This document shows, piece after piece, positions 1 to 47,579 of a DNA stretch of 47,579 bases (within the stretch, counting starts at the first letter, position 1; each line of letters begins with the position of its first letter). Source of the stretch: Acidobacteriota bacterium. GTDB taxonomy: Bacteria; Acidobacteriota; Terriglobia; Acidiferrales; UBA7541. The DNA is taken from assembly GCA_016201215.1 (NCBI GenBank), contig JACQDH010000155.1, positions 1 to 47,579 of the forward strand, written 5' to 3'. The position numbers were made by a program, and so were the translations under genes. Below the pieces are notes generated by a model. It was given only the letters and a program-made list of their open reading frames with translations, had not been told where the DNA came from and made no database searches.

Positions 1-1
1 G

Positions 2-652
2 TCGCCCGACGACGACACCGAATTCCTGCGCACCGAGGAGATGATCCGGCGTTTCACTCTCTCCGGCGTCAGCCGCACCAACGCAATCTTCGACCGTGCC
101 AAGCTCGAATGGTTCAACACGCAATACTTGCAGAAGCTGCCGATCGAGGAGCTGTTGCCGCACGTGCAGGCCCAACTCACCGGCGCCGGGCTGTGGCAGG
201 CGGAGTGGGGCGCTGCGAAGCACGATTGGTTTGCGCACACGGTGGACCTCCTCCGGCCGCGCACGCGCCTGCTGCCCGATTTTTCCACTTGGGCGCGCGC
301 GTTCTTCAGCGATACCTTTGATTACGATTCCGCGGCGCGCGAAAAATTCTGGAAGGACGAGCGCTTGCCTGCCCTGCTTGGCAAGCTGGCCGATGGCCTC
401 GCCGCGCTGGCCGACTGGAACCACGAGGCTTGCGACCGCGTCCTGCGCGAGCTGGCTGTCGCCCAGGGCGTCAAGCCGGCCCTGCTGATCAACGCGACGC
501 GCGTGGCCATCGTCGGCCAGGCCGTCGCTCCCCCACTCTTTGACACCATGGTTGCGCTTGGCAAGGAGCACGTGGTCAGCCGGCTGCGCCGCGCGATTCC
601 TGTGTTGCGTCGCGGCGACGACTCGGCCGCTGCAAGCCCCGCCGCACGATAA
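2..652 (+). CDS. gltX: Glutamyl-tRNA synthetase, C-terminal part (5' truncated)
   Basis: Ligates glutamate to tRNA-Glu in the cytoplasm. The window opens inside the gene: the frame is open from base 2 and about 216 C-terminal codons are present. The stretch SGVSRTNAIFDRAKLEWFN, followed by the helical region to the stop, matches the stem-contact and anticodon-binding part of class I GluRS, just after the KMSKR loop. The catalytic Rossmann domain with HIGH and KMSKR lies upstream of the window. The C-terminus ends in a short Ala/Arg-rich tail. The first ATG in view (base 41) is internal and not the real start. The gene converges on the minus-strand block that begins at 822. Family assignment is firm; discriminating and non-discriminating forms cannot be told apart from this part. 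Confidence 0.9.
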   Translation, partial: SPDDDTEFLRTEEMIRRFTLSGVSRTNAIFDRAKLEWFNTQYLQKLPIEELLPHVQAQLTGAGLWQAEWGAAKHDWFAHTVDLLRPRTRLLPDFSTWARAFFSDTFDYDSAAREKFWKDERLPALLGKLADGLAALADWNHEACDRVLRELAVAQGVKPALLINATRVAIVGQAVAPPLFDTMVALGKEHVVSRLRRAIPVLRRGDDSAAASPAAR

Positions 653-680
653 TCCCCACCCAGAAGCCCTTCGTGCGCCC

Positions 681-816
681 TGTCATGCTGGGCGCAGCGA
701 AGCATCTCAACACTGCGATCTTTTGCGATGTTTACCCGGCAGGTCTCATCCAGCCCGCCTCCTCGGAGGCGGGGCATCTCCTGTGGAATTCCCGAAATCC
801 GAAGGTCAGAACGACA
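681..816. repeat. Intergenic element with inverted ends and a central hairpin
   Basis: The left end TGTCATGCTGGGCG (681 onward) is an imperfect inverted copy of the right end TCAGAACGACA (806-816). Inside lies a perfect 8-bp stem, CCCGCCTC (754-761) with GAGGCGGG (766-773), closed by a four-base loop. The phrase GGGCGCAGCGAAGCATCTC resembles a short interspersed repeat that I recall as common between genes in acidobacterial genomes; this is from memory and was not searched. It sits between convergent gltX and the DsbD-N-like gene, so the hairpin may also act as a two-way terminator, although it has no T-run. Confidence 0.5.
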
Positions 817-821
817 ATCGC

Positions 822-1430
822 TTAGTGGGTCGAAGCTGATCTTCGGGCTGGCTTCGTCGCGAAAATCTCGGGAAAAGCGGGGTGTGAGGGCGCACCAGCG
901 GCGGCGATCTGGAGATCCGCCGTGACCGCAATCTTCACTGGCGGGAGGCATGCTTCTTCGTTGCAGGCCTGGTAGCGGAGCGTCAACGGCAACTGGAGCG
1001 TGCCCAGCGGCGCATCGGAGGGCGCGTGCAGCTTCATTCGCAGCGTGGCGCTGCCCTCATAGACGGACATTTTCGCCGACGAGAACTTGAACCTGCGCAG
1101 CACACCGGGGGGATAAAGGGTCGCGAGCGCGCGAAACCCGGGCGGGAGTTCGGCCTCGAGCGAGGTGGGGATCAGGAAGTCTTGCAAGACGTCGTGCGCA
1201 TTGATGTGAAAGCCGGGGCGGATGTTCGCTACCACGGCGATCTCGAACGTGCGGCCCCGGGGCACCGGGGCGAGCGACACGTAGACGCGCGGTTCGACGA
1301 TGCTGCTGGCCCTGGGCAACTGGGCCGGTGAGCTGGCGCGCTCTTCAGCCTCGCTCGTGCCGAGAAAACGGGCTGGCGAGGCAACCAGCAGAACAAAAAG
1401 AAGGCCAGCAGAAGCGCGGCGCATGGACAT
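822..1430 (-). CDS. Exported DsbD N-terminal-domain-like protein
   Basis: About 202 aa with an N-terminal hydrophobic signal peptide (roughly residues 1-27), so it is probably periplasmic. The mature part is a single immunoglobulin-like domain of the DsbD alpha type. In full-length DsbD this domain receives electrons from the membrane domain and reduces periplasmic partners. The hallmark CNEEACLPP, near the end of the domain, carries the two redox cysteines. It lacks the membrane and thioredoxin domains of full DsbD; separate CcdA and TlpA genes lie in the same minus-strand block. Start options are GTG at 1433, ATG at 1430 and ATG at 1424. The first two overlap the cyaY stop and suggest translational coupling; I chose the ATG at 1430. 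Fold assignment is good; the partner is inferred. Confidence 0.72.
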   Translation of the reverse strand: MSMRRASAGLLFVLLVASPARFLGTSEAEERASSPAQLPRASSIVEPRVYVSLAPVPRGRTFEIAVVANIRPGFHINAHDVLQDFLIPTSLEAELPPGFRALATLYPPGVLRRFKFSSAKMSVYEGSATLRMKLHAPSDAPLGTLQLPLTLRYQACNEEACLPPVKIAVTADLQIAAAGAPSHPAFPEIFATKPARRSASTH

Positions 1431-1759
1431 CACACCGCCACCGGGCCGCCGAGCTGTTGGGTAAGGATGCGGCCCATCACCTGATTGAGGTTTTCGCCGG
1501 TCTTTTCCAGCACAAAGGCGCCGGCTGCCTCCGACCAGCCTAACTTGAAGCTGGTCGCCAGCGCGGAAATCCAGATCTGGCGCGCCGGAGTGTTCGGGCT
1601 GATCACGAACTTGGCCTCTTCGGGCTCTTCAAAGAGAACTTCGAGTTTCCCGCCTTCGCCCTCGACCTCAAAGCCATGCTCGTCGCCGAGCTCGAGCAAA
1701 CGCCGTCGCAGCGCTTCGAGTGCGGCGTCAGATCTGTTGCGAAATTCCTGTTCATCCAT
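1430..1759 (-). CDS. cyaY: Frataxin-like iron donor protein CyaY
   Basis: 109 aa, the usual size of bacterial CyaY (about 106 aa). Frataxins bind iron weakly through acidic surface residues and regulate Fe-S cluster assembly on the IscS/IscU complex. An acidic N-terminal helix is followed by the beta-sheet region LEVLFEEPEEAKFVISPN and then RQIWISALATSFKLGW, which is the conserved Q-I-W sheet motif of the family. The C-terminal helix (ENLNQVMGRILTQQL) fits. No isc or suf genes are in this window. It lies 70 bp downstream of the second permease gene, and its stop overlaps the start of the DsbD-N-like gene, so all are probably co-transcribed. Confidence 0.85.
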   Translation of the reverse strand: MDEQEFRNRSDAALEALRRRLLELGDEHGFEVEGEGGKLEVLFEEPEEAKFVISPNTPARQIWISALATSFKLGWSEAAGAFVLEKTGENLNQVMGRILTQQLGGPVAV

Positions 1760-1829
1760 GGTTGTTTCAGGTTACAGCACCAGCGCAGCCCGGAGCAAGG
1801 GAACGGAGCCGGTGACAGACCGGTCCCAC

Positions 1830-3086
1830 TTACTCGTAACGAAGGGCTTCGACCGGGTCGAGGCGCGCTGCCTTGATCGCCGGGTATATCCCGAAGAACA
1901 GGCCCACGCTCATCGAAATCCCGACACCGAGCACGATGGCCCAGAGCGGCACAGCCGAGGGCAGCTTCGGCAGCAGAGCGTTGATGAGCAAACTGATGGT
2001 GACGCCAAGGAGCACGCCGATCACGCCGCCTGCTCCAGTAAGCGTCATGGCTTCGGTGAGGAATTGCCAGATGACATCGCGGCGCCGCGCGCCGATGGCC
2101 TTGCGCACGCCGATCTCCCGGGTGCGCTGGGTCACCGACATCAGCATGATGTTCATCACGCCCACGCCGCCGACCAGCAGCCCGATCGAGCTGATCACCG
2201 CGATCAGCAGGGCCACCGACCCGGTGATCTGGCGGAACTCTTTGGCAATCTGCTCGGCGCTGGAAATGCCGAAGTTGTCGGGCTTGTCGTAGGGCACGTT
2301 GCGGCGGCGGCGGAGCACTCCGCGGACTTCGTCCTCGGCGGCTGCTTTCCGTCCGGGATGGGCCAGGACACCAATGAAGTGCTCGTCGTCGCTGGGGTGG
2401 TGTTTGTGATAGGTGCGGTAGGGAACCTGGACCGTCTTGTCGGCGGCTTCGTCTTTGAAGAATTGCCCCTTGCGCTTGGCCGCCACGCCGATCACTTCGT
2501 AGTTCACGCCACCGACGAGAATGGATTTTCCCAGGGGGTCTTCGTCGGGGAAGAGCGCATCGGCCAGGTCGAACCCGATCACGGTGACGTCGGCACGATG
2601 CAGGTCCTCGGCGGCGGAGAAGAACCGGCCGCGGTCCATGTGGGTGCTGTAAACCTGCTCGGCAGCCGGGAGCGTTCCGGCGTAATCGATGCCGGAGACT
2701 TCCTTGTTGCGATAGCGCGCGGTGACCAGCCGCGGCTGAAAGTTGAAGATGCGTGGGAAAACATCTGCCGTCACGGCCTTCACCGAGGGACACTGTTCCT
2801 GGATCGCCAGCGCGTCCTCCAGGGTCAGCGGTTTGCGCGTGCGCTCCTCGGCGGTCAGCCGGCCGGTGTGGATGCCCGGACTGAACTTGAAGACGAACAG
2901 TGTTTCGGTGCCGTAATCGTTGAGGAAGCCGCGCATGTCGCGGTCCAGGCCGACCAAGATCGAAGCGACCGAGATCACTGCGGTGACGCCGATCACCACG
3001 CCCAGCACGGTGAGGAAGGACCGCATCTTGTGCTCGCGCAGCGTGGTCAGCGCCATCCGGGTGTTTTCGCCGAGATGAATCCGCAT
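1830..3086 (-). CDS. MacB/FtsX-family ABC transporter permease (second of a pair)
   Basis: 418 aa. There is one N-terminal transmembrane helix (about residues 21-45, FLTVLGVVIGVTAVISVAS), a large periplasmic MacB_PCD-type domain (about 45-280), then three C-terminal helices of the FtsX domain (about 285-410) ending in the typical YPAIKAARLDPVEALRYE. This is the layout of type VII ABC transporters, which transmit ATP-driven movement across the inner membrane rather than moving substrate through a channel. It lies 18 bp downstream of a second, related permease. Neither an ATPase nor a periplasmic adaptor is encoded nearby, so the ATPase must come from elsewhere. Its substrate cannot be predicted. 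Confidence 0.85.
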   Translation of the reverse strand: MRIHLGENTRMALTTLREHKMRSFLTVLGVVIGVTAVISVASILVGLDRDMRGFLNDYGTETLFVFKFSPGIHTGRLTAEERTRKPLTLEDALAIQEQCPSVKAVTADVFPRIFNFQPRLVTARYRNKEVSGIDYAGTLPAAEQVYSTHMDRGRFFSAAEDLHRADVTVIGFDLADALFPDEDPLGKSILVGGVNYEVIGVAAKRKGQFFKDEAADKTVQVPYRTYHKHHPSDDEHFIGVLAHPGRKAAAEDEVRGVLRRRRNVPYDKPDNFGISSAEQIAKEFRQITGSVALLIAVISSIGLLVGGVGVMNIMLMSVTQRTREIGVRKAIGARRRDVIWQFLTEAMTLTGAGGVIGVLLGVTISLLINALLPKLPSAVPLWAIVLGVGISMSVGLFFGIYPAIKAARLDPVEALRYE

Positions 3087-3104
3087 GGCTTGCTCCTTCG
3101 TGCC

Positions 3105-4340
3105 TCAGAGTTCTGCGCGCAGCGCCTCAATCGGGTCCAGGCGCGCTGCTTTGCGCGCCGGATAGATGCCGAAGAACAAGCCGACTGCCGTGGACACGGC
3201 CAGGGCGATGATCACCGCCGGCACCGGCACGGCCATCGGCACCGAGGTCGTGGCGCCCACCAGCCCTGAGATCAGGTAGGCCACGGCGACGCCGATGGCG
3301 CCGCCCACGCCGGCCATCACTGAAGCCTCCATCAGGAACTGCAGCAGGATGTCGCGACGCCGGGCGCCCAGCGATTTGCGAATGCCGATTTCGCGCGTAC
3401 GTTCGGTGACACTGGCTAGCATGACGTTCATGATCACCACCCCGCCGATCACTAAGAACACCGAGACCACACCGACAGCCGTGGCGGCGATGGCTCCGGT
3501 GATCTGGCGCCACAGGTCCAGCAGCGAAGCGGCGTCGCGGATGCCGAACGTCTCCTCTTCGTTGGGCCTCAAGTGTCGGCGCGCACGCATCAGCACCCGG
3601 GCCTCATCCTGTGTCCGCGCCATCCACTCCGGGCCGCGGGCCTGGACGTTGATCGAAAGGCTGCGGTTCGTGCCGTAGATCTTCAGAAATGTCTGGATAG
3701 GGATGTACACGAAGGCGTCCTGCGACCGGCCCAGCACCGTGCCGATGGGTTTGGCCACCCCCACGATCTGAAAGGGCAGGCTGTCGATTTGGATGGCGCG
3801 CCCTAGCGCGTCGAGGCCCGGAAAAAGCTTGGTGGCGACCTCCGAACCGATCAGGGTGACCATCCCGCGGTGCTCGTTGTCAGCCTCTGAGATGTAGCGC
3901 CCGACGGCGGGCTCCTCGATGTCCATCTCGCCGATGCTCGCGGTCACCCCGCGGACGTCGATATCTTCGAGCGATTCAGTGCCGGCGCGCGTCTTGCCGA
4001 GCGTGCGCACCTCAACGCCAACGCGCCGCGGCAGCTTCAAGTTATCGCGCAGTGCCTCGTAGTCCTCCCAGCTGATGTTCTTGTTCCGGCGCGTGGCTTT
4101 CAGTAGTTGTTCGATCTCGGTGATCAGCGGGAAACGGGTGACCAGGAAGACGTTGGAGCCCAGATTGGCCACGCGGTTGGCGATGTAGCGGTTGGTGCCT
4201 TCGATCAGCGCCACCACCACGATCAGCGTCGACACCGACAGGATGATCCCCAGCAGCATCAGAAACGAGCGCAGCTTGTGCGCGCGCAGCGTCTCCAGCG
4301 CCACGGCCACCGGTTCGCGAAGGGGCACACCCCGATTCAT
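3105..4340 (-). CDS. MacB/FtsX-family ABC transporter permease (first of a pair)
   Basis: 411 aa with the same architecture as its neighbour: an N-terminal helix (about residues 25-47, SFLMLLGIILSVSTLIVVVA), a periplasmic MacB_PCD-like domain, and a C-terminal FtsX domain with three helices. The conserved TERTREIGIRKSLGARRRDI loop and the terminal YPARKAARLDPIEALRAEL are present. The two proteins share fold and motifs but are clearly diverged, so they could form a heterodimer. The gene starts at an ATG after the 174-bp spacer that follows tlpA. No ATP-binding subunit is adjacent. Confidence 0.85.
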   Translation of the reverse strand: MNRGVPLREPVAVALETLRAHKLRSFLMLLGIILSVSTLIVVVALIEGTNRYIANRVANLGSNVFLVTRFPLITEIEQLLKATRRNKNISWEDYEALRDNLKLPRRVGVEVRTLGKTRAGTESLEDIDVRGVTASIGEMDIEEPAVGRYISEADNEHRGMVTLIGSEVATKLFPGLDALGRAIQIDSLPFQIVGVAKPIGTVLGRSQDAFVYIPIQTFLKIYGTNRSLSINVQARGPEWMARTQDEARVLMRARRHLRPNEEETFGIRDAASLLDLWRQITGAIAATAVGVVSVFLVIGGVVIMNVMLASVTERTREIGIRKSLGARRRDILLQFLMEASVMAGVGGAIGVAVAYLISGLVGATTSVPMAVPVPAVIIALAVSTAVGLFFGIYPARKAARLDPIEALRAEL

Positions 4341-4415
4341 GGTTCGCTTACCCTAGAGCTAGATACGCAGCGGCCGCAAGGAAGGTTTCCCGCCTCGCCG
4401 AGAATTCGCAGAAGC

Positions 4416-4450
4416 TCTCAGCCTTTAGCATTCAGCGCTCAGCATTCAGA
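4416..4450. repeat. Heptanucleotide tandem repeat, five units
   Basis: Five consecutive 7-mers with consensus NNTCAGC: TCTCAGC, CTTTAGC, ATTCAGC, GCTCAGC, ATTCAGA. They lie in the 174-bp spacer between the TlpA gene and the first permease. The units are imperfect, which suggests an old slipped-strand expansion. No function can be assigned. Confidence 0.7.
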
Positions 4451-4514
4451 GCAGCGGGAAAGCAGCGTCCTGCATCCGCTCACCGCAGTTGCGGGGGAAA
4501 GGATGGCCTGTGGG

Positions 4515-5069
4515 CTAGAGCTGGCCCTCGATGGCCTTCACCAATTCGTCGTGATTCACCAGGCCGACGATCGTTTTGACTTTCTTGCCCTCGCGGGAGA
4601 TCAGCATGCTGGTGGGGAGTCCGATCAGCCCGCCAAACTTGTCGGCGATTTCGTCCGAACCCAGCAGGATGGGGTAATTCACGGTGGTTGGCTGGCCGTT
4701 CACGTCGAAGCGCTCCTGGGTCACGAACGGCTCAACGACCTTCTTGCCCTCGTCGTCCATGGCCACGCCCAGCACAGTGAAGCCGCGCGGGCCGTATTGC
4801 TGCTGGAACTCGATCAGCCAGGGAATTTCAATCCGGCAGGGCCCGCACCAAGTGGCCCAGAAATTCACCAGCACCACCTTGCCTTTGTACTGCGCCAGGC
4901 TGACGTCGTTGCCCTGAAGATCTTTGAAGACGACATCCGGCGCAGCCGCCGCGGGTGCGGTTGTCGCTTTCGCCGTGGGCTTGGTGCCTTTGCGCATTGC
5001 TCCGTCGGCCCAGAACATCAGGGCGAGCATCGCCGCGAGCGTAATGCCGATCAGAAGCGTCTTCTTCAT
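4515..5069 (-). CDS. TlpA/ResA-family thioredoxin-like protein
   Basis: 184 aa. An N-terminal hydrophobic anchor (about residues 4-21) and an Ala/Thr-rich linker precede a thioredoxin fold with the redox motif WCGPC (in FWATWCGPCRIEIPWL), the cis-proline region GLPTSMLISREGK and a C-terminal helix. Such proteins are periplasm-facing thiol reductants, often for cytochrome c apoproteins, and are kept reduced by CcdA. It lies 40 bp downstream of ccdA in the same orientation, which supports that electron route. A c-type cytochrome is encoded at 44957-45349. The start is the ATG at 5069; a GGAG sits about ten bases upstream. Confidence 0.88.
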   Translation of the reverse strand: MKKTLLIGITLAAMLALMFWADGAMRKGTKPTAKATTAPAAAAPDVVFKDLQGNDVSLAQYKGKVVLVNFWATWCGPCRIEIPWLIEFQQQYGPRGFTVLGVAMDDEGKKVVEPFVTQERFDVNGQPTTVNYPILLGSDEIADKFGGLIGLPTSMLISREGKKVKTIVGLVNHDELVKAIEGQL

Positions 5070-5109
5070 GATGCCGGACTCCGTTTGCCGTCTAGACTAT
5101 AGGAAGCTG

Positions 5110-5946
5110 CTACCAAGCAAAACGATTCAGAAACCCCAATTTACCCGAAAGCCAAGTCAGCCGGTTGATGAAAACCAGCCCGCCCACAAACAGCAGCAGC
5201 ACGCCGCTAGAAACTTCGACCGCGTGTAGATGCCGCCGGAAGCGCTGGTAAAAGTGCAGGAAGCGACTGATGCCCAGCGCGGTGAGCAAGAAGGGGATGG
5301 CCAAGCCGGCCGAATAGACGGCCAGCAGGAAGACTCCTCGCACGATCGTCTCGCTGGTGGCGGCGATGGCCAGCACGCCGGCCAGGATCGGCCCGATGCA
5401 GGGCGTCCAGCCGAATGCGAACGCGAAGCCCAAGAGGAACCCACTGGCCATGCCGGGACTCCCGCCTAGGTTGCGGAAATGAACGTCGCGGTTGAGCCAT
5501 CCGCTGAGAAACGGGCCCAGGAGAAAGATCAGCGAAACTGAAGCAAGGTGCGCCCGGCTGAACCCGAGGATAAGGCCCAGGGCCAGCAACACGGCCGCAA
5601 TCGCCAGGCCGACGCGGATGGAGATGTATTTCAACCAGCCCACCAGATGCAGGCCGAATAGCATGATTACTGCTCCCGCCAGCGGCGCCAGCACGTTGCG
5701 GTTGTGTACCAGAAACCGTCCAACGGCGCTGGCCGAGGCGCCAAAAGCGATGAACACCACCGAAAACCCCGCGACAAACGCCAGCGAGGACCCCAGCAGG
5801 CTGCGGCGCGGCTGCTGGCCCTGCTGGAGCTGTTCGACTCCGATTCCCGATAGCATGGAGATGTAGCCCGGCACCAGCGGCAGCACGCATGGCGACAGGA
5901 ACGACACCCGCCCAGCGATAAAGGCAGCGAGTATCCCTACTTCCAT
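5110..5946 (-). CDS. ccdA: CcdA/DsbD-type transmembrane thiol-electron carrier
   Basis: About 278 aa from the ATG at 5946, preceded by AGGGAAGA. A longer upstream frame adds 30 polar residues that the family does not have. It is a polytopic inner-membrane protein that passes electrons from cytoplasmic thioredoxin to periplasmic thiol partners. The two redox cysteines sit in the family motifs FLSPCVLPLVPGYI (TM1) and GWTPCIGPIL (the mirror-image repeat). Hydrophobic segments fit six or more helices. The protein is somewhat longer than a minimal CcdA (about 220-240 aa), the extra length lying between the two half-repeats. It is the first gene of the minus-strand block and is followed by the TlpA gene. 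Confidence 0.88.
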   Translation of the reverse strand: MEVGILAAFIAGRVSFLSPCVLPLVPGYISMLSGIGVEQLQQGQQPRRSLLGSSLAFVAGFSVVFIAFGASASAVGRFLVHNRNVLAPLAGAVIMLFGLHLVGWLKYISIRVGLAIAAVLLALGLILGFSRAHLASVSLIFLLGPFLSGWLNRDVHFRNLGGSPGMASGFLLGFAFAFGWTPCIGPILAGVLAIAATSETIVRGVFLLAVYSAGLAIPFLLTALGISRFLHFYQRFRRHLHAVEVSSGVLLLFVGGLVFINRLTWLSGKLGFLNRFAW

Positions 5947-6329
5947 GAAGTCTTCCCTTTGAACTGCTCCTCTCTTGGATGCCCGGTACGCCCCAAGCGC
6001 TTCGGGCAGTCGCCTATTCTCCCATATTCGACTCACCCCCGCAGCTTAGGGTGAGCACCCCGGCTCATGGCTCCGTGTTCCCCGCCGGGCAAAGAGCCTG
6101 TGTTGGCCTTCCATGCAGGGTACGCCCGTCAGGTGCAACAAAAACCATGCGCCGCTACAGCGATCGGCATGGCGGCGCACGGCGCAGTCCATCTACTAAG
6201 TCATTGAATTGTTGACCACTTGTAGCTACTCGGGACTGTGCGGACCAGTGGCATCCGAGGTGCCCTTCCATGGGCGTGCCCCCGCCTCTTCCCGCCGGTC
6301 CGGGATGAGGGGGTGCCGAGGAGGCGCGC
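5947..6329. other. 383-bp divergent intergenic region with two inverted repeats
   Basis: Non-coding spacer between ccdA (minus) and the lipid cassette (plus), so it must hold both promoters, though I see no convincing -35/-10 pair. It contains two clear inverted repeats: CTCACCC (6032-6038) with GGGTGAG (6049-6055), and TGCGCCGC (6148-6155) with GCGGCGCA (6172-6179). The right edge carries the strong ribosome-binding site GAGGAGG (6318-6324) of the first cassette gene. The hallmark motifs of tmRNA and RNase P RNA are absent. Confidence 0.5.
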
Positions 6330-7037
6330 ATGACACCGAACCAAATTACGACGCTGCGCGTGGCGCTGGCATTTGCGGCCGTGGCGCTTTTCGGCCAGAA
6401 CACCGGAGTCAATCTCACCGCGCTCGCGCTGATCGTGGTGGCCATTGCGCTCGACGGAGTGGACGGCTACCTGGCGCGGCGAAAGAACCTGGCCACACCG
6501 CTCGGGGCGCAGCTCGACATTCTGGGCGACCGCGTCATTGAAAACCTCTTCTTCACATTTTTTGCGGTCACGGGCTTGGTTTCGCTGTGGGTGCCGGTGG
6601 TGTTCTTTGTGCGCGGGACGCTGACCGATTTCATTCGCAGCCTCGCCGCCCGCTCCGGGCGAGTCGGCTTTGGGAAGAACGGGATGCTGGAAACCTGGTG
6701 GGGCCGCGCGCTGATGGACTCACGCAGCAGCCGCGCCGCCTACGCTGCGCTGAAGTGTATTTGCTTCTGCTGGCTCGGCCTGGAGTTGACCTGGGCGCGC
6801 GGTGGGGCCGCCGCCCTGCGTCTGGCAGGCGGGTCTGGGCATGCGCTGCTTCAACTCGGCGCGCAAGTCCTGGTCGGCGCGACGCTGACGTTTTGCCTGG
6901 TGCGGGCGCTGCCGGTGGTCTGGGAGGGCCGGCGATACCTGGTTGCGCTGGCTCACGCCGGGCCGCGCCCTGCCAGAGCGCCGGCGCGAGTCCGCGTGCC
7001 CCAGCATCGCGAAGCCCGGGTGGGATCGGTCCACTAG
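6330..7037 (+). CDS. CDP-alcohol phosphatidyltransferase (PIP-synthase or PgsA-like)
   Basis: 235 aa membrane enzyme that transfers a phosphatidyl group from CDP-diacylglycerol to an alcohol or sugar phosphate. The complete catalytic signature is present: D42-xx-D45-G46-xx-A49-R50-x8-G59-xxx-D63-xxx-D67, which binds two metal ions and the CDP head. About six hydrophobic segments fit the family. A strong GAGGAGG site five bases before the ATG supports the start. The next gene, a HAD phosphatase, begins 16 bp downstream and an Aur1-like PAP2 gene follows, so the three form one operon. That neighbourhood suggests the product is a phosphatidyl-inositol-phosphate-type intermediate. Phosphatidylglycerophosphate is the main alternative. 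The C-terminal tail after about residue 210 is basic and looks unstructured. Confidence 0.85.
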   Translation: MTPNQITTLRVALAFAAVALFGQNTGVNLTALALIVVAIALDGVDGYLARRKNLATPLGAQLDILGDRVIENLFFTFFAVTGLVSLWVPVVFFVRGTLTDFIRSLAARSGRVGFGKNGMLETWWGRALMDSRSSRAAYAALKCICFCWLGLELTWARGGAAALRLAGGSGHALLQLGAQVLVGATLTFCLVRALPVVWEGRRYLVALAHAGPRPARAPARVRVPQHREARVGSVH

Positions 7038-7053
7038 GCGGAAAGGACTGTGC

Positions 7054-7791
7054 ATGGCCATCGGCGCATTTTTCGATCTCGACGGCACGCTGCTGGGCTC
7101 GCCCTCACTCGAGCGGCGTTTCCTGCGCTACCTTCGCTGGCGGGGCGACCTCACCGCGGCGCACGCAGCGCGGTGGCTCCTCGAATTCATGCGGCGGGTT
7201 TGGCGCGATCCCTCCGGCGCCGTGCATGGCAACAAGGCGCACCTTACCGGAGTGCGCACCGGCACGGTCGATGCTTTCCTGGCATCACTCTCCCGTCATC
7301 CATTCGCATTCTTTCCAGATTCGCTCGTGCGCCTGGAATGGCATGCCGCGCAAGGACACAGGATTTTCCTGGTTAGCGGCACATTGAAGCCGCTGGCGGA
7401 GGCTGTCTGCCTTCAACTGCTGGTGAAGATGACGCCATGCGGCACTGAACTCGATGTGGTCGAAGGCCGCTGGACCGGCGAAGTGCTGGGCGAAGCCGTG
7501 TGCGGGCCCGGGAAGCCCCGTGCACTGGCACGGCTGGCTTCCGCGCACGGGCTCGATCTGGGCAGCAGCTATGCCTACGGTGACAGTTGGGGTGACCGCC
7601 TGATGCTCGAATCTGTCGGCCACCCCGCCGCTGTCAATCCCTCCGCGCGGCTCGAGCGCCTGGCTTGCCAGCGAGGCTGGCCGATTCTGCGGTGGCAGGA
7701 AAGGGACTCGCCGCAGGCGCATGGAGGTGCGGCGGCAGTGGCCCGAAGAGCGCAGCGAGAGGGAATTCCGATCTTTCTGAATACGAAGTGA
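7054..7791 (+). CDS. HAD-superfamily (subfamily IB) phosphatase
   Basis: 245 aa from the ATG at 7054, preceded by GGAAAGGA (7040-7047). A longer in-frame extension overlaps the previous gene and is rejected. The HAD motifs are intact: nucleophile FDLDGTLL (D8, D10), motif II in FLVSGTLKPLAEA, a conserved Lys in GPGKPRALARL, and the metal-binding AYGDSWGDRLML. SerB and the phosphatidylglycerophosphatase PgpC belong to subfamily IB. Being the middle gene between a CDP-alcohol phosphatidyltransferase and a PAP2 transferase, it most likely removes the terminal phosphate from the lipid-phosphate product of the first enzyme. The substrate is inferred from context. Confidence 0.82.
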   Translation: MAIGAFFDLDGTLLGSPSLERRFLRYLRWRGDLTAAHAARWLLEFMRRVWRDPSGAVHGNKAHLTGVRTGTVDAFLASLSRHPFAFFPDSLVRLEWHAAQGHRIFLVSGTLKPLAEAVCLQLLVKMTPCGTELDVVEGRWTGEVLGEAVCGPGKPRALARLASAHGLDLGSSYAYGDSWGDRLMLESVGHPAAVNPSARLERLACQRGWPILRWQERDSPQAHGGAAAVARRAQREGIPIFLNTK

Positions 7792-7812
7792 TGCCTGATG
7801 CAGGAGTGACTT

Positions 7813-8868
7813 ATGAAGCCGTTGCACAGGACGGAAACGATCGAGCGCTCCGATGCGGCGATAATTCTGCCTTGGCGCGACCCCGCACCTTACCGCACGG
7901 GCCGCAACCGGATCATCTCGGGCTGCCTGGCCGCAGTCGCGACGTGGTTGCGCGAAGCCGTCGCCTCGTGCGGTGCGTTCGAGTGGGTGGGGCTCGGCTA
8001 TCTGGGCGTGTCGAGCGTGCTGATCGCCATTTTTCACGGTCATCTGCCCAGAGCCTGGGGCTATCTGGTGGTGCAAGCAGGTGTCGCCGCCTTGATCCTC
8101 GCGCTCAGCCGGGCGGCGGCCAATTCCGCTGCGCGCGCTGCCGGGGGCGGGAGGCCATCGAGGGTCATTGTTTTCATACGCTCCTGGTATCCACAGGCAC
8201 TTTTCCTCTTCTGCTTTGAAGAGCTGCACTACCTGGTGCACCTGATTTTCCCCGGGTGGTTCGACCGCTGGCTGATTGCGTTTGATCACTGGCTGGTGGG
8301 CGTGCACCCGACGGTGTGGCTCGAGCAGTTTGCGAGCCCCGCGCTCAATGACTTCATGCAAATGGCCTACATCACTTACTTCTTCTACCTCACGATCCTG
8401 GGAGCCATTCTGTACCGGCGAGAGGAACACCGCGCCTTCTGGGCGGTCATGACATCTTCGATCACGGCCTACTCGATGGGTTACGTGATCTCCATCGTGT
8501 TTCCCATTGAAAGCCCCTTCCATGCGCTGGCCGCGCTGCAGCGCGTGGAGCTGACTGGTGGCTTTTTCACGTCGCTGATCGGGCTGGTCGAGCGATTCGG
8601 CCGGGTCCATGGCGCCGCGTTCCCTTCGGCGCACGTCTCGGGATCCTGCGTCGCGCTGCTGGGCGCGTGGCGCTATCGGCGCTGGCTGTTCTGGATCTTC
8701 CTGCCGTTCTTCCTGGCCATGCTGGTCTCCACGGTCTATGGCCGCTACCACTACATTGCTGACGTGCTCGGGGGCCTGGTGGTCGGCGCTGTCGGCTTCG
8801 GGCTGGGGCATCGCCTGATGTGGATTCGCGGCGCCTGGTCTTCCGCGCCCTTCCGCGCGCCCAGTTAG
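7813..8868 (+). CDS. Aur1/Ipt1-like PAP2_3-family membrane phosphotransferase
   Basis: 351 aa polytopic membrane protein. Two PAP2 motifs are readable: FPSAHVSGS (catalytic His274) and STVYGRYHYIADVLGG (His313, Asp317). In the second motif the Ser-Arg of ordinary PAP2 phosphatases is replaced by S-T-V-Y, with aromatic residues around the His. This is the form seen in the inositolphosphotransferase (Aur1/Ipt1) branch. Enzymes of that branch move a phospho-inositol head from phosphatidylinositol to another lipid such as ceramide or diacylglycerol. A simple lipid phosphatase remains possible. The gene begins 21 bp after the HAD gene and converges with the amidase gene 32 bp beyond its stop. Confidence 0.78.
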   Translation: MKPLHRTETIERSDAAIILPWRDPAPYRTGRNRIISGCLAAVATWLREAVASCGAFEWVGLGYLGVSSVLIAIFHGHLPRAWGYLVVQAGVAALILALSRAAANSAARAAGGGRPSRVIVFIRSWYPQALFLFCFEELHYLVHLIFPGWFDRWLIAFDHWLVGVHPTVWLEQFASPALNDFMQMAYITYFFYLTILGAILYRREEHRAFWAVMTSSITAYSMGYVISIVFPIESPFHALAALQRVELTGGFFTSLIGLVERFGRVHGAAFPSAHVSGSCVALLGAWRYRRWLFWIFLPFFLAMLVSTVYGRYHYIADVLGGLVVGAVGFGLGHRLMWIRGAWSSAPFRAPS

Positions 8869-8875
8869 GGACGCT

Positions 8876-8889
8876 GCTTGCTGCGCCCC
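8876..8889. repeat. 14-mer shared by two convergent spacers, copy 1
   Basis: GCTTGCTGCGCCCC occurs in the 32-bp spacer between the convergent PAP2 and amidase genes. An identical copy lies at 16776-16789 in another convergent spacer. It may be part of a longer interspersed repeat or a termination element. Confidence 0.45.
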
Positions 8890-8900
8890 CTCTGGTTCGA

Positions 8901-10334
8901 TCAGAGCCCCGGCGGATATTGCGTGTGCCATTCAGTGGCGCGCTCGTAGGCGCTGGCTATGCGCAGTAGCTGTGCCTCGCCCCACATTGGACCGATCAGT
9001 TGCAATCCGATCGGCAGGTGCTCCCGCGTGAAGCCGCAGGGAATTGAAATCGCCGGCACGCCTGCGAAATTCGCCGGCCGGTTCAGCCGCAGCAGCGCGC
9101 TGCGTACGGGTTCCTCCTCGGCGCCGATCTTGGCCACCGCGGCATCGATTGCCGGAGCGGCGATAGGCGTGGTCGGCACGAGAAGTGCATCCACCCGTGT
9201 AAAGGCAGCGGCAAAATCCTGGCGCACCTGCTTGCGTACCTCGAGCGCCGCGAGGTAGTCAATCGCGCGGACGTCAGCGCCCGCCTGGAGCCGCTTGCGG
9301 ACGTCTTCGCCGTAGTCCGCAGCGCGCGCGGGGAACCAGCCCTGGCTTTCATGGTAGTGGCGCGCCTCGACGAGCGCGATGTGGTTGCCGGCATCGCCGG
9401 ATGCGGCCACGCGCGGCAGCGAAACCTCTTCGATTGTCGCACCCAACCGCTCGAACTCTCGTGCGACTTGCTCGATCGCGCGGCGGATTTCGTCGCCCAC
9501 GCGGTCAAGAAAGAAGTCGCGGGGCCAGCCCAGACGGAGTCCCCGAACAGGCTTTCGCAGCTTGGCCGCGTACTCTGGCACGCGCTGCGCAGTTATGCTT
9601 GCATCGTAGGGGTCGCGCCCGGCAATGACGCGGAGCAGAATCGCCGCATCCGCTACCGTGCGCGCGAGCGGACCAACGTGGTCGAGACTCGCTGACAACG
9701 GCACGACACCGTGGCAACTCACACGCCCAAAGGTCGGTTTGAGTCCCACGATGCCGCAGAGCGCCGCGGGAATGCGGATCGAGCCGCCTGTGTCGCTGCC
9801 CACCGACGCAAAGCACAGCCCCGCGGCAACAGCTGCGGCCGAGCCACCGCTCGAACCGCCTGGAATATGCGTGAGGTCCCACGGGTTGCGCGTGGGACCG
9901 AAGTGGGGATTGTTCGTTGTGACCCCGTACGCGAACTCGTGCAGGTTAGTTTTCCCGAGCAGGACCGCCCCGGCCTGCTGCAGGCGCCGCACGACCGTGG
10001 CGTCTTGGGCAGGTACGAATTCGCGCAGTATTTTCGAGCCCGCGGTGGTGCGGATGCCACGTGTCCAGATGTTGTCCTTGAGCGCGACGGGGATGCCATG
10101 GAGCAGCCCGCGGTAGTGAGCCCGTCCCCGCAACCCGAAGATTTCTTTTTCTGTGCGACGCGCCTCCGAGAGGGCCCGCTCCGCGGTGACCGTCAGGAAG
10201 GCGTTCAGGCGCGGGTTCTGCTGCCCGATGCGGCGCAGCAGCATTTCGACCAGCTCGACCGGGGAGACCTTCTTCTTCTCGATCAGCCGTGCCAGTTTCT
10301 CGATGGACCAGAAGGCGATCTCGTGAGGATCCAT
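8901..10334 (-). CDS. Amidase-signature-family hydrolase (GatA-like)
   Basis: 477 aa, close to the usual GatA length. The Ser-cisSer-Lys triad is complete: Lys86 in VALKDNIWTRG, cis-Ser161 in GGSSGGSAAAV, and nucleophile Ser185 in GSDTGGSIRIPA. The 75- and 24-residue spacings match GatA. The protein hydrolyses an amide, or generates ammonia as GatA does within GatCAB. No gatB or gatC lies nearby, and this family has many stand-alone amidases, so I call it an amidase and not gatA. It has no signal peptide. It starts 27 bp downstream of the lptD stop on the same strand and is probably co-transcribed with it, although no functional link is evident. Confidence 0.85.
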   Translation of the reverse strand: MDPHEIAFWSIEKLARLIEKKKVSPVELVEMLLRRIGQQNPRLNAFLTVTAERALSEARRTEKEIFGLRGRAHYRGLLHGIPVALKDNIWTRGIRTTAGSKILREFVPAQDATVVRRLQQAGAVLLGKTNLHEFAYGVTTNNPHFGPTRNPWDLTHIPGGSSGGSAAAVAAGLCFASVGSDTGGSIRIPAALCGIVGLKPTFGRVSCHGVVPLSASLDHVGPLARTVADAAILLRVIAGRDPYDASITAQRVPEYAAKLRKPVRGLRLGWPRDFFLDRVGDEIRRAIEQVAREFERLGATIEEVSLPRVAASGDAGNHIALVEARHYHESQGWFPARAADYGEDVRKRLQAGADVRAIDYLAALEVRKQVRQDFAAAFTRVDALLVPTTPIAAPAIDAAVAKIGAEEEPVRSALLRLNRPANFAGVPAISIPCGFTREHLPIGLQLIGPMWGEAQLLRIASAYERATEWHTQYPPGL

Positions 10335-10361
10335 AGGAGGATGCAGCCGCCGGAACCGGCT

Positions 10362-12725
10362 CTAGAAAATCTTTTCTTCGCGGCGCAGGTTTCCGAACGT
10401 GCCGATGTTGGCGATGATCAGCGCCACGCGGAATTGGTTCTCGCTGCGCACCGTGCCGAGCGCCAGCCGGCGGTACTCAAAAGCGATGCCGCAGCAGGAG
10501 CCGTTGTAGCTCACCTGAACCAACTGGTTCTGCAGGAACTGCTGGCGGATGTCGTAGCTGAACCCGAATGAGGTGTTCCACCCGCGGCGGTTCATGTTGC
10601 CGTAGCCCACCAGGGCGCGGATCTGATTGGACTTGGGTTGCAGCGCGGGGCTGGACCGCAGCGCGAAGTGGGCCAGCGTGACGAAGAACTCACGGTAGGG
10701 CCGCATCTTCAGTAGTGTCCCCGCGGTGGTCAGCTTGCCGCGCACGGTGTCGTATTCCATGCGGAACTCGGCGTCGTACCGGCCGCCGGGCGTGACGCGC
10801 AGATCGCTCACGATGGGCGAGAAGCGGCGCGGGGTATCAGCGAAAGCAAACGGCGTAATGGTGTAGAGAGCCTGGAAGACGTTGCGCTGGCCGGGCACCA
10901 GCGCGCCGCCGAACGTAGGGTCGAAATAGTACTTCTGCGCCACGCGCCACGTGACCATCTCCTCCGCCTGGCCCTCGCCCGCGCGACGGTAGAGCCGCTG
11001 GGTAAGCCCGTACTCGAATTCGTTCGTGTCGGTCAAGGTGTCGTTTTCGTCGAAGCGGATGAATCGCCCGAAGCGGTTCACGCCGTTCACATAGCGATAG
11101 ATCACCTGGGGCTCGATAGCGTGCTTCCATTTCGTCGCCGGGCGATTCCAGACCCGCGCGAGGGTCGGCGGGCGAAGATCCACAGCGACCTCGGCGGTGG
11201 TGCGCCGGACCGAATCGCCCACAATGGTGCCGGAGAGTAGCTGGGAGCCGTAGCGCGTGGTCCGCAGCACGAACGTTGGCGTGACGCCCAGCCACGGCCC
11301 CCAGCGTAGCGGCACGGTGACGCGTGGAGCAATCTCGGTGCGCTGCACGGCAGCGGCGGTTTCAAAGCGGCGCTGGGCGAAGGGCACAGGGCCGGGGTCC
11401 GTGCAGGGGCTGAGGCGGATCGAGGTGCAGGGTTCGCTGCGATGTACGGCGTCGGCAAAAGCGCCGAAGCCGAAATAGATGGGCCAGCGTTTCCAGGGCG
11501 CCTGCTCGACCGCACCGAAGCGCACTCCGGGTGCGGTGCGCAGCAACACGGCGGTTTCCTGCTGCGCGCTGAGGATGTTCTGGGCATTCAGGAAGTTTTT
11601 GTAGTTCTCCGCGGCAAAGTTCAGGCTGAAGCCACGAAAATGGTTGGTCGCAAACGCGGCGCTGCGCACCTCGGAGTTGACCGCTTCCCGAAAGGTTTCG
11701 GCGAAGGCCAGGCGGAAGGTGAGTGAGGTCAGCGTGTTGATGTCCGCCACCGCGCGCCAGCCATCGGGCAGCAAGGCGTCGAACTCGAACTGGGACCGGT
11801 GCCCGACCTGCGCCACGCGCGCTCCGCCGGGGCCTTCACGCAGCCCGCGGTCGACCACGCCGAAATAGCTCGCTGCCAGCCGCACGTTCTCCCAGGGTCG
11901 CACCCGGAATTCGCCATTCTGGCTCCAGCCGCGCCGGCTCAGCAGTTGCGCGCCGAAGGTGAGATCGACCCAGTCCGCTGGCGCCCAGTAGTAGGCCTCA
12001 CCCACCACGAAACCCTTGCGCGTGGTGTTGGAGAAGTCCGGGAGCAGAAAGCCTGACTGGCGCAGCTTGCGGCTGGCCGGCGCGGTGGCGTAGGGAAGAT
12101 AGATCAGCGGGACGCGGAACAGCCGGAAGTTGGCGTTGACCAGCGCGACCGACTTGTCCACGGTGAGCGTGGCGTGCGGCGCGTAGAACTTCCAAATGGG
12201 GCGGTCGGGCGCGCAGACGGTCAGCCAGGCGCCGCGGATCTTGTAGGTGCGCTCGCCTGTGCGCTCGACTTCCTGCGCCTCGAAATAGAGCGGGTTCGGC
12301 GTGATCAAGATCGCGGGATTCGGGCGGCGCTCGAGCTGCACCGAGCCGCGCACGTGCTCGAAGGTGCCGCGTCCGCTGCGCACGTTATAGCGGGCCTGGT
12401 CGGCGTCCAGGTGCTGCGAGCCGAAATCAAACTGGACGTGGCCGCGGGCCAGTGCGACCGAGGTCAGCACGCTGTATTCGACGTGGTCAGCGCGCAGCCG
12501 CACGTCCTGGTAGCGGATGTCCACCTCGCCGTCGGCAACAAAGAGGTCGCCTTCCTTGCGCTGCTGTTTGGCTTCCAGCTCAACGATGCCGCCCGGGGCA
12601 GGCAGGCGGACCTGCGCCGCGGCAGCAGGTCCACTGGCAGCCAGCGCCACGGTGAGCGCCAGCCACGGGAGCCACGCGGCAGGCCAGGCCCGCCCGCGAA
12701 GCAAGAATGCGCCCAGGAAGCTCAT
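10362..12725 (-). CDS. lptD: LPS-assembly outer-membrane protein LptD
   Basis: 787 aa from the ATG at 12725; a longer frame begins at 12833, but the ATG at 12725 directly precedes a signal peptide (WLPWLALTVALAASGPAAAA). After the signal comes an OstA-type beta-jellyroll (about residues 35-150, with EGDLFVADGEVDIRYQDVRL), followed by a large beta-barrel. LptD with LptE forms the pore that inserts LPS into the outer leaflet. The vicinal cysteine pair in NGSCCGIAF near the C-terminus corresponds to the C-terminal Cys pair of E. coli LptD. An N-terminal partner Cys lies in LTVCAPDRPIW, but no Cys follows directly after the signal peptide, so the disulfide pattern may differ. No LptE or other lpt gene is in view. 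Confidence 0.88.
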   Translation of the reverse strand: MSFLGAFLLRGRAWPAAWLPWLALTVALAASGPAAAAQVRLPAPGGIVELEAKQQRKEGDLFVADGEVDIRYQDVRLRADHVEYSVLTSVALARGHVQFDFGSQHLDADQARYNVRSGRGTFEHVRGSVQLERRPNPAILITPNPLYFEAQEVERTGERTYKIRGAWLTVCAPDRPIWKFYAPHATLTVDKSVALVNANFRLFRVPLIYLPYATAPASRKLRQSGFLLPDFSNTTRKGFVVGEAYYWAPADWVDLTFGAQLLSRRGWSQNGEFRVRPWENVRLAASYFGVVDRGLREGPGGARVAQVGHRSQFEFDALLPDGWRAVADINTLTSLTFRLAFAETFREAVNSEVRSAAFATNHFRGFSLNFAAENYKNFLNAQNILSAQQETAVLLRTAPGVRFGAVEQAPWKRWPIYFGFGAFADAVHRSEPCTSIRLSPCTDPGPVPFAQRRFETAAAVQRTEIAPRVTVPLRWGPWLGVTPTFVLRTTRYGSQLLSGTIVGDSVRRTTAEVAVDLRPPTLARVWNRPATKWKHAIEPQVIYRYVNGVNRFGRFIRFDENDTLTDTNEFEYGLTQRLYRRAGEGQAEEMVTWRVAQKYYFDPTFGGALVPGQRNVFQALYTITPFAFADTPRRFSPIVSDLRVTPGGRYDAEFRMEYDTVRGKLTTAGTLLKMRPYREFFVTLAHFALRSSPALQPKSNQIRALVGYGNMNRRGWNTSFGFSYDIRQQFLQNQLVQVSYNGSCCGIAFEYRRLALGTVRSENQFRVALIIANIGTFGNLRREEKIF

Positions 12726-12960
12726 GAAAAGTTTGCCGATCGTTGCGCCGCACGCCGCAGCAATACACACATCTGGAAAATAGCCCGCTAGCCTAGCACT
12801 CCCACCCAGCCGGAGCAACGCGCTCCGCCGCACGGCCCTGCGTTGGCGTGCATTGAGTCACAGACGCACCGACCAGTCCCTTTCCTGCTTTTTTCGGGTT
12901 GTTTGATTGGCGACATGTTTCCTATCTGATGCTCCCGGCGGCGCGTTCACGCTTGCTAAG

Positions 12961-13953
12961 ATGCTTTGCGCCCTCCCGGAGAATCAAGAGCGGAGCCGTC
13001 CGCAGCGCAAAAACGGACCGGTGATCGAGACCTGCAAAAAGTGTGGGGCGGTCAACGAAGGGCACGCCGAGACGTGCTGCTTCTGCGACGCGAAGCTCCC
13101 TGAGGCGGAAAGAGTCCTTGCCGCGGCTGGCCGCGCTGCGCCTGCCCGGGACAACGTCACCACCCAGGTGGATTGGCGGCGCGAGGTTTCCCACCGCTTG
13201 AAAGCCTATCGTACGCGCCGGAACCGGCCGTGTGCGGACAACACTCAGCCCACCCTGCCGTTCAGCACTGAACCGTCGGAGTCGGACAGCAACGGCAGCT
13301 ACACCGACCCTGGCGATGCGGAGCACGAGCTGGCAGACGAGCGCGCGTCTGTGCTCGCCCCGGATGGCGCGGCGGAAGCAGACCTCCCACCGAGCAGGAC
13401 GCTCCGCAGCGACCGCGTCGAGCGGGTGGAGATCGCGGTCCACCAACCCGCGCTGGATTTCGCCGGCACCGAGGTGTATCACCCCAGTCCCAGGGCATCG
13501 CTCTATCCCGTGGCTGAGTTAGGCGAACGACAGCGCGCCGGACTGCTCGACGCTGCCTTCCTACTGCTCGCCTATGCTGGCGTTCTCGGTCTGTTCCGGT
13601 CGCTCGGCGGCCATTTCAGCTTTGGCCGGCTTGACCTGCTCGTCTGTGCGGTCACGACAGTGCTGTTCTACGCGCAATACTTCGCGCTGTTCACCGCGCT
13701 GGGGGGTTCGACACCGGGGATGCTGCTCCGCCGGCTGCGCGTGGTGAGCTTCGACGGCAGCGCGCCAACTCCGCGGCAATTGCTCTGGCGGAGCTTCGGC
13801 TACCTGATTTCGGTCGGCACGGTCCTGCTGGGTTTCCTTTGGGCGTTATGGGACGAGGACCGCCTCACCTGGCAGGACCGCATCTCCCAAACTTACCTCA
13901 CCCACTGTCCGGAACACCTCGGCGAAAGCGAATCCGCACGCGGAGCGCTGTGA
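12961..13953 (+). CDS. Zinc-ribbon plus RDD-family membrane protein
   Basis: About 330 aa. An N-terminal four-cysteine zinc ribbon (CKKCGAVNEGHAETCCFC) is followed by a long polar, acidic, low-complexity linker and then a C-terminal RDD domain with about three hydrophobic helices. The RDD signatures GSTPGMLLRRLRVV and RLTWQDRISQTYL are present. RDD proteins are integral membrane proteins, some linked to ion exchange, but most have no known role. Start choice is uncertain: TTG at 12907, ATG at 12961 or GTG at 13021. The GTG lies just before the zinc ribbon. The gene is divergent from lptD across a 235-bp spacer in which I see no convincing promoter. Confidence 0.7.
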   Translation: MLCALPENQERSRPQRKNGPVIETCKKCGAVNEGHAETCCFCDAKLPEAERVLAAAGRAAPARDNVTTQVDWRREVSHRLKAYRTRRNRPCADNTQPTLPFSTEPSESDSNGSYTDPGDAEHELADERASVLAPDGAAEADLPPSRTLRSDRVERVEIAVHQPALDFAGTEVYHPSPRASLYPVAELGERQRAGLLDAAFLLLAYAGVLGLFRSLGGHFSFGRLDLLVCAVTTVLFYAQYFALFTALGGSTPGMLLRRLRVVSFDGSAPTPRQLLWRSFGYLISVGTVLLGFLWALWDEDRLTWQDRISQTYLTHCPEHLGESESARGAL

Positions 13954-14038
13954 GTTCGGCCGGCCGGCCAGACCAGGGGCCCACTGCGCCGCCGATCCAT
14001 TGGCCCGCGCCGCCAAGGCTGAGGTACACTTTGTGTAG

Positions 14039-14203
14039 GTGGGTACTTCTGAGGTGAAACAACGCTTTCTCAATCAAAAGCTGGGCAAGCGGATGAGCCG
14101 CAAGGTGGAGTTGCTGAAAGCCAAACGGTTTGCGGCGTCTAAGCCCTTGCGGGCCACGCGGTCCACCCCGGCAGATTCGGTCTCGCCGGCGAAGGAACGA
14201 TAG
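14039..14203 (+). CDS. Possible small basic protein, 54 aa
   Basis: An open frame from GTG at 14039 to TAG at 14201-14203. The product is rich in Lys and Arg (KQRFLNQKLGKRMSRKVELL, then a Ser/Pro/Thr tail). AGGT-like bases precede the start, and a TACACT (14025-14030) lies just upstream. Third-position GC is about 70 percent, somewhat below the neighbouring genes. I do not recognise the family. It fills the gap between the RDD gene and the S41 gene, and its end abuts a likely promoter for the latter. It could be a chance frame; an internal ATG is also possible as the start. Confidence 0.3.
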   Translation: MGTSEVKQRFLNQKLGKRMSRKVELLKAKRFAASKPLRATRSTPADSVSPAKER

Positions 14204-14227
14204 AGCATTTCGGGCACAGGCCGGGGA

Positions 14228-14236
14228 TGCTATACT
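14228..14236 (+). promoter_or_regulatory. Extended -10 promoter for the S41-like gene
   Basis: TGCTATACT matches the extended -10 form TGnTATAAT with one mismatch and lies 31 bases before the ATG at 14268. The bases 17 upstream (TTTCGG) are only a weak -35. Transcription would start near 14243. Confidence 0.5.
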
Positions 14237-14267
14237 GCGTGTTCCTAATGAAAGTGAGCCGCCGAAT

Positions 14268-15551
14268 ATGAGTCGTCTTGCCAAGCTGGTCGTAATCACG
14301 CTGTCGGTCCTGGTCCTCTGCTATGTTGGGCTGGGCTACGTGCTCGGCAAGACCGGGGAGGACAAGACCTATCGCTCGCTGACCGTTTTTGGTGAGGTGC
14401 TGCAGCATATCCAGCAGGACTACGTCGAAGAGCCCAACCTGCCGCTGGTGACCGCGGGCGCACTGCATGGCCTGCTCGAGTCACTCGACCCCATGTCCAG
14501 CTATCTGAGCCCGCGCGAGTACACCGATTACAAGCAGAAGCTGCAGAGCGGCGCGCGCGCCGAAGTCGGGGCGACGCTTTCCAAACGCTTCGGGTACATC
14601 GTCGTGGTCTCCGTGCTCCCCGATAGCCCGGCGGCGAAAGCGGGCCTGCGCTATGGCGACCTGCTGGAAGCCATTGCCGGTTTCACTACGCGCGAGATGT
14701 CGGTCGGACAGGCGCAGATTCTTCTGGCCGGCCAGCCGGGCACCGCAGTGAAGGTTGCCGTCGTGCGTCGCGGGCACACCGAGCCGCAGGACGTCGAGCT
14801 GATCCGCGCGCAACTCGCGCCCACCCACGCGCTAGCGGACAAAGTGACCCCCGACGTCGCGTACATTCGCGTGCCGGCGCTCGACGCGGGCAGGGCCAAC
14901 GAGATCCGCGAAAAGCTGCTCCAGTTTGATCGGCAGGGAATCCGCAAGCTAGTGCTCGACCTGCGGGATTGCGGCCGCGGTGAGACCTCCGAAGCGGTGG
15001 CCGCGGCGCGGTTGTTCCTGACCTCCGGCACGATCGGTGCACTGCGCGGGCAGACCGTGGCCCGTCAGGAATTTGTCGCGGAGCCCGGGAAAGCGGTCTG
15101 GAAGCATCCGATGACCGTGCTGATCAGCGGGAGTACCTCCGGCGCAGCGGAAATCCTGGCCGCGGGCATCGGCGGCAATAAACGCGGCGAAGTGGTGGGC
15201 ACGCACACCTTCGGCACGGCCTCGGAACAGAAGCTGATTGAGCTCGAGGACGGCGCGGCCGTGGTGCTGACCATCGCCAACTATTACACGCCCGGCGGCA
15301 AATCCATCGCAGAAGAAGGCGTCGTACCCACGGAAGTCGTGCGCGCCGCGGGCGAAGACCAGGCCGATTCGCGCGACGAAGAGACACCGCCCACCCCGCA
15401 GGCGGAGCACCCTGCCTGGCGCCTGCCCCCGCCCGAAGATCCGGTTCTAAGGAAGGCAATCGAGCTGCTGAAGGGTGATACACGCAAGGCCGCTTCGCGC
15501 CTGGTTCCCGTGCAGCCGTACCGTGCCCGGGCCAGCGCCGCACCGGCCTGA
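14268..15551 (+). CDS. S41/CtpA-like protein lacking the catalytic Ser and Lys
   Basis: 427 aa. An N-terminal signal anchor (residues about 6-27) is followed by an S41 N-terminal helical region (LHGLLESLDPMSSYLSP), a PDZ domain (about residues 85-180, VLPDSPAAKAGLRYGDLLEA) and an S41 protease core. In active CtpA/Prc enzymes the nucleophile Ser lies in S-A-S-E and the general-base Lys 25 residues later in FGKG, with a Gln four residues beyond. Here the aligned stretches are SGSTSGAAEIL and HTFGTASEQ: the Ser position is Gly292 and the Lys position is Thr317, while Gln321 is kept. The fold is therefore intact but the dyad is gone. It may act as a scaffold or peptide-binding regulator. A YibQ-like gene begins 10 bp downstream. 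Confidence 0.8.
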   Translation: MSRLAKLVVITLSVLVLCYVGLGYVLGKTGEDKTYRSLTVFGEVLQHIQQDYVEEPNLPLVTAGALHGLLESLDPMSSYLSPREYTDYKQKLQSGARAEVGATLSKRFGYIVVVSVLPDSPAAKAGLRYGDLLEAIAGFTTREMSVGQAQILLAGQPGTAVKVAVVRRGHTEPQDVELIRAQLAPTHALADKVTPDVAYIRVPALDAGRANEIREKLLQFDRQGIRKLVLDLRDCGRGETSEAVAAARLFLTSGTIGALRGQTVARQEFVAEPGKAVWKHPMTVLISGSTSGAAEILAAGIGGNKRGEVVGTHTFGTASEQKLIELEDGAAVVLTIANYYTPGGKSIAEEGVVPTEVVRAAGEDQADSRDEETPPTPQAEHPAWRLPPPEDPVLRKAIELLKGDTRKAASRLVPVQPYRARASAAPA

Positions 15552-15561
15552 TCGTTTCGAG

Positions 15562-16749
15562 GTGGGTTTACCGGCACTGCCAGCTCACTCCAACCAGCCG
15601 AGGAGCCCGATCCTCAGCGGGCGGCAGCGACCCGTCCCCGCTCTTCTTTCCCTGCTTTGTACAACGGTGTTGGTGCTCGCCACCGGCTGCGGCAAGAAGC
15701 AGCTCACTCCGGTGGAGATCCGCGCCATTACGCGCGAGATGGTGTTTGCCGCCAAGATCGCCACCGCGGGTAAAGCGGAAGTCGGGATGCGCCCGGAGAC
15801 TCCACCGTCCGGCCGCAAGGCACGCGCCGAGCGCCTGCCCGCTACCGATCACATCTACATCACCCTCCCTCCGAGCCGGTCGGACCAGGCCGATGCAGCG
15901 GCGCTGAGCAAGCTCCAGAACGAACTCGACCGCGTGGCCCGCCAGCACGACCTCGAGCGCGAGAACCGCACTACTGCGCCCGGGTTGGTGCGGTTTGATT
16001 ACCGGTACGGCGCGCTGCGCACTCACGTCATCCACATCATCGCGCCGCTCGGCAACCTGCGGGCGGAAGCGGCAGGGCGCCGGGTGCCGAAGGCGCGCCT
16101 GGCGATCATCATTGACGACCTCGGCTACGATCGCGCCGCCGCCGATGCTGTGTTCGACCTGTCGTTTCCCCTGACTGTTTCCGTGCTGCCGCACCACCCG
16201 CATTCGGCTGACATCGCCGAGGAAGCGCATCGCCGCGGCTACCAGGTGATGCTGCACCTGCCCATGGAGTCCAGCAACGGCGACGCGAAGCCCGAAGCAA
16301 TCCAACTGCGCACCGGGATGAACCCGGCCGAGGCCACGCGCCTGCTTGCCGGGATGCTGGAGACGGTGCCCTATGCTGCCGGCGCAAATAATCATCAAGG
16401 CTCGCTGGCCACCGCCGATGCGCGGTTAATGGCGACCGTCATGCCCGCGTTGCGCGAACGGGGAATGTTTTTCATCGACAGCCGCACGACCACCGCGACG
16501 CTGGCCTACGACACCGCGGTCCGCGCCGGCGTGCCCGCGGCGTCGCGTAAGGTCTTCCTCGACGACACGCCGAGGCGCGAGGCCGTGCGCCAGCAGATGG
16601 CGCTGGCTGTGAAGGACGCGCGCAAGGTAGGTTCCGCCATCGCCATCGGCCACCCTTACCCCGCCACCATCCAGGCGCTCCAGGATGAGCTGCCGCGCCT
16701 CAAAGCCCAAGGCGTTGGGCTGGTCTTCGCCTCCCAACTCGTCCGCTAA
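15562..16749 (+). CDS. Divergent polysaccharide deacetylase (YibQ/DUF610-like) lipoprotein
   Basis: About 395 aa from GTG at 15562; the frame stays open further upstream but there overlaps the S41 gene. The N-terminus has a hydrophobic stretch ending in VLVLATGC, a plausible lipobox, so the protein is probably a lipoprotein. The C-terminal two thirds form the divergent polysaccharide-deacetylase domain: ARLAIIIDDLGYDRAAADAV, then VSVLPHHPHSADIAEEAHRR, MLHLPMES, GANNHQGS, and IAIGHPYPATIQAL. This family is found near peptidoglycan and cell-division genes (envC, ctpA) in proteobacteria, and its biochemical activity is unsettled. The 10-bp gap from the CtpA-like gene indicates one operon and repeats that known neighbourhood, but no envC is present here. 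Confidence 0.8.
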   Translation: MGLPALPAHSNQPRSPILSGRQRPVPALLSLLCTTVLVLATGCGKKQLTPVEIRAITREMVFAAKIATAGKAEVGMRPETPPSGRKARAERLPATDHIYITLPPSRSDQADAAALSKLQNELDRVARQHDLERENRTTAPGLVRFDYRYGALRTHVIHIIAPLGNLRAEAAGRRVPKARLAIIIDDLGYDRAAADAVFDLSFPLTVSVLPHHPHSADIAEEAHRRGYQVMLHLPMESSNGDAKPEAIQLRTGMNPAEATRLLAGMLETVPYAAGANNHQGSLATADARLMATVMPALRERGMFFIDSRTTTATLAYDTAVRAGVPAASRKVFLDDTPRREAVRQQMALAVKDARKVGSAIAIGHPYPATIQALQDELPRLKAQGVGLVFASQLVR

Positions 16750-16775
16750 GGATTCTTGGGTTACGCAGGAGCGCC

Positions 16776-16789
16776 GCTTGCTGCGCCCC
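16776..16789. repeat. 14-mer shared by two convergent spacers, copy 2
   Basis: An identical copy of GCTTGCTGCGCCCC, also found at 8876-8889. Here too it lies just after the end of a plus-strand gene and before the end of a convergent minus-strand gene. The flanks also resemble each other (a GCGC or ACGC lead-in). Confidence 0.45.
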
Positions 16790-16822
16790 GCCGGTATCCA
16801 ATGGCGGAGCAAACCGATCGAG

Positions 16823-17950
16823 TCAGTCGAGGATTTCCCGGACAAGCTCGAAGACCTGGTTGGCGATGGAAGGTGCCGCCGTCAGCCCGGGCGATTCGAT
16901 GCCGAGGAGCTGAATGGCGCGGGGCACGTCCGGGTCTCGCGCGATCACGAAGTCAGCGGGCCCTTTGCCGCCGGGTGGCACGAGTTTCGCACGCAGGCCC
17001 GAGTAGGCGAGAACCAGGTCGGCCGCTTCGAGTTCGGGCAGCAGGCGCTTTCCGAGGCGCGCGAATTCCTCCACCGGGAGGCGGTCGCGCTCGTAGTCGT
17101 TCTTGTGTGCGACGTACCGCGCCGTTGGGCCCACCAGCACCGTGCCCCACAGCGTCCGGGTGAAGTGCACGCCGAGGCTCAAGCCCTCCGGATGCGGCAT
17201 CGGGTAAACCAACGCGTTGATCAGGTACGATTTCGCGCGCACCAACTCGCAGTATTCGCCGCGCACCGGGTAGATGCGGTAGCGTGTGTTGCCCAGCATG
17301 GCCGCGACCTCATCGGCGTAGAGGCCCGCGGCATTCACCACGCAGCGCGCCTCCGCAGTCTCCGTGGACGCTTTTTCTGCCTCGCCGATGCGAATCTCCA
17401 CGCGGATAAAATCCTTCCGGGGCTCGAGCCGCACCACCCGGGCATGCGTCAGAATGTTGGCGCCCTGCTCGGCGGCCAGGCGCGCGTAGGCCTTGACCAG
17501 TTCTTCGCTCGCCACGATGCCGGTCGAAGGCACCGCCAGCGCGGCGCGCCCTTGGATGTGCGGCTCGCGTCTGCAGATCTCCGCGCGGTCGATGATCCGC
17601 AGGCCCTCGAGACCATTCGCGCGGCCGCTTTCGAGCAGTTTGCCCAGCTCGGCTTCTTCATCCGGCGTGCACGCCACGACCAGCTTGCCCGTGCGCCGGT
17701 GCGGCACATTGTGCTCCGCGCAGAATTCGTAAGTCAGGCGGTTGCCCTCCAGGCAATGCCGCGCCTTGAGCGAACCCGGCGTGTAATAGAGTCCGGAATG
17801 GATCACGCCGCTGTTGCGCGAACTGGCGGCCATGCCCACTTTCGGCATCTGCTCGAGCAGGAAGACGTTGTCCCACCGCTTGGACAACACACGGGCCACG
17901 GCGCAGCCCACTACGCCGCCGCCGATGATGACAGCGTTCGCGAATTCCAT
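16823..17950 (-). CDS. FAD-dependent L-2-hydroxyglutarate oxidase-like enzyme (DAO family)
   Basis: 375 aa, similar in length to LhgO (about 400-420 aa) but somewhat short. The N-terminal FAD-binding Rossmann motif (VIIGGGVVGCAVARVL) is followed by SSRNSGVIHSGLYY, a signature of the L-2-hydroxyglutarate dehydrogenase/oxidase branch, and by GKLVVA and VNAAGLYADEVAAMLG. Members oxidise a 2-hydroxyacid to the 2-oxoacid and pass electrons to quinone or O2. The start is the ATG at 17950; a GTG codon at 17953 directly precedes it. The gene stands alone, 167 bp downstream of the asparaginase gene on the same strand. Glycerol-3-phosphate or another hydroxyacid as substrate cannot be excluded. Confidence 0.75.
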   Translation of the reverse strand: MEFANAVIIGGGVVGCAVARVLSKRWDNVFLLEQMPKVGMAASSRNSGVIHSGLYYTPGSLKARHCLEGNRLTYEFCAEHNVPHRRTGKLVVACTPDEEAELGKLLESGRANGLEGLRIIDRAEICRREPHIQGRAALAVPSTGIVASEELVKAYARLAAEQGANILTHARVVRLEPRKDFIRVEIRIGEAEKASTETAEARCVVNAAGLYADEVAAMLGNTRYRIYPVRGEYCELVRAKSYLINALVYPMPHPEGLSLGVHFTRTLWGTVLVGPTARYVAHKNDYERDRLPVEEFARLGKRLLPELEAADLVLAYSGLRAKLVPPGGKGPADFVIARDPDVPRAIQLLGIESPGLTAAPSIANQVFELVREILD

Positions 17951-18117
17951 CACTCAGAAGAATAAGCGAGCTTCCGCTGGAAGGAAACAGGAACGAGGGC
18001 AGCCAAGTGGAGGACGTGCTCTCTTTGGGGCGGACCTTGCGAAATAACGGAAGGCGGAGCCAAACAACAGGCTGGCTTGCCCTGCTTCCTAGCTTCTGTG
18101 CCTCCCCGCCTCTGGTC

Positions 18118-19284
18118 TCAGCCGCCGCGGCCTTCAAACAGCGCGGCGCAGTCCGCCAACCGGGCGGCCGTGCCGTCGTGTACCGCGTAGGTGACTCGTC
18201 GGCCGCGGGCCGAATGGGACCACAGCGTGGCCGCGCCGTGCACTCCGTCCTTGTTGAGAGCGTAATACTGCAGGTGGAGTTTTCCTAAGCGCGTCTTGTA
18301 GCCATTGTAGTTGCGTGCCACGCGGTGCAGTGCCTCAAGACATGCATTGGTCGGCGACATCCCCTTGCGCATCATCTCGAGGATCGTATGTCCGCCGCTG
18401 ACTTTGATGTTCTCCTCGCCGCGGCCGGTGGAGCCCGCCGCGCCCACGTCGTTGTCCACACAGAGCCCCGCACCGACAATCGGCGAGTCGCCCACGCGCC
18501 CGGCAATCTTCCACGCCAGGCCCGAGGTCGTAGTCGTGCCGGAGAGGTCTCCTTTTTCGTTTACCGCGAGACACGGGATCGTGCCGGTCGGCGGGTTCGT
18601 GACCACATCGTGGATCCACTCCCGCCAGGCCATCCGTTCGGGCGGGTCGAGCAGCCCCGCGATTTTCTCTTTCCACTCCGGGCTGTCCAGCCCGGGGCGC
18701 CAGTTCTCGGTGGTCGCGGCTTTCCAGGCCAGCCACGCCAGGCGGGATTTATCCGTCAGCAGGTTCATGCGCTCGAAGCCGTGTGCCTCGGCGAAGCGCA
18801 GCGCGCCGGGGCCGACCAGCATCACGTGGTTGGTGCGCTCGAGAACGAATTTGGCGAGTCGCGCGGGATTCTTGATGTAGCGCAGCGAGGCCACGGCACC
18901 GGCCCGCCGCGTCGGCCCGTGCATCACGCTGGCGTCGAGCTCGACTTCGCCGTCCTCATTTGGCAGGCCCCCATAACCGACCGAGCTGTCATTGGGGTCG
19001 TCCTCGACCACAGTGACCACGGCGAGGGCCGCGTCGAGCGTATCCCCGCCCTGGCCCAAGATTTCCATACCCCGGTCGAGCGCGCGCAACCCGTTCGCGC
19101 TGGAAATGATCAGCGGGCGCGTGGCCTTTGCCACCGGAGCGGTCTGCCACGCGCGCAGCGCAGGGAATCCCGCTTGCCCCGCGCCACGATTCGCGCCGGC
19201 AGCGCCGAAGAGTTTGCGCGCGCCCGCGGCCACGCCGCCGGCCAGGGTCGTCAGGAAAAACCTGCGTCGCGTCCAGTTCTGCAT
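18118..19284 (-). CDS. Tat-exported N4-glycosylasparaginase (Ntn hydrolase)
   Basis: 388 aa from the ATG at 19284, backed by the ribosome-binding site GAGGTGG. The N-terminus carries a twin-arginine signal (TRRRFFLTTLAGG). The mature enzyme is a type-2 asparaginase/glycosylasparaginase. These proteins cleave themselves before a Thr that becomes the nucleophile, then hydrolyse the GlcNAc-Asn bond or isoaspartyl links. The likely nucleophile is Thr235 in TGTIPCLAVNEKGDLSG, followed by GRVGDSPIVGAGLCVDND and TGRGEEN, which align well with human AGA. The usual H-D before the Thr is T-G here. Export suggests a role in degrading external glycopeptides, though no sugar-degradation genes adjoin. Confidence 0.85.
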   Translation of the reverse strand: MQNWTRRRFFLTTLAGGVAAGARKLFGAAGANRGAGQAGFPALRAWQTAPVAKATRPLIISSANGLRALDRGMEILGQGGDTLDAALAVVTVVEDDPNDSSVGYGGLPNEDGEVELDASVMHGPTRRAGAVASLRYIKNPARLAKFVLERTNHVMLVGPGALRFAEAHGFERMNLLTDKSRLAWLAWKAATTENWRPGLDSPEWKEKIAGLLDPPERMAWREWIHDVVTNPPTGTIPCLAVNEKGDLSGTTTTSGLAWKIAGRVGDSPIVGAGLCVDNDVGAAGSTGRGEENIKVSGGHTILEMMRKGMSPTNACLEALHRVARNYNGYKTRLGKLHLQYYALNKDGVHGAATLWSHSARGRRVTYAVHDGTAARLADCAALFEGRGG

Positions 19285-19384
19285 GTCCCCACCTCGCTGC
19301 CGAGTTGCGGAATTCCGCGCAGCATAGTCCCGGAAGCGGAGCGGCGGCAAGAACAAGTTCAGCGCAGGCCAGGTGCGGGGCCGC

Positions 19385-20710
19385 TCAGGACTGCACGGCG
19401 CGCGCCGGGAAGTAAGCAGGATAGACGCGGGGCCAGGGTTTGCGGTGGCGATAGCTGCGTGCGAGTTCGAGATAAATGCCGAGATCACGCTCCAGATCGG
19501 ACTGGGTCCCATCGAAGTAGAAACTGCGAATCGGGATGTTGCCTTGATCGCTGCTGACCCGCGGATAGATGGCCTCGCTCACGATGCCGTTCATGCAGGT
19601 GAACGGGCTGATGTCGAGGATGCCGTCCACGCCCTTTCGAGCCAGATAGACAGCCTTGCCGACGTTGACCACCATCTCGCCCTGGGCGCCGTGCCACGGC
19701 AGGTAGGGCTCGGCCCAGCGCAGCACGTCGCCGATATCCCCGGGCTCCTCGTACCCGCGGAAGTCTTCGGCGAACAGCGCGACCAGCTCGTGTTCGTCCT
19801 TCTTCTGGAACCGGCCGCGGAACTTGGCGCCCCAGGCGGCCAGCGAAAGCGAACGGCCTGCCAAGCGCAGGTCGCGGAGCTGCAGGGCCTGGGTGTACCA
19901 GATCCACTCGGAGATGTCGCCGATCCATGCTTCGCCGCCGGACTTCTCCAGGCGGCGGACCAGGTCGTCATTGCTGAACGTATTCAGGCGGCAGAAGATC
20001 TCTCCGACAATGCCGATCAGCGGTCGCTCAGCGTCGTAGCGCGCAGCCACTCGGCGAAAGCGGTCGCGGGAGCGGACCAGGCTGGCCTTCACCGCGGACA
20101 TTTGCTCGGCCACAGTGCGATAGGGCACCTCGAGCGCGTTGCACAGGTCGCCCAAGCTGACTTCGTAGGCCGCGTCCGCGTCGCCGGAGGCCAATTCGTA
20201 CGGACGGGTCTTCAGCAGCAGCTTCAGCAGGATGTCCGCGGCGACGATCGCCCGCCAGCTCGTCCGGACAAATGTCCCGGCCAGTTCGCCCACACCGCCG
20301 TAGGCGTTGGCGTCGCTGGGCGAAAGCACGGCGGTCTCCGTGTACCCGACGCGGACCAGCACTGTTTTCAGGTGTGAGGCGTACTGGCCGAAGCGGCAGG
20401 GGCCTTCGGAGGTAGGCATGAAGAAGACCATGTTCTTCGGATCGGCACCAGGCTGCTCGAGCAGCTTGAGAAAATCCCCCAGGGTCACCTTCATCGGGTA
20501 GCACTCATCCCCGGAGGTGAAGCGCGCGCCGAGTTCCCGCGTGCGCTCGTCGGACGGCGGCGTACACTCCGCGTCGATCCCGATCGAGCGGAAGGCGGCG
20601 GCGAAGGCGTGTGCGCTTCCGTAGGACATCCGCGGCAACCACACCTTTTTGCTGGCCAGCGGATGCGAGGCCGGAATCTGCTTCACGCGGCTGGAAAGTC
20701 CGAGGGGCAT
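19385..20710 (-). CDS. CoA-enzyme-activase-related protein, HgdB-like half (COG3581-type)
   Basis: 441 aa; a strong AAAGGAG seven bases before the ATG supports this start, which lies inside the 3' end of the upstream gene (28-bp overlap, different frame). The sequence resembles the uncharacterised COG3581 group, related to 2-hydroxyacyl-CoA dehydratase subunits. Cysteines sit in family-like settings: SGDECYPMKVTLGDFLKLLE, SEGPCRFGQYASHLKTVL, GEIFCRLNTFSNDDLVRRLE and ISPFTCMNGIVSEAIYPR. These could ligate an Fe-S cluster. In many bacteria this module is the C-terminal part of one very large protein; here it is a separate gene coupled to its partner. No acyl-CoA substrate genes adjoin, so the reaction is unknown. 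Confidence 0.75.
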   Translation of the reverse strand: MPLGLSSRVKQIPASHPLASKKVWLPRMSYGSAHAFAAAFRSIGIDAECTPPSDERTRELGARFTSGDECYPMKVTLGDFLKLLEQPGADPKNMVFFMPTSEGPCRFGQYASHLKTVLVRVGYTETAVLSPSDANAYGGVGELAGTFVRTSWRAIVAADILLKLLLKTRPYELASGDADAAYEVSLGDLCNALEVPYRTVAEQMSAVKASLVRSRDRFRRVAARYDAERPLIGIVGEIFCRLNTFSNDDLVRRLEKSGGEAWIGDISEWIWYTQALQLRDLRLAGRSLSLAAWGAKFRGRFQKKDEHELVALFAEDFRGYEEPGDIGDVLRWAEPYLPWHGAQGEMVVNVGKAVYLARKGVDGILDISPFTCMNGIVSEAIYPRVSSDQGNIPIRSFYFDGTQSDLERDLGIYLELARSYRHRKPWPRVYPAYFPARAVQS

Positions 20711-23700
20711 CGCAAAACTCCTTTGCTGTCGAGATAGGCCTCGCAGCGCGTCAGGTAACCGGCGTCGTTGCCGTGGCCGTCGAACTGCAGCACCAGGAAC
20801 GGCGCGCCGGCCGCCTCGCGCAGGAAGTGCTTAAGGAACGAATCCGGACCGCACTTGAAGTTTGTCAGGTAGACGATGTGCAGGTTCGGATGCTGCCGGG
20901 CCAGCAGGCCCGCGGCCAAGATTCGCCGGCCGGAATCCCAGTACATGTTGGGATGGAAGTCACCCACCGGCTGCGAGTCGAGCGGGAGGAAATCCATCGG
21001 CAAGACGTTCACGCCGTAGAGGTCGCGCAGCTTCCGCGGAATGTCGCAATTGCCGTTGCGGTCGTAGAGGTTGTACGGCCGGCCCACCAGCAACACGGCC
21101 GGCTCGTCGGTCAGCTCCAGCGCAGCCCAGGCCTTGCGGCCTGCCTCCAGCAGGCCATTGGCGAAATCCTTCTGGGCGGCGTAGGCAGCCTCGACCGCCG
21201 CGTCGCTCTGTCGGCGGGCGACGCCGAAGCGGGCAAAGTAGTCAGCCAGTTGCTTCTTCACGCGGCGTAACCCCAGGCGGAAATACACCGTGGGCAAGAG
21301 AATCACCGACGCACGTTCGCAAAATGCCGGCGCGGCGCGCAGGACGTACGGCAGGGTCTGATTCCACGGGCAAAGATGGGACTTCACGTGGGACGAATCA
21401 CCCGCGCAGGCTTCCATATCCATGACGTTGGGCAGCAGGACATAATCCGCGCCGGCATCGAGCAGCGCGGCCACGTGGCCGTGCGCAATTTGCACCGGGA
21501 AGCACGGCTCGGCCACGCTGAGCTCCACACCACGCGCGGCGGCCTGCTGGTCGGTGGGGCGAGAGAGGACCACGTCGAATCCGATTGCCTCGAGGTATCG
21601 GCGCCAGAAGGGGAAGCGGTCGAAGTAGTACATCGCGCGGGGAATGCCGACCGTCGGCCGGCGCTGGCCAGCGGGTGACAGCCCGGGCGACTCGGAGAAC
21701 CCTTGGAGCAGGGCGCGTTCGCGGAAAGCAAGCAAGTCTTCAATCACTGGGCGCCGGTCGGTGCGGGCGCGTTTGCGGAACTTGTCCGAGCACTTGTCGC
21801 CCCAGTAGGTCTTCTGCCCTTCGATGGTGATTTCTTTCATGTCGCAGTAGTTCGAGCAGGCCTTGCAAACGAACTCGCGCGTCCGGAAGCGGGTGCGGTT
21901 CAGGTCGTATCCACGGAAAGCGGAAGGGCGGGTGGTGGTGCGAGCCCGGTCGCGTGCGATCAGGGCCACGCCGATGGCGCCGATTACGCCGTTGTGCGGC
22001 GGCACGATGATGCGCCTGCCCAGCAGCATTGAGAACGCCGCGGCCACCGCATCGTTGTAAGCCGTGCCGCCTTGGAAGTAGATGACCTCGCCAACCCTGC
22101 GTCCCCGCACGACGCGGTTCAAATAGTTGAGCGCGACCGAATAGGCCAGCCCGGCGGCGAGGTCACGGACCTCCGCGCCGCGGTGCAGCGCCGCGGTCAG
22201 GTCGCGCTCCATGAACACCGTGCAGCGCTCGCCGAGCCGCGCCGGGGCCGGGGAGGAAAGCGCGAGCTTAGCGAACTCGTCTTTGATGCGGATGCCGAGC
22301 CGCTCGGCCTGCTCTTCGAGGAATGATCCGGTGCCTGCGGCGCAGGCCTCGTTCATGGCGAAATCCACCACCACCCCGCGCTCGATGGAGATGAACTTGG
22401 AGTCCTGACCGCCGATTTCGAAGATCGTATCCACCGGGCCGATTGCCGAGCGCCCGGCCACCAGCGTCTCATGCACATAGAGCGCGCCCGTCTTGTGCGC
22501 CGAGATCTCGTCGTTCACCGTGTCGACGCCGGCAAGTTCGCCGATCAATTCCCGGCCGGAGCCCGTGGTGCCCACGCCGCGAATCTCGATGTGCGCGCCG
22601 AGCCGCTGCTCGATCTCCTGCAGGCCCTGGTGCACCACTTCCATCGGACGGCCGACCGTGTAGAGGTAGATCTGGTGCAGCACCTGTCCGGCGCCGTCGA
22701 TCACGGCTAGATTGGTGCTCACCGAACCGATGTCGATGCCCAAGTAGGCGGGCATACGCTGGCCGTTCGTGGCCGACAACTCGAAGGGTTGAGCCTGACT
22801 CCGCAGGAGCACCACGTTTTCTAGCGAAAGCGGACGGTAGGCCGGCTGCGGGACCGACCGGTAGCTAGCCGCCAGCCCGCTCTGCTGTGGAATCGTGTGG
22901 AGCTTTTTCCCGGAGTACCGACGCCTCTCCTGTTCCTCGAGCAACGCGCTGCCCAGCGCGCCGAGCCAGGAGTGCAGCTCCGGCACGAAGAGTTGCTCGG
23001 GCGCAAGCTGAAATGTTTTGCGCAGCGCCTCGACGACGCCGGTGTTCTGCGCCACGCCGCCGAGGAAGGCCACTGGCGGAACGACCGGTTTGCCCTTCAC
23101 CAGGCCGCTCTTCAGATTGCGTGCGACTGCTTCGCACAGCCCTTTGAGGATTTCGTCGGTGCTGTAGCCCTTCTGCTGGGCGTGAATCATGTCCGACTTG
23201 GCGAAGACTGAGCAGCGCCCGGCGATCCGCGCGGCGCTCCGCGCGCTGCTCGCCACCGCGCCGATCTCCTCCACGCGATATTGCAGCCGGGAAGCCTGCT
23301 GGTCCAGGAACGATCCCGTGCCGGCGGCGCATTCCCCGCTGGTGGCATAGTCCGCGATCCCCGCATGCCGGACGAGGTCGCCGGCGCTGCCTCCGTCGTT
23401 TGTCGGGCAGTCCAGCCGCAGATACTTGGAGCTTTCGCCGCCCATTTCGAGGATCGTCCGCGCCTCGGGATAGAGCAGCGCCGCGGCGCGGGCAATGGCC
23501 TTGAATTCGTTCTCGAAAGGGAGGCCCAGAGCATTGGCAATCAGCCGGCCGCCGGAGCCTGTCGCGCGGATGCCAGCGATCCGTGATTCGCCAAGGATTG
23601 CGTAGAGCTCCTGCAGAAGTTCCAGCGCTGACTCCATGGGGCTGCCCAGAATGCGCCGGTATGCGGAGATGATCGCTGCGCGCCCAGCGCGCTGGCCAAG

Positions 23701-23832
23701 CGAGGCAGGAATGACCCGAAAGGATTTCGTTTGGGCCAGGAGGTCAGCGAACGCTTGCCGCTCGTCTGGCGCGGCGATCGCTGCCAGCTTGACGCTGACG
23801 CTGCCAACATCGAGGCCGACGTAGAAGCTCAT
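20683..23832 (-). CDS. Tandem BadF/BcrA-type activase ATPase fused to a DUF2229/COG3580 domain
   Basis: 1049 aa. There are two ASKHA ATPase domains of the HgdC/BcrA activase type: domain 1 about residues 1-325 (YVGLDVGSVSVKLAAIA), domain 2 about 360-630 (YLGIDIGSVSTNLAVID). Each keeps the CAAGTGSFL motif and a second cysteine: C168/C207 and C497/C537. In archetypal HgdC such a pair binds a [4Fe-4S] cluster at the dimer interface. A Cys-rich linker (ACSNYCDM, then GDKCSDKFRKRA) leads to a DUF2229-like domain (about 720-1040) with AEPCFPVQIAHGHVAALLDA and NFKCGPDSFLKHFL. Activases use ATP to drive single electrons to a dehydratase at very low potential. A fused pair could form the activase dimer within one chain. 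The true substrate is unknown. Confidence 0.82.
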   Translation of the reverse strand: MSFYVGLDVGSVSVKLAAIAAPDERQAFADLLAQTKSFRVIPASLGQRAGRAAIISAYRRILGSPMESALELLQELYAILGESRIAGIRATGSGGRLIANALGLPFENEFKAIARAAALLYPEARTILEMGGESSKYLRLDCPTNDGGSAGDLVRHAGIADYATSGECAAGTGSFLDQQASRLQYRVEEIGAVASSARSAARIAGRCSVFAKSDMIHAQQKGYSTDEILKGLCEAVARNLKSGLVKGKPVVPPVAFLGGVAQNTGVVEALRKTFQLAPEQLFVPELHSWLGALGSALLEEQERRRYSGKKLHTIPQQSGLAASYRSVPQPAYRPLSLENVVLLRSQAQPFELSATNGQRMPAYLGIDIGSVSTNLAVIDGAGQVLHQIYLYTVGRPMEVVHQGLQEIEQRLGAHIEIRGVGTTGSGRELIGELAGVDTVNDEISAHKTGALYVHETLVAGRSAIGPVDTIFEIGGQDSKFISIERGVVVDFAMNEACAAGTGSFLEEQAERLGIRIKDEFAKLALSSPAPARLGERCTVFMERDLTAALHRGAEVRDLAAGLAYSVALNYLNRVVRGRRVGEVIYFQGGTAYNDAVAAAFSMLLGRRIIVPPHNGVIGAIGVALIARDRARTTTRPSAFRGYDLNRTRFRTREFVCKACSNYCDMKEITIEGQKTYWGDKCSDKFRKRARTDRRPVIEDLLAFRERALLQGFSESPGLSPAGQRRPTVGIPRAMYYFDRFPFWRRYLEAIGFDVVLSRPTDQQAAARGVELSVAEPCFPVQIAHGHVAALLDAGADYVLLPNVMDMEACAGDSSHVKSHLCPWNQTLPYVLRAAPAFCERASVILLPTVYFRLGLRRVKKQLADYFARFGVARRQSDAAVEAAYAAQKDFANGLLEAGRKAWAALELTDEPAVLLVGRPYNLYDRNGNCDIPRKLRDLYGVNVLPMDFLPLDSQPVGDFHPNMYWDSGRRILAAGLLARQHPNLHIVYLTNFKCGPDSFLKHFLREAAGAPFLVLQFDGHGNDAGYLTRCEAYLDSKGVLRCPSDFPAA

Positions 23833-24139
23833 TGGGAACCCACGGAGTCCCTAGGCAGTGGCTCGTGGCCCCCGGCCCCAGCAGCGGCTTTGCTCCCACC
23901 CGGGGCGTCGCAGCGGGGCATAACTCCCACAGGGAAGCAAGGCTCCCCTAGACTAGCCCACCTAAACGATAGTAAGCAACGGACTTCTTACGGCGCGCCA
24001 CTGGCCATGCTAGCCAGCAGCACAACCCCCACTTAGATTTAGGCAATTCACGGACCATATGACCGGCTACGCCGGGAACAATCCAGGGTGGATACTCGTG
24101 GGGCTCGGTTTGGCGAGCGCGCCCCCGGGCAGGGGTCCT
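23833..24139. other. 307-bp intergenic region with GC-rich leader
   Basis: Spacer between the deoxynucleoside kinase and the activase gene, both on the minus strand. The half next to the activase gene (about 23833-23950) is GC-rich. Read on the minus strand it can form short stems, for example TTCCC-TGT-GGGAG near 23930, and GCCCC with GGGGC enclosing the centre. It also contains GAGCCACTGCC, but no other cobalamin-riboswitch core element. I see no gene in it. Confidence 0.4.
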
Positions 24140-24847
24140 CTAACTCTGGCCCAGCGGGAGGAAATACTGCGTGCCCTTGACGGGTTCTTGCAGGCGTCGC
24201 AGGAGCTGCTGCAAGTCCGCGTTGCGCTCCACGAAATCAATCTCCGAGGTGTTGACCACGAGCAGGTCGGAGGCCGAGTAGCGGAAGAAAAAATGTTCGT
24301 AGGCGCGGACGACTTCTTCGAGGTACTCGAGCGAGATCTGCTTCTCGGCGGGATCGGCTTTCTTGGCGATGCGTTCGCGCAGCACGGCGGGACTGGCCTG
24401 GAGGTAGATGACCAGATCGGGCGCGGGCAGGTCGGCGGCAAAGATTTCAAAATACTTCTCGTACAGCTTCAGCTCCTTGTTGTCGAGGTTAAGGTAGGCG
24501 AAGACTTTGTCTTTCTCGAAGAGGAAATCGGCCACCACGGCCCCGGGCGTTTCCACTGCCTGCGCTTCGCGGAGGCGGCGCTGGCGCTCGAAAAGGAAAT
24601 ACAACTGCGCGCGGAACGCCGCCCCGGGCTTTTCCTTGTAGAAGTCGCCGAGAAAGGGGTTGTCCTCGCAATCAAAGATGCGCCGGGCGTGCATGCGGTC
24701 TGCCAGGATCCTGGCCAGCGTGCTCTTGCCGACGCGGATGGGTCCTTCGACAGCGAGGTAGCGCGGCGGCTTGAACGAAGGGCCTTTTCCGGCCGGCGGA
24801 GGCATGGGGGCGGTCCGGGCGGGACGGGACGATTTGGAGCGCGCCAT
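24140..24847 (-). CDS. Deoxynucleoside kinase (dAK/dGK family)
   Basis: 235 aa. It phosphorylates a deoxynucleoside (deoxyadenosine or deoxyguanosine in most bacterial members) for dNTP salvage. The P-loop is GPIRVGKST (about residues 35-43); the LID-like region QLYFLFERQRRL and the catalytic-region DLVIYLQASPAVLRERIAKK follow the family pattern. A basic, Pro-rich N-terminal tail of about 25 residues precedes the core. The ATG at 24847 lies within a few bases of a near-perfect extended -10 box, so the mRNA may be leaderless. The next in-frame ATG (24805) has no ribosome-binding site either. Confidence 0.85.
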   Translation of the reverse strand: MARSKSSRPARTAPMPPPAGKGPSFKPPRYLAVEGPIRVGKSTLARILADRMHARRIFDCEDNPFLGDFYKEKPGAAFRAQLYFLFERQRRLREAQAVETPGAVVADFLFEKDKVFAYLNLDNKELKLYEKYFEIFAADLPAPDLVIYLQASPAVLRERIAKKADPAEKQISLEYLEEVVRAYEHFFFRYSASDLLVVNTSEIDFVERNADLQQLLRRLQEPVKGTQYFLPLGQS

Positions 24848-24855
24848 GGCGCGCG

Positions 24856-24864
24856 ATTATATCA
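24856..24864 (-). promoter_or_regulatory. Extended -10 promoter for the deoxynucleoside kinase gene
   Basis: On the minus strand TGATATAAT is a perfect extended -10 (TGnTATAAT). There is no good -35. The expected start site, about 24849, is only about two bases from the kinase ATG (24847). Confidence 0.55.
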
Positions 24865-24915
24865 GGCCGTCCCAAACACGCACCGGCGAGGCGTCCGCCA
24901 GGCGGTGCGCGCTGG

Positions 24916-26868
24916 CTACGCGTCGCGTCGGAGGTGAATGAAGAACACCAAGGAGAGCTGGACGTCGCGAAACAAGTTCAGCACGAAGCGGTGTGGAGGA
25001 ATGCGGAACCATTGCCGCTCGTCCCAGCGCTCTCTCACGGTATGCCAGAAGCTGTCCAGATCGGCTCGGGTATAGACCGTACGCGAGGCGAGCAAGGGAT
25101 ACCACTTGGCCCAGAACAGGTGCAGTTTGGAAGGCACGTGCAGCGTGGGGAAGTGCATCTTGGCGCGGAAATGAGCCAGTTGCAGGTCGGCCAGTTTCAA
25201 CTGGCCGCGGGCGGTCACGCGGATCTTGTTCAGCTCTTCTATGATGCGCTGCTCGGCTTCGCTCGGCCGCCGGGTCTGCAGCCACAGCTCTTCCATTTCG
25301 AAAAGGATGCGCAGCATCCCGGCCAGATGCTCGCGCAGCTCCTTCGTGCGCTCCCGGAAGTATTGCCAGCGCGACAGAATCGGATAGCCGGGGCGGCGGT
25401 TCTTGCGGCCCTTCAACCGCAGGAAGCCGCACATCATCGGGTGGCGGTCTTCAGTCAAGATGGAATTCTTGTACCACATGAAGCGGATAAAGTTATTCCA
25501 GTAGTTGCACGCGGGGGTGCGCTCCAGCACGGCCTTCATGTTTTCGAAGCTGTAGAAGGTGCGCCAGGCCTCGAGGTAGAGCTTCTTCCAGGCGCTATCT
25601 TTCAGCTTGGGGTGGCGCGTGGCCTCGTGGTGGGAATCGTAAATGTTGAAGTCAGGGCTCATCCACTCGCCGCGGCGGTGCATTTCCAGGTGGTCCTGCG
25701 AGCCCGGCAGCGGCATGAGCATGAAGAACGAAGCGTGATCGGGCTGCACCTGCTCCATCAGGCGGGTCAGGTCGCGGCGTACCGAATCGACCGTGTCGCC
25801 GGGGAAACCGATGATGTAGCCGACGTGCGTGGAGATGTCCGACGTGCGGTAGGTGTCTATCAGTTGCCGGTATTCGTCCACGTGGTTCTGGTTCTTGCCC
25901 GCGGCTTTCAGGTTGTCCGTGTTGACGCTCTCCATGCCGATGAACACGTTAATACAACCCGCGCGGCGCGCCTTGGACACAAAGTTTTTGATCTTCCAAG
26001 AGAGCACGTCCACCTGCATCATGAATTCCACCGGGATGTGCTCCTCTTCGCGCAGGCGGATCAGCGCGTCAAAGATGGGCTCCCAGTTCTTGTTGCGCGC
26101 AAAGTTGTCGTCGGTGAGGAAGTAAAAACTCACACCGTGGCGCTGATAGTTATGACGCACGGCCTTGGCGATGTGCTCGGCCGAGCGATAACGCATCTTC
26201 CGGCCCTGCACGTTGATGATCGTGCAGAAGCTGCACTCAAACGGGCAGCCGCGGCCGCAATCGAGCGTGCCGAAGTTGGAAGCGACGAACTTGCGCAGGT
26301 ATTCCTTGCGGATCACCGGCACGGGTTTCTCGTAGAGGTCTGGTTTGTTGTTGAGGAAGTCGTAGAGGGATTTAAGGCGCCCGGCGATGGCGTCGCGCAG
26401 CAACTCCGGCCAGGTCTCCTCGACTTCGCCCTTGACGATGGTCACCCCGGCATCCAGCAGCTCCTGAATGTCGGGCGGAATCTTCGGCAGCAGCGCCAGA
26501 TACCCGCTGACGTGGAAACCGCCGATCATCACCGTCAGACCCGCCCGGCGAAACGCGCGCGCCAGGTCGGCCGCGCGAGGGAACTGATTGGTCTGGACGC
26601 CCACCAGGCAGACGATCGTCTTGGTGCGCGTGCCGCGTTGCGACCGGCAGATGCGCTTGACGGGAACGTGGTCCACGACCTCGTCGAGCAGGTGAATCTT
26701 GACTTTCAGGGAATCGCCCAGCGTTTTCTGGTCGAGCACGTCTTCGGTCAGCCCGGCCAGGCAGGCCAGCGTGTTGCTCGGCAGCACGCCGCGCCAGTGG
26801 CGAACGACGTAGCCGTCGTCGTCGTACTGTGACGGCTTGATCAGATACAGGTGCAGCTTCTTCGGCAT
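24916..26868 (-). CDS. B12-binding-domain radical SAM protein, unknown substrate
   Basis: 650 aa. Residues about 1-170 form a Rossmann-like cobalamin-binding-type domain (TIVCLVGVQTNQFP, then VMIGGFHVSGY) without the classic DxHxxG motif, as in many class B radical SAM enzymes. The radical SAM core begins at about 195 with GTLDCGRGCPFECSFC; the cluster ligands are Cys208, Cys212 and Cys215 (CxxxCxxC). Further core motifs are FYFLTDDNFARN, GCINVFIGMESVN and HVGYIIGFPGDT. A long C-terminal region (about 430-650), rich in Trp, Arg and His, is not recognised. Such enzymes often methylate or rearrange lipids, cofactors or natural products. No adjacent gene points to the substrate; tnaA lies 194 bp upstream on the same strand. 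Confidence 0.8.
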   Translation of the reverse strand: MPKKLHLYLIKPSQYDDDGYVVRHWRGVLPSNTLACLAGLTEDVLDQKTLGDSLKVKIHLLDEVVDHVPVKRICRSQRGTRTKTIVCLVGVQTNQFPRAADLARAFRRAGLTVMIGGFHVSGYLALLPKIPPDIQELLDAGVTIVKGEVEETWPELLRDAIAGRLKSLYDFLNNKPDLYEKPVPVIRKEYLRKFVASNFGTLDCGRGCPFECSFCTIINVQGRKMRYRSAEHIAKAVRHNYQRHGVSFYFLTDDNFARNKNWEPIFDALIRLREEEHIPVEFMMQVDVLSWKIKNFVSKARRAGCINVFIGMESVNTDNLKAAGKNQNHVDEYRQLIDTYRTSDISTHVGYIIGFPGDTVDSVRRDLTRLMEQVQPDHASFFMLMPLPGSQDHLEMHRRGEWMSPDFNIYDSHHEATRHPKLKDSAWKKLYLEAWRTFYSFENMKAVLERTPACNYWNNFIRFMWYKNSILTEDRHPMMCGFLRLKGRKNRRPGYPILSRWQYFRERTKELREHLAGMLRILFEMEELWLQTRRPSEAEQRIIEELNKIRVTARGQLKLADLQLAHFRAKMHFPTLHVPSKLHLFWAKWYPLLASRTVYTRADLDSFWHTVRERWDERQWFRIPPHRFVLNLFRDVQLSLVFFIHLRRDA

Positions 26869-27062
26869 CCGGCAGACTTCTCCCTCTGATTGTCCAGGTT
26901 GAGAGCGCGGCTCCCCTTTCCCGGGCTATTCCTAACACACTCGCGGCCGCAGCGCAATACGTAGTGGAAGTGGAGCCGTATCATATTCGCTTCGCGGCCT
27001 TACCACGACGGCAGGACTACGGTTTCCCGCTTCCACCCCGGATGCACATGGTGGGCTTCGCG

Positions 27063-28403
27063 CTAACCTTGATGCGTGGCCGGTTGCGGCGCTGCGCTCG
27101 GCGCCAGGGGCCGGAAGCGCGCGCTGAAGTGGCGCAGGAATGCTGCCTGGTAGGTGAGCTCCAGGCCGCGAATCTGTTCGCGGCGGCGCCAAACTTCCAG
27201 GATCACTTCAACGACATAGTCCACGTGGCTCTGCGTATAGACGCGGCGCGGGATGGCCAGGCGTACCAGGTCCATCGTGGCGTGCTCGCCGAACATCAGC
27301 GTACCGATCTCGACCGAGCGGATGCCGCCTTCGACGTAGAGCTCTCCGGCGAGCGCCACGCCGGGAAACTCCGCCGGCAGCACCTGCGGCAGAAACGCCC
27401 GCGCGTCGATGTAGATGGCGTGGCCGCCGGGCGGCTGGACGATGGGCACGCCCTCGCGAGCAATGTGGTTCCCCAGGTAGGCGGTGGAGACGATGCGATA
27501 GTTCAGGTAGTCCTCTTCCAGCGCTTCGTTGAGCCCCACGGCGATCGCGTCCAAGTCGCGCCCGGCCAGCCCGCCGTAGGTTGGGAAACCTTCCGTCAGA
27601 ATGAGCAGGTCTTTTTCCTGCTGTGCGATGGCGTCATCGTTGGTGCACAGGAAGCCGCCGATATTGGCCATGCCGTCTTTTTTCGCGGACATGGTGCAGC
27701 CGTCGGCGTGGGAAAACATTTCTTGGGCAATTTCGCGCGGCGTGCGTTCGGCGTAGCCCGGTTCGCGTAGTTTGATGAAGTAGGCGTTTTCGGCGTAGCG
27801 GCAGGCGTCAATGTAGAGCGGGATGCCGTGCCGCGCACAGATTTCCTTGACCGCGCGGATGTTGGCCATCGAGACGGGCTGGCCGCCGCCCGAATTATTG
27901 GTCACGGTGAGCATCACCAGCGGCACGCGCTTCGCGCCCACGCGCTCGATCAGCTCGGCCAGCCGCGCCGTGTCCATGTTGCCCTTGAAGGGATGGAGGC
28001 GCGCGGGCTCGAGCGCTTCGGGAATGGGCAGGTCCACCGCCTCGGCGCCGACAAATTCGCAGTTGGCGCGGGTGGTGTCAAAGTGGGTGTTGTTGGGCAC
28101 GACGTCGCCCTTCTTGCACATTACGCCGAAAAGGATACGCTCGGCGGCGCGACCCTGGTGCGTGGGGATCACGTGCTTAAAACCGAAAATGGCCTGGACC
28201 GACATCATCGCCGCCCACTGCTCGGTGGACATCGCGCAGGTGCCGGAGTCGGTGAGAAGATCGATTAGGATGGCGTCGGCGGGCATGAGGAATAGATTAT
28301 AGCCGGCCGCTTCGAGCAATTGCTGGCGCTCGTCGCGCGTGGTCCGCCGGATAGGCTCGACGGACTTGATCCGGAACGGTTCGATGATGGTTTTGATGGG
28401 CAT
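27063..28403 (-). CDS. tnaA: Tryptophanase (PLP-dependent beta-eliminating lyase)
   Basis: 446 aa from the ATG at 28403; the frame extends 17 codons upstream but lacks support there. Splits tryptophan into indole, pyruvate and ammonia. The PLP lysine is Lys242 in TMSAKKDGMANIGGFL. The close relative tyrosine phenol-lyase has an essential Arg in its R-S-M-E-R-G motif. Here the stretch is GIRSVEIGTLMFG, with Ile at that place as in E. coli TnaA, and the Tnase-type His in LRHFSARF is kept, so tryptophanase is favoured. The flank of the PLP lysine (IGGFLCTNDD) looks more like tyrosine phenol-lyase. No tnaC-like leader with Trp and no tryptophan permease are present, so classical E. coli-type regulation is not expected. 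Confidence 0.85.
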   Translation of the reverse strand: MPIKTIIEPFRIKSVEPIRRTTRDERQQLLEAAGYNLFLMPADAILIDLLTDSGTCAMSTEQWAAMMSVQAIFGFKHVIPTHQGRAAERILFGVMCKKGDVVPNNTHFDTTRANCEFVGAEAVDLPIPEALEPARLHPFKGNMDTARLAELIERVGAKRVPLVMLTVTNNSGGGQPVSMANIRAVKEICARHGIPLYIDACRYAENAYFIKLREPGYAERTPREIAQEMFSHADGCTMSAKKDGMANIGGFLCTNDDAIAQQEKDLLILTEGFPTYGGLAGRDLDAIAVGLNEALEEDYLNYRIVSTAYLGNHIAREGVPIVQPPGGHAIYIDARAFLPQVLPAEFPGVALAGELYVEGGIRSVEIGTLMFGEHATMDLVRLAIPRRVYTQSHVDYVVEVILEVWRRREQIRGLELTYQAAFLRHFSARFRPLAPSAAPQPATHQG

Positions 28404-28667
28404 AAGAACCTCGTGGGCAAAATCAAAGATAAACACAGATAAATACCGATGCAAAGAGAAAACAAAACGGCGGTGCGGCGACTTCCGACTCTCCGAAGGA
28501 TGCAGAGAAAGGAGTGGAAAGGAACGGGGGCAACCATGATCAACACGAGACGCATGATCCTGGCTTTCCCTGTGATCTGGGTGGCAGTCAACCGGTACGA
28601 GCTGGCGGTGCTCGGGTGGGTTTGCTGCGAAGAGCCAGCACTGCTTGCGTGGGAATGTGGCCGCGTG

Positions 28668-30953
28668 CTACCAGCTCCTTGCGATGACGGCGACAATGTG
28701 TGCCAGCGCTTCGAGGTCCCGGGTGTCCATCACTTCGCCCGGCGAGTGAGAATAGCGCAGGGGCCAGGCCAGGGGCAGGTTGGTGGAGCCGTAGCGCAGG
28801 AATGCTGCCCCGTCGTTGCCGCCGCCGGTCACTCCGTACTGGACTGGAATGTTGTTTCGGCGCGCCAGCGCCACAACGCGATCCACCAGTTCGCGTGAGG
28901 CGATATTCGAGTTATCCACTGCGCGGACGACGAAGCCCTTGCCGAGAGGCGCGTCGGCAAAGCGTTTCGATTCGAGCGGTGCATCCGCGCTGACGAACGT
29001 GTCCACTGCGAAAACGTAGTCCGGGGCGCGGCCCTCGCCGGCGAGCTTCTTCGCCGCCGCGAACGCGCCGCGCAGGCCGACTTCTTCCTCGGTGGACCAG
29101 AGGAAAGTGACATCGCGTCCCGGCAGGCTGGGCCCTAGGGCCCACACCGCGGAAACCAGCGCGGCGCAACCCACGCGGTCATCGAAGCTGCGGCCACTGA
29201 CGCGCGTGCCGGCTAAGTGCCGAAACTTCTTCGGAACTGTGATCGTGTCGCCCCCTTTGATGTCGAGCTGCTCGACCTCGGCCGCGCTGCTCGCACCCAC
29301 ATCCACGCGCCACGCCGAAGGTTCCTCGCCGGGCTGCGGGGCGCGCGGCCACTCGAAGCCCGGCCGCTCCCATCCGAGCGGCAGTTCCAGCACGCCCGGC
29401 CGCGTGCCGCCGGCTGTGTGCACCCAAACCGCATGGCCGAGGAAGAATTCGGCGATGCCGCCGCCGCGGCTCTCTACCACCAGGTGGCCGTCTTCGGTGA
29501 TCGAGCGCACGCGATAGCCGATTTCATCCATGTGCGCGACGAAGGCAATCCGTGACGCTGAGGAGTTCTTCTCCGCGGAACCCAGGCGCAGGATCAAATT
29601 GCCGGCTGCATCGGTCTCAGGCTTCGCCCAGGTGGGCAGCAGTCGCACCACAGCCTCGCGCACGGGACCTTCGTGGCCGCTGACCCCATAGGTCTCAACG
29701 AGCTCCTTTAGGATCTCCGTTGCCTGCGGAGCCGCCTGGGGTCGAGCAGGCGAATTGCGCAGCCTGTTCGCGTTGCCACTTGGCTGCGGTGACCGCGCCG
29801 ATCCCTGCGCATAGATCTCTAAAATGGAAACCAAGTTCTCGAGGTCGCTCGAGGCAATCACCTCCGCCGGTGTGACCGGCCCTCTGGTCGGAATGCCGAG
29901 GTGCGCAAAGCGCTCGGGCAGCACTGGACCCTGCGTATAGCTGACGCGCGGCAGCGGTGCGGAAAAATCCGCTGCCGCAGGAATCTTGTTGGTATCGGCG
30001 AGTTGCTTGAGCTCCTGCGTCAGACCTGCCAGCGGCGCCTCGGGGTCTGCCGTGCCGATGGAAACGCCGCTGCCGGGAACCCCCTGCGGCTGGCGCAGCA
30101 GAACGGAGGTCTCGGCGGTGTGCGGGGTCGCTGCGCCACGCCCCGCTGCAGGCCGGCGGGGCAGGAGTCGGCCCACATAGATCATTTCATCGGCTTTGAT
30201 GTGCTGCGTCAGACGATCGAGTCCGCGCGAATTGGCCCACTGTTGTGCGACGAACGCGATGCTCAGCGAACCGCGGAGTCTTGCAGGATCGATCCGGCGC
30301 AGCAGTTCCACCAGCGCGGCGCATCCGAAGCGATCCCCGATCGCGGGCGCGGTCATCCGGCCGAAACCCATCGCGTAGAGCTTGCGGTCGATGGCAACTG
30401 GATCGAGCAGATCCACGCCGGCTTGGCGCACCTCGGCTGCGGAGCCTGCACCGATGTCGATGTACATCTCGTCGGGATGTGCCCCGCGCGGCGGGTTCTG
30501 CCGCGCCGGCTGCAGGTGCGTGGAGAGGCCGCCGACGACACCGGGAATCCATGTGCCCTTGCGCGTTTGAATCACCACGGGCTGCGCGGCATGGAGCAGG
30601 TCAAACAACGCATGCGGAGCCGTCTGCGGCAGCCGCTGCACCCGCAGGTAGCCGTCGTCGGTGATATCGCTCACCACGTAGCCCGGCTCGTCCATCGGCG
30701 TGACGATCAGGCGGTGTGGCGTGCCGCTTCCCAGCGTCACGTACACGTTGCCCAGGTTGTCGCTCTGTGGTGAAAACTTCGCCAGGCGCGCCCGGATCTC
30801 CGCGGCCAGCGCTTGCTCGTAGCCGGGCACCGCGGGCGTCTCCACAAACTTCACCAGGTGCTGGGTCATGTCTTGCACGGCCGCCGTACTCCGTAGCAGG
30901 AAGAAAAGAACAGCGAAGAAAACGGAGCGGAAGAAAAGCAGGCGTTGGTTCAT
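28668..30953 (-). CDS. Exported tandem M42-family metallopeptidase with degenerate first half
   Basis: 761 aa, about twice the length of a normal M42 aminopeptidase. A signal peptide (about residues 6-25) suggests export, unusual for this mainly cytosolic family. The C-terminal half (about 400-761) has all the metal and catalytic motifs: VAHMDEIGYRV, SFDDRVGCAAL, WSTEEEVGLRGA, FAVDTFVSAD and RYSHSPGE. The N-terminal half (about 27-385) has the same order of segments but with lost ligands: VTPMDEPGYVV (His to Pro), GDRFGCAALVE (Asp kept), FVAQQWANSRG (both Glu lost), and no final His. It looks like an internal duplication in which the first copy has become a pseudo-enzyme domain. A polar linker joins the halves. 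Confidence 0.82.
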   Translation of the reverse strand: MNQRLLFFRSVFFAVLFFLLRSTAAVQDMTQHLVKFVETPAVPGYEQALAAEIRARLAKFSPQSDNLGNVYVTLGSGTPHRLIVTPMDEPGYVVSDITDDGYLRVQRLPQTAPHALFDLLHAAQPVVIQTRKGTWIPGVVGGLSTHLQPARQNPPRGAHPDEMYIDIGAGSAAEVRQAGVDLLDPVAIDRKLYAMGFGRMTAPAIGDRFGCAALVELLRRIDPARLRGSLSIAFVAQQWANSRGLDRLTQHIKADEMIYVGRLLPRRPAAGRGAATPHTAETSVLLRQPQGVPGSGVSIGTADPEAPLAGLTQELKQLADTNKIPAAADFSAPLPRVSYTQGPVLPERFAHLGIPTRGPVTPAEVIASSDLENLVSILEIYAQGSARSPQPSGNANRLRNSPARPQAAPQATEILKELVETYGVSGHEGPVREAVVRLLPTWAKPETDAAGNLILRLGSAEKNSSASRIAFVAHMDEIGYRVRSITEDGHLVVESRGGGIAEFFLGHAVWVHTAGGTRPGVLELPLGWERPGFEWPRAPQPGEEPSAWRVDVGASSAAEVEQLDIKGGDTITVPKKFRHLAGTRVSGRSFDDRVGCAALVSAVWALGPSLPGRDVTFLWSTEEEVGLRGAFAAAKKLAGEGRAPDYVFAVDTFVSADAPLESKRFADAPLGKGFVVRAVDNSNIASRELVDRVVALARRNNIPVQYGVTGGGNDGAAFLRYGSTNLPLAWPLRYSHSPGEVMDTRDLEALAHIVAVIARSW

Positions 30954-31047
30954 CGGCGATTCCTCACCCTGGAAGGATGGCAGAGAATGCTGCGAGCCGT
31001 TTCGGGCGCGGCGAATGTAGCGCAGCCTCCTGCCGCGCGCAAGTTTT

Positions 31048-32718
31048 TCACTGGCGGCAGAGCTGCGCGGTGAGGACTTCGCGCTGGCGAGCAGCGAGTC
31101 GGTCGAAGGCGTCGAGAGACACCTTGTAAACCTCCAGCGCTGCAGCGCTCAGCGCAAGGAATACGACCGGCACCAGCCACATCCATCCCCACAGGCGTGC
31201 GAGCAACACGACGCCCGCCGCCATCCCCGCCAGAACGAACTGCAGGCCGAAGCTGACCAGTAACGTGACGCCCGATGCCCGGCGGCGGTGCTGGCCGAAC
31301 TCGAATCGCCGCGGGAATCGCAGCGAGAGCCAGTTGCCGACCAGGAAGTGAGTGAGCAGGAAGAACAACACATAGGAGAAGGTGGCCACAACGACGAGCA
31401 CATCCGGCGGGCTGGCCAGCACGCTGATCAGCAGCCAGACCAGGCAGGCTTCCAGGAGGACGAGCAGGCCGAGCAGGAGATTCTTGCCGATCAGAACATC
31501 GCGGAAGCGCACTGGGGCAACGAACAGCAACTGCACGCCGCGGCCGTCGTAGGCGAAGCTATTATGCGCCATCTGGCCTAGGATCAGAAGCATGTACGCG
31601 ACCGCGCCGGGAAACGCCAGCTCGGGCGTGCGGGTGAAGATATCCGGGGCCGAGCCACCCGGCCGGCGCGAACCGAAGGTCAGGCTGAAGAACACGATCA
31701 GGATCAGCGGGATGGCCAGCAAAAGCAGCAAAGCGGAATTGCGCAGCACATAGCGGAGTTCCTTTTCAAAGACGGCGGCCACAGCGCCGGGGAGGTAGGA
31801 GGGGGCCAAGGAAGCCGAGGATAAAGATGCGGTGGGGGAGCCAGATGCGCGCAGCACAACCGCCGGGGCCTGTGACTCGCCGAGGTCTTCGCCCAGGTAC
31901 TGCGCGCGGAGCCTGCGGCGCAGCAACAGGCCGAAGGCAAACCCATAGGCGGCCACGAAGCCGGTGAAGCGCAGAGCTTGGAGGGCGTCGCCCTTCACTG
32001 CACCCGCCAGCGCCTTGCCCGCCAGACTCGGCGGGAGTTGCTGCAGGACCGGCAGGGCGGCGCGCACGTATGGCCGTACGCGCGTTTGCCAACGGGCCCC
32101 GACTGCGGTGGACAGTTGAAACCCGAGGATGAGAAGGACAAGGATGGCGGCCAGGGCTTCGCGCGTGCGTCGCCGAGCCAGCAACCGCTCGAGCCAAGAG
32201 AAGATCATCCGGCTCAAGAGCAGATTCATCGTCGCAAAGACCGCAAGGATGACCACCGTCCACGGCAGCAACTCCGGTCGGGCCAGCACGATTCCGAGCC
32301 CCGCGCAAATCAGCCAGAACAGAGCCGCAACCACGGCGGGGTCGGACAGACCGTACGCCAAGCTGAGAAGAAAAAAGACAGAGAAGCGCAGGGGGAAACG
32401 CAGCAGGCTGCGGAAATCGAAACTGGCAGTTGACGTGGCCATCAGGATGGGCAGGAAGTGCCAGGCCAGGAAGGTGGCCCACAACAACAGAGCCAGCAGC
32501 CCTGTCCGGTCTTGTGCCGCGAAGGCATAGGCGCCGGCTCCGATGGCCAGGCCGAGGCCGACCACGATCGCGCCGAGGAGCGCGCCGACCAGAATTTGCG
32601 CCGCCAGGTCAAGCTGCCCACTGGTCGTCCGCAACGCATTGCGAAACAGCCGCCAGCGCAATCCGGCGACCAGGGCCAATTGCTCTCCGATGCCCCCGGG
32701 CCGGACTACCTCAGCCAC
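31048..32718 (-). CDS. ABC-2-type exporter membrane subunit
   Basis: 556 aa with roughly twelve hydrophobic helices spread over the whole chain and one hydrophilic stretch (about residues 240-320) before ELRYVLRNSALLLLLAIPLI. There is no ATP-binding motif. It overlaps the ATPase gene by 13 bp, so the two products are made together and presumably form one transporter that exports a lipid, drug or polymer. The residue pattern and length match large two-domain ABC-2 permeases. The substrate is unknown. Confidence 0.82.
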   Translation of the reverse strand: MAEVVRPGGIGEQLALVAGLRWRLFRNALRTTSGQLDLAAQILVGALLGAIVVGLGLAIGAGAYAFAAQDRTGLLALLLWATFLAWHFLPILMATSTASFDFRSLLRFPLRFSVFFLLSLAYGLSDPAVVAALFWLICAGLGIVLARPELLPWTVVILAVFATMNLLLSRMIFSWLERLLARRRTREALAAILVLLILGFQLSTAVGARWQTRVRPYVRAALPVLQQLPPSLAGKALAGAVKGDALQALRFTGFVAAYGFAFGLLLRRRLRAQYLGEDLGESQAPAVVLRASGSPTASLSSASLAPSYLPGAVAAVFEKELRYVLRNSALLLLLAIPLILIVFFSLTFGSRRPGGSAPDIFTRTPELAFPGAVAYMLLILGQMAHNSFAYDGRGVQLLFVAPVRFRDVLIGKNLLLGLLVLLEACLVWLLISVLASPPDVLVVVATFSYVLFFLLTHFLVGNWLSLRFPRRFEFGQHRRRASGVTLLVSFGLQFVLAGMAAGVVLLARLWGWMWLVPVVFLALSAAALEVYKVSLDAFDRLAARQREVLTAQLCRQ

Positions 32719-33539
32719 GAGAGTTCCTCCTCGGCGCGACGCCCGGAGGCCCCAGGCTCCACGATGGTAAGGAAGATCTGCTCCAGCGTGAGTTTTTCCC
32801 GAGGTCCCGCCGTCGCGGACGCTTCTCCGGGCGAGCTGCCAAGGCTCGCTGAAGAGGCCACGCCGGCCCGCAGCTCTTCAAGCGAGCCCTGCGCCACGAG
32901 TCGGCCCTTGTGGATGATGGCCACGTGGCTGCACAGGCGCTCGACGATCTCCAGCACGTGCGAGGTCAGGAAGATGGTCGCGCCCCGCGAGATCATGTGC
33001 AGGAGCATGGCCTTGAGCGTGCCGGCCGCAATGGCGTCCACGCCCTCGAACGGTTCGTCGAGGAACAAAATCCTCGGCCCGTGGATGACCGCGGCGGCTA
33101 GCGCAAGCTTCTTCTGCATCCCGTGAGAGTAGTCGGCGATCAGCGTCTTCGGGCGGTCGGCAAGCTGCATGAAATCGAGCAGCTCGGCGGTGCGCTGCGC
33201 GGCGGTGGCACGATCCAGCGCGTACATCCGGCCAACGAAGTTCAGGTATTCGCCGCCGGTGAGCCGGTCGAACAGCGCCAGGCCTTCCGGGACCACGCCG
33301 ATCTGGCGTTTCACTTCCACGGCATGTTTTTCGAGGTCGAGTCCCAGCAGGCGGATGCGTCCTGCCGTGGGGGCCAGCAGGCCGGTGAGCATCCGGATCG
33401 TGGTGGACTTGCCCGCGCCGTTGGGCCCCAAGAAACCGAAGAACTGCCCGGCGTCCACCGTCAAGTGGATGCAGTCCACGGCAACCAGCTCGCCGAAGCG
33501 GCGCGTGAGGCTTTCGGTGACAATGGCTGGCTCGCTCAT
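32706..33539 (-). CDS. ABC transporter ATP-binding protein (CcmA/DrrA type)
   Basis: 277 aa. Complete nucleotide-binding domain: Walker A GPNGAGKST, Q-loop QIGVVPEGLALFDRL, signature YSHGMQKKLALA, Walker B RILFLDEPFEGVD and switch TSHVLEIVERL. A Ser/Ala-rich tail of about 50 residues follows. The signature is S-H-G-M-Q where S-G-G-M-Q is usual, a change also seen in other ABC-2 ATPases. It is the first gene of the pair, with the permease start inside its 3' end. Confidence 0.88.
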   Translation of the reverse strand: MSEPAIVTESLTRRFGELVAVDCIHLTVDAGQFFGFLGPNGAGKSTTIRMLTGLLAPTAGRIRLLGLDLEKHAVEVKRQIGVVPEGLALFDRLTGGEYLNFVGRMYALDRATAAQRTAELLDFMQLADRPKTLIADYSHGMQKKLALAAAVIHGPRILFLDEPFEGVDAIAAGTLKAMLLHMISRGATIFLTSHVLEIVERLCSHVAIIHKGRLVAQGSLEELRAGVASSASLGSSPGEASATAGPREKLTLEQIFLTIVEPGASGRRAEEELSWLR

Positions 33540-33665
33540 CGCACGTCCTGAAAGCTCCTTGCGGTGCTGCGGCAGAATCTAACACATTCATCGCCGGGAC
33601 ACAGGCGCACCCTGACGCCGCGACTACGGAGGCCAGTGCTGGGGGATTTCTGCGGGCCGAGGTAG

Positions 33666-35477
33666 CTAGCTGGATTTCACGGCGCTCGGCGGAACCGGCG
33701 TAGCGTCACGCACCGGGAAAAGCGCCAGCACGGCGGGGATCTGGATGCGAAAGGTCGCGCCGCCCTCGTGCCGGTTGAAACAGGTGATGGATCCGCCGTG
33801 CTCTTGCACCAGGCCGTAGCAGATGCTCAGGCCGAGCCCGGTGCCCTTGCCCACCGGCTTGGTGGTGTAGAAAGGATCAAACACCAGGTGCGGCTCCTGG
33901 ATGCCGGGGCCGGTATCGGAGAATTCGATCACTACGTTGGTACGGTCGCGCAGAGTCCGCACCGTGAGCTTGCCGCCGCCCACTTCCTCCATGGCGTCCA
34001 CGGCGTTGCTGATGATGTTGAAGAAGACCTGCAGCAACTGGTTGGGGTCTCCGCGGACGCCGGGCAGCACGCTTTCGGTGTGCAGCTCGATGTGGATGTT
34101 TTTTCCACGCAAGTCGAGCCCGCGGAGCTGCACCGCGCTGGTGACCACGGCATTGGCGTCGAGCAGGGTGCGTTCCGCAGGAACCTGCCGCGCGAAGCTG
34201 AGCAGGTGCGTGACCAGCGTCTTGGTCCGCCGCGCCTGCTCCCGGATTTTTTCGCCGATCGTGTGGGCCCTTTCTCCGGCGGTGGGATCGTCGATCAGTA
34301 GGTCGGAATACCCCAGGATGGCGGTGAGCGGGTTATTGATCTCGTGCGCCGCGCCGGCCGCGAGTTGACCGAGCGAGGCCAGCTTCTCCGCCTGCACGAA
34401 GTGCGTTTGCAGGCGCTTCAAGTTCTCGACCGACCCCTCCGAAGCAGCCAGCAGCCGCAGGCGGTCCTGGTCCACCAGGCGCTGTCGGAAAAAGACCAGC
34501 GCGGTCAGCGGGACAATGCTGGCCAGCGTCACCCGCAAGCGGAACTCCCGCACCGCCGGAGGTACCTCGCTGGCAAAAACGGCCCAGGCCGCCAGCAGGG
34601 GCAGGGAGAGCACCGCGGCCATCGCCAGGCGGGCTGGCCACACCCCCTCGTTGGGCGGCCGACCGGCGACGGCTTGGCTTTCGCTGGGAAGACAGGCTTG
34701 CGTCGGTCCCGGGTCCGGGCAAATCCGGTAGGCCACGATGCCAGAGGTTCCGAACCACACCAACGAGGCCACCAGAGGAATATCGTAGAGACTGCCGGTG
34801 TAATACGTTTGCTGGTCGATGGCCACGTTGATCACCAGGGAGCTGATGGCATAGCAAGAGCCCGCGCCAAACAGATTGGCATACACCACCCGCCAGGGGC
34901 CTGTCGTTCGCAGCCAGAGCATGCCGAGGACGGTCAGGAAGATCAGGTTCTCCACCAGATAGATCACGTTGTAGTTGTGGCCGTACAGCGCGACCTCCGG
35001 CCGGACAAATTGCCACGGAATGACGATGAAAAGGTAGAGATAGACCCACCAGAGCAGAAGCAGCGTGAAATCCAGGTAGCCGAAGCGCAGGCCGCGATCG
35101 GCTTGCCGCTGATCAGGTTGCAGCGCGAGCGCCGCGATCATCGGCACGACGTGAAGGAAAAAGATAACATCGCCAGCGAACGGATTGGGCACCGGCTGAT
35201 GCAGATAGATCTCGAAATAGGTCCACAGGAGCTGGCCCGCCATCCAGAGCGAACAGCCCAGCGCCAGGAGCATCCAGAAGGCGTTCCTGCGCCAATCGGG
35301 CGAGCCGGCGTTGAGCAGCAGACCCGCGTTGGCAAATAGCGGCACCAGACACTGGGCAATGTCTCCGAAGCTCGTCAGGCCCGGGCCTGGACGCACCAGC
35401 AGGGAAACCGCGGCATACGTTCCAACCAGCAAGAACCAGGCAGCCAGAATCCACCACGTTGTTCGGGAGGGACGCAT
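33666..35477 (-). CDS. Orphan membrane sensor histidine kinase (NtrB-like catalytic core)
   Basis: 603 aa from the ATG at 35477; an upstream in-frame extension of 17 codons is less likely. The first 330 residues hold about eight to ten hydrophobic helices without a recognisable periplasmic sensor domain. Next come HisKA with phospho-acceptor His378 (AAHEINNPLTAILGYSDLL) and a HATPase_c domain with N box LLQVFFNIISNAVDAME, G1 DTGPGI and G2 GKGTGLGLSICYGLV. The H-E-I-N-N-P box groups it with NtrB/PAS-type kinases. No response regulator is encoded beside it. Signal and target are unknown. Confidence 0.85.
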   Translation of the reverse strand: MRPSRTTWWILAAWFLLVGTYAAVSLLVRPGPGLTSFGDIAQCLVPLFANAGLLLNAGSPDWRRNAFWMLLALGCSLWMAGQLLWTYFEIYLHQPVPNPFAGDVIFFLHVVPMIAALALQPDQRQADRGLRFGYLDFTLLLLWWVYLYLFIVIPWQFVRPEVALYGHNYNVIYLVENLIFLTVLGMLWLRTTGPWRVVYANLFGAGSCYAISSLVINVAIDQQTYYTGSLYDIPLVASLVWFGTSGIVAYRICPDPGPTQACLPSESQAVAGRPPNEGVWPARLAMAAVLSLPLLAAWAVFASEVPPAVREFRLRVTLASIVPLTALVFFRQRLVDQDRLRLLAASEGSVENLKRLQTHFVQAEKLASLGQLAAGAAHEINNPLTAILGYSDLLIDDPTAGERAHTIGEKIREQARRTKTLVTHLLSFARQVPAERTLLDANAVVTSAVQLRGLDLRGKNIHIELHTESVLPGVRGDPNQLLQVFFNIISNAVDAMEEVGGGKLTVRTLRDRTNVVIEFSDTGPGIQEPHLVFDPFYTTKPVGKGTGLGLSICYGLVQEHGGSITCFNRHEGGATFRIQIPAVLALFPVRDATPVPPSAVKSS

Positions 35478-35648
35478 CAGGTGACCGAAGGGCCATTCTA
35501 GCCTGACTCCCCCACGCGACAGCGACACACTCCATCCGGTACGCTAAAAGATAACTGGCGCGTCTCGCGATTCGCGCACGCTAGTGGGCTCCTCTGCTGC
35601 GTGGATCGGTCACAGAGATTGTTGCGCGGGGATGGTGCCGGGGAGGTA

Positions 35649-35738
35649 TGGCGGAGGAGGAGGGATTCGAACCCCCGAGACCCTTTCGGGCCTAGCGGTT
35701 TTCAAGACCGCCGCCTTCAACCGCTCGGCCACTCCTCC
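35649..35738 (-). tRNA. tRNA-Ser (UGA anticodon)
   Basis: 90 nt on the minus strand with a long variable arm typical of class II tRNAs. Acceptor GGAGGAG (35738-35732) pairs with CTCCTCC (35659-35653). The T-loop is TTCGAAT, with a 5-bp stem containing one G-T pair. The anticodon TGA is at 35704-35702 in the loop CTTGAAA. The discriminator is G and the 3' CCA is encoded (35651-35649). Reads UCA and other UCN codons. Confidence 0.96.
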
Positions 35739-35745
35739 GCCGCCC

Positions 35746-35775
35746 AGTGTAACGTCGCCGAGCGCGCTTCTGCAA
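35746..35775 (-). promoter_or_regulatory. Promoter of the tRNA-Ser gene
   Basis: On the minus strand TTGCAG (35775-35770), an 18-bp spacer, then TACACT (35751-35746). The predicted start lies at about 35739, next to the first tRNA base. Confidence 0.55.
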
Positions 35776-35840
35776 ACCTGCGGAGACGGATGTCGATGGG
35801 CCGGGATTGTCGGCAGGGCCTGCGCCCGCGCACGAGAGAG

Positions 35841-36215
35841 TTAGTTGGGCGGAGTGGGTTCGGGGCGGGCGGGCCAGTCGGCCGGCGAGAACTCCACGCC
35901 CCAGAAGTGCGGCGCGGGTGAGAGGAACTCGACGCCGACGCGCTGTCCCTTTTCGGCGGCGTCACCCAGGTAAACGACGCGGCACTCCTGCTCTTCCTGG
36001 GTGAAGGGATTGACGAGCACAATCATCGCGCCGTTTTCGAGCGGCTGGTTGAGGTAGAGCAAGCCGCCGTGGGCGTTGATGACGATGGTCTCGCAGGTCT
36101 CGCGGAACTTGCGGCCGTCCTGGTTCTTGCCGGTCGCCACCACGCGCACGCGCATAAACATGCGCGAGCTGCGACGCGGCTTCTCAAACTGTACCGGAGG
36201 ATGGATATCGGCCAT
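35841..36215 (-). CDS. PilZ-domain-like protein with altered c-di-GMP motif
   Basis: 124 aa, small and soluble. The N-terminal EKPRRSSRMFMRVRV matches the RxxxR arm of PilZ c-di-GMP receptors, followed by a beta-barrel with ETIVINAHGGLLYL in place of the canonical D/N-x-S-x-x-G, and by CRVVYLGDAAEKGQRVGVEF, the typical last strands. With Ala-His where the Ser normally lies, c-di-GMP binding is uncertain. A Pro-rich tail ends the protein. It is encoded alone, about 100 bp downstream of the tRNA promoter region and not in its transcript. Confidence 0.65.
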   Translation of the reverse strand: MADIHPPVQFEKPRRSSRMFMRVRVVATGKNQDGRKFRETCETIVINAHGGLLYLNQPLENGAMIVLVNPFTQEEQECRVVYLGDAAEKGQRVGVEFLSPAPHFWGVEFSPADWPARPEPTPPN

Positions 36216-36428
36216 GACGAAACTATGCTGCGGCAGCTCCGCGGGCCCGTCAATGCCGGTCTTGGCTCGGTGTGCTTTCTGGGAAACCGCAAGGCTTCAA
36301 CCGCGGAGGGCATTTCGCTTGCTCCTCCTGGCCGAGATTCGTAAAATCCTAGGTTTCCTGGAGCGGCGCGCATCCTAACCAGTGGCCACGACCGCAGCCA
36401 ACGGGCCGCAGCAGAACGCAGCGAAATC

Positions 36429-36437
36429 TGATATAAG
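36429..36437 (+). promoter_or_regulatory. Extended -10 promoter for the M20 peptidase gene
   Basis: TGATATAAG matches the extended -10 form with one mismatch. It lies 19 bases before the ATG, followed by the ribosome-binding site GGGGAG (36445-36450). The leader would be very short. No clear -35. Confidence 0.4.
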
Positions 36438-36456
36438 CACTCCTGGGGAGCCAATC

Positions 36457-37821
36457 ATGAATCTTACGGAATACATAGAAAGCCATCGCGATGCGCACCT
36501 GAACGAACTGTATGAGTTCCTGAAGATCCCCAGCGTCAGCGCCAAGAGCGAGCACAAATCCGACATCGAGCGCGCCGCCCAGTGGGTGGCCGAGAAGCTC
36601 CGCAGTGCGGGCATGGACAAGGTCGAGATCGTGCCGACGAAGATGCATCCACTCGTCTATGGCGAATCGCTGAAGGCTCGCGGCAAGCCTACCGTGCTGT
36701 TCTACGGTCACTATGACGTGCAGCCCCCTGAACCGCTCGAGCTGTGGACTTCGCCCGCCTTTGAGCCCACCGTGCGCAACGGCAACCTCTTCGGGCGCGG
36801 CACCGCCGACGACAAGGGCCAGGTGCACATCCACCTGAAGGCGCTCGAAGCGCTGCACCAGATCGAAGGCGAGCTGCCCATCAACGTGAAGGTGATGATC
36901 GAAGGCGAAGAGGAAGTGGGCAGTGAGAGCCTGTGGGACTTTGTCCTGAGCAATAAGGAGCGGCTCAAGGCCGATGCCTTGGTGGTCTCCGACACCGCGA
37001 TGCTGGGGCGCGGCGTGCCCTCGATCACCTATGGTCTGCGCGGACTGAACTACTACCAGATGGAGATCGCCGGACCGGCGCAAGACCTGCACTCCGGCGT
37101 GTTCGGCGGCGCCGTGCCCAATCCGCTTACCATTCTGTGCGAGCTGTTCGCCAAGCTGCACGACAAGAACTTCCGCGTCACCGTCCCTGGGTTCTATGAC
37201 GACGTGGCCGCGGTTTCGCGCGCCGAGCGCAAGGCCCTCCACAAGCTTCCCTGGAAGGAAAAGGAGTTTCGCAAGACCGTCGGGGCGCCCGTGCTCTGCG
37301 GTGAGAAGGGCTATTCGATCGTCGAGCAGCTCTGGTGCCGCCCGACGCTCGAGCTGAACGGCATCTGGGGCGGCTATGCGGGCGAGGGCGCCAAGACGGT
37401 GATCCCGTCCAAGGCCTACGCCAAGTTCTCCACGCGCCTGGTGCCCAACCAGGAGCCGGCGAGGATTGCCCGCCTGGTTGAACAGCACCTGCGCAAGCTA
37501 CTGCCCAAAACGGTGCAGATGAAGTTGGAAGTGCTCAGCACCGGCAAGCCCTGGGTGGCGCCCTTCACGCATCCCTTCTTTGAAGTGGCGCACGACGCGC
37601 TGGAGAAGGGCTTCGGCAAGCGCGCCGTGTTCATCCGCGAAGGCGGCTCCATCCCGTTTGTCACGCAGATGTACGACACCTTTAAGGTGCCCTGCGTGCT
37701 GATGGGCTTCGGCCTGCCGGACGAAAACGCCCACGCGCCCGACGAGCACATCGCGCTGGAAAATTACTTCGGCGGGATCAAGGCCATCGCGCACTTCTAC
37801 CAGGGCCTGGCCACACTCTAG
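36457..37821 (+). CDS. M20-family dipeptidase/metallopeptidase
   Basis: 454 aa from the ATG at 36457, six bases after GGGGAG; an upstream in-frame ATG lacks a site and crosses the putative promoter. A cytosolic di-zinc exopeptidase of the CNDP/carnosinase-like branch. Zinc and catalytic motifs are intact: FYGHYDVQP, FGRGTADDKG, EGEEEVGS, then SDTAML and a C-terminal His in DENAHAPDEH. The lid (dimerisation) domain lies between about residues 200 and 360 (AQDLHSGVFGGAVPNP, EQLWCRPTLELNGIWGGY). The substrate is probably dipeptides or their derivatives. A strong terminator lies 165-205 bp downstream. Confidence 0.88.
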   Translation: MNLTEYIESHRDAHLNELYEFLKIPSVSAKSEHKSDIERAAQWVAEKLRSAGMDKVEIVPTKMHPLVYGESLKARGKPTVLFYGHYDVQPPEPLELWTSPAFEPTVRNGNLFGRGTADDKGQVHIHLKALEALHQIEGELPINVKVMIEGEEEVGSESLWDFVLSNKERLKADALVVSDTAMLGRGVPSITYGLRGLNYYQMEIAGPAQDLHSGVFGGAVPNPLTILCELFAKLHDKNFRVTVPGFYDDVAAVSRAERKALHKLPWKEKEFRKTVGAPVLCGEKGYSIVEQLWCRPTLELNGIWGGYAGEGAKTVIPSKAYAKFSTRLVPNQEPARIARLVEQHLRKLLPKTVQMKLEVLSTGKPWVAPFTHPFFEVAHDALEKGFGKRAVFIREGGSIPFVTQMYDTFKVPCVLMGFGLPDENAHAPDEHIALENYFGGIKAIAHFYQGLATL

Positions 37822-37985
37822 GACCTGCGCGCCAAGCCTTCCGCTTTTCTCTGCTCGCTGGGAAGCTGGCTGTGTGGCCGCACGCACCAACTGGCTTTCC
37901 CAATCCGGAACAGCCCGCTATCCCTCCCGAGTCCTTCGCCGCGGTTCTCCCGCCGGAACTGCGGTGGCCCGCAGGTGCTCCAGAA

Positions 37986-38026
37986 GCGGCTTCCAGGGCT
38001 TCCAGACTCTGGAAGCCGCATTTTTT
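37986..38026 (+). terminator. Rho-independent terminator with two alternative stems
   Basis: Perfect 11-bp stem GCGGCTTCCAG (37986-37996) with CTGGAAGCCGC (38009-38019), followed by A and TTTTTT (38021-38026). The loop contains a second GGCTTCCAG (37997-38005), which can pair with the same 3' arm as a 9-bp stem with the loop ACT. The 5' arm is thus duplicated and the two hairpins exclude each other. It lies in the 329-bp gap between the M20 peptidase and HU genes; the rest of that gap holds only the HU promoter and leader. Confidence 0.8.
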
Positions 38027-38048
38027 CTGGCTTTTTGGAGGATTGTTC

Positions 38049-38077
38049 TTGCCTTGCGTGGAAACTGCGGCTATAGT
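38049..38077 (+). promoter_or_regulatory. Sigma-70-type promoter for the HU gene
   Basis: TTGCCT (38049-38054), 17-bp spacer, TATAGT (38072-38077). It lies directly after the terminator of the upstream gene and about 75 bases before the HU start codon. Confidence 0.6.
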
Positions 38078-38150
38078 GCCGGCGGTCCCCGAGCCCACGA
38101 TGCGCTCCGGGGATTGCAGCACCCACTTCTGAGGAGGAGATTCCACCTAG

Positions 38151-38441
38151 ATGGCAAAGCCAATGAGCAAGTCCAAGATTGTGGCGCACCTGGCCGGCAA
38201 GTGCGGCACGCCGAAGAAGACCGCAACGACGTTCTTCGAGGAGCTGTTCAAGCTGGCCGTGAAGGAGTGCAAGGGCGGCGCGGGGAAGTTCGTGATCCCG
38301 AACATCGGGCGAGCAGTGAAGGCGCACCGCAAGGCGCGCATGGGTCGCAACCCGCAGACCGGCGAGCCCATCAAGATCAAGGCCAAGACGGTAGTGCGGC
38401 TGCGCGCGGCCAAGGCGTTCAAAGACGCCGTGCTAGGCTAA
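38151..38441 (+). CDS. HU-family histone-like DNA-binding protein
   Basis: 96 aa, the usual HU size. Basic nucleoid protein that dimerises and bends DNA. The N-terminal helices (MSKSKIVAHLAGKCGTPKKT) and the beta-arm region are present, with FVIPNIGRAVKAHRKARMGR and NPQTGEPIKI. The latter closely follows the G-R-NPxTGxxxxI arm motif that inserts its Pro into the minor groove. The N-terminus carries a few more Lys and Ser than E. coli HU. A purine-rich GAGGAGGAG lies ahead of the ATG. Own promoter and own terminator make it a single-gene unit. Confidence 0.9.
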   Translation: MAKPMSKSKIVAHLAGKCGTPKKTATTFFEELFKLAVKECKGGAGKFVIPNIGRAVKAHRKARMGRNPQTGEPIKIKAKTVVRLRAAKAFKDAVLG

Positions 38442-38577
38442 ACGCGGTTTCGCGTCCCGAAAAGATTTTGCGTGGCGCGCTTCCAGCGAGCCCGCGTTTA
38501 CCTGTGGGACGCTATTTTCCCCGGAACGCATTTCTCTGACGAAGCCCTCAGGCGTGTCGTTCGCCTCCCGGTGTTTA

Positions 38578-38607
38578 TCTCCGGGAAGCGACCCGGGGGT
38601 TTTGTCT
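38578..38607 (+). terminator. Probable terminator of the HU gene
   Basis: Stem TCTCCGGG (38578-38585) with CCCGGGGG (38592-38599), including two G-T pairs; loop AAGCGA; then TTTTGTCTTT (38600-38609). It lies about 137 bases after the HU stop. Confidence 0.5.
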
Positions 38608-38683
38608 TTCGCGTGGCTGCGGCACCAAAGGTGCTTTCCGTGGCATTCCTCTCTTCCGTATGCTGTGAGCAGGCGGGGGACTC

Positions 38684-39502
38684 GTGGCGTCGCCTTACTG
38701 GGACGAAAAACAGGCCGAGCGTTATCGCGCATTCCGTTTTGAGCTTGCCGAGCGGACGCTGGCCGGGCGCGTCCTCGCGGTAGCCGGCGGCAGCGGGGGG
38801 TTGGGCGCCGCTACTGTCTGGCTGCTGGCGCGCGAGGGAGCCCGGCTGGTAGTGGGCTACCGGGCGAACCGCGCGCGCGCCGAAGCGCTGCGGCGCGCCG
38901 TCGCGGAACAGTTCGGCCAAACGCTCAGTTTGGTGGAAGGCGATATTTCGCTCCCCGCGGTGCGGCGTGCGTTTCTTGACGCCGCCGTAGCACTGGGTGG
39001 CCCGCTCGCCGCGGCGGTGATCTTGGCGGGCGAGCCCGCGCGAGTGAAGTGGGAGGCGCTGGACGCCGCGGCCCTGGAATCCTCCCTACGCGCCAACTAC
39101 GTGGCACCCATCCTTCTGGCCAAGGAGTTGGGGAGCGCGATGGAACAGTCCAGCGCAGGCGGCAGCATTGTGCTGCTGGCCAGCATGCAGGCGGTGGCCG
39201 CATTTGAGTCCAGCCTGAACTATGCCGCGCCGAAGGCGGCACTGGCGCAGGCGGCGCGCATCCTGGCCCGGCAGTGGAAGCGCGTGCGCGTCAATGTCGT
39301 GGCGCCCGGCGCCACGGTCGCGGGCATGGCCGAGCCGAGCGTGAGCGCGGGCAAGTATGACCCGCATATAGCCAGCGGCGCGATCGCGCGTTTCGGACGT
39401 CCGGAAGACATTGCCCGCGCGGTGCGGTTCTTTCTCGAGCCGGACAACTACACGACTGGCCAGGTGCTCGTCGTGGATGGCGGGCTGACGCTGCGACGCT
39501 AG
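38684..39502 (+). CDS. Short-chain dehydrogenase/reductase
   Basis: 272 aa starting with GTG. Classical SDR oxidoreductase: NAD(P)-binding AVAGGSGGLGAATVWLLARE (about residues 32-51; Ala/Ser where TGxxxGxG is usual) and catalytic Ser in IVLLASMQAV with Tyr-x-x-x-Lys in LNYAAPKAAL. The FabG-like tail IARAVRFFLEPDNYTTGQVL ends in VDGGLTLRR. An N-terminal extension of about 28 residues (YWDEKQAERYRAFRFELAE) precedes the Rossmann fold, with no known counterpart. The N-A-G motif of the fourth strand reads LAG (ILAGEP). The substrate is not predictable. No partner gene adjoins. Confidence 0.82.
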   Translation: MASPYWDEKQAERYRAFRFELAERTLAGRVLAVAGGSGGLGAATVWLLAREGARLVVGYRANRARAEALRRAVAEQFGQTLSLVEGDISLPAVRRAFLDAAVALGGPLAAAVILAGEPARVKWEALDAAALESSLRANYVAPILLAKELGSAMEQSSAGGSIVLLASMQAVAAFESSLNYAAPKAALAQAARILARQWKRVRVNVVAPGATVAGMAEPSVSAGKYDPHIASGAIARFGRPEDIARAVRFFLEPDNYTTGQVLVVDGGLTLRR

Positions 39503-39549
39503 GGCAGACCACCGCCCAGGCGCAGGCCATGCAACAAGGCCCCGGCAAG

Positions 39550-39579
39550 TTTCATCCCATGACGGGCTGGGCGTATAGT
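39550..39579 (+). promoter_or_regulatory. Possible promoter of the TonB-receptor gene
   Basis: TTTCAT (39550-39555), 18-bp spacer, TATAGT (39574-39579), 66 bases before the GTG start. The -35 is weak. Confidence 0.35.
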
Positions 39580-39644
39580 TCACTTCCGGTGAGCTCATTC
39601 TGTGGCTCGCCTTCGGACGCGCCCCAGGATCGAAAGGGTTCTTT

Positions 39645-42200
39645 GTGAGACCACAGAACTTCCCTAGCAGACTTCGCGCTACCGCAATCCTCGTGGGCGT
39701 GTTTGTGCTCGCGGGAGTTTCGGCGCACGCCGCCATCACCGCGAAGCTCACCGGCGCGATCTACACCCTGGGGGCGGACCAGGTGCAGACGGTGTGGCCG
39801 AACGCGCGGGTCACGCTGAAGAACAAGCAGACCCAGAACGCAGTTTCCACGGTCTCGAATGAGCGCGGCGAATACTTCTTCGTGGGGGTCGAGCCGGGCG
39901 ACTACGAGCTGACCGTCGCGCTGGCCGGGTTCGAGACCGAAGTGCGGCAGGTGAGACTCGACCCCAAGGCGGATGTGAAACTCGACATCCCGCTGCGTCC
40001 GAAGAAGCGGACCGAAGAAGTCGTGGTGAAGTCCGAAGCGCCGGGCGTGGACATCTCCACGACCAGCACCGCCGGGCCCACGCTCACCGCCAACACCCTG
40101 AAGTCGGTGCCGCTGCTGAACGAAAATTTCCAGGACGCCCTGCCGCTCCTGCCCGGCGTGCTGCGCGGCCCGGACGGCCTGCTGAATATCAAGGGCGGCC
40201 GCGCCAACCAGGCTGGCACGCTGGTGAATTCGGTCAGCTCCGTCGATCCGGTCACGGGGCTGGCCGCGATCGGCCTGCCGCTGGAGGCCGTAGGGTCGGC
40301 CCGGGTGCTCTCCAATCCGTTCTCGGCCGAGTATGGCCGTTTTGCGGGCGGTGTGGTGGAACTGGAGACGCCGGGCGGAACAGACGAATGGCGGTTCGCG
40401 CTCAAGAGTTTCTTCCCGCGGTTCCGGCGGCGCAACGACACGATCATGGGCATCGAATCCATCCGGCCACGGCTAACCGTCTCCGGGCCGCTGCGCAAGG
40501 GCAAGCTCTACCTTTTGCAATCGTTCGATTACAAGTTCGTCCGCACGCGGGTGCCTTCGCTGCCCGATCTGCAGAACGACCAGGTGGTGGAAACGTTTGA
40601 TTCCCTGACGCAGTTCGACTGGAACATCACTCCCAATCACCGCTTCACCACTACGGTTTCCATCTACCCGCAGAACCTGCAGTTTGTGAACATGAACACG
40701 TTCAATCCGCAATTCACCTCGCCGAACTATCGCCAGCGGGGCTACCAGGTGGCGGTGACGGAACGATCGATCTTCTCGAATGGCGGCTTTCTGGCCTCCA
40801 CCTTTTCCGTGAAGCGCTTCGACGCGCATATCTTCCCCGCGCAGCTCCTGGCCGGTGAACTCGACCTTTTCTCGGAGATGAACTTCGGCACGTTTTTCAA
40901 CCGGCAGGACCGCGAGAGCAAGATCTACCAGTGGGCGCAGACCTATCATTTCCATCCACTGAGCGCTGGCGGAACCCACCTGCTCCAGGTGGGCTACTTC
41001 TACGCGCGGTCGGACTACGCCGGCACGGTCAGCAATCTTCCTGTGCTCGTGCTGCGCGAGCCGGCCACTCCGGGCACCGATTGTACAAAGGATGTGACGC
41101 ACACGGTTTGCACGCTCAGCCAGCGCATTACCTACGGGCCCCCGGGCTCGCTCGCCGCGACCAAGAACGACTTCGCCCTCTTCTTCCAGGACAATTGGCA
41201 GCTCCACCGGCAGCTCACGCTGGACTTCGGCGTGCGCTTCGACCGCGACGATCTCTCCGAGGATGCGGTGAACGTCGCGCCGCGCATCGGGTTCGTCTGG
41301 GCGCCCACGCGGGACAACAAGACCGCCGTCCGCGGCGGCGTGGGCCTGTTCTACGACAAAATTCCGCTCAACGTCGCCACATACCTGGCCTATCCCGCGC
41401 CAACCATTACCCGCTACGATGCCACGGGCCTGAACATCGTGGGCGGCCCGGTGACCTTCGTGCACGTCGTGGCCGCGCCGGACGGTCGCCTGCACGTGCC
41501 CTACAGCCTGGGCTGGAATTTCCAAGTGGACCGCGAAATCGTCCGTGGTGTGCTGGTCCGATTCGGCTACGAACAGCGCGAAACCCATCGGGATTTCGTT
41601 CTCGAGCCCTTCGAGACCACGGGCTCGGCGGCGCTGCGCCTGCTCAACGGCGGTCGGCAAAGCTACCGGGAGTTCCAGGCCACCGTGCGCTGGCAGCCCG
41701 GCGAGCGCACCACGCTGTTTGCCAGCTTCGTGCGCTCCCGCGCGGAGGGCGACCTGAACACCTTCGACCAGTATTTCGGCAATTATCCCTATCCCATCAT
41801 CCGCCCGAACCAGCACGGCCTGCTGCCCTACGACGCCCCCAACCGCTTTCTGTTCTGGGGCACCATCGGCCTGCCATGGAAGATCGAGTTTTCGCCTGTA
41901 CTCGAGATTCGCAACGGCTTCCCCTTCTCCAACGTGGACAACGACCTGAACTTTGTCGGCCAGCGCAACGCCGCCGGCCGCTTTCCGGTCTTCGGCGCCT
42001 GGGACATCCTGGTGGCGCGGAAATTCCCCGTGCGCCTGTTCCATAAAAAAGTGACGATCAATACCGGCTTGCGCGTCTATAACCTCACGGCGCACGACAA
42101 CCCGCGCGACGTCCAGCAGAACATCTTCTCCCCGCACTTCGGCCAGTTCTTCAACTCCGTCGGCCGGCAGTTCCGCGGAAGATTTGAATTCGAGTTCTAG
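39645..42200 (+). CDS. TonB-dependent outer-membrane receptor with CarboxypepD_reg-like domain
   Basis: 851 aa from GTG at 39645, preceded by GAAAGGG. The signal peptide ends near VSAHA. Next comes a carboxypeptidase-regulatory-like beta-sandwich (about residues 30-125, ERGEYFFVGVEPGDYELTV), then a plug-like domain (LPLLPGVLRGPDGLLNIKGG) and a long beta-barrel. The chain ends in Phe (RFEFEF), the usual outer-membrane assembly signal. This Oar-like layout is abundant in Acidobacteriota and some Bacteroidota, where the ligand is usually unknown. The plug is short and no TonB box is obvious. No SusD partner is encoded, so it is not a classical Sus locus. Confidence 0.85.
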   Translation: MRPQNFPSRLRATAILVGVFVLAGVSAHAAITAKLTGAIYTLGADQVQTVWPNARVTLKNKQTQNAVSTVSNERGEYFFVGVEPGDYELTVALAGFETEVRQVRLDPKADVKLDIPLRPKKRTEEVVVKSEAPGVDISTTSTAGPTLTANTLKSVPLLNENFQDALPLLPGVLRGPDGLLNIKGGRANQAGTLVNSVSSVDPVTGLAAIGLPLEAVGSARVLSNPFSAEYGRFAGGVVELETPGGTDEWRFALKSFFPRFRRRNDTIMGIESIRPRLTVSGPLRKGKLYLLQSFDYKFVRTRVPSLPDLQNDQVVETFDSLTQFDWNITPNHRFTTTVSIYPQNLQFVNMNTFNPQFTSPNYRQRGYQVAVTERSIFSNGGFLASTFSVKRFDAHIFPAQLLAGELDLFSEMNFGTFFNRQDRESKIYQWAQTYHFHPLSAGGTHLLQVGYFYARSDYAGTVSNLPVLVLREPATPGTDCTKDVTHTVCTLSQRITYGPPGSLAATKNDFALFFQDNWQLHRQLTLDFGVRFDRDDLSEDAVNVAPRIGFVWAPTRDNKTAVRGGVGLFYDKIPLNVATYLAYPAPTITRYDATGLNIVGGPVTFVHVVAAPDGRLHVPYSLGWNFQVDREIVRGVLVRFGYEQRETHRDFVLEPFETTGSAALRLLNGGRQSYREFQATVRWQPGERTTLFASFVRSRAEGDLNTFDQYFGNYPYPIIRPNQHGLLPYDAPNRFLFWGTIGLPWKIEFSPVLEIRNGFPFSNVDNDLNFVGQRNAAGRFPVFGAWDILVARKFPVRLFHKKVTINTGLRVYNLTAHDNPRDVQQNIFSPHFGQFFNSVGRQFRGRFEFEF

Positions 42201-42233
42201 TCGGCCCTCGGCTGGTGTCCCTGGCTCGCCGGG

Positions 42234-42242
42234 TGGCATAAT
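42234..42242 (+). promoter_or_regulatory. Possible extended -10 promoter for pncB
   Basis: TGGCATAAT fits TGnTATAAT with one mismatch and lies 17 bases before the ATG of pncB, giving a leader of about 10 bases. No -35 is evident. Confidence 0.35.
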
Positions 42243-42259
42243 GGCCCCGCGGGCTGGTC

Positions 42260-43639
42260 ATGGATAACCGTTCAGGCCGCTTCGGCCATTCCGGGCTGCT
42301 GACCGACCTGTACGAGCTGACCATGGCGGCGGGGTACGTCGAGACGCATTTCGACGCGCGCGCCACCTTCGAGCTCTTCGTGCGCAACCTGCCGCTGCGG
42401 CGCAACTACCTGGTGGCTGCAGGTCTCGAGCAGGCGCTCGATTTCCTCGAACATGTCTGCTTCGCCGCCGACGAGATCGCCTACCTGCGGGCGCATCCGC
42501 TGTTTCAGCGCATCGGGCGGCGCTTCTTCGACTATCTGGCCGGGTTCCGTTTCTCAGGTGACGTCTGGGCCATGCCCGAGGGCACCGTGTTTTTCCCTGG
42601 CGAGCCGCTGTTGCGCGTGACCGCGCCGATTGCCGACGCCCAGATCGTCGAAACCTGCCTGCTCGCCACGCTCAATTTCCAGACCATGATTGCCAGCAAG
42701 GCGGCGCGCGTGGTCACTGCGGCGCGCGGGCACAGCGTCATCGAGTTCGGCACGCGCCGCGCCCACGGGATCGAATCGGGAGTGCTCGCCGCGCGCGCGG
42801 CCTACATCGGCGGCTGCCAGGGCACTTCCAACGTGATGGCTGGCCGGCGCTTCGGCATCCCCATCTTCGGCACCCAGGCGCACTCCTGGATCATGGCCCA
42901 CGAGAGCGAGGAGGAGGCCTTTCGCCAGTTCCTGGATATCTATCCCCACCATGCCGTCCTGCTCGTGGATACTTACGATGTCCACGGCGCGGTGGAAAAG
43001 ATCATCGCCATGGGCCGCCGGCCGCGCGCGGTCCGCCTCGATAGCGGCGACTTGGCTGCCGACAGCATTTGGGTCCGTCGGCGGTTGGACGAAGCCGGAT
43101 GGCGCGACGTCGAGGTGTTTGCCTCGGGCGACCTCGACGAAGACCGCATCGCCGAGCTGCTCGCGAATGGCGCGCGGATCGACGGCTTCGGCGTGGGCAC
43201 GGCGCTGGCCACCTCGAGCGATGCGCCCGCCCTCGGCGTGATCTACAAGCTGGTGGAGCTCGAGCGCGGTGGCGCGGTTCACAATGCCGCGAAGTTCAGC
43301 GAAGCCAAGGTGACTTATCCCGGGCGCAAGCAGGTCTTTCGCGTCACCGGCGCCGGCGGCAAATCCGCAGAGGACATTATTGCGCTCGAGGAGGAGCAGT
43401 TTCCCGGCACGGAGGCTTTGCTGTTGCCGGTGATGCGGGGCGGCAAGCACATCTTGCCCGCCACGGACTTGGAGGAGGCGCGCCGGCGGTGTCTATCGGG
43501 CCTGCAACGCCTCCCGGAAAGCGTGGCGGACTTGCGCGCCCCGCTTGTTTTGGCTGGCTACCCGGTGCGCTACAGCGCGCGGCTGGAGGAATTGCTCGGT
43601 CAGGTGCGTCGGCGCGTGGAGCGTGCCGCGCGCATCTAA
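42260..43639 (+). CDS. pncB: Nicotinate phosphoribosyltransferase
   Basis: 459 aa. Converts nicotinate and PRPP to nicotinate mononucleotide, the first committed step of the Preiss-Handler NAD salvage route. The N-terminal LLTDLYELTMAAGY, the central EFGTRRAHGIESGVLAAR (with the conserved His of this family) and RAVRLDSGDLAADS (phosphate binding) are diagnostic. The length fits the bacterial enzyme. pncA follows 21 bp downstream, so hydrolysis of nicotinamide and use of the product are co-expressed. Confidence 0.92.
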   Translation: MDNRSGRFGHSGLLTDLYELTMAAGYVETHFDARATFELFVRNLPLRRNYLVAAGLEQALDFLEHVCFAADEIAYLRAHPLFQRIGRRFFDYLAGFRFSGDVWAMPEGTVFFPGEPLLRVTAPIADAQIVETCLLATLNFQTMIASKAARVVTAARGHSVIEFGTRRAHGIESGVLAARAAYIGGCQGTSNVMAGRRFGIPIFGTQAHSWIMAHESEEEAFRQFLDIYPHHAVLLVDTYDVHGAVEKIIAMGRRPRAVRLDSGDLAADSIWVRRRLDEAGWRDVEVFASGDLDEDRIAELLANGARIDGFGVGTALATSSDAPALGVIYKLVELERGGAVHNAAKFSEAKVTYPGRKQVFRVTGAGGKSAEDIIALEEEQFPGTEALLLPVMRGGKHILPATDLEEARRRCLSGLQRLPESVADLRAPLVLAGYPVRYSARLEELLGQVRRRVERAARI

Positions 43640-43660
43640 GGCAGCAAGGAAAGCTTTCCC

Positions 43661-44281
43661 ATGGTGGCGCGCAACGTTGTTTTCTGGGACGTGGACACTC
43701 AGGTTGACTTCATGCTGCCCGGCGGGAGGCTCTACGTGCCGGGGGCCGAGAAGCGCATTGAGAACATGCGCCGTCTGGCGGATGCGGCACGTGCGGGCCG
43801 GGTGTTCATGGTTTCCGATGCCGACGCGCACACGCCCGATGACCCGGAGTTCCGCCAGTGGCCTCCCCACTGCGTGCGCGGCACGCCCGGCGCGCAGATC
43901 ATTCCGGAAACGATGACCGACAGTTTTTATCTGATCCCAAACCGAGCAGACTTTCCGCTGCCGGCCGACCTTGGCAAGTACAAGCAGGTGGTCATCGAAA
44001 AACAGACTCTGGACGTCTTTGACAATCCCCACACCGAGACGCTTCTCGAGCGGCTGGACTCGCTCGTCAACAAGGACGCGGAGTTCGTCGTGTTTGGCGT
44101 GGTGACCGAATACTGCGTGCGCCTGGCCGCGAAGGGATTACTCGAGCGAGGGCGACGCGTAGCTCTGGTGACTGACGCGATCGAAACGCTAGACCCGGCC
44201 ACTGGGCAGCGCGCGCTCGAGGAACTGACCGCCAACGGGGCACGCCTGATCACCACTCGGCAAGCCCTGGCGCTGCTCTAG
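43661..44281 (+). CDS. pncA: Nicotinamidase (isochorismatase-like cysteine hydrolase)
   Basis: 206 aa. Hydrolyses nicotinamide to nicotinate. The D-K-C triad is Asp12 (WDVDTQVDF), Lys114 (IEKQTLDVF) and Cys152 (VVTEYCVRLAAKG). Metal ligands appear in DADAHTPDD (Asp55, His57) and WPPHCVRGTPGAQ (His70), the last almost identical to the corresponding PncA segment. The third His of the metal site in mycobacterial PncA is not obvious here. The 21-bp gap after pncB and agreement of pathway make the function secure, though such enzymes may also act on other amides. Confidence 0.88.
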   Translation: MVARNVVFWDVDTQVDFMLPGGRLYVPGAEKRIENMRRLADAARAGRVFMVSDADAHTPDDPEFRQWPPHCVRGTPGAQIIPETMTDSFYLIPNRADFPLPADLGKYKQVVIEKQTLDVFDNPHTETLLERLDSLVNKDAEFVVFGVVTEYCVRLAAKGLLERGRRVALVTDAIETLDPATGQRALEELTANGARLITTRQALALL

Positions 44282-44338
44282 CCGACCGCCTGCCGCCGCG
44301 CTAGAATAGCTGTGCTGCGTCCCCTCCAAGGTGCTTCG

Positions 44339-44920
44339 GTGATTCCCGCTGCTGAACTCAAACCCGGGATGGCGCTCCGAATCGAGGGCCAGATCTTCAA
44401 GGTGCTGGAGGCGGAGTTCAAGGCCGGAGGCGGCCAGGCCGGCGGCGTGGTGAAAACCAAGCTGCGCAACGTTGCCACCGGCCGGCTGAGCGAACCTCAC
44501 CTCCGCCCCGATTTGCGAATGGAAGATCTGGAACTAGAGCGGCAGACCATGGAGTTCCTTTACAGCGACGCCGAGAATGCCTATTTCATGAACCCGCAGA
44601 GCTTCGAGCAGTTGGAAATCCCGCTGGCCACGCTGGGTCCGGCGGCGCGATTCCTGAAGCCGGAGATGAAACTGCCGGTGGAATTTTTCGAGGGCCGACC
44701 GATCAGCGTGGTCTTTCCCTCGGTGGTGGAGGCGCGCATCGCCGATACCGCGCCGCCGGTCCACTCGCAGCAGGACAGCACGTGGAAAGAAGCCACGCTC
44801 GAGAACGGCGTCTCCATCATGGTGCCGCTGTTTATGGCCAAGAATGAGGTTGTGCGCGTGGACGTGGAGACCGGCCGCTATCTCGAACGCGTGCGCGCGG
44901 AGCGCAAGCGCGGCGCGTGA
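44339..44920 (+). CDS. efp: Elongation factor P-like protein without the tip lysine
   Basis: 193 aa from GTG at 44339, seven bases after AAGGT; EF-P proteins normally begin M-I-x-A, as here. Three OB-like domains are evident: domain I (about residues 1-62), domain II (MEFLYSDAENAYFMNPQSFE), domain III (GVSIMVPLFMAKNEVVRVDV ending in TGRYLERV). EF-P rescues ribosomes stalled at polyproline, helped by a modified Lys or Arg at the tip of the domain I loop (KPGKGGA in E. coli-type proteins). Here the loop is FKAGGGQAGGVV: that position is Gly or Gln depending on alignment, and the loop seems two residues longer. The gene follows pncA by 57 bp; a TAGAAT (44302-44307) may be its -10. Confidence 0.82.
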   Translation: MIPAAELKPGMALRIEGQIFKVLEAEFKAGGGQAGGVVKTKLRNVATGRLSEPHLRPDLRMEDLELERQTMEFLYSDAENAYFMNPQSFEQLEIPLATLGPAARFLKPEMKLPVEFFEGRPISVVFPSVVEARIADTAPPVHSQQDSTWKEATLENGVSIMVPLFMAKNEVVRVDVETGRYLERVRAERKRGA

Positions 44921-44956
44921 GCACTTGCCGCGGCTCGCTCGTCAAACCTACCCCGA

Positions 44957-45349
44957 CTAGAGAGTCTTCAGGTAGGCAACTAATTCGCGCATCTGGTCTG
45001 CGTTCACTGAGTCTTTGAACCCCGGCATGTCCTTGCCGCCCTTTTCAATCCACACGCGCAGGGAAGCGTCGTCCACCGGTTTGCCATCGGCAAACTTCCC
45101 GCGTTTGAGGAGGCCCTTCATGCCCGGGCCGATTTTCTTCGCCGTGCTCCCGCTGAAATGGCAGATGGCGCACTGAGCGTTGAAAATCTTTTTGCCCTTT
45201 TCTGCGTCGGTCGTGGCCGCTGGCGAGACTGTCCCCCATTCTTGCCCTCTGGCGTCTTTGCCGGGCGCCTGCGCGAGCAGGAGCGCGGCCGTGATCAGGT
45301 GGAGGCAGGCCATCAACAGCGCCACGAAGAATCGTGCGGAAAGTCGCAT
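44957..45349 (-). CDS. Small exported c-type cytochrome
   Basis: 130 aa. A signal peptide (about residues 5-27) is followed by a class I cytochrome c domain: haem-binding CAICH at about residue 60 and the axial Met in GGKDMPGFKD. The pattern MPGFKDxVNADQMRELVAYL is typical of SoxX/mono-haem electron carriers. It would work in the periplasm as an electron shuttle. No oxidase genes adjoin. Maturation may involve the CcdA and TlpA proteins at 4515-5946, but this is an inference. Confidence 0.88.
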   Translation of the reverse strand: MRLSARFFVALLMACLHLITAALLLAQAPGKDARGQEWGTVSPAATTDAEKGKKIFNAQCAICHFSGSTAKKIGPGMKGLLKRGKFADGKPVDDASLRVWIEKGGKDMPGFKDSVNADQMRELVAYLKTL

Positions 45350-45453
45350 GGCAGCTCTCCGATCTCAGGCGATGCACTTCTCATTCTCTCTTTACTCCCG
45401 GCGGATTTCCAGTCGAAGTGTAGCGCCATGCGAACTCGCGTTGCGGCGCTGGT

Positions 45454-45482
45454 TTGACACCCCCCAGACGCTGTGCTACGAA
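45454..45482 (+). promoter_or_regulatory. Promoter for the TPR gene
   Basis: A perfect -35 TTGACA (45454-45459), 17-bp spacer and TACGAA (45477-45482), placing the start about 30 bases before the ATG at 45519. Confidence 0.55.
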
Positions 45483-45518
45483 TCGTGATGGACATCGCGC
45501 GCGGCGTGCCGCGAACGT

Positions 45519-46001
45519 ATGAGTCTCGACAAACTCTCACAGGCTTGGGAATTGTTGCAGGAAGCCTTCCAGGCGCAGACGGAAGGCGACTACGACCACG
45601 CCGTGGAACTCTACGAGAAGTCCATCGCCATCCAGCCCACCGCCGAGGCGCACACGTTTCTGGGCTGGACGTTTCACTTCCAGGGCAAGCTGGACGCGGC
45701 CATCGAGCAGTGCAAGCGCGCCATCGAGATTGATCCGGACTTTGGCAACCCCTACAACGACATCGGGGCCTATCTGATCGAGCTGGGCCACTACGACGAG
45801 GCCATCCCCTGGTTGGAACGCGCCACCGAGGCCAAGCGCTACGACCCGCGCCACTTTCCCTACTTCAATCTGGGTCGTGCCTATCTGGCCAAGGAGATGT
45901 ACGCGCGCGCGCGGGAGAATTTCCAGAAGGCGCTGAAGATCGAGCCGCGCTACACGCTGGCCCGCGACGCGCTCGAGGGTCTGCGCCGCCTGGTCAACTG
46001 A
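45519..46001 (+). CDS. TPR-repeat protein
   Basis: 160 aa, soluble, no signal. Composed of about four tetratricopeptide repeats over the whole length, for example AVELYEKSIAIQPTAEAHTF, AIEQCKRAIEIDPDFGNPY and ARENFQKALKIEPRYTLARD, with the usual small and aromatic positions. TPR proteins are protein-protein adaptors and the partner is not evident. It is divergent from the cytochrome c gene and convergent with the transporter gene. Confidence 0.85.
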   Translation: MSLDKLSQAWELLQEAFQAQTEGDYDHAVELYEKSIAIQPTAEAHTFLGWTFHFQGKLDAAIEQCKRAIEIDPDFGNPYNDIGAYLIELGHYDEAIPWLERATEAKRYDPRHFPYFNLGRAYLAKEMYARARENFQKALKIEPRYTLARDALEGLRRLVN

Positions 46002-46011
46002 AACCCGTCCC

Positions 46012-46060
46012 GCCGGCATCTTGCCGGCTCCCCATCTAAACCGCCGGCCGGAGGCCGGCG
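46012..46060. repeat. Two GC palindromes between convergent genes
   Basis: First hairpin GCCGGC (46012-46017), loop ATCTT, GCCGGC (46023-46028). Second: CGCCGGCC (46042-46049), loop GGA, GGCCGGCG (46053-46060). Both fill the 82-bp spacer between the TPR and transporter genes. No T-run follows, so they resemble REP-type palindromes, perhaps serving as bidirectional termination or mRNA-end protection. Confidence 0.6.
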
Positions 46061-46083
46061 CTACGCACAAACTCTTTCTTCGG

Positions 46084-47424
46084 CTAGCTGGCCGGCGGAG
46101 TGGCTTGGCCGGGCTTCACGAGCCGGTCATAGAGCCACATCAGCAGCGTGGTGAGAAAGCCCACACCGGAAATCACCCACCATACCTGGTGCGGCTGGTG
46201 CCGCACCTCGCCAAAGTAGTGGACCAGGCGTCCGCCGATCCGGCCTGCAGTGAAGAACCCGATGGCAATGGGCAGGAAGGAATAGCCCATAAACGTGCCC
46301 TGCTGGCCCGGCGGCGCCAGCCGCGATACGTATTCATAGAAGCGCGGCGATTGCGTCATCTCGCCCAGCGCCAGTACGATCAGCGCCACGGCCACCAGTA
46401 GCGTAGAAGGAAGAACCGAAACGCCCATCCGGGCCAGTCCGCCCGCCACAGCTCCCATCCAATGACCGGCTGTGGTCGAGGCCAGCACCAGCCAGGAGAA
46501 ACTGGCAATCAGGGTCCCGAGCGTCATGGCAGTGAAGGAAGGGATTTTCCGCGTCAGATAGCTGATCGCGATCTGAAACAGGATCACGGTTAGCGGGTCG
46601 ATGGAGAGCAGAAGATCGATCTTCGCGTTGGGATTGACGTAGCCGCGCACGTAGAGCGGCAGGGCGATGAACTCCTCCCAAAAGACGATCCAGAAACCGG
46701 AAAAGATCACCAGGAAGATCATGAACCGGACGTTGCCGAGCACGACAAACATGTTCTTGAGCGCCTGGGCCACGCTGGCCACCTGTTGCTCGCCAGAGCG
46801 CGTCGGTTCTTTGTAGTAGATCAGCGTGGCAAAGAACATCAGGAAGACGCTGATCGCGCAAACCCGAAAGACGTTTTCAATGCCGATCCAATCGCGCACG
46901 AAGTAGGCCACGATGGGGCCGAGCGTCCCGCCGACGTTCACCAGCGTGTAGTAAATCGAATAGCCGATCGAGCGCACATTTTCATGCGCAGCGCGCGCCG
47001 TGGTGCCGACCACGCAGGGCTTGACGATCGATGGCCCCAGCGCCGGCACGGTGATGATGGCCAGCACCAGCCAGTAAAGCGGCACGATGTTGCGCAACGG
47101 CGCCATCCAGGGCGCTGTAAGCGAGCCCAGCAGGAAGTAGCCCACCGACAGAACCAGATACGCGAAGGCCAGCGAGCGCCGGAAACCGAAGCGGTCGGCC
47201 AGCGTCCCGCCCAGAATGGGGAGAAACCAGACGATTCCCCCAAAGAAGCCGATCAGGTCGCCCGCCTGAGCTTCGGTGAAGTGCAGGGTTTCGTGGAGGT
47301 AGATGGCCAGGACGGCCTGCGTGCCGTAATAGGCCAGGCGCTCAAACAGCTCGGTGACGTTGGCCACCCAGAAGGCGCGCTCGAAGCCGAAACGAATCTC
47401 CTGCAGGCGCTGTTGGAAGCTCAA
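46084..47424 (-). CDS. POT/PTR2-family MFS transporter
   Basis: 446 aa from a TTG start at 47424, seven bases after a perfect GGGAGG; the frame stays open upstream but shows no better start. Twelve or so hydrophobic helices. The first helix has ELFERLAYYGTQAVLAIYL, matching the ExxERxxYYG motif of proton-coupled oligopeptide transporters, and LGGTLADRFGFRRSL is the MFS loop 2-3 motif with the G-G-x-x-A-D of this family. Proton-driven uptake of di- or tripeptides is likely but the substrate is not certain. No further gene is visible between 47425 and the window end. Confidence 0.78.
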   Translation of the reverse strand: MSFQQRLQEIRFGFERAFWVANVTELFERLAYYGTQAVLAIYLHETLHFTEAQAGDLIGFFGGIVWFLPILGGTLADRFGFRRSLAFAYLVLSVGYFLLGSLTAPWMAPLRNIVPLYWLVLAIITVPALGPSIVKPCVVGTTARAAHENVRSIGYSIYYTLVNVGGTLGPIVAYFVRDWIGIENVFRVCAISVFLMFFATLIYYKEPTRSGEQQVASVAQALKNMFVVLGNVRFMIFLVIFSGFWIVFWEEFIALPLYVRGYVNPNAKIDLLLSIDPLTVILFQIAISYLTRKIPSFTAMTLGTLIASFSWLVLASTTAGHWMGAVAGGLARMGVSVLPSTLLVAVALIVLALGEMTQSPRFYEYVSRLAPPGQQGTFMGYSFLPIAIGFFTAGRIGGRLVHYFGEVRHQPHQVWWVISGVGFLTTLLMWLYDRLVKPGQATPPAS

Positions 47425-47579
47425 GAAATGCCTCCCGGCCGTGCGGGCTGCGGTGCCGGGCGCGATTGTAGCGGAACTCCGGCTCCACCGCGCCGGTTTT
47501 TGCCGTCTGTAAGATTTTCTGTTGAAAGTTGGATCGAAAAGGAAAAGGGTGTCTCCGATATTTCCGGCCCCAGGCACGG

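Follow-up and report, generated by a model that had tools for sequence, protein, structure and literature searches.

The closest described systems to the locus reported here are two bacterial inositol-lipid clusters, one of them putative, the PgsA-PgpC route of phosphatidylglycerol (PG) synthesis, Aur1/IPC synthase and the PIP synthases of mycobacterial/archaeal type. The cluster BT_1522-1526 of Bacteroides thetaiotaomicron contains a CDP-alcohol phosphatidyltransferase gene, an Aur1-like PAP2 gene, the gene of an inositol-phosphate synthase (MIPS) and that of a PIP phosphatase, BT_1525, which is a PgpA-family enzyme and not a HAD protein (PMC9246714). In B. vulgatus and Prevotella, a putative inositol cluster combines an NTP transferase, a CDP-alcohol phosphatidyltransferase and a HAD protein (PMC9246714). 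In PG synthesis, PgpC-type phosphatases act on PGP (PMC11629553). The residues of the Mycobacterium tuberculosis PIP synthase (PIPS) that bind inositol phosphate are S132, K135, R137, R155 and R195, in the SYxKARAE and ERPER motifs, and mutagenesis of M. tuberculosis PgsA1 has shown that R137 and R155 are important for inositol-phosphate use (PMC6506517, PMC4634129).

The three-gene cassette described below was originally predicted to match the Bacteroides cluster enzyme type for enzyme type. Gene 1 would then make phosphatidylinositol phosphate, the HAD enzyme would dephosphorylate it and the PAP2 protein would move phosphoinositol to ceramide or to another lipid. Like BT_1522-1526, the cassette places an Aur1-like PAP2 gene in the same cluster as a CDP-alcohol phosphatidyltransferase gene, but its phosphatase is a HAD enzyme where BT_1525 is of PgpA type, and MIPS is encoded on another contig; the supposed exact correspondence of enzyme types therefore fails, and the difference in phosphatase speaks against an inositol cassette. 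Compared by description, the cassette shares with the B. vulgatus/Prevotella cluster a CDP-alcohol phosphatidyltransferase gene that adjoins a HAD gene, a likeness in favour of an inositol route, but it lacks the NTP transferase and MIPS genes and has a PAP2_3 gene in third place. A search of the literature found no study of a trio of this composition.

Anatomy and distribution of the cassette

The window, that is, the whole stretch of 47,579 nucleotides analysed here, is one contig (C248) of a MAG from a soil member of the Acidobacteriota; the MAG comprises 3.29 Mb, is 80.6% complete and is placed by named homologues in Candidatus Acidiferrales ('gp2'). The cassette consists of three genes on the forward strand: a CDP-alcohol phosphatidyltransferase gene (gene 1, 6330-7037; PF01066, 64.8 bits), a HAD-IB phosphatase gene (gene 2, 7054-7791; PF12710, 94.9 bits) and the gene of a PAP2_3 integral membrane protein (gene 3, 7813-8868; PF14378, 75.2 bits), with gaps of only 16 bp between the first two and 21 bp between the last two. 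All three Pfam matches exceed their cut-offs, and the ORF and Pfam calls bear out the coordinates, strand, spacing and enzyme superfamilies of the original prediction. The ATG start of the HAD gene sits inside a longer mechanical ORF. Purine-rich stretches resembling ribosome-binding sites precede the starts of gene 1 (gaggagg), the HAD gene (ggaaagg) and the PAP2 gene (aggag). A promoter consensus scan gave no signal above chance; such scans suit this organism poorly.

On the left, the insertion site is bordered by a conserved gene for a CcdA/DsbD-type membrane protein (5110-6036, reverse strand), next to which, outside the cassette, lies the gene of its partner, a TlpA-like thioredoxin (4515-5069, reverse strand). 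The conserved right border is a GatA-type amidase gene (8901-10334, reverse strand), which adjoins ccdA in cassette-free relatives. Relatives that carry the cassette show the order TlpA-CcdA, gene 1-HAD-PAP2, amidase, LptD. The gene order is kept in other genera, with orthologue identities of 53-68% for gene 1, 43-53% for the HAD protein and 45-53% for the PAP2 protein, and the full trio is present at 37 of the 40 Acidiferrales loci in GTDB, the remaining three ending at contig edges. The trio is thus not a chance arrangement.

Within the family, a close PAP2 orthologue, and with it the cassette, occurs in 10 of 37 genomes, always at the single site between ccdA and the amidase gene. The ccdA border itself is found whether or not the cassette is there; at 17 of the 22 cassette-free loci examined, ccdA directly adjoins the amidase gene, and only ~130 bp separate the two in a cassette-free genome of the same genus. 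On a CcdA tree, the pattern of presence and absence requires five changes, at least three of which are forced by well-supported branches. The pattern is most simply explained by a cassette that was lost several times from a single ancestral site; recurrent recombination at that site is a possible alternative. The trio also occurs at unrelated loci in a Blastocatellia genome and in one further Acidobacteriota family. Since it comes and goes as a block at one site and stays intact at unrelated loci, it qualifies as a functional unit: the trio is a real unit, gained or lost as one block.

The CDP-alcohol phosphatidyltransferase

The catalytic motif of gene 1, DGVDGYLARRKNLATPLGAQLDILGD, is intact and conforms to the pattern Dx2DGx2AR...Gx3Dx3D, which is superfamily-wide and hence does not discriminate between acceptors. 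There is no NCBIfam equivalog for gene 1. It scores 57 bits against the pgsA model TIGR00560 (cut-off 109), 52 bits against archaetidylinositol-phosphate synthase (cut-off 180), and 31 bits against PIPSynth (cut-off 170); the model of BT_1523, with a cut-off of 350, gives it only 15 bits. The RARAE and ERPER motifs of PIPS are absent from gene 1 and its relatives. In TM4, its arginines R95 and R103 (R-x7-R) align gap-free with those of the RE.....LR segment of canonical PgsA and lie at the same distance from the catalytic motif. In TM5, by contrast, gene 1 has R-x2-R...K where PgsA has G-K-x-K. The R-x2-R spacing also occurs in the ERPER motif of PIPS and a C-terminal arginine is present as well, so that, judging from these residues, the pocket may be partly similar to that of PIPS and the acceptor pocket may be mixed, a point in favour of an inositol cassette.

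In a maximum-likelihood tree of 64 CDP-alcohol phosphatidyltransferases, PIPS (100/99), PgsA (96/89) and the clade of gene 1 (99/98) are separate, and the latter is also distinct from PssA. AU tests on the deep sister of the gene-1 clade rejected none of the placements compared (p 0.08-0.29); sisterhood with PIPS, as an inositol function might lead one to expect, is among those retained (p 0.29). With AlphaFold, gene 1 yields a model (pLDDT 87.9) that best matches the PGP synthase of Staphylococcus aureus (Z 18.6, rmsd 2.5 Å, 169 aligned residues, 26% identity), followed by the PIPS of R. salmoninarum (Z 14.6, rmsd 3.3 Å, 18% identity). We therefore reject gene 1 as a PIP synthase, the role first assigned to it, on the combined evidence of tree, motifs, scores and structural fit. 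Gene 1 represents a third clade next to those of canonical PgsA and PIPS, separate from both, and is predicted to be PGP-synthase-like. The PG route that had been named as the main alternative fits better, except that gene 1 is not the canonical PgsA, which is encoded on contig C4.

Members of the gene-1 clade occur in no fewer than five phyla (Acidobacteriota, Pseudomonadota, Chloroflexota, Poribacteria and Melainabacteria). This distribution bears on the acceptor. In all six Gastranaerophilales genomes that encode this family, it provides the sole CDP-alcohol phosphatidyltransferase, and all six also carry lgt. Lgt uses PG as its substrate. At 11 Salinisphaera-type loci, the gene-1 homologue is immediately preceded by gpsA, the glycerol-3-phosphate dehydrogenase gene, and followed by a HAD gene; Salinisphaera carries a canonical PgsA as well. 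In Ardenticatena, the gene-1 homologue adjoins a CysQ-like phosphatase gene, which scores best as CysQ, albeit below the cut-off, and was set aside as a hint of inositol metabolism. Three independent lines thus lead us to infer glycerol 3-phosphate as the acceptor of gene 1: the sole enzyme accompanied by lgt in Gastranaerophilales, the position of the homologue between gpsA and the HAD gene in Salinisphaera-type loci, and the TM4 arginine spacing together with a best fold match to PGP synthase. Another acceptor is possible, given the R-x2-R of TM5 and the canonical PgsA elsewhere in the genome. Acceptor specificity can switch at 35-40% identity.

The HAD phosphatase

The HAD protein exceeds the cut-off of TIGR01490 (103.2 bits against 98.3) and retains the conserved motifs DxDGT, SGT, K and GDS..D (GxS..D). 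It matches HAD models only and not the PgpA family (PF04608); a separate PgpA is encoded on contig C91 of the same genome. The HAD gene directly follows the gene-1 homologue not only in Acidobacteriota but also at 17 proteobacterial loci. From this linkage, the HAD enzyme would most simply act on what gene 1 produces, removing a phosphate from it much as PgpC dephosphorylates PGP.

The PAP2_3 protein

Gene 3, which likewise lacks an NCBIfam equivalog, carries the motifs PSAH and STVYGRYHYIAD. The latter had been taken as an Aur1-type signature. The motif is indeed present, but it has little diagnostic value: because STVY...HYxxD is widespread in the phylum among PAP2_3 proteins that stand alone, it points to the PAP2_3 family rather than to Aur1, and we did not take it as an Aur1-specific sign. 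Sequence comparisons gave weak matches to phosphoinositol dihydroceramide synthase (PhinosDhcerSyn; E 0.004, with E 0.00016 also seen), in line with an inositol function. A PAP2 profile run against PDB sequences likewise yielded weak hits only, to YodM and Aur1 (E 0.05-0.09), with YodM at the top (E 0.055).

The structural model of gene 3 is of moderate confidence (pLDDT 76.6). Its top folds are Aur1/IPC synthase (9vj4, 9ivc; Z 13.0 over 243-261 residues), so the Aur1-like structure expected for this protein was recovered; the match includes the N-terminal helices and does not stand far above those to PAP2 phosphatases. LpxE (Z 11.5 over 158 residues), an SMS-related protein (Z 10.3 over 200 residues) and PgpB (Z 10.2 over 175 residues) follow, with PgpB and YodM together at Z 10.0-10.2. 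Gene 3 resembles Aur1/IPC synthase in overall fold and in the PSxH and ST...HYxxD motifs, but identity is only ~16% and the ceramide pathway was not found in its own genome or in 11 relatives. The arginine of the phosphatase motif SR-x5-H is replaced by threonine (ST-x5-H). Gene 3 is accordingly predicted from the model to be a head-group phosphotransferase, our preferred role, with a lipid phosphatase as the other possibility; in either role it would work on the product of the cassette.

Inositol-lipid genes elsewhere in the genome

The genome encodes five CDP-alcohol phosphatidyltransferases, namely gene 1 and proteins on contigs C4, C168, C123 and C257. The C4 protein is the canonical PgsA (149 bits), the C168 protein is PgsA-related by its placement in the tree, and the C123 protein is PssA-like (112 bits, over the cut-off). 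The C257 protein belongs to the same superfamily as gene 1 and is of the mycobacterial/archaeal PIPS type: it reaches 169 of the 180 bits required by the archaetidylinositol-phosphate synthase model and 141 of the 170 required by PIPSynth, matches solved mycobacterial PIP synthases at 1e-26 and has the SYxRARAE and ERPER motifs, a structural match and motifs that gene 1 does not share. By sequence, it is a much better PIPS candidate than gene 1.

The original prediction also proposed a search of the genome for inositol-phosphate synthase. The gene was found on contig C166, and a genome that encodes MIPS is what an inositol cassette would call for. However, of the 45 good genomes in our sample of the class, 44 carry a PIPS-type gene and 42 carry MIPS, whether the cassette is present or not. 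One cassette-bearing genome that is 98% complete in ~10 contigs has no MIPS match, and at the loci inspected the cassette has neither MIPS nor an NTP transferase gene as a neighbour. By HPLC-MS, a Terriglobia isolate has been reported to contain small amounts of phosphatidylinositol (PI; PMC12935467). The organism probably makes PI, as had been proposed, but from genes other than those of the cassette.

The ceramide part of the prediction fared worse. No serine palmitoyltransferase scores over the NF047600 cut-off in the 80.6% complete genome itself or in 11 relatives; the best hit in its own genome is a BioF/Kbl-type enzyme below the cut-off, and since no hit of this type reaches the cut-off, we rejected them as serine palmitoyltransferases. 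A ceramide acceptor, and with it inositol phosphoceramide, is therefore without support.

Discussion

We favour a reading of the cassette as a second, optional branch of anionic-phospholipid synthesis, of PG type, that feeds an Aur1-fold phosphotransferase, and give this reading a probability of about 0.48. Gene 1 would swap the CMP of CDP-diacylglycerol for sn-glycerol 3-phosphate and so form PGP, a step that the three lines given above make probable. The cytoplasmic HAD-IB enzyme would then take the terminal phosphate off PGP to give PG in the manner of PgpC; in view of the linkage, this is the step of which we are most confident. Finally, the Aur1-fold PAP2_3 protein, with its His-Asp-His-type site, would act on PG, most likely by transferring the phosphoglycerol head group to another lipid acceptor with release of diacylglycerol, as Aur1 does with phosphatidylinositol; the donor would thus probably be of PG type where that of Aur1/IPC synthase is PI. 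Here, transferase and phosphatase are evenly balanced in our judgement, and we infer both the direction and the acceptor of the transfer.

The first two genes resemble PgsA and PgpC in the CDP-alcohol phosphatidyltransferase fold, catalytic motif, TM4 R-x7-R and best structural match of gene 1, in the pairing with a soluble HAD phosphatase and in the gpsA neighbour seen in Salinisphaera. They differ in the linked PAP2_3 gene and in coexisting with a canonical PgsA elsewhere in the genome. With PgsA (C4) and PgpA (C91) already present, a second PG branch would not be needed by the cell. Further points that weigh against this reading are that gene 1 falls below the pgsA cut-off and outside the PgsA clade, that Salinisphaera too has a canonical PgsA, that the acceptor pocket may be mixed, that the model of gene 3 is of moderate confidence, and that the HAD and PAP2 proteins could both be phosphatases.

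The latter point underlies the alternative that survives best, although we consider it unlikely: redundant PG synthesis, in which gene 1 would make PGP and the HAD (PgpC-like) and PAP2 (PgpB/YodM-like) proteins would both be lipid phosphatases, with PGP, PA or polyprenyl-PP as substrate at either membrane face. More than one PGP phosphatase is a common finding, gene 3 has the PAP2 fold of PgpB and YodM, and YodM is its weak top sequence match; yet its best and longest structural matches are to Aur1/IPC synthase, N-terminal helices included, the phosphatase arginine is replaced, and canonical PgsA and PgpA would make such redundancy superfluous.

Somewhat less likely still, gene 1 could use another alcohol or alcohol phosphate, such as glycerol 1-phosphate, a sugar phosphate or a polyol, and yield an unrecognised phospholipid head group. 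Its separation from PgsA, PIPS and PssA and its coexistence with both canonical PgsA and PIPS in one genome would agree with this, as would the several copies of the family in one Poribacteria genome, which suggest changes of specificity. Against it stand the lgt-bearing Gastranaerophilales, in which this family supplies the sole CDP-alcohol transferase, the gpsA linkage and the close structural match to PGP synthase. An inositol cassette is the least likely of the three alternatives, given the class-wide PIPS-type gene, the lack of RARAE/ERPER in gene 1 and its better fit to PGP synthase, whatever the Aur1-like fold of gene 3 may suggest.

A PG-type branch corrects a tempting annotation, since a trio with an inositol-like appearance is better read in this way, and the likely PI genes lie elsewhere in the genome and are near universal in the class. 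It is tempting, though doubtful, to go further and to regard gene 1 as a third, so far unrecognised class of PGP synthase which, together with an Aur1-fold enzyme that takes PG and not PI as donor, would lead to a new phosphoglycerol lipid. The gene-1 clade is apparently uncharacterised, and as it provides the only enzyme of this kind in gut Gastranaerophilales, the identity of its acceptor is a well-posed and easily testable question.

Two relatives carry a damaged copy of gene 1, the CDP-alcohol phosphatidyltransferase of the cassette, beside intact HAD and PAP2 reading frames. The N-terminal half is in a different frame in genome G016 (loci L028:9160-9840 and L108), and about 18 residues around TM3/TM4 are absent in G028 (L034:5533-6159). 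This damage could reflect either decay or an assembly error, and it is consistent with a loss of the cassette that is still under way. The window itself also encodes a single tRNA gene, tRNA-Ser(TGA), on the minus strand (35649-35738).

In the reduced genomes of Gastranaerophilales (L111-L114, L119, L143), the sole CDP-alcohol phosphatidyltransferase of each genome belongs to the gene-1 clade, and a search of two of these genomes with the pgsA profile TIGR00560 found no canonical PgsA. Nine CDP-alcohol phosphatidyltransferases were detected in a single Poribacteria MAG, G078 (L181, L190, L193, L195, L197-L201), several of which belong to the gene-1 clade, four being placed there by the tree. 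This multiplicity possibly reflects head-group diversification. In Ardenticatena (L127:5075-5983), a gene of the CysQ/inositol-monophosphatase family lies immediately upstream of the gene-1 homologue.

The PIPS-type gene, found in the genome under study on another contig than the cassette (C257; L040), is close to universal among the sampled genomes of the class, many of which harbour a further, more distant PIPS-type copy (43-58% identity). The common ancestor of the class may already have been able to make phosphatidylinositol.
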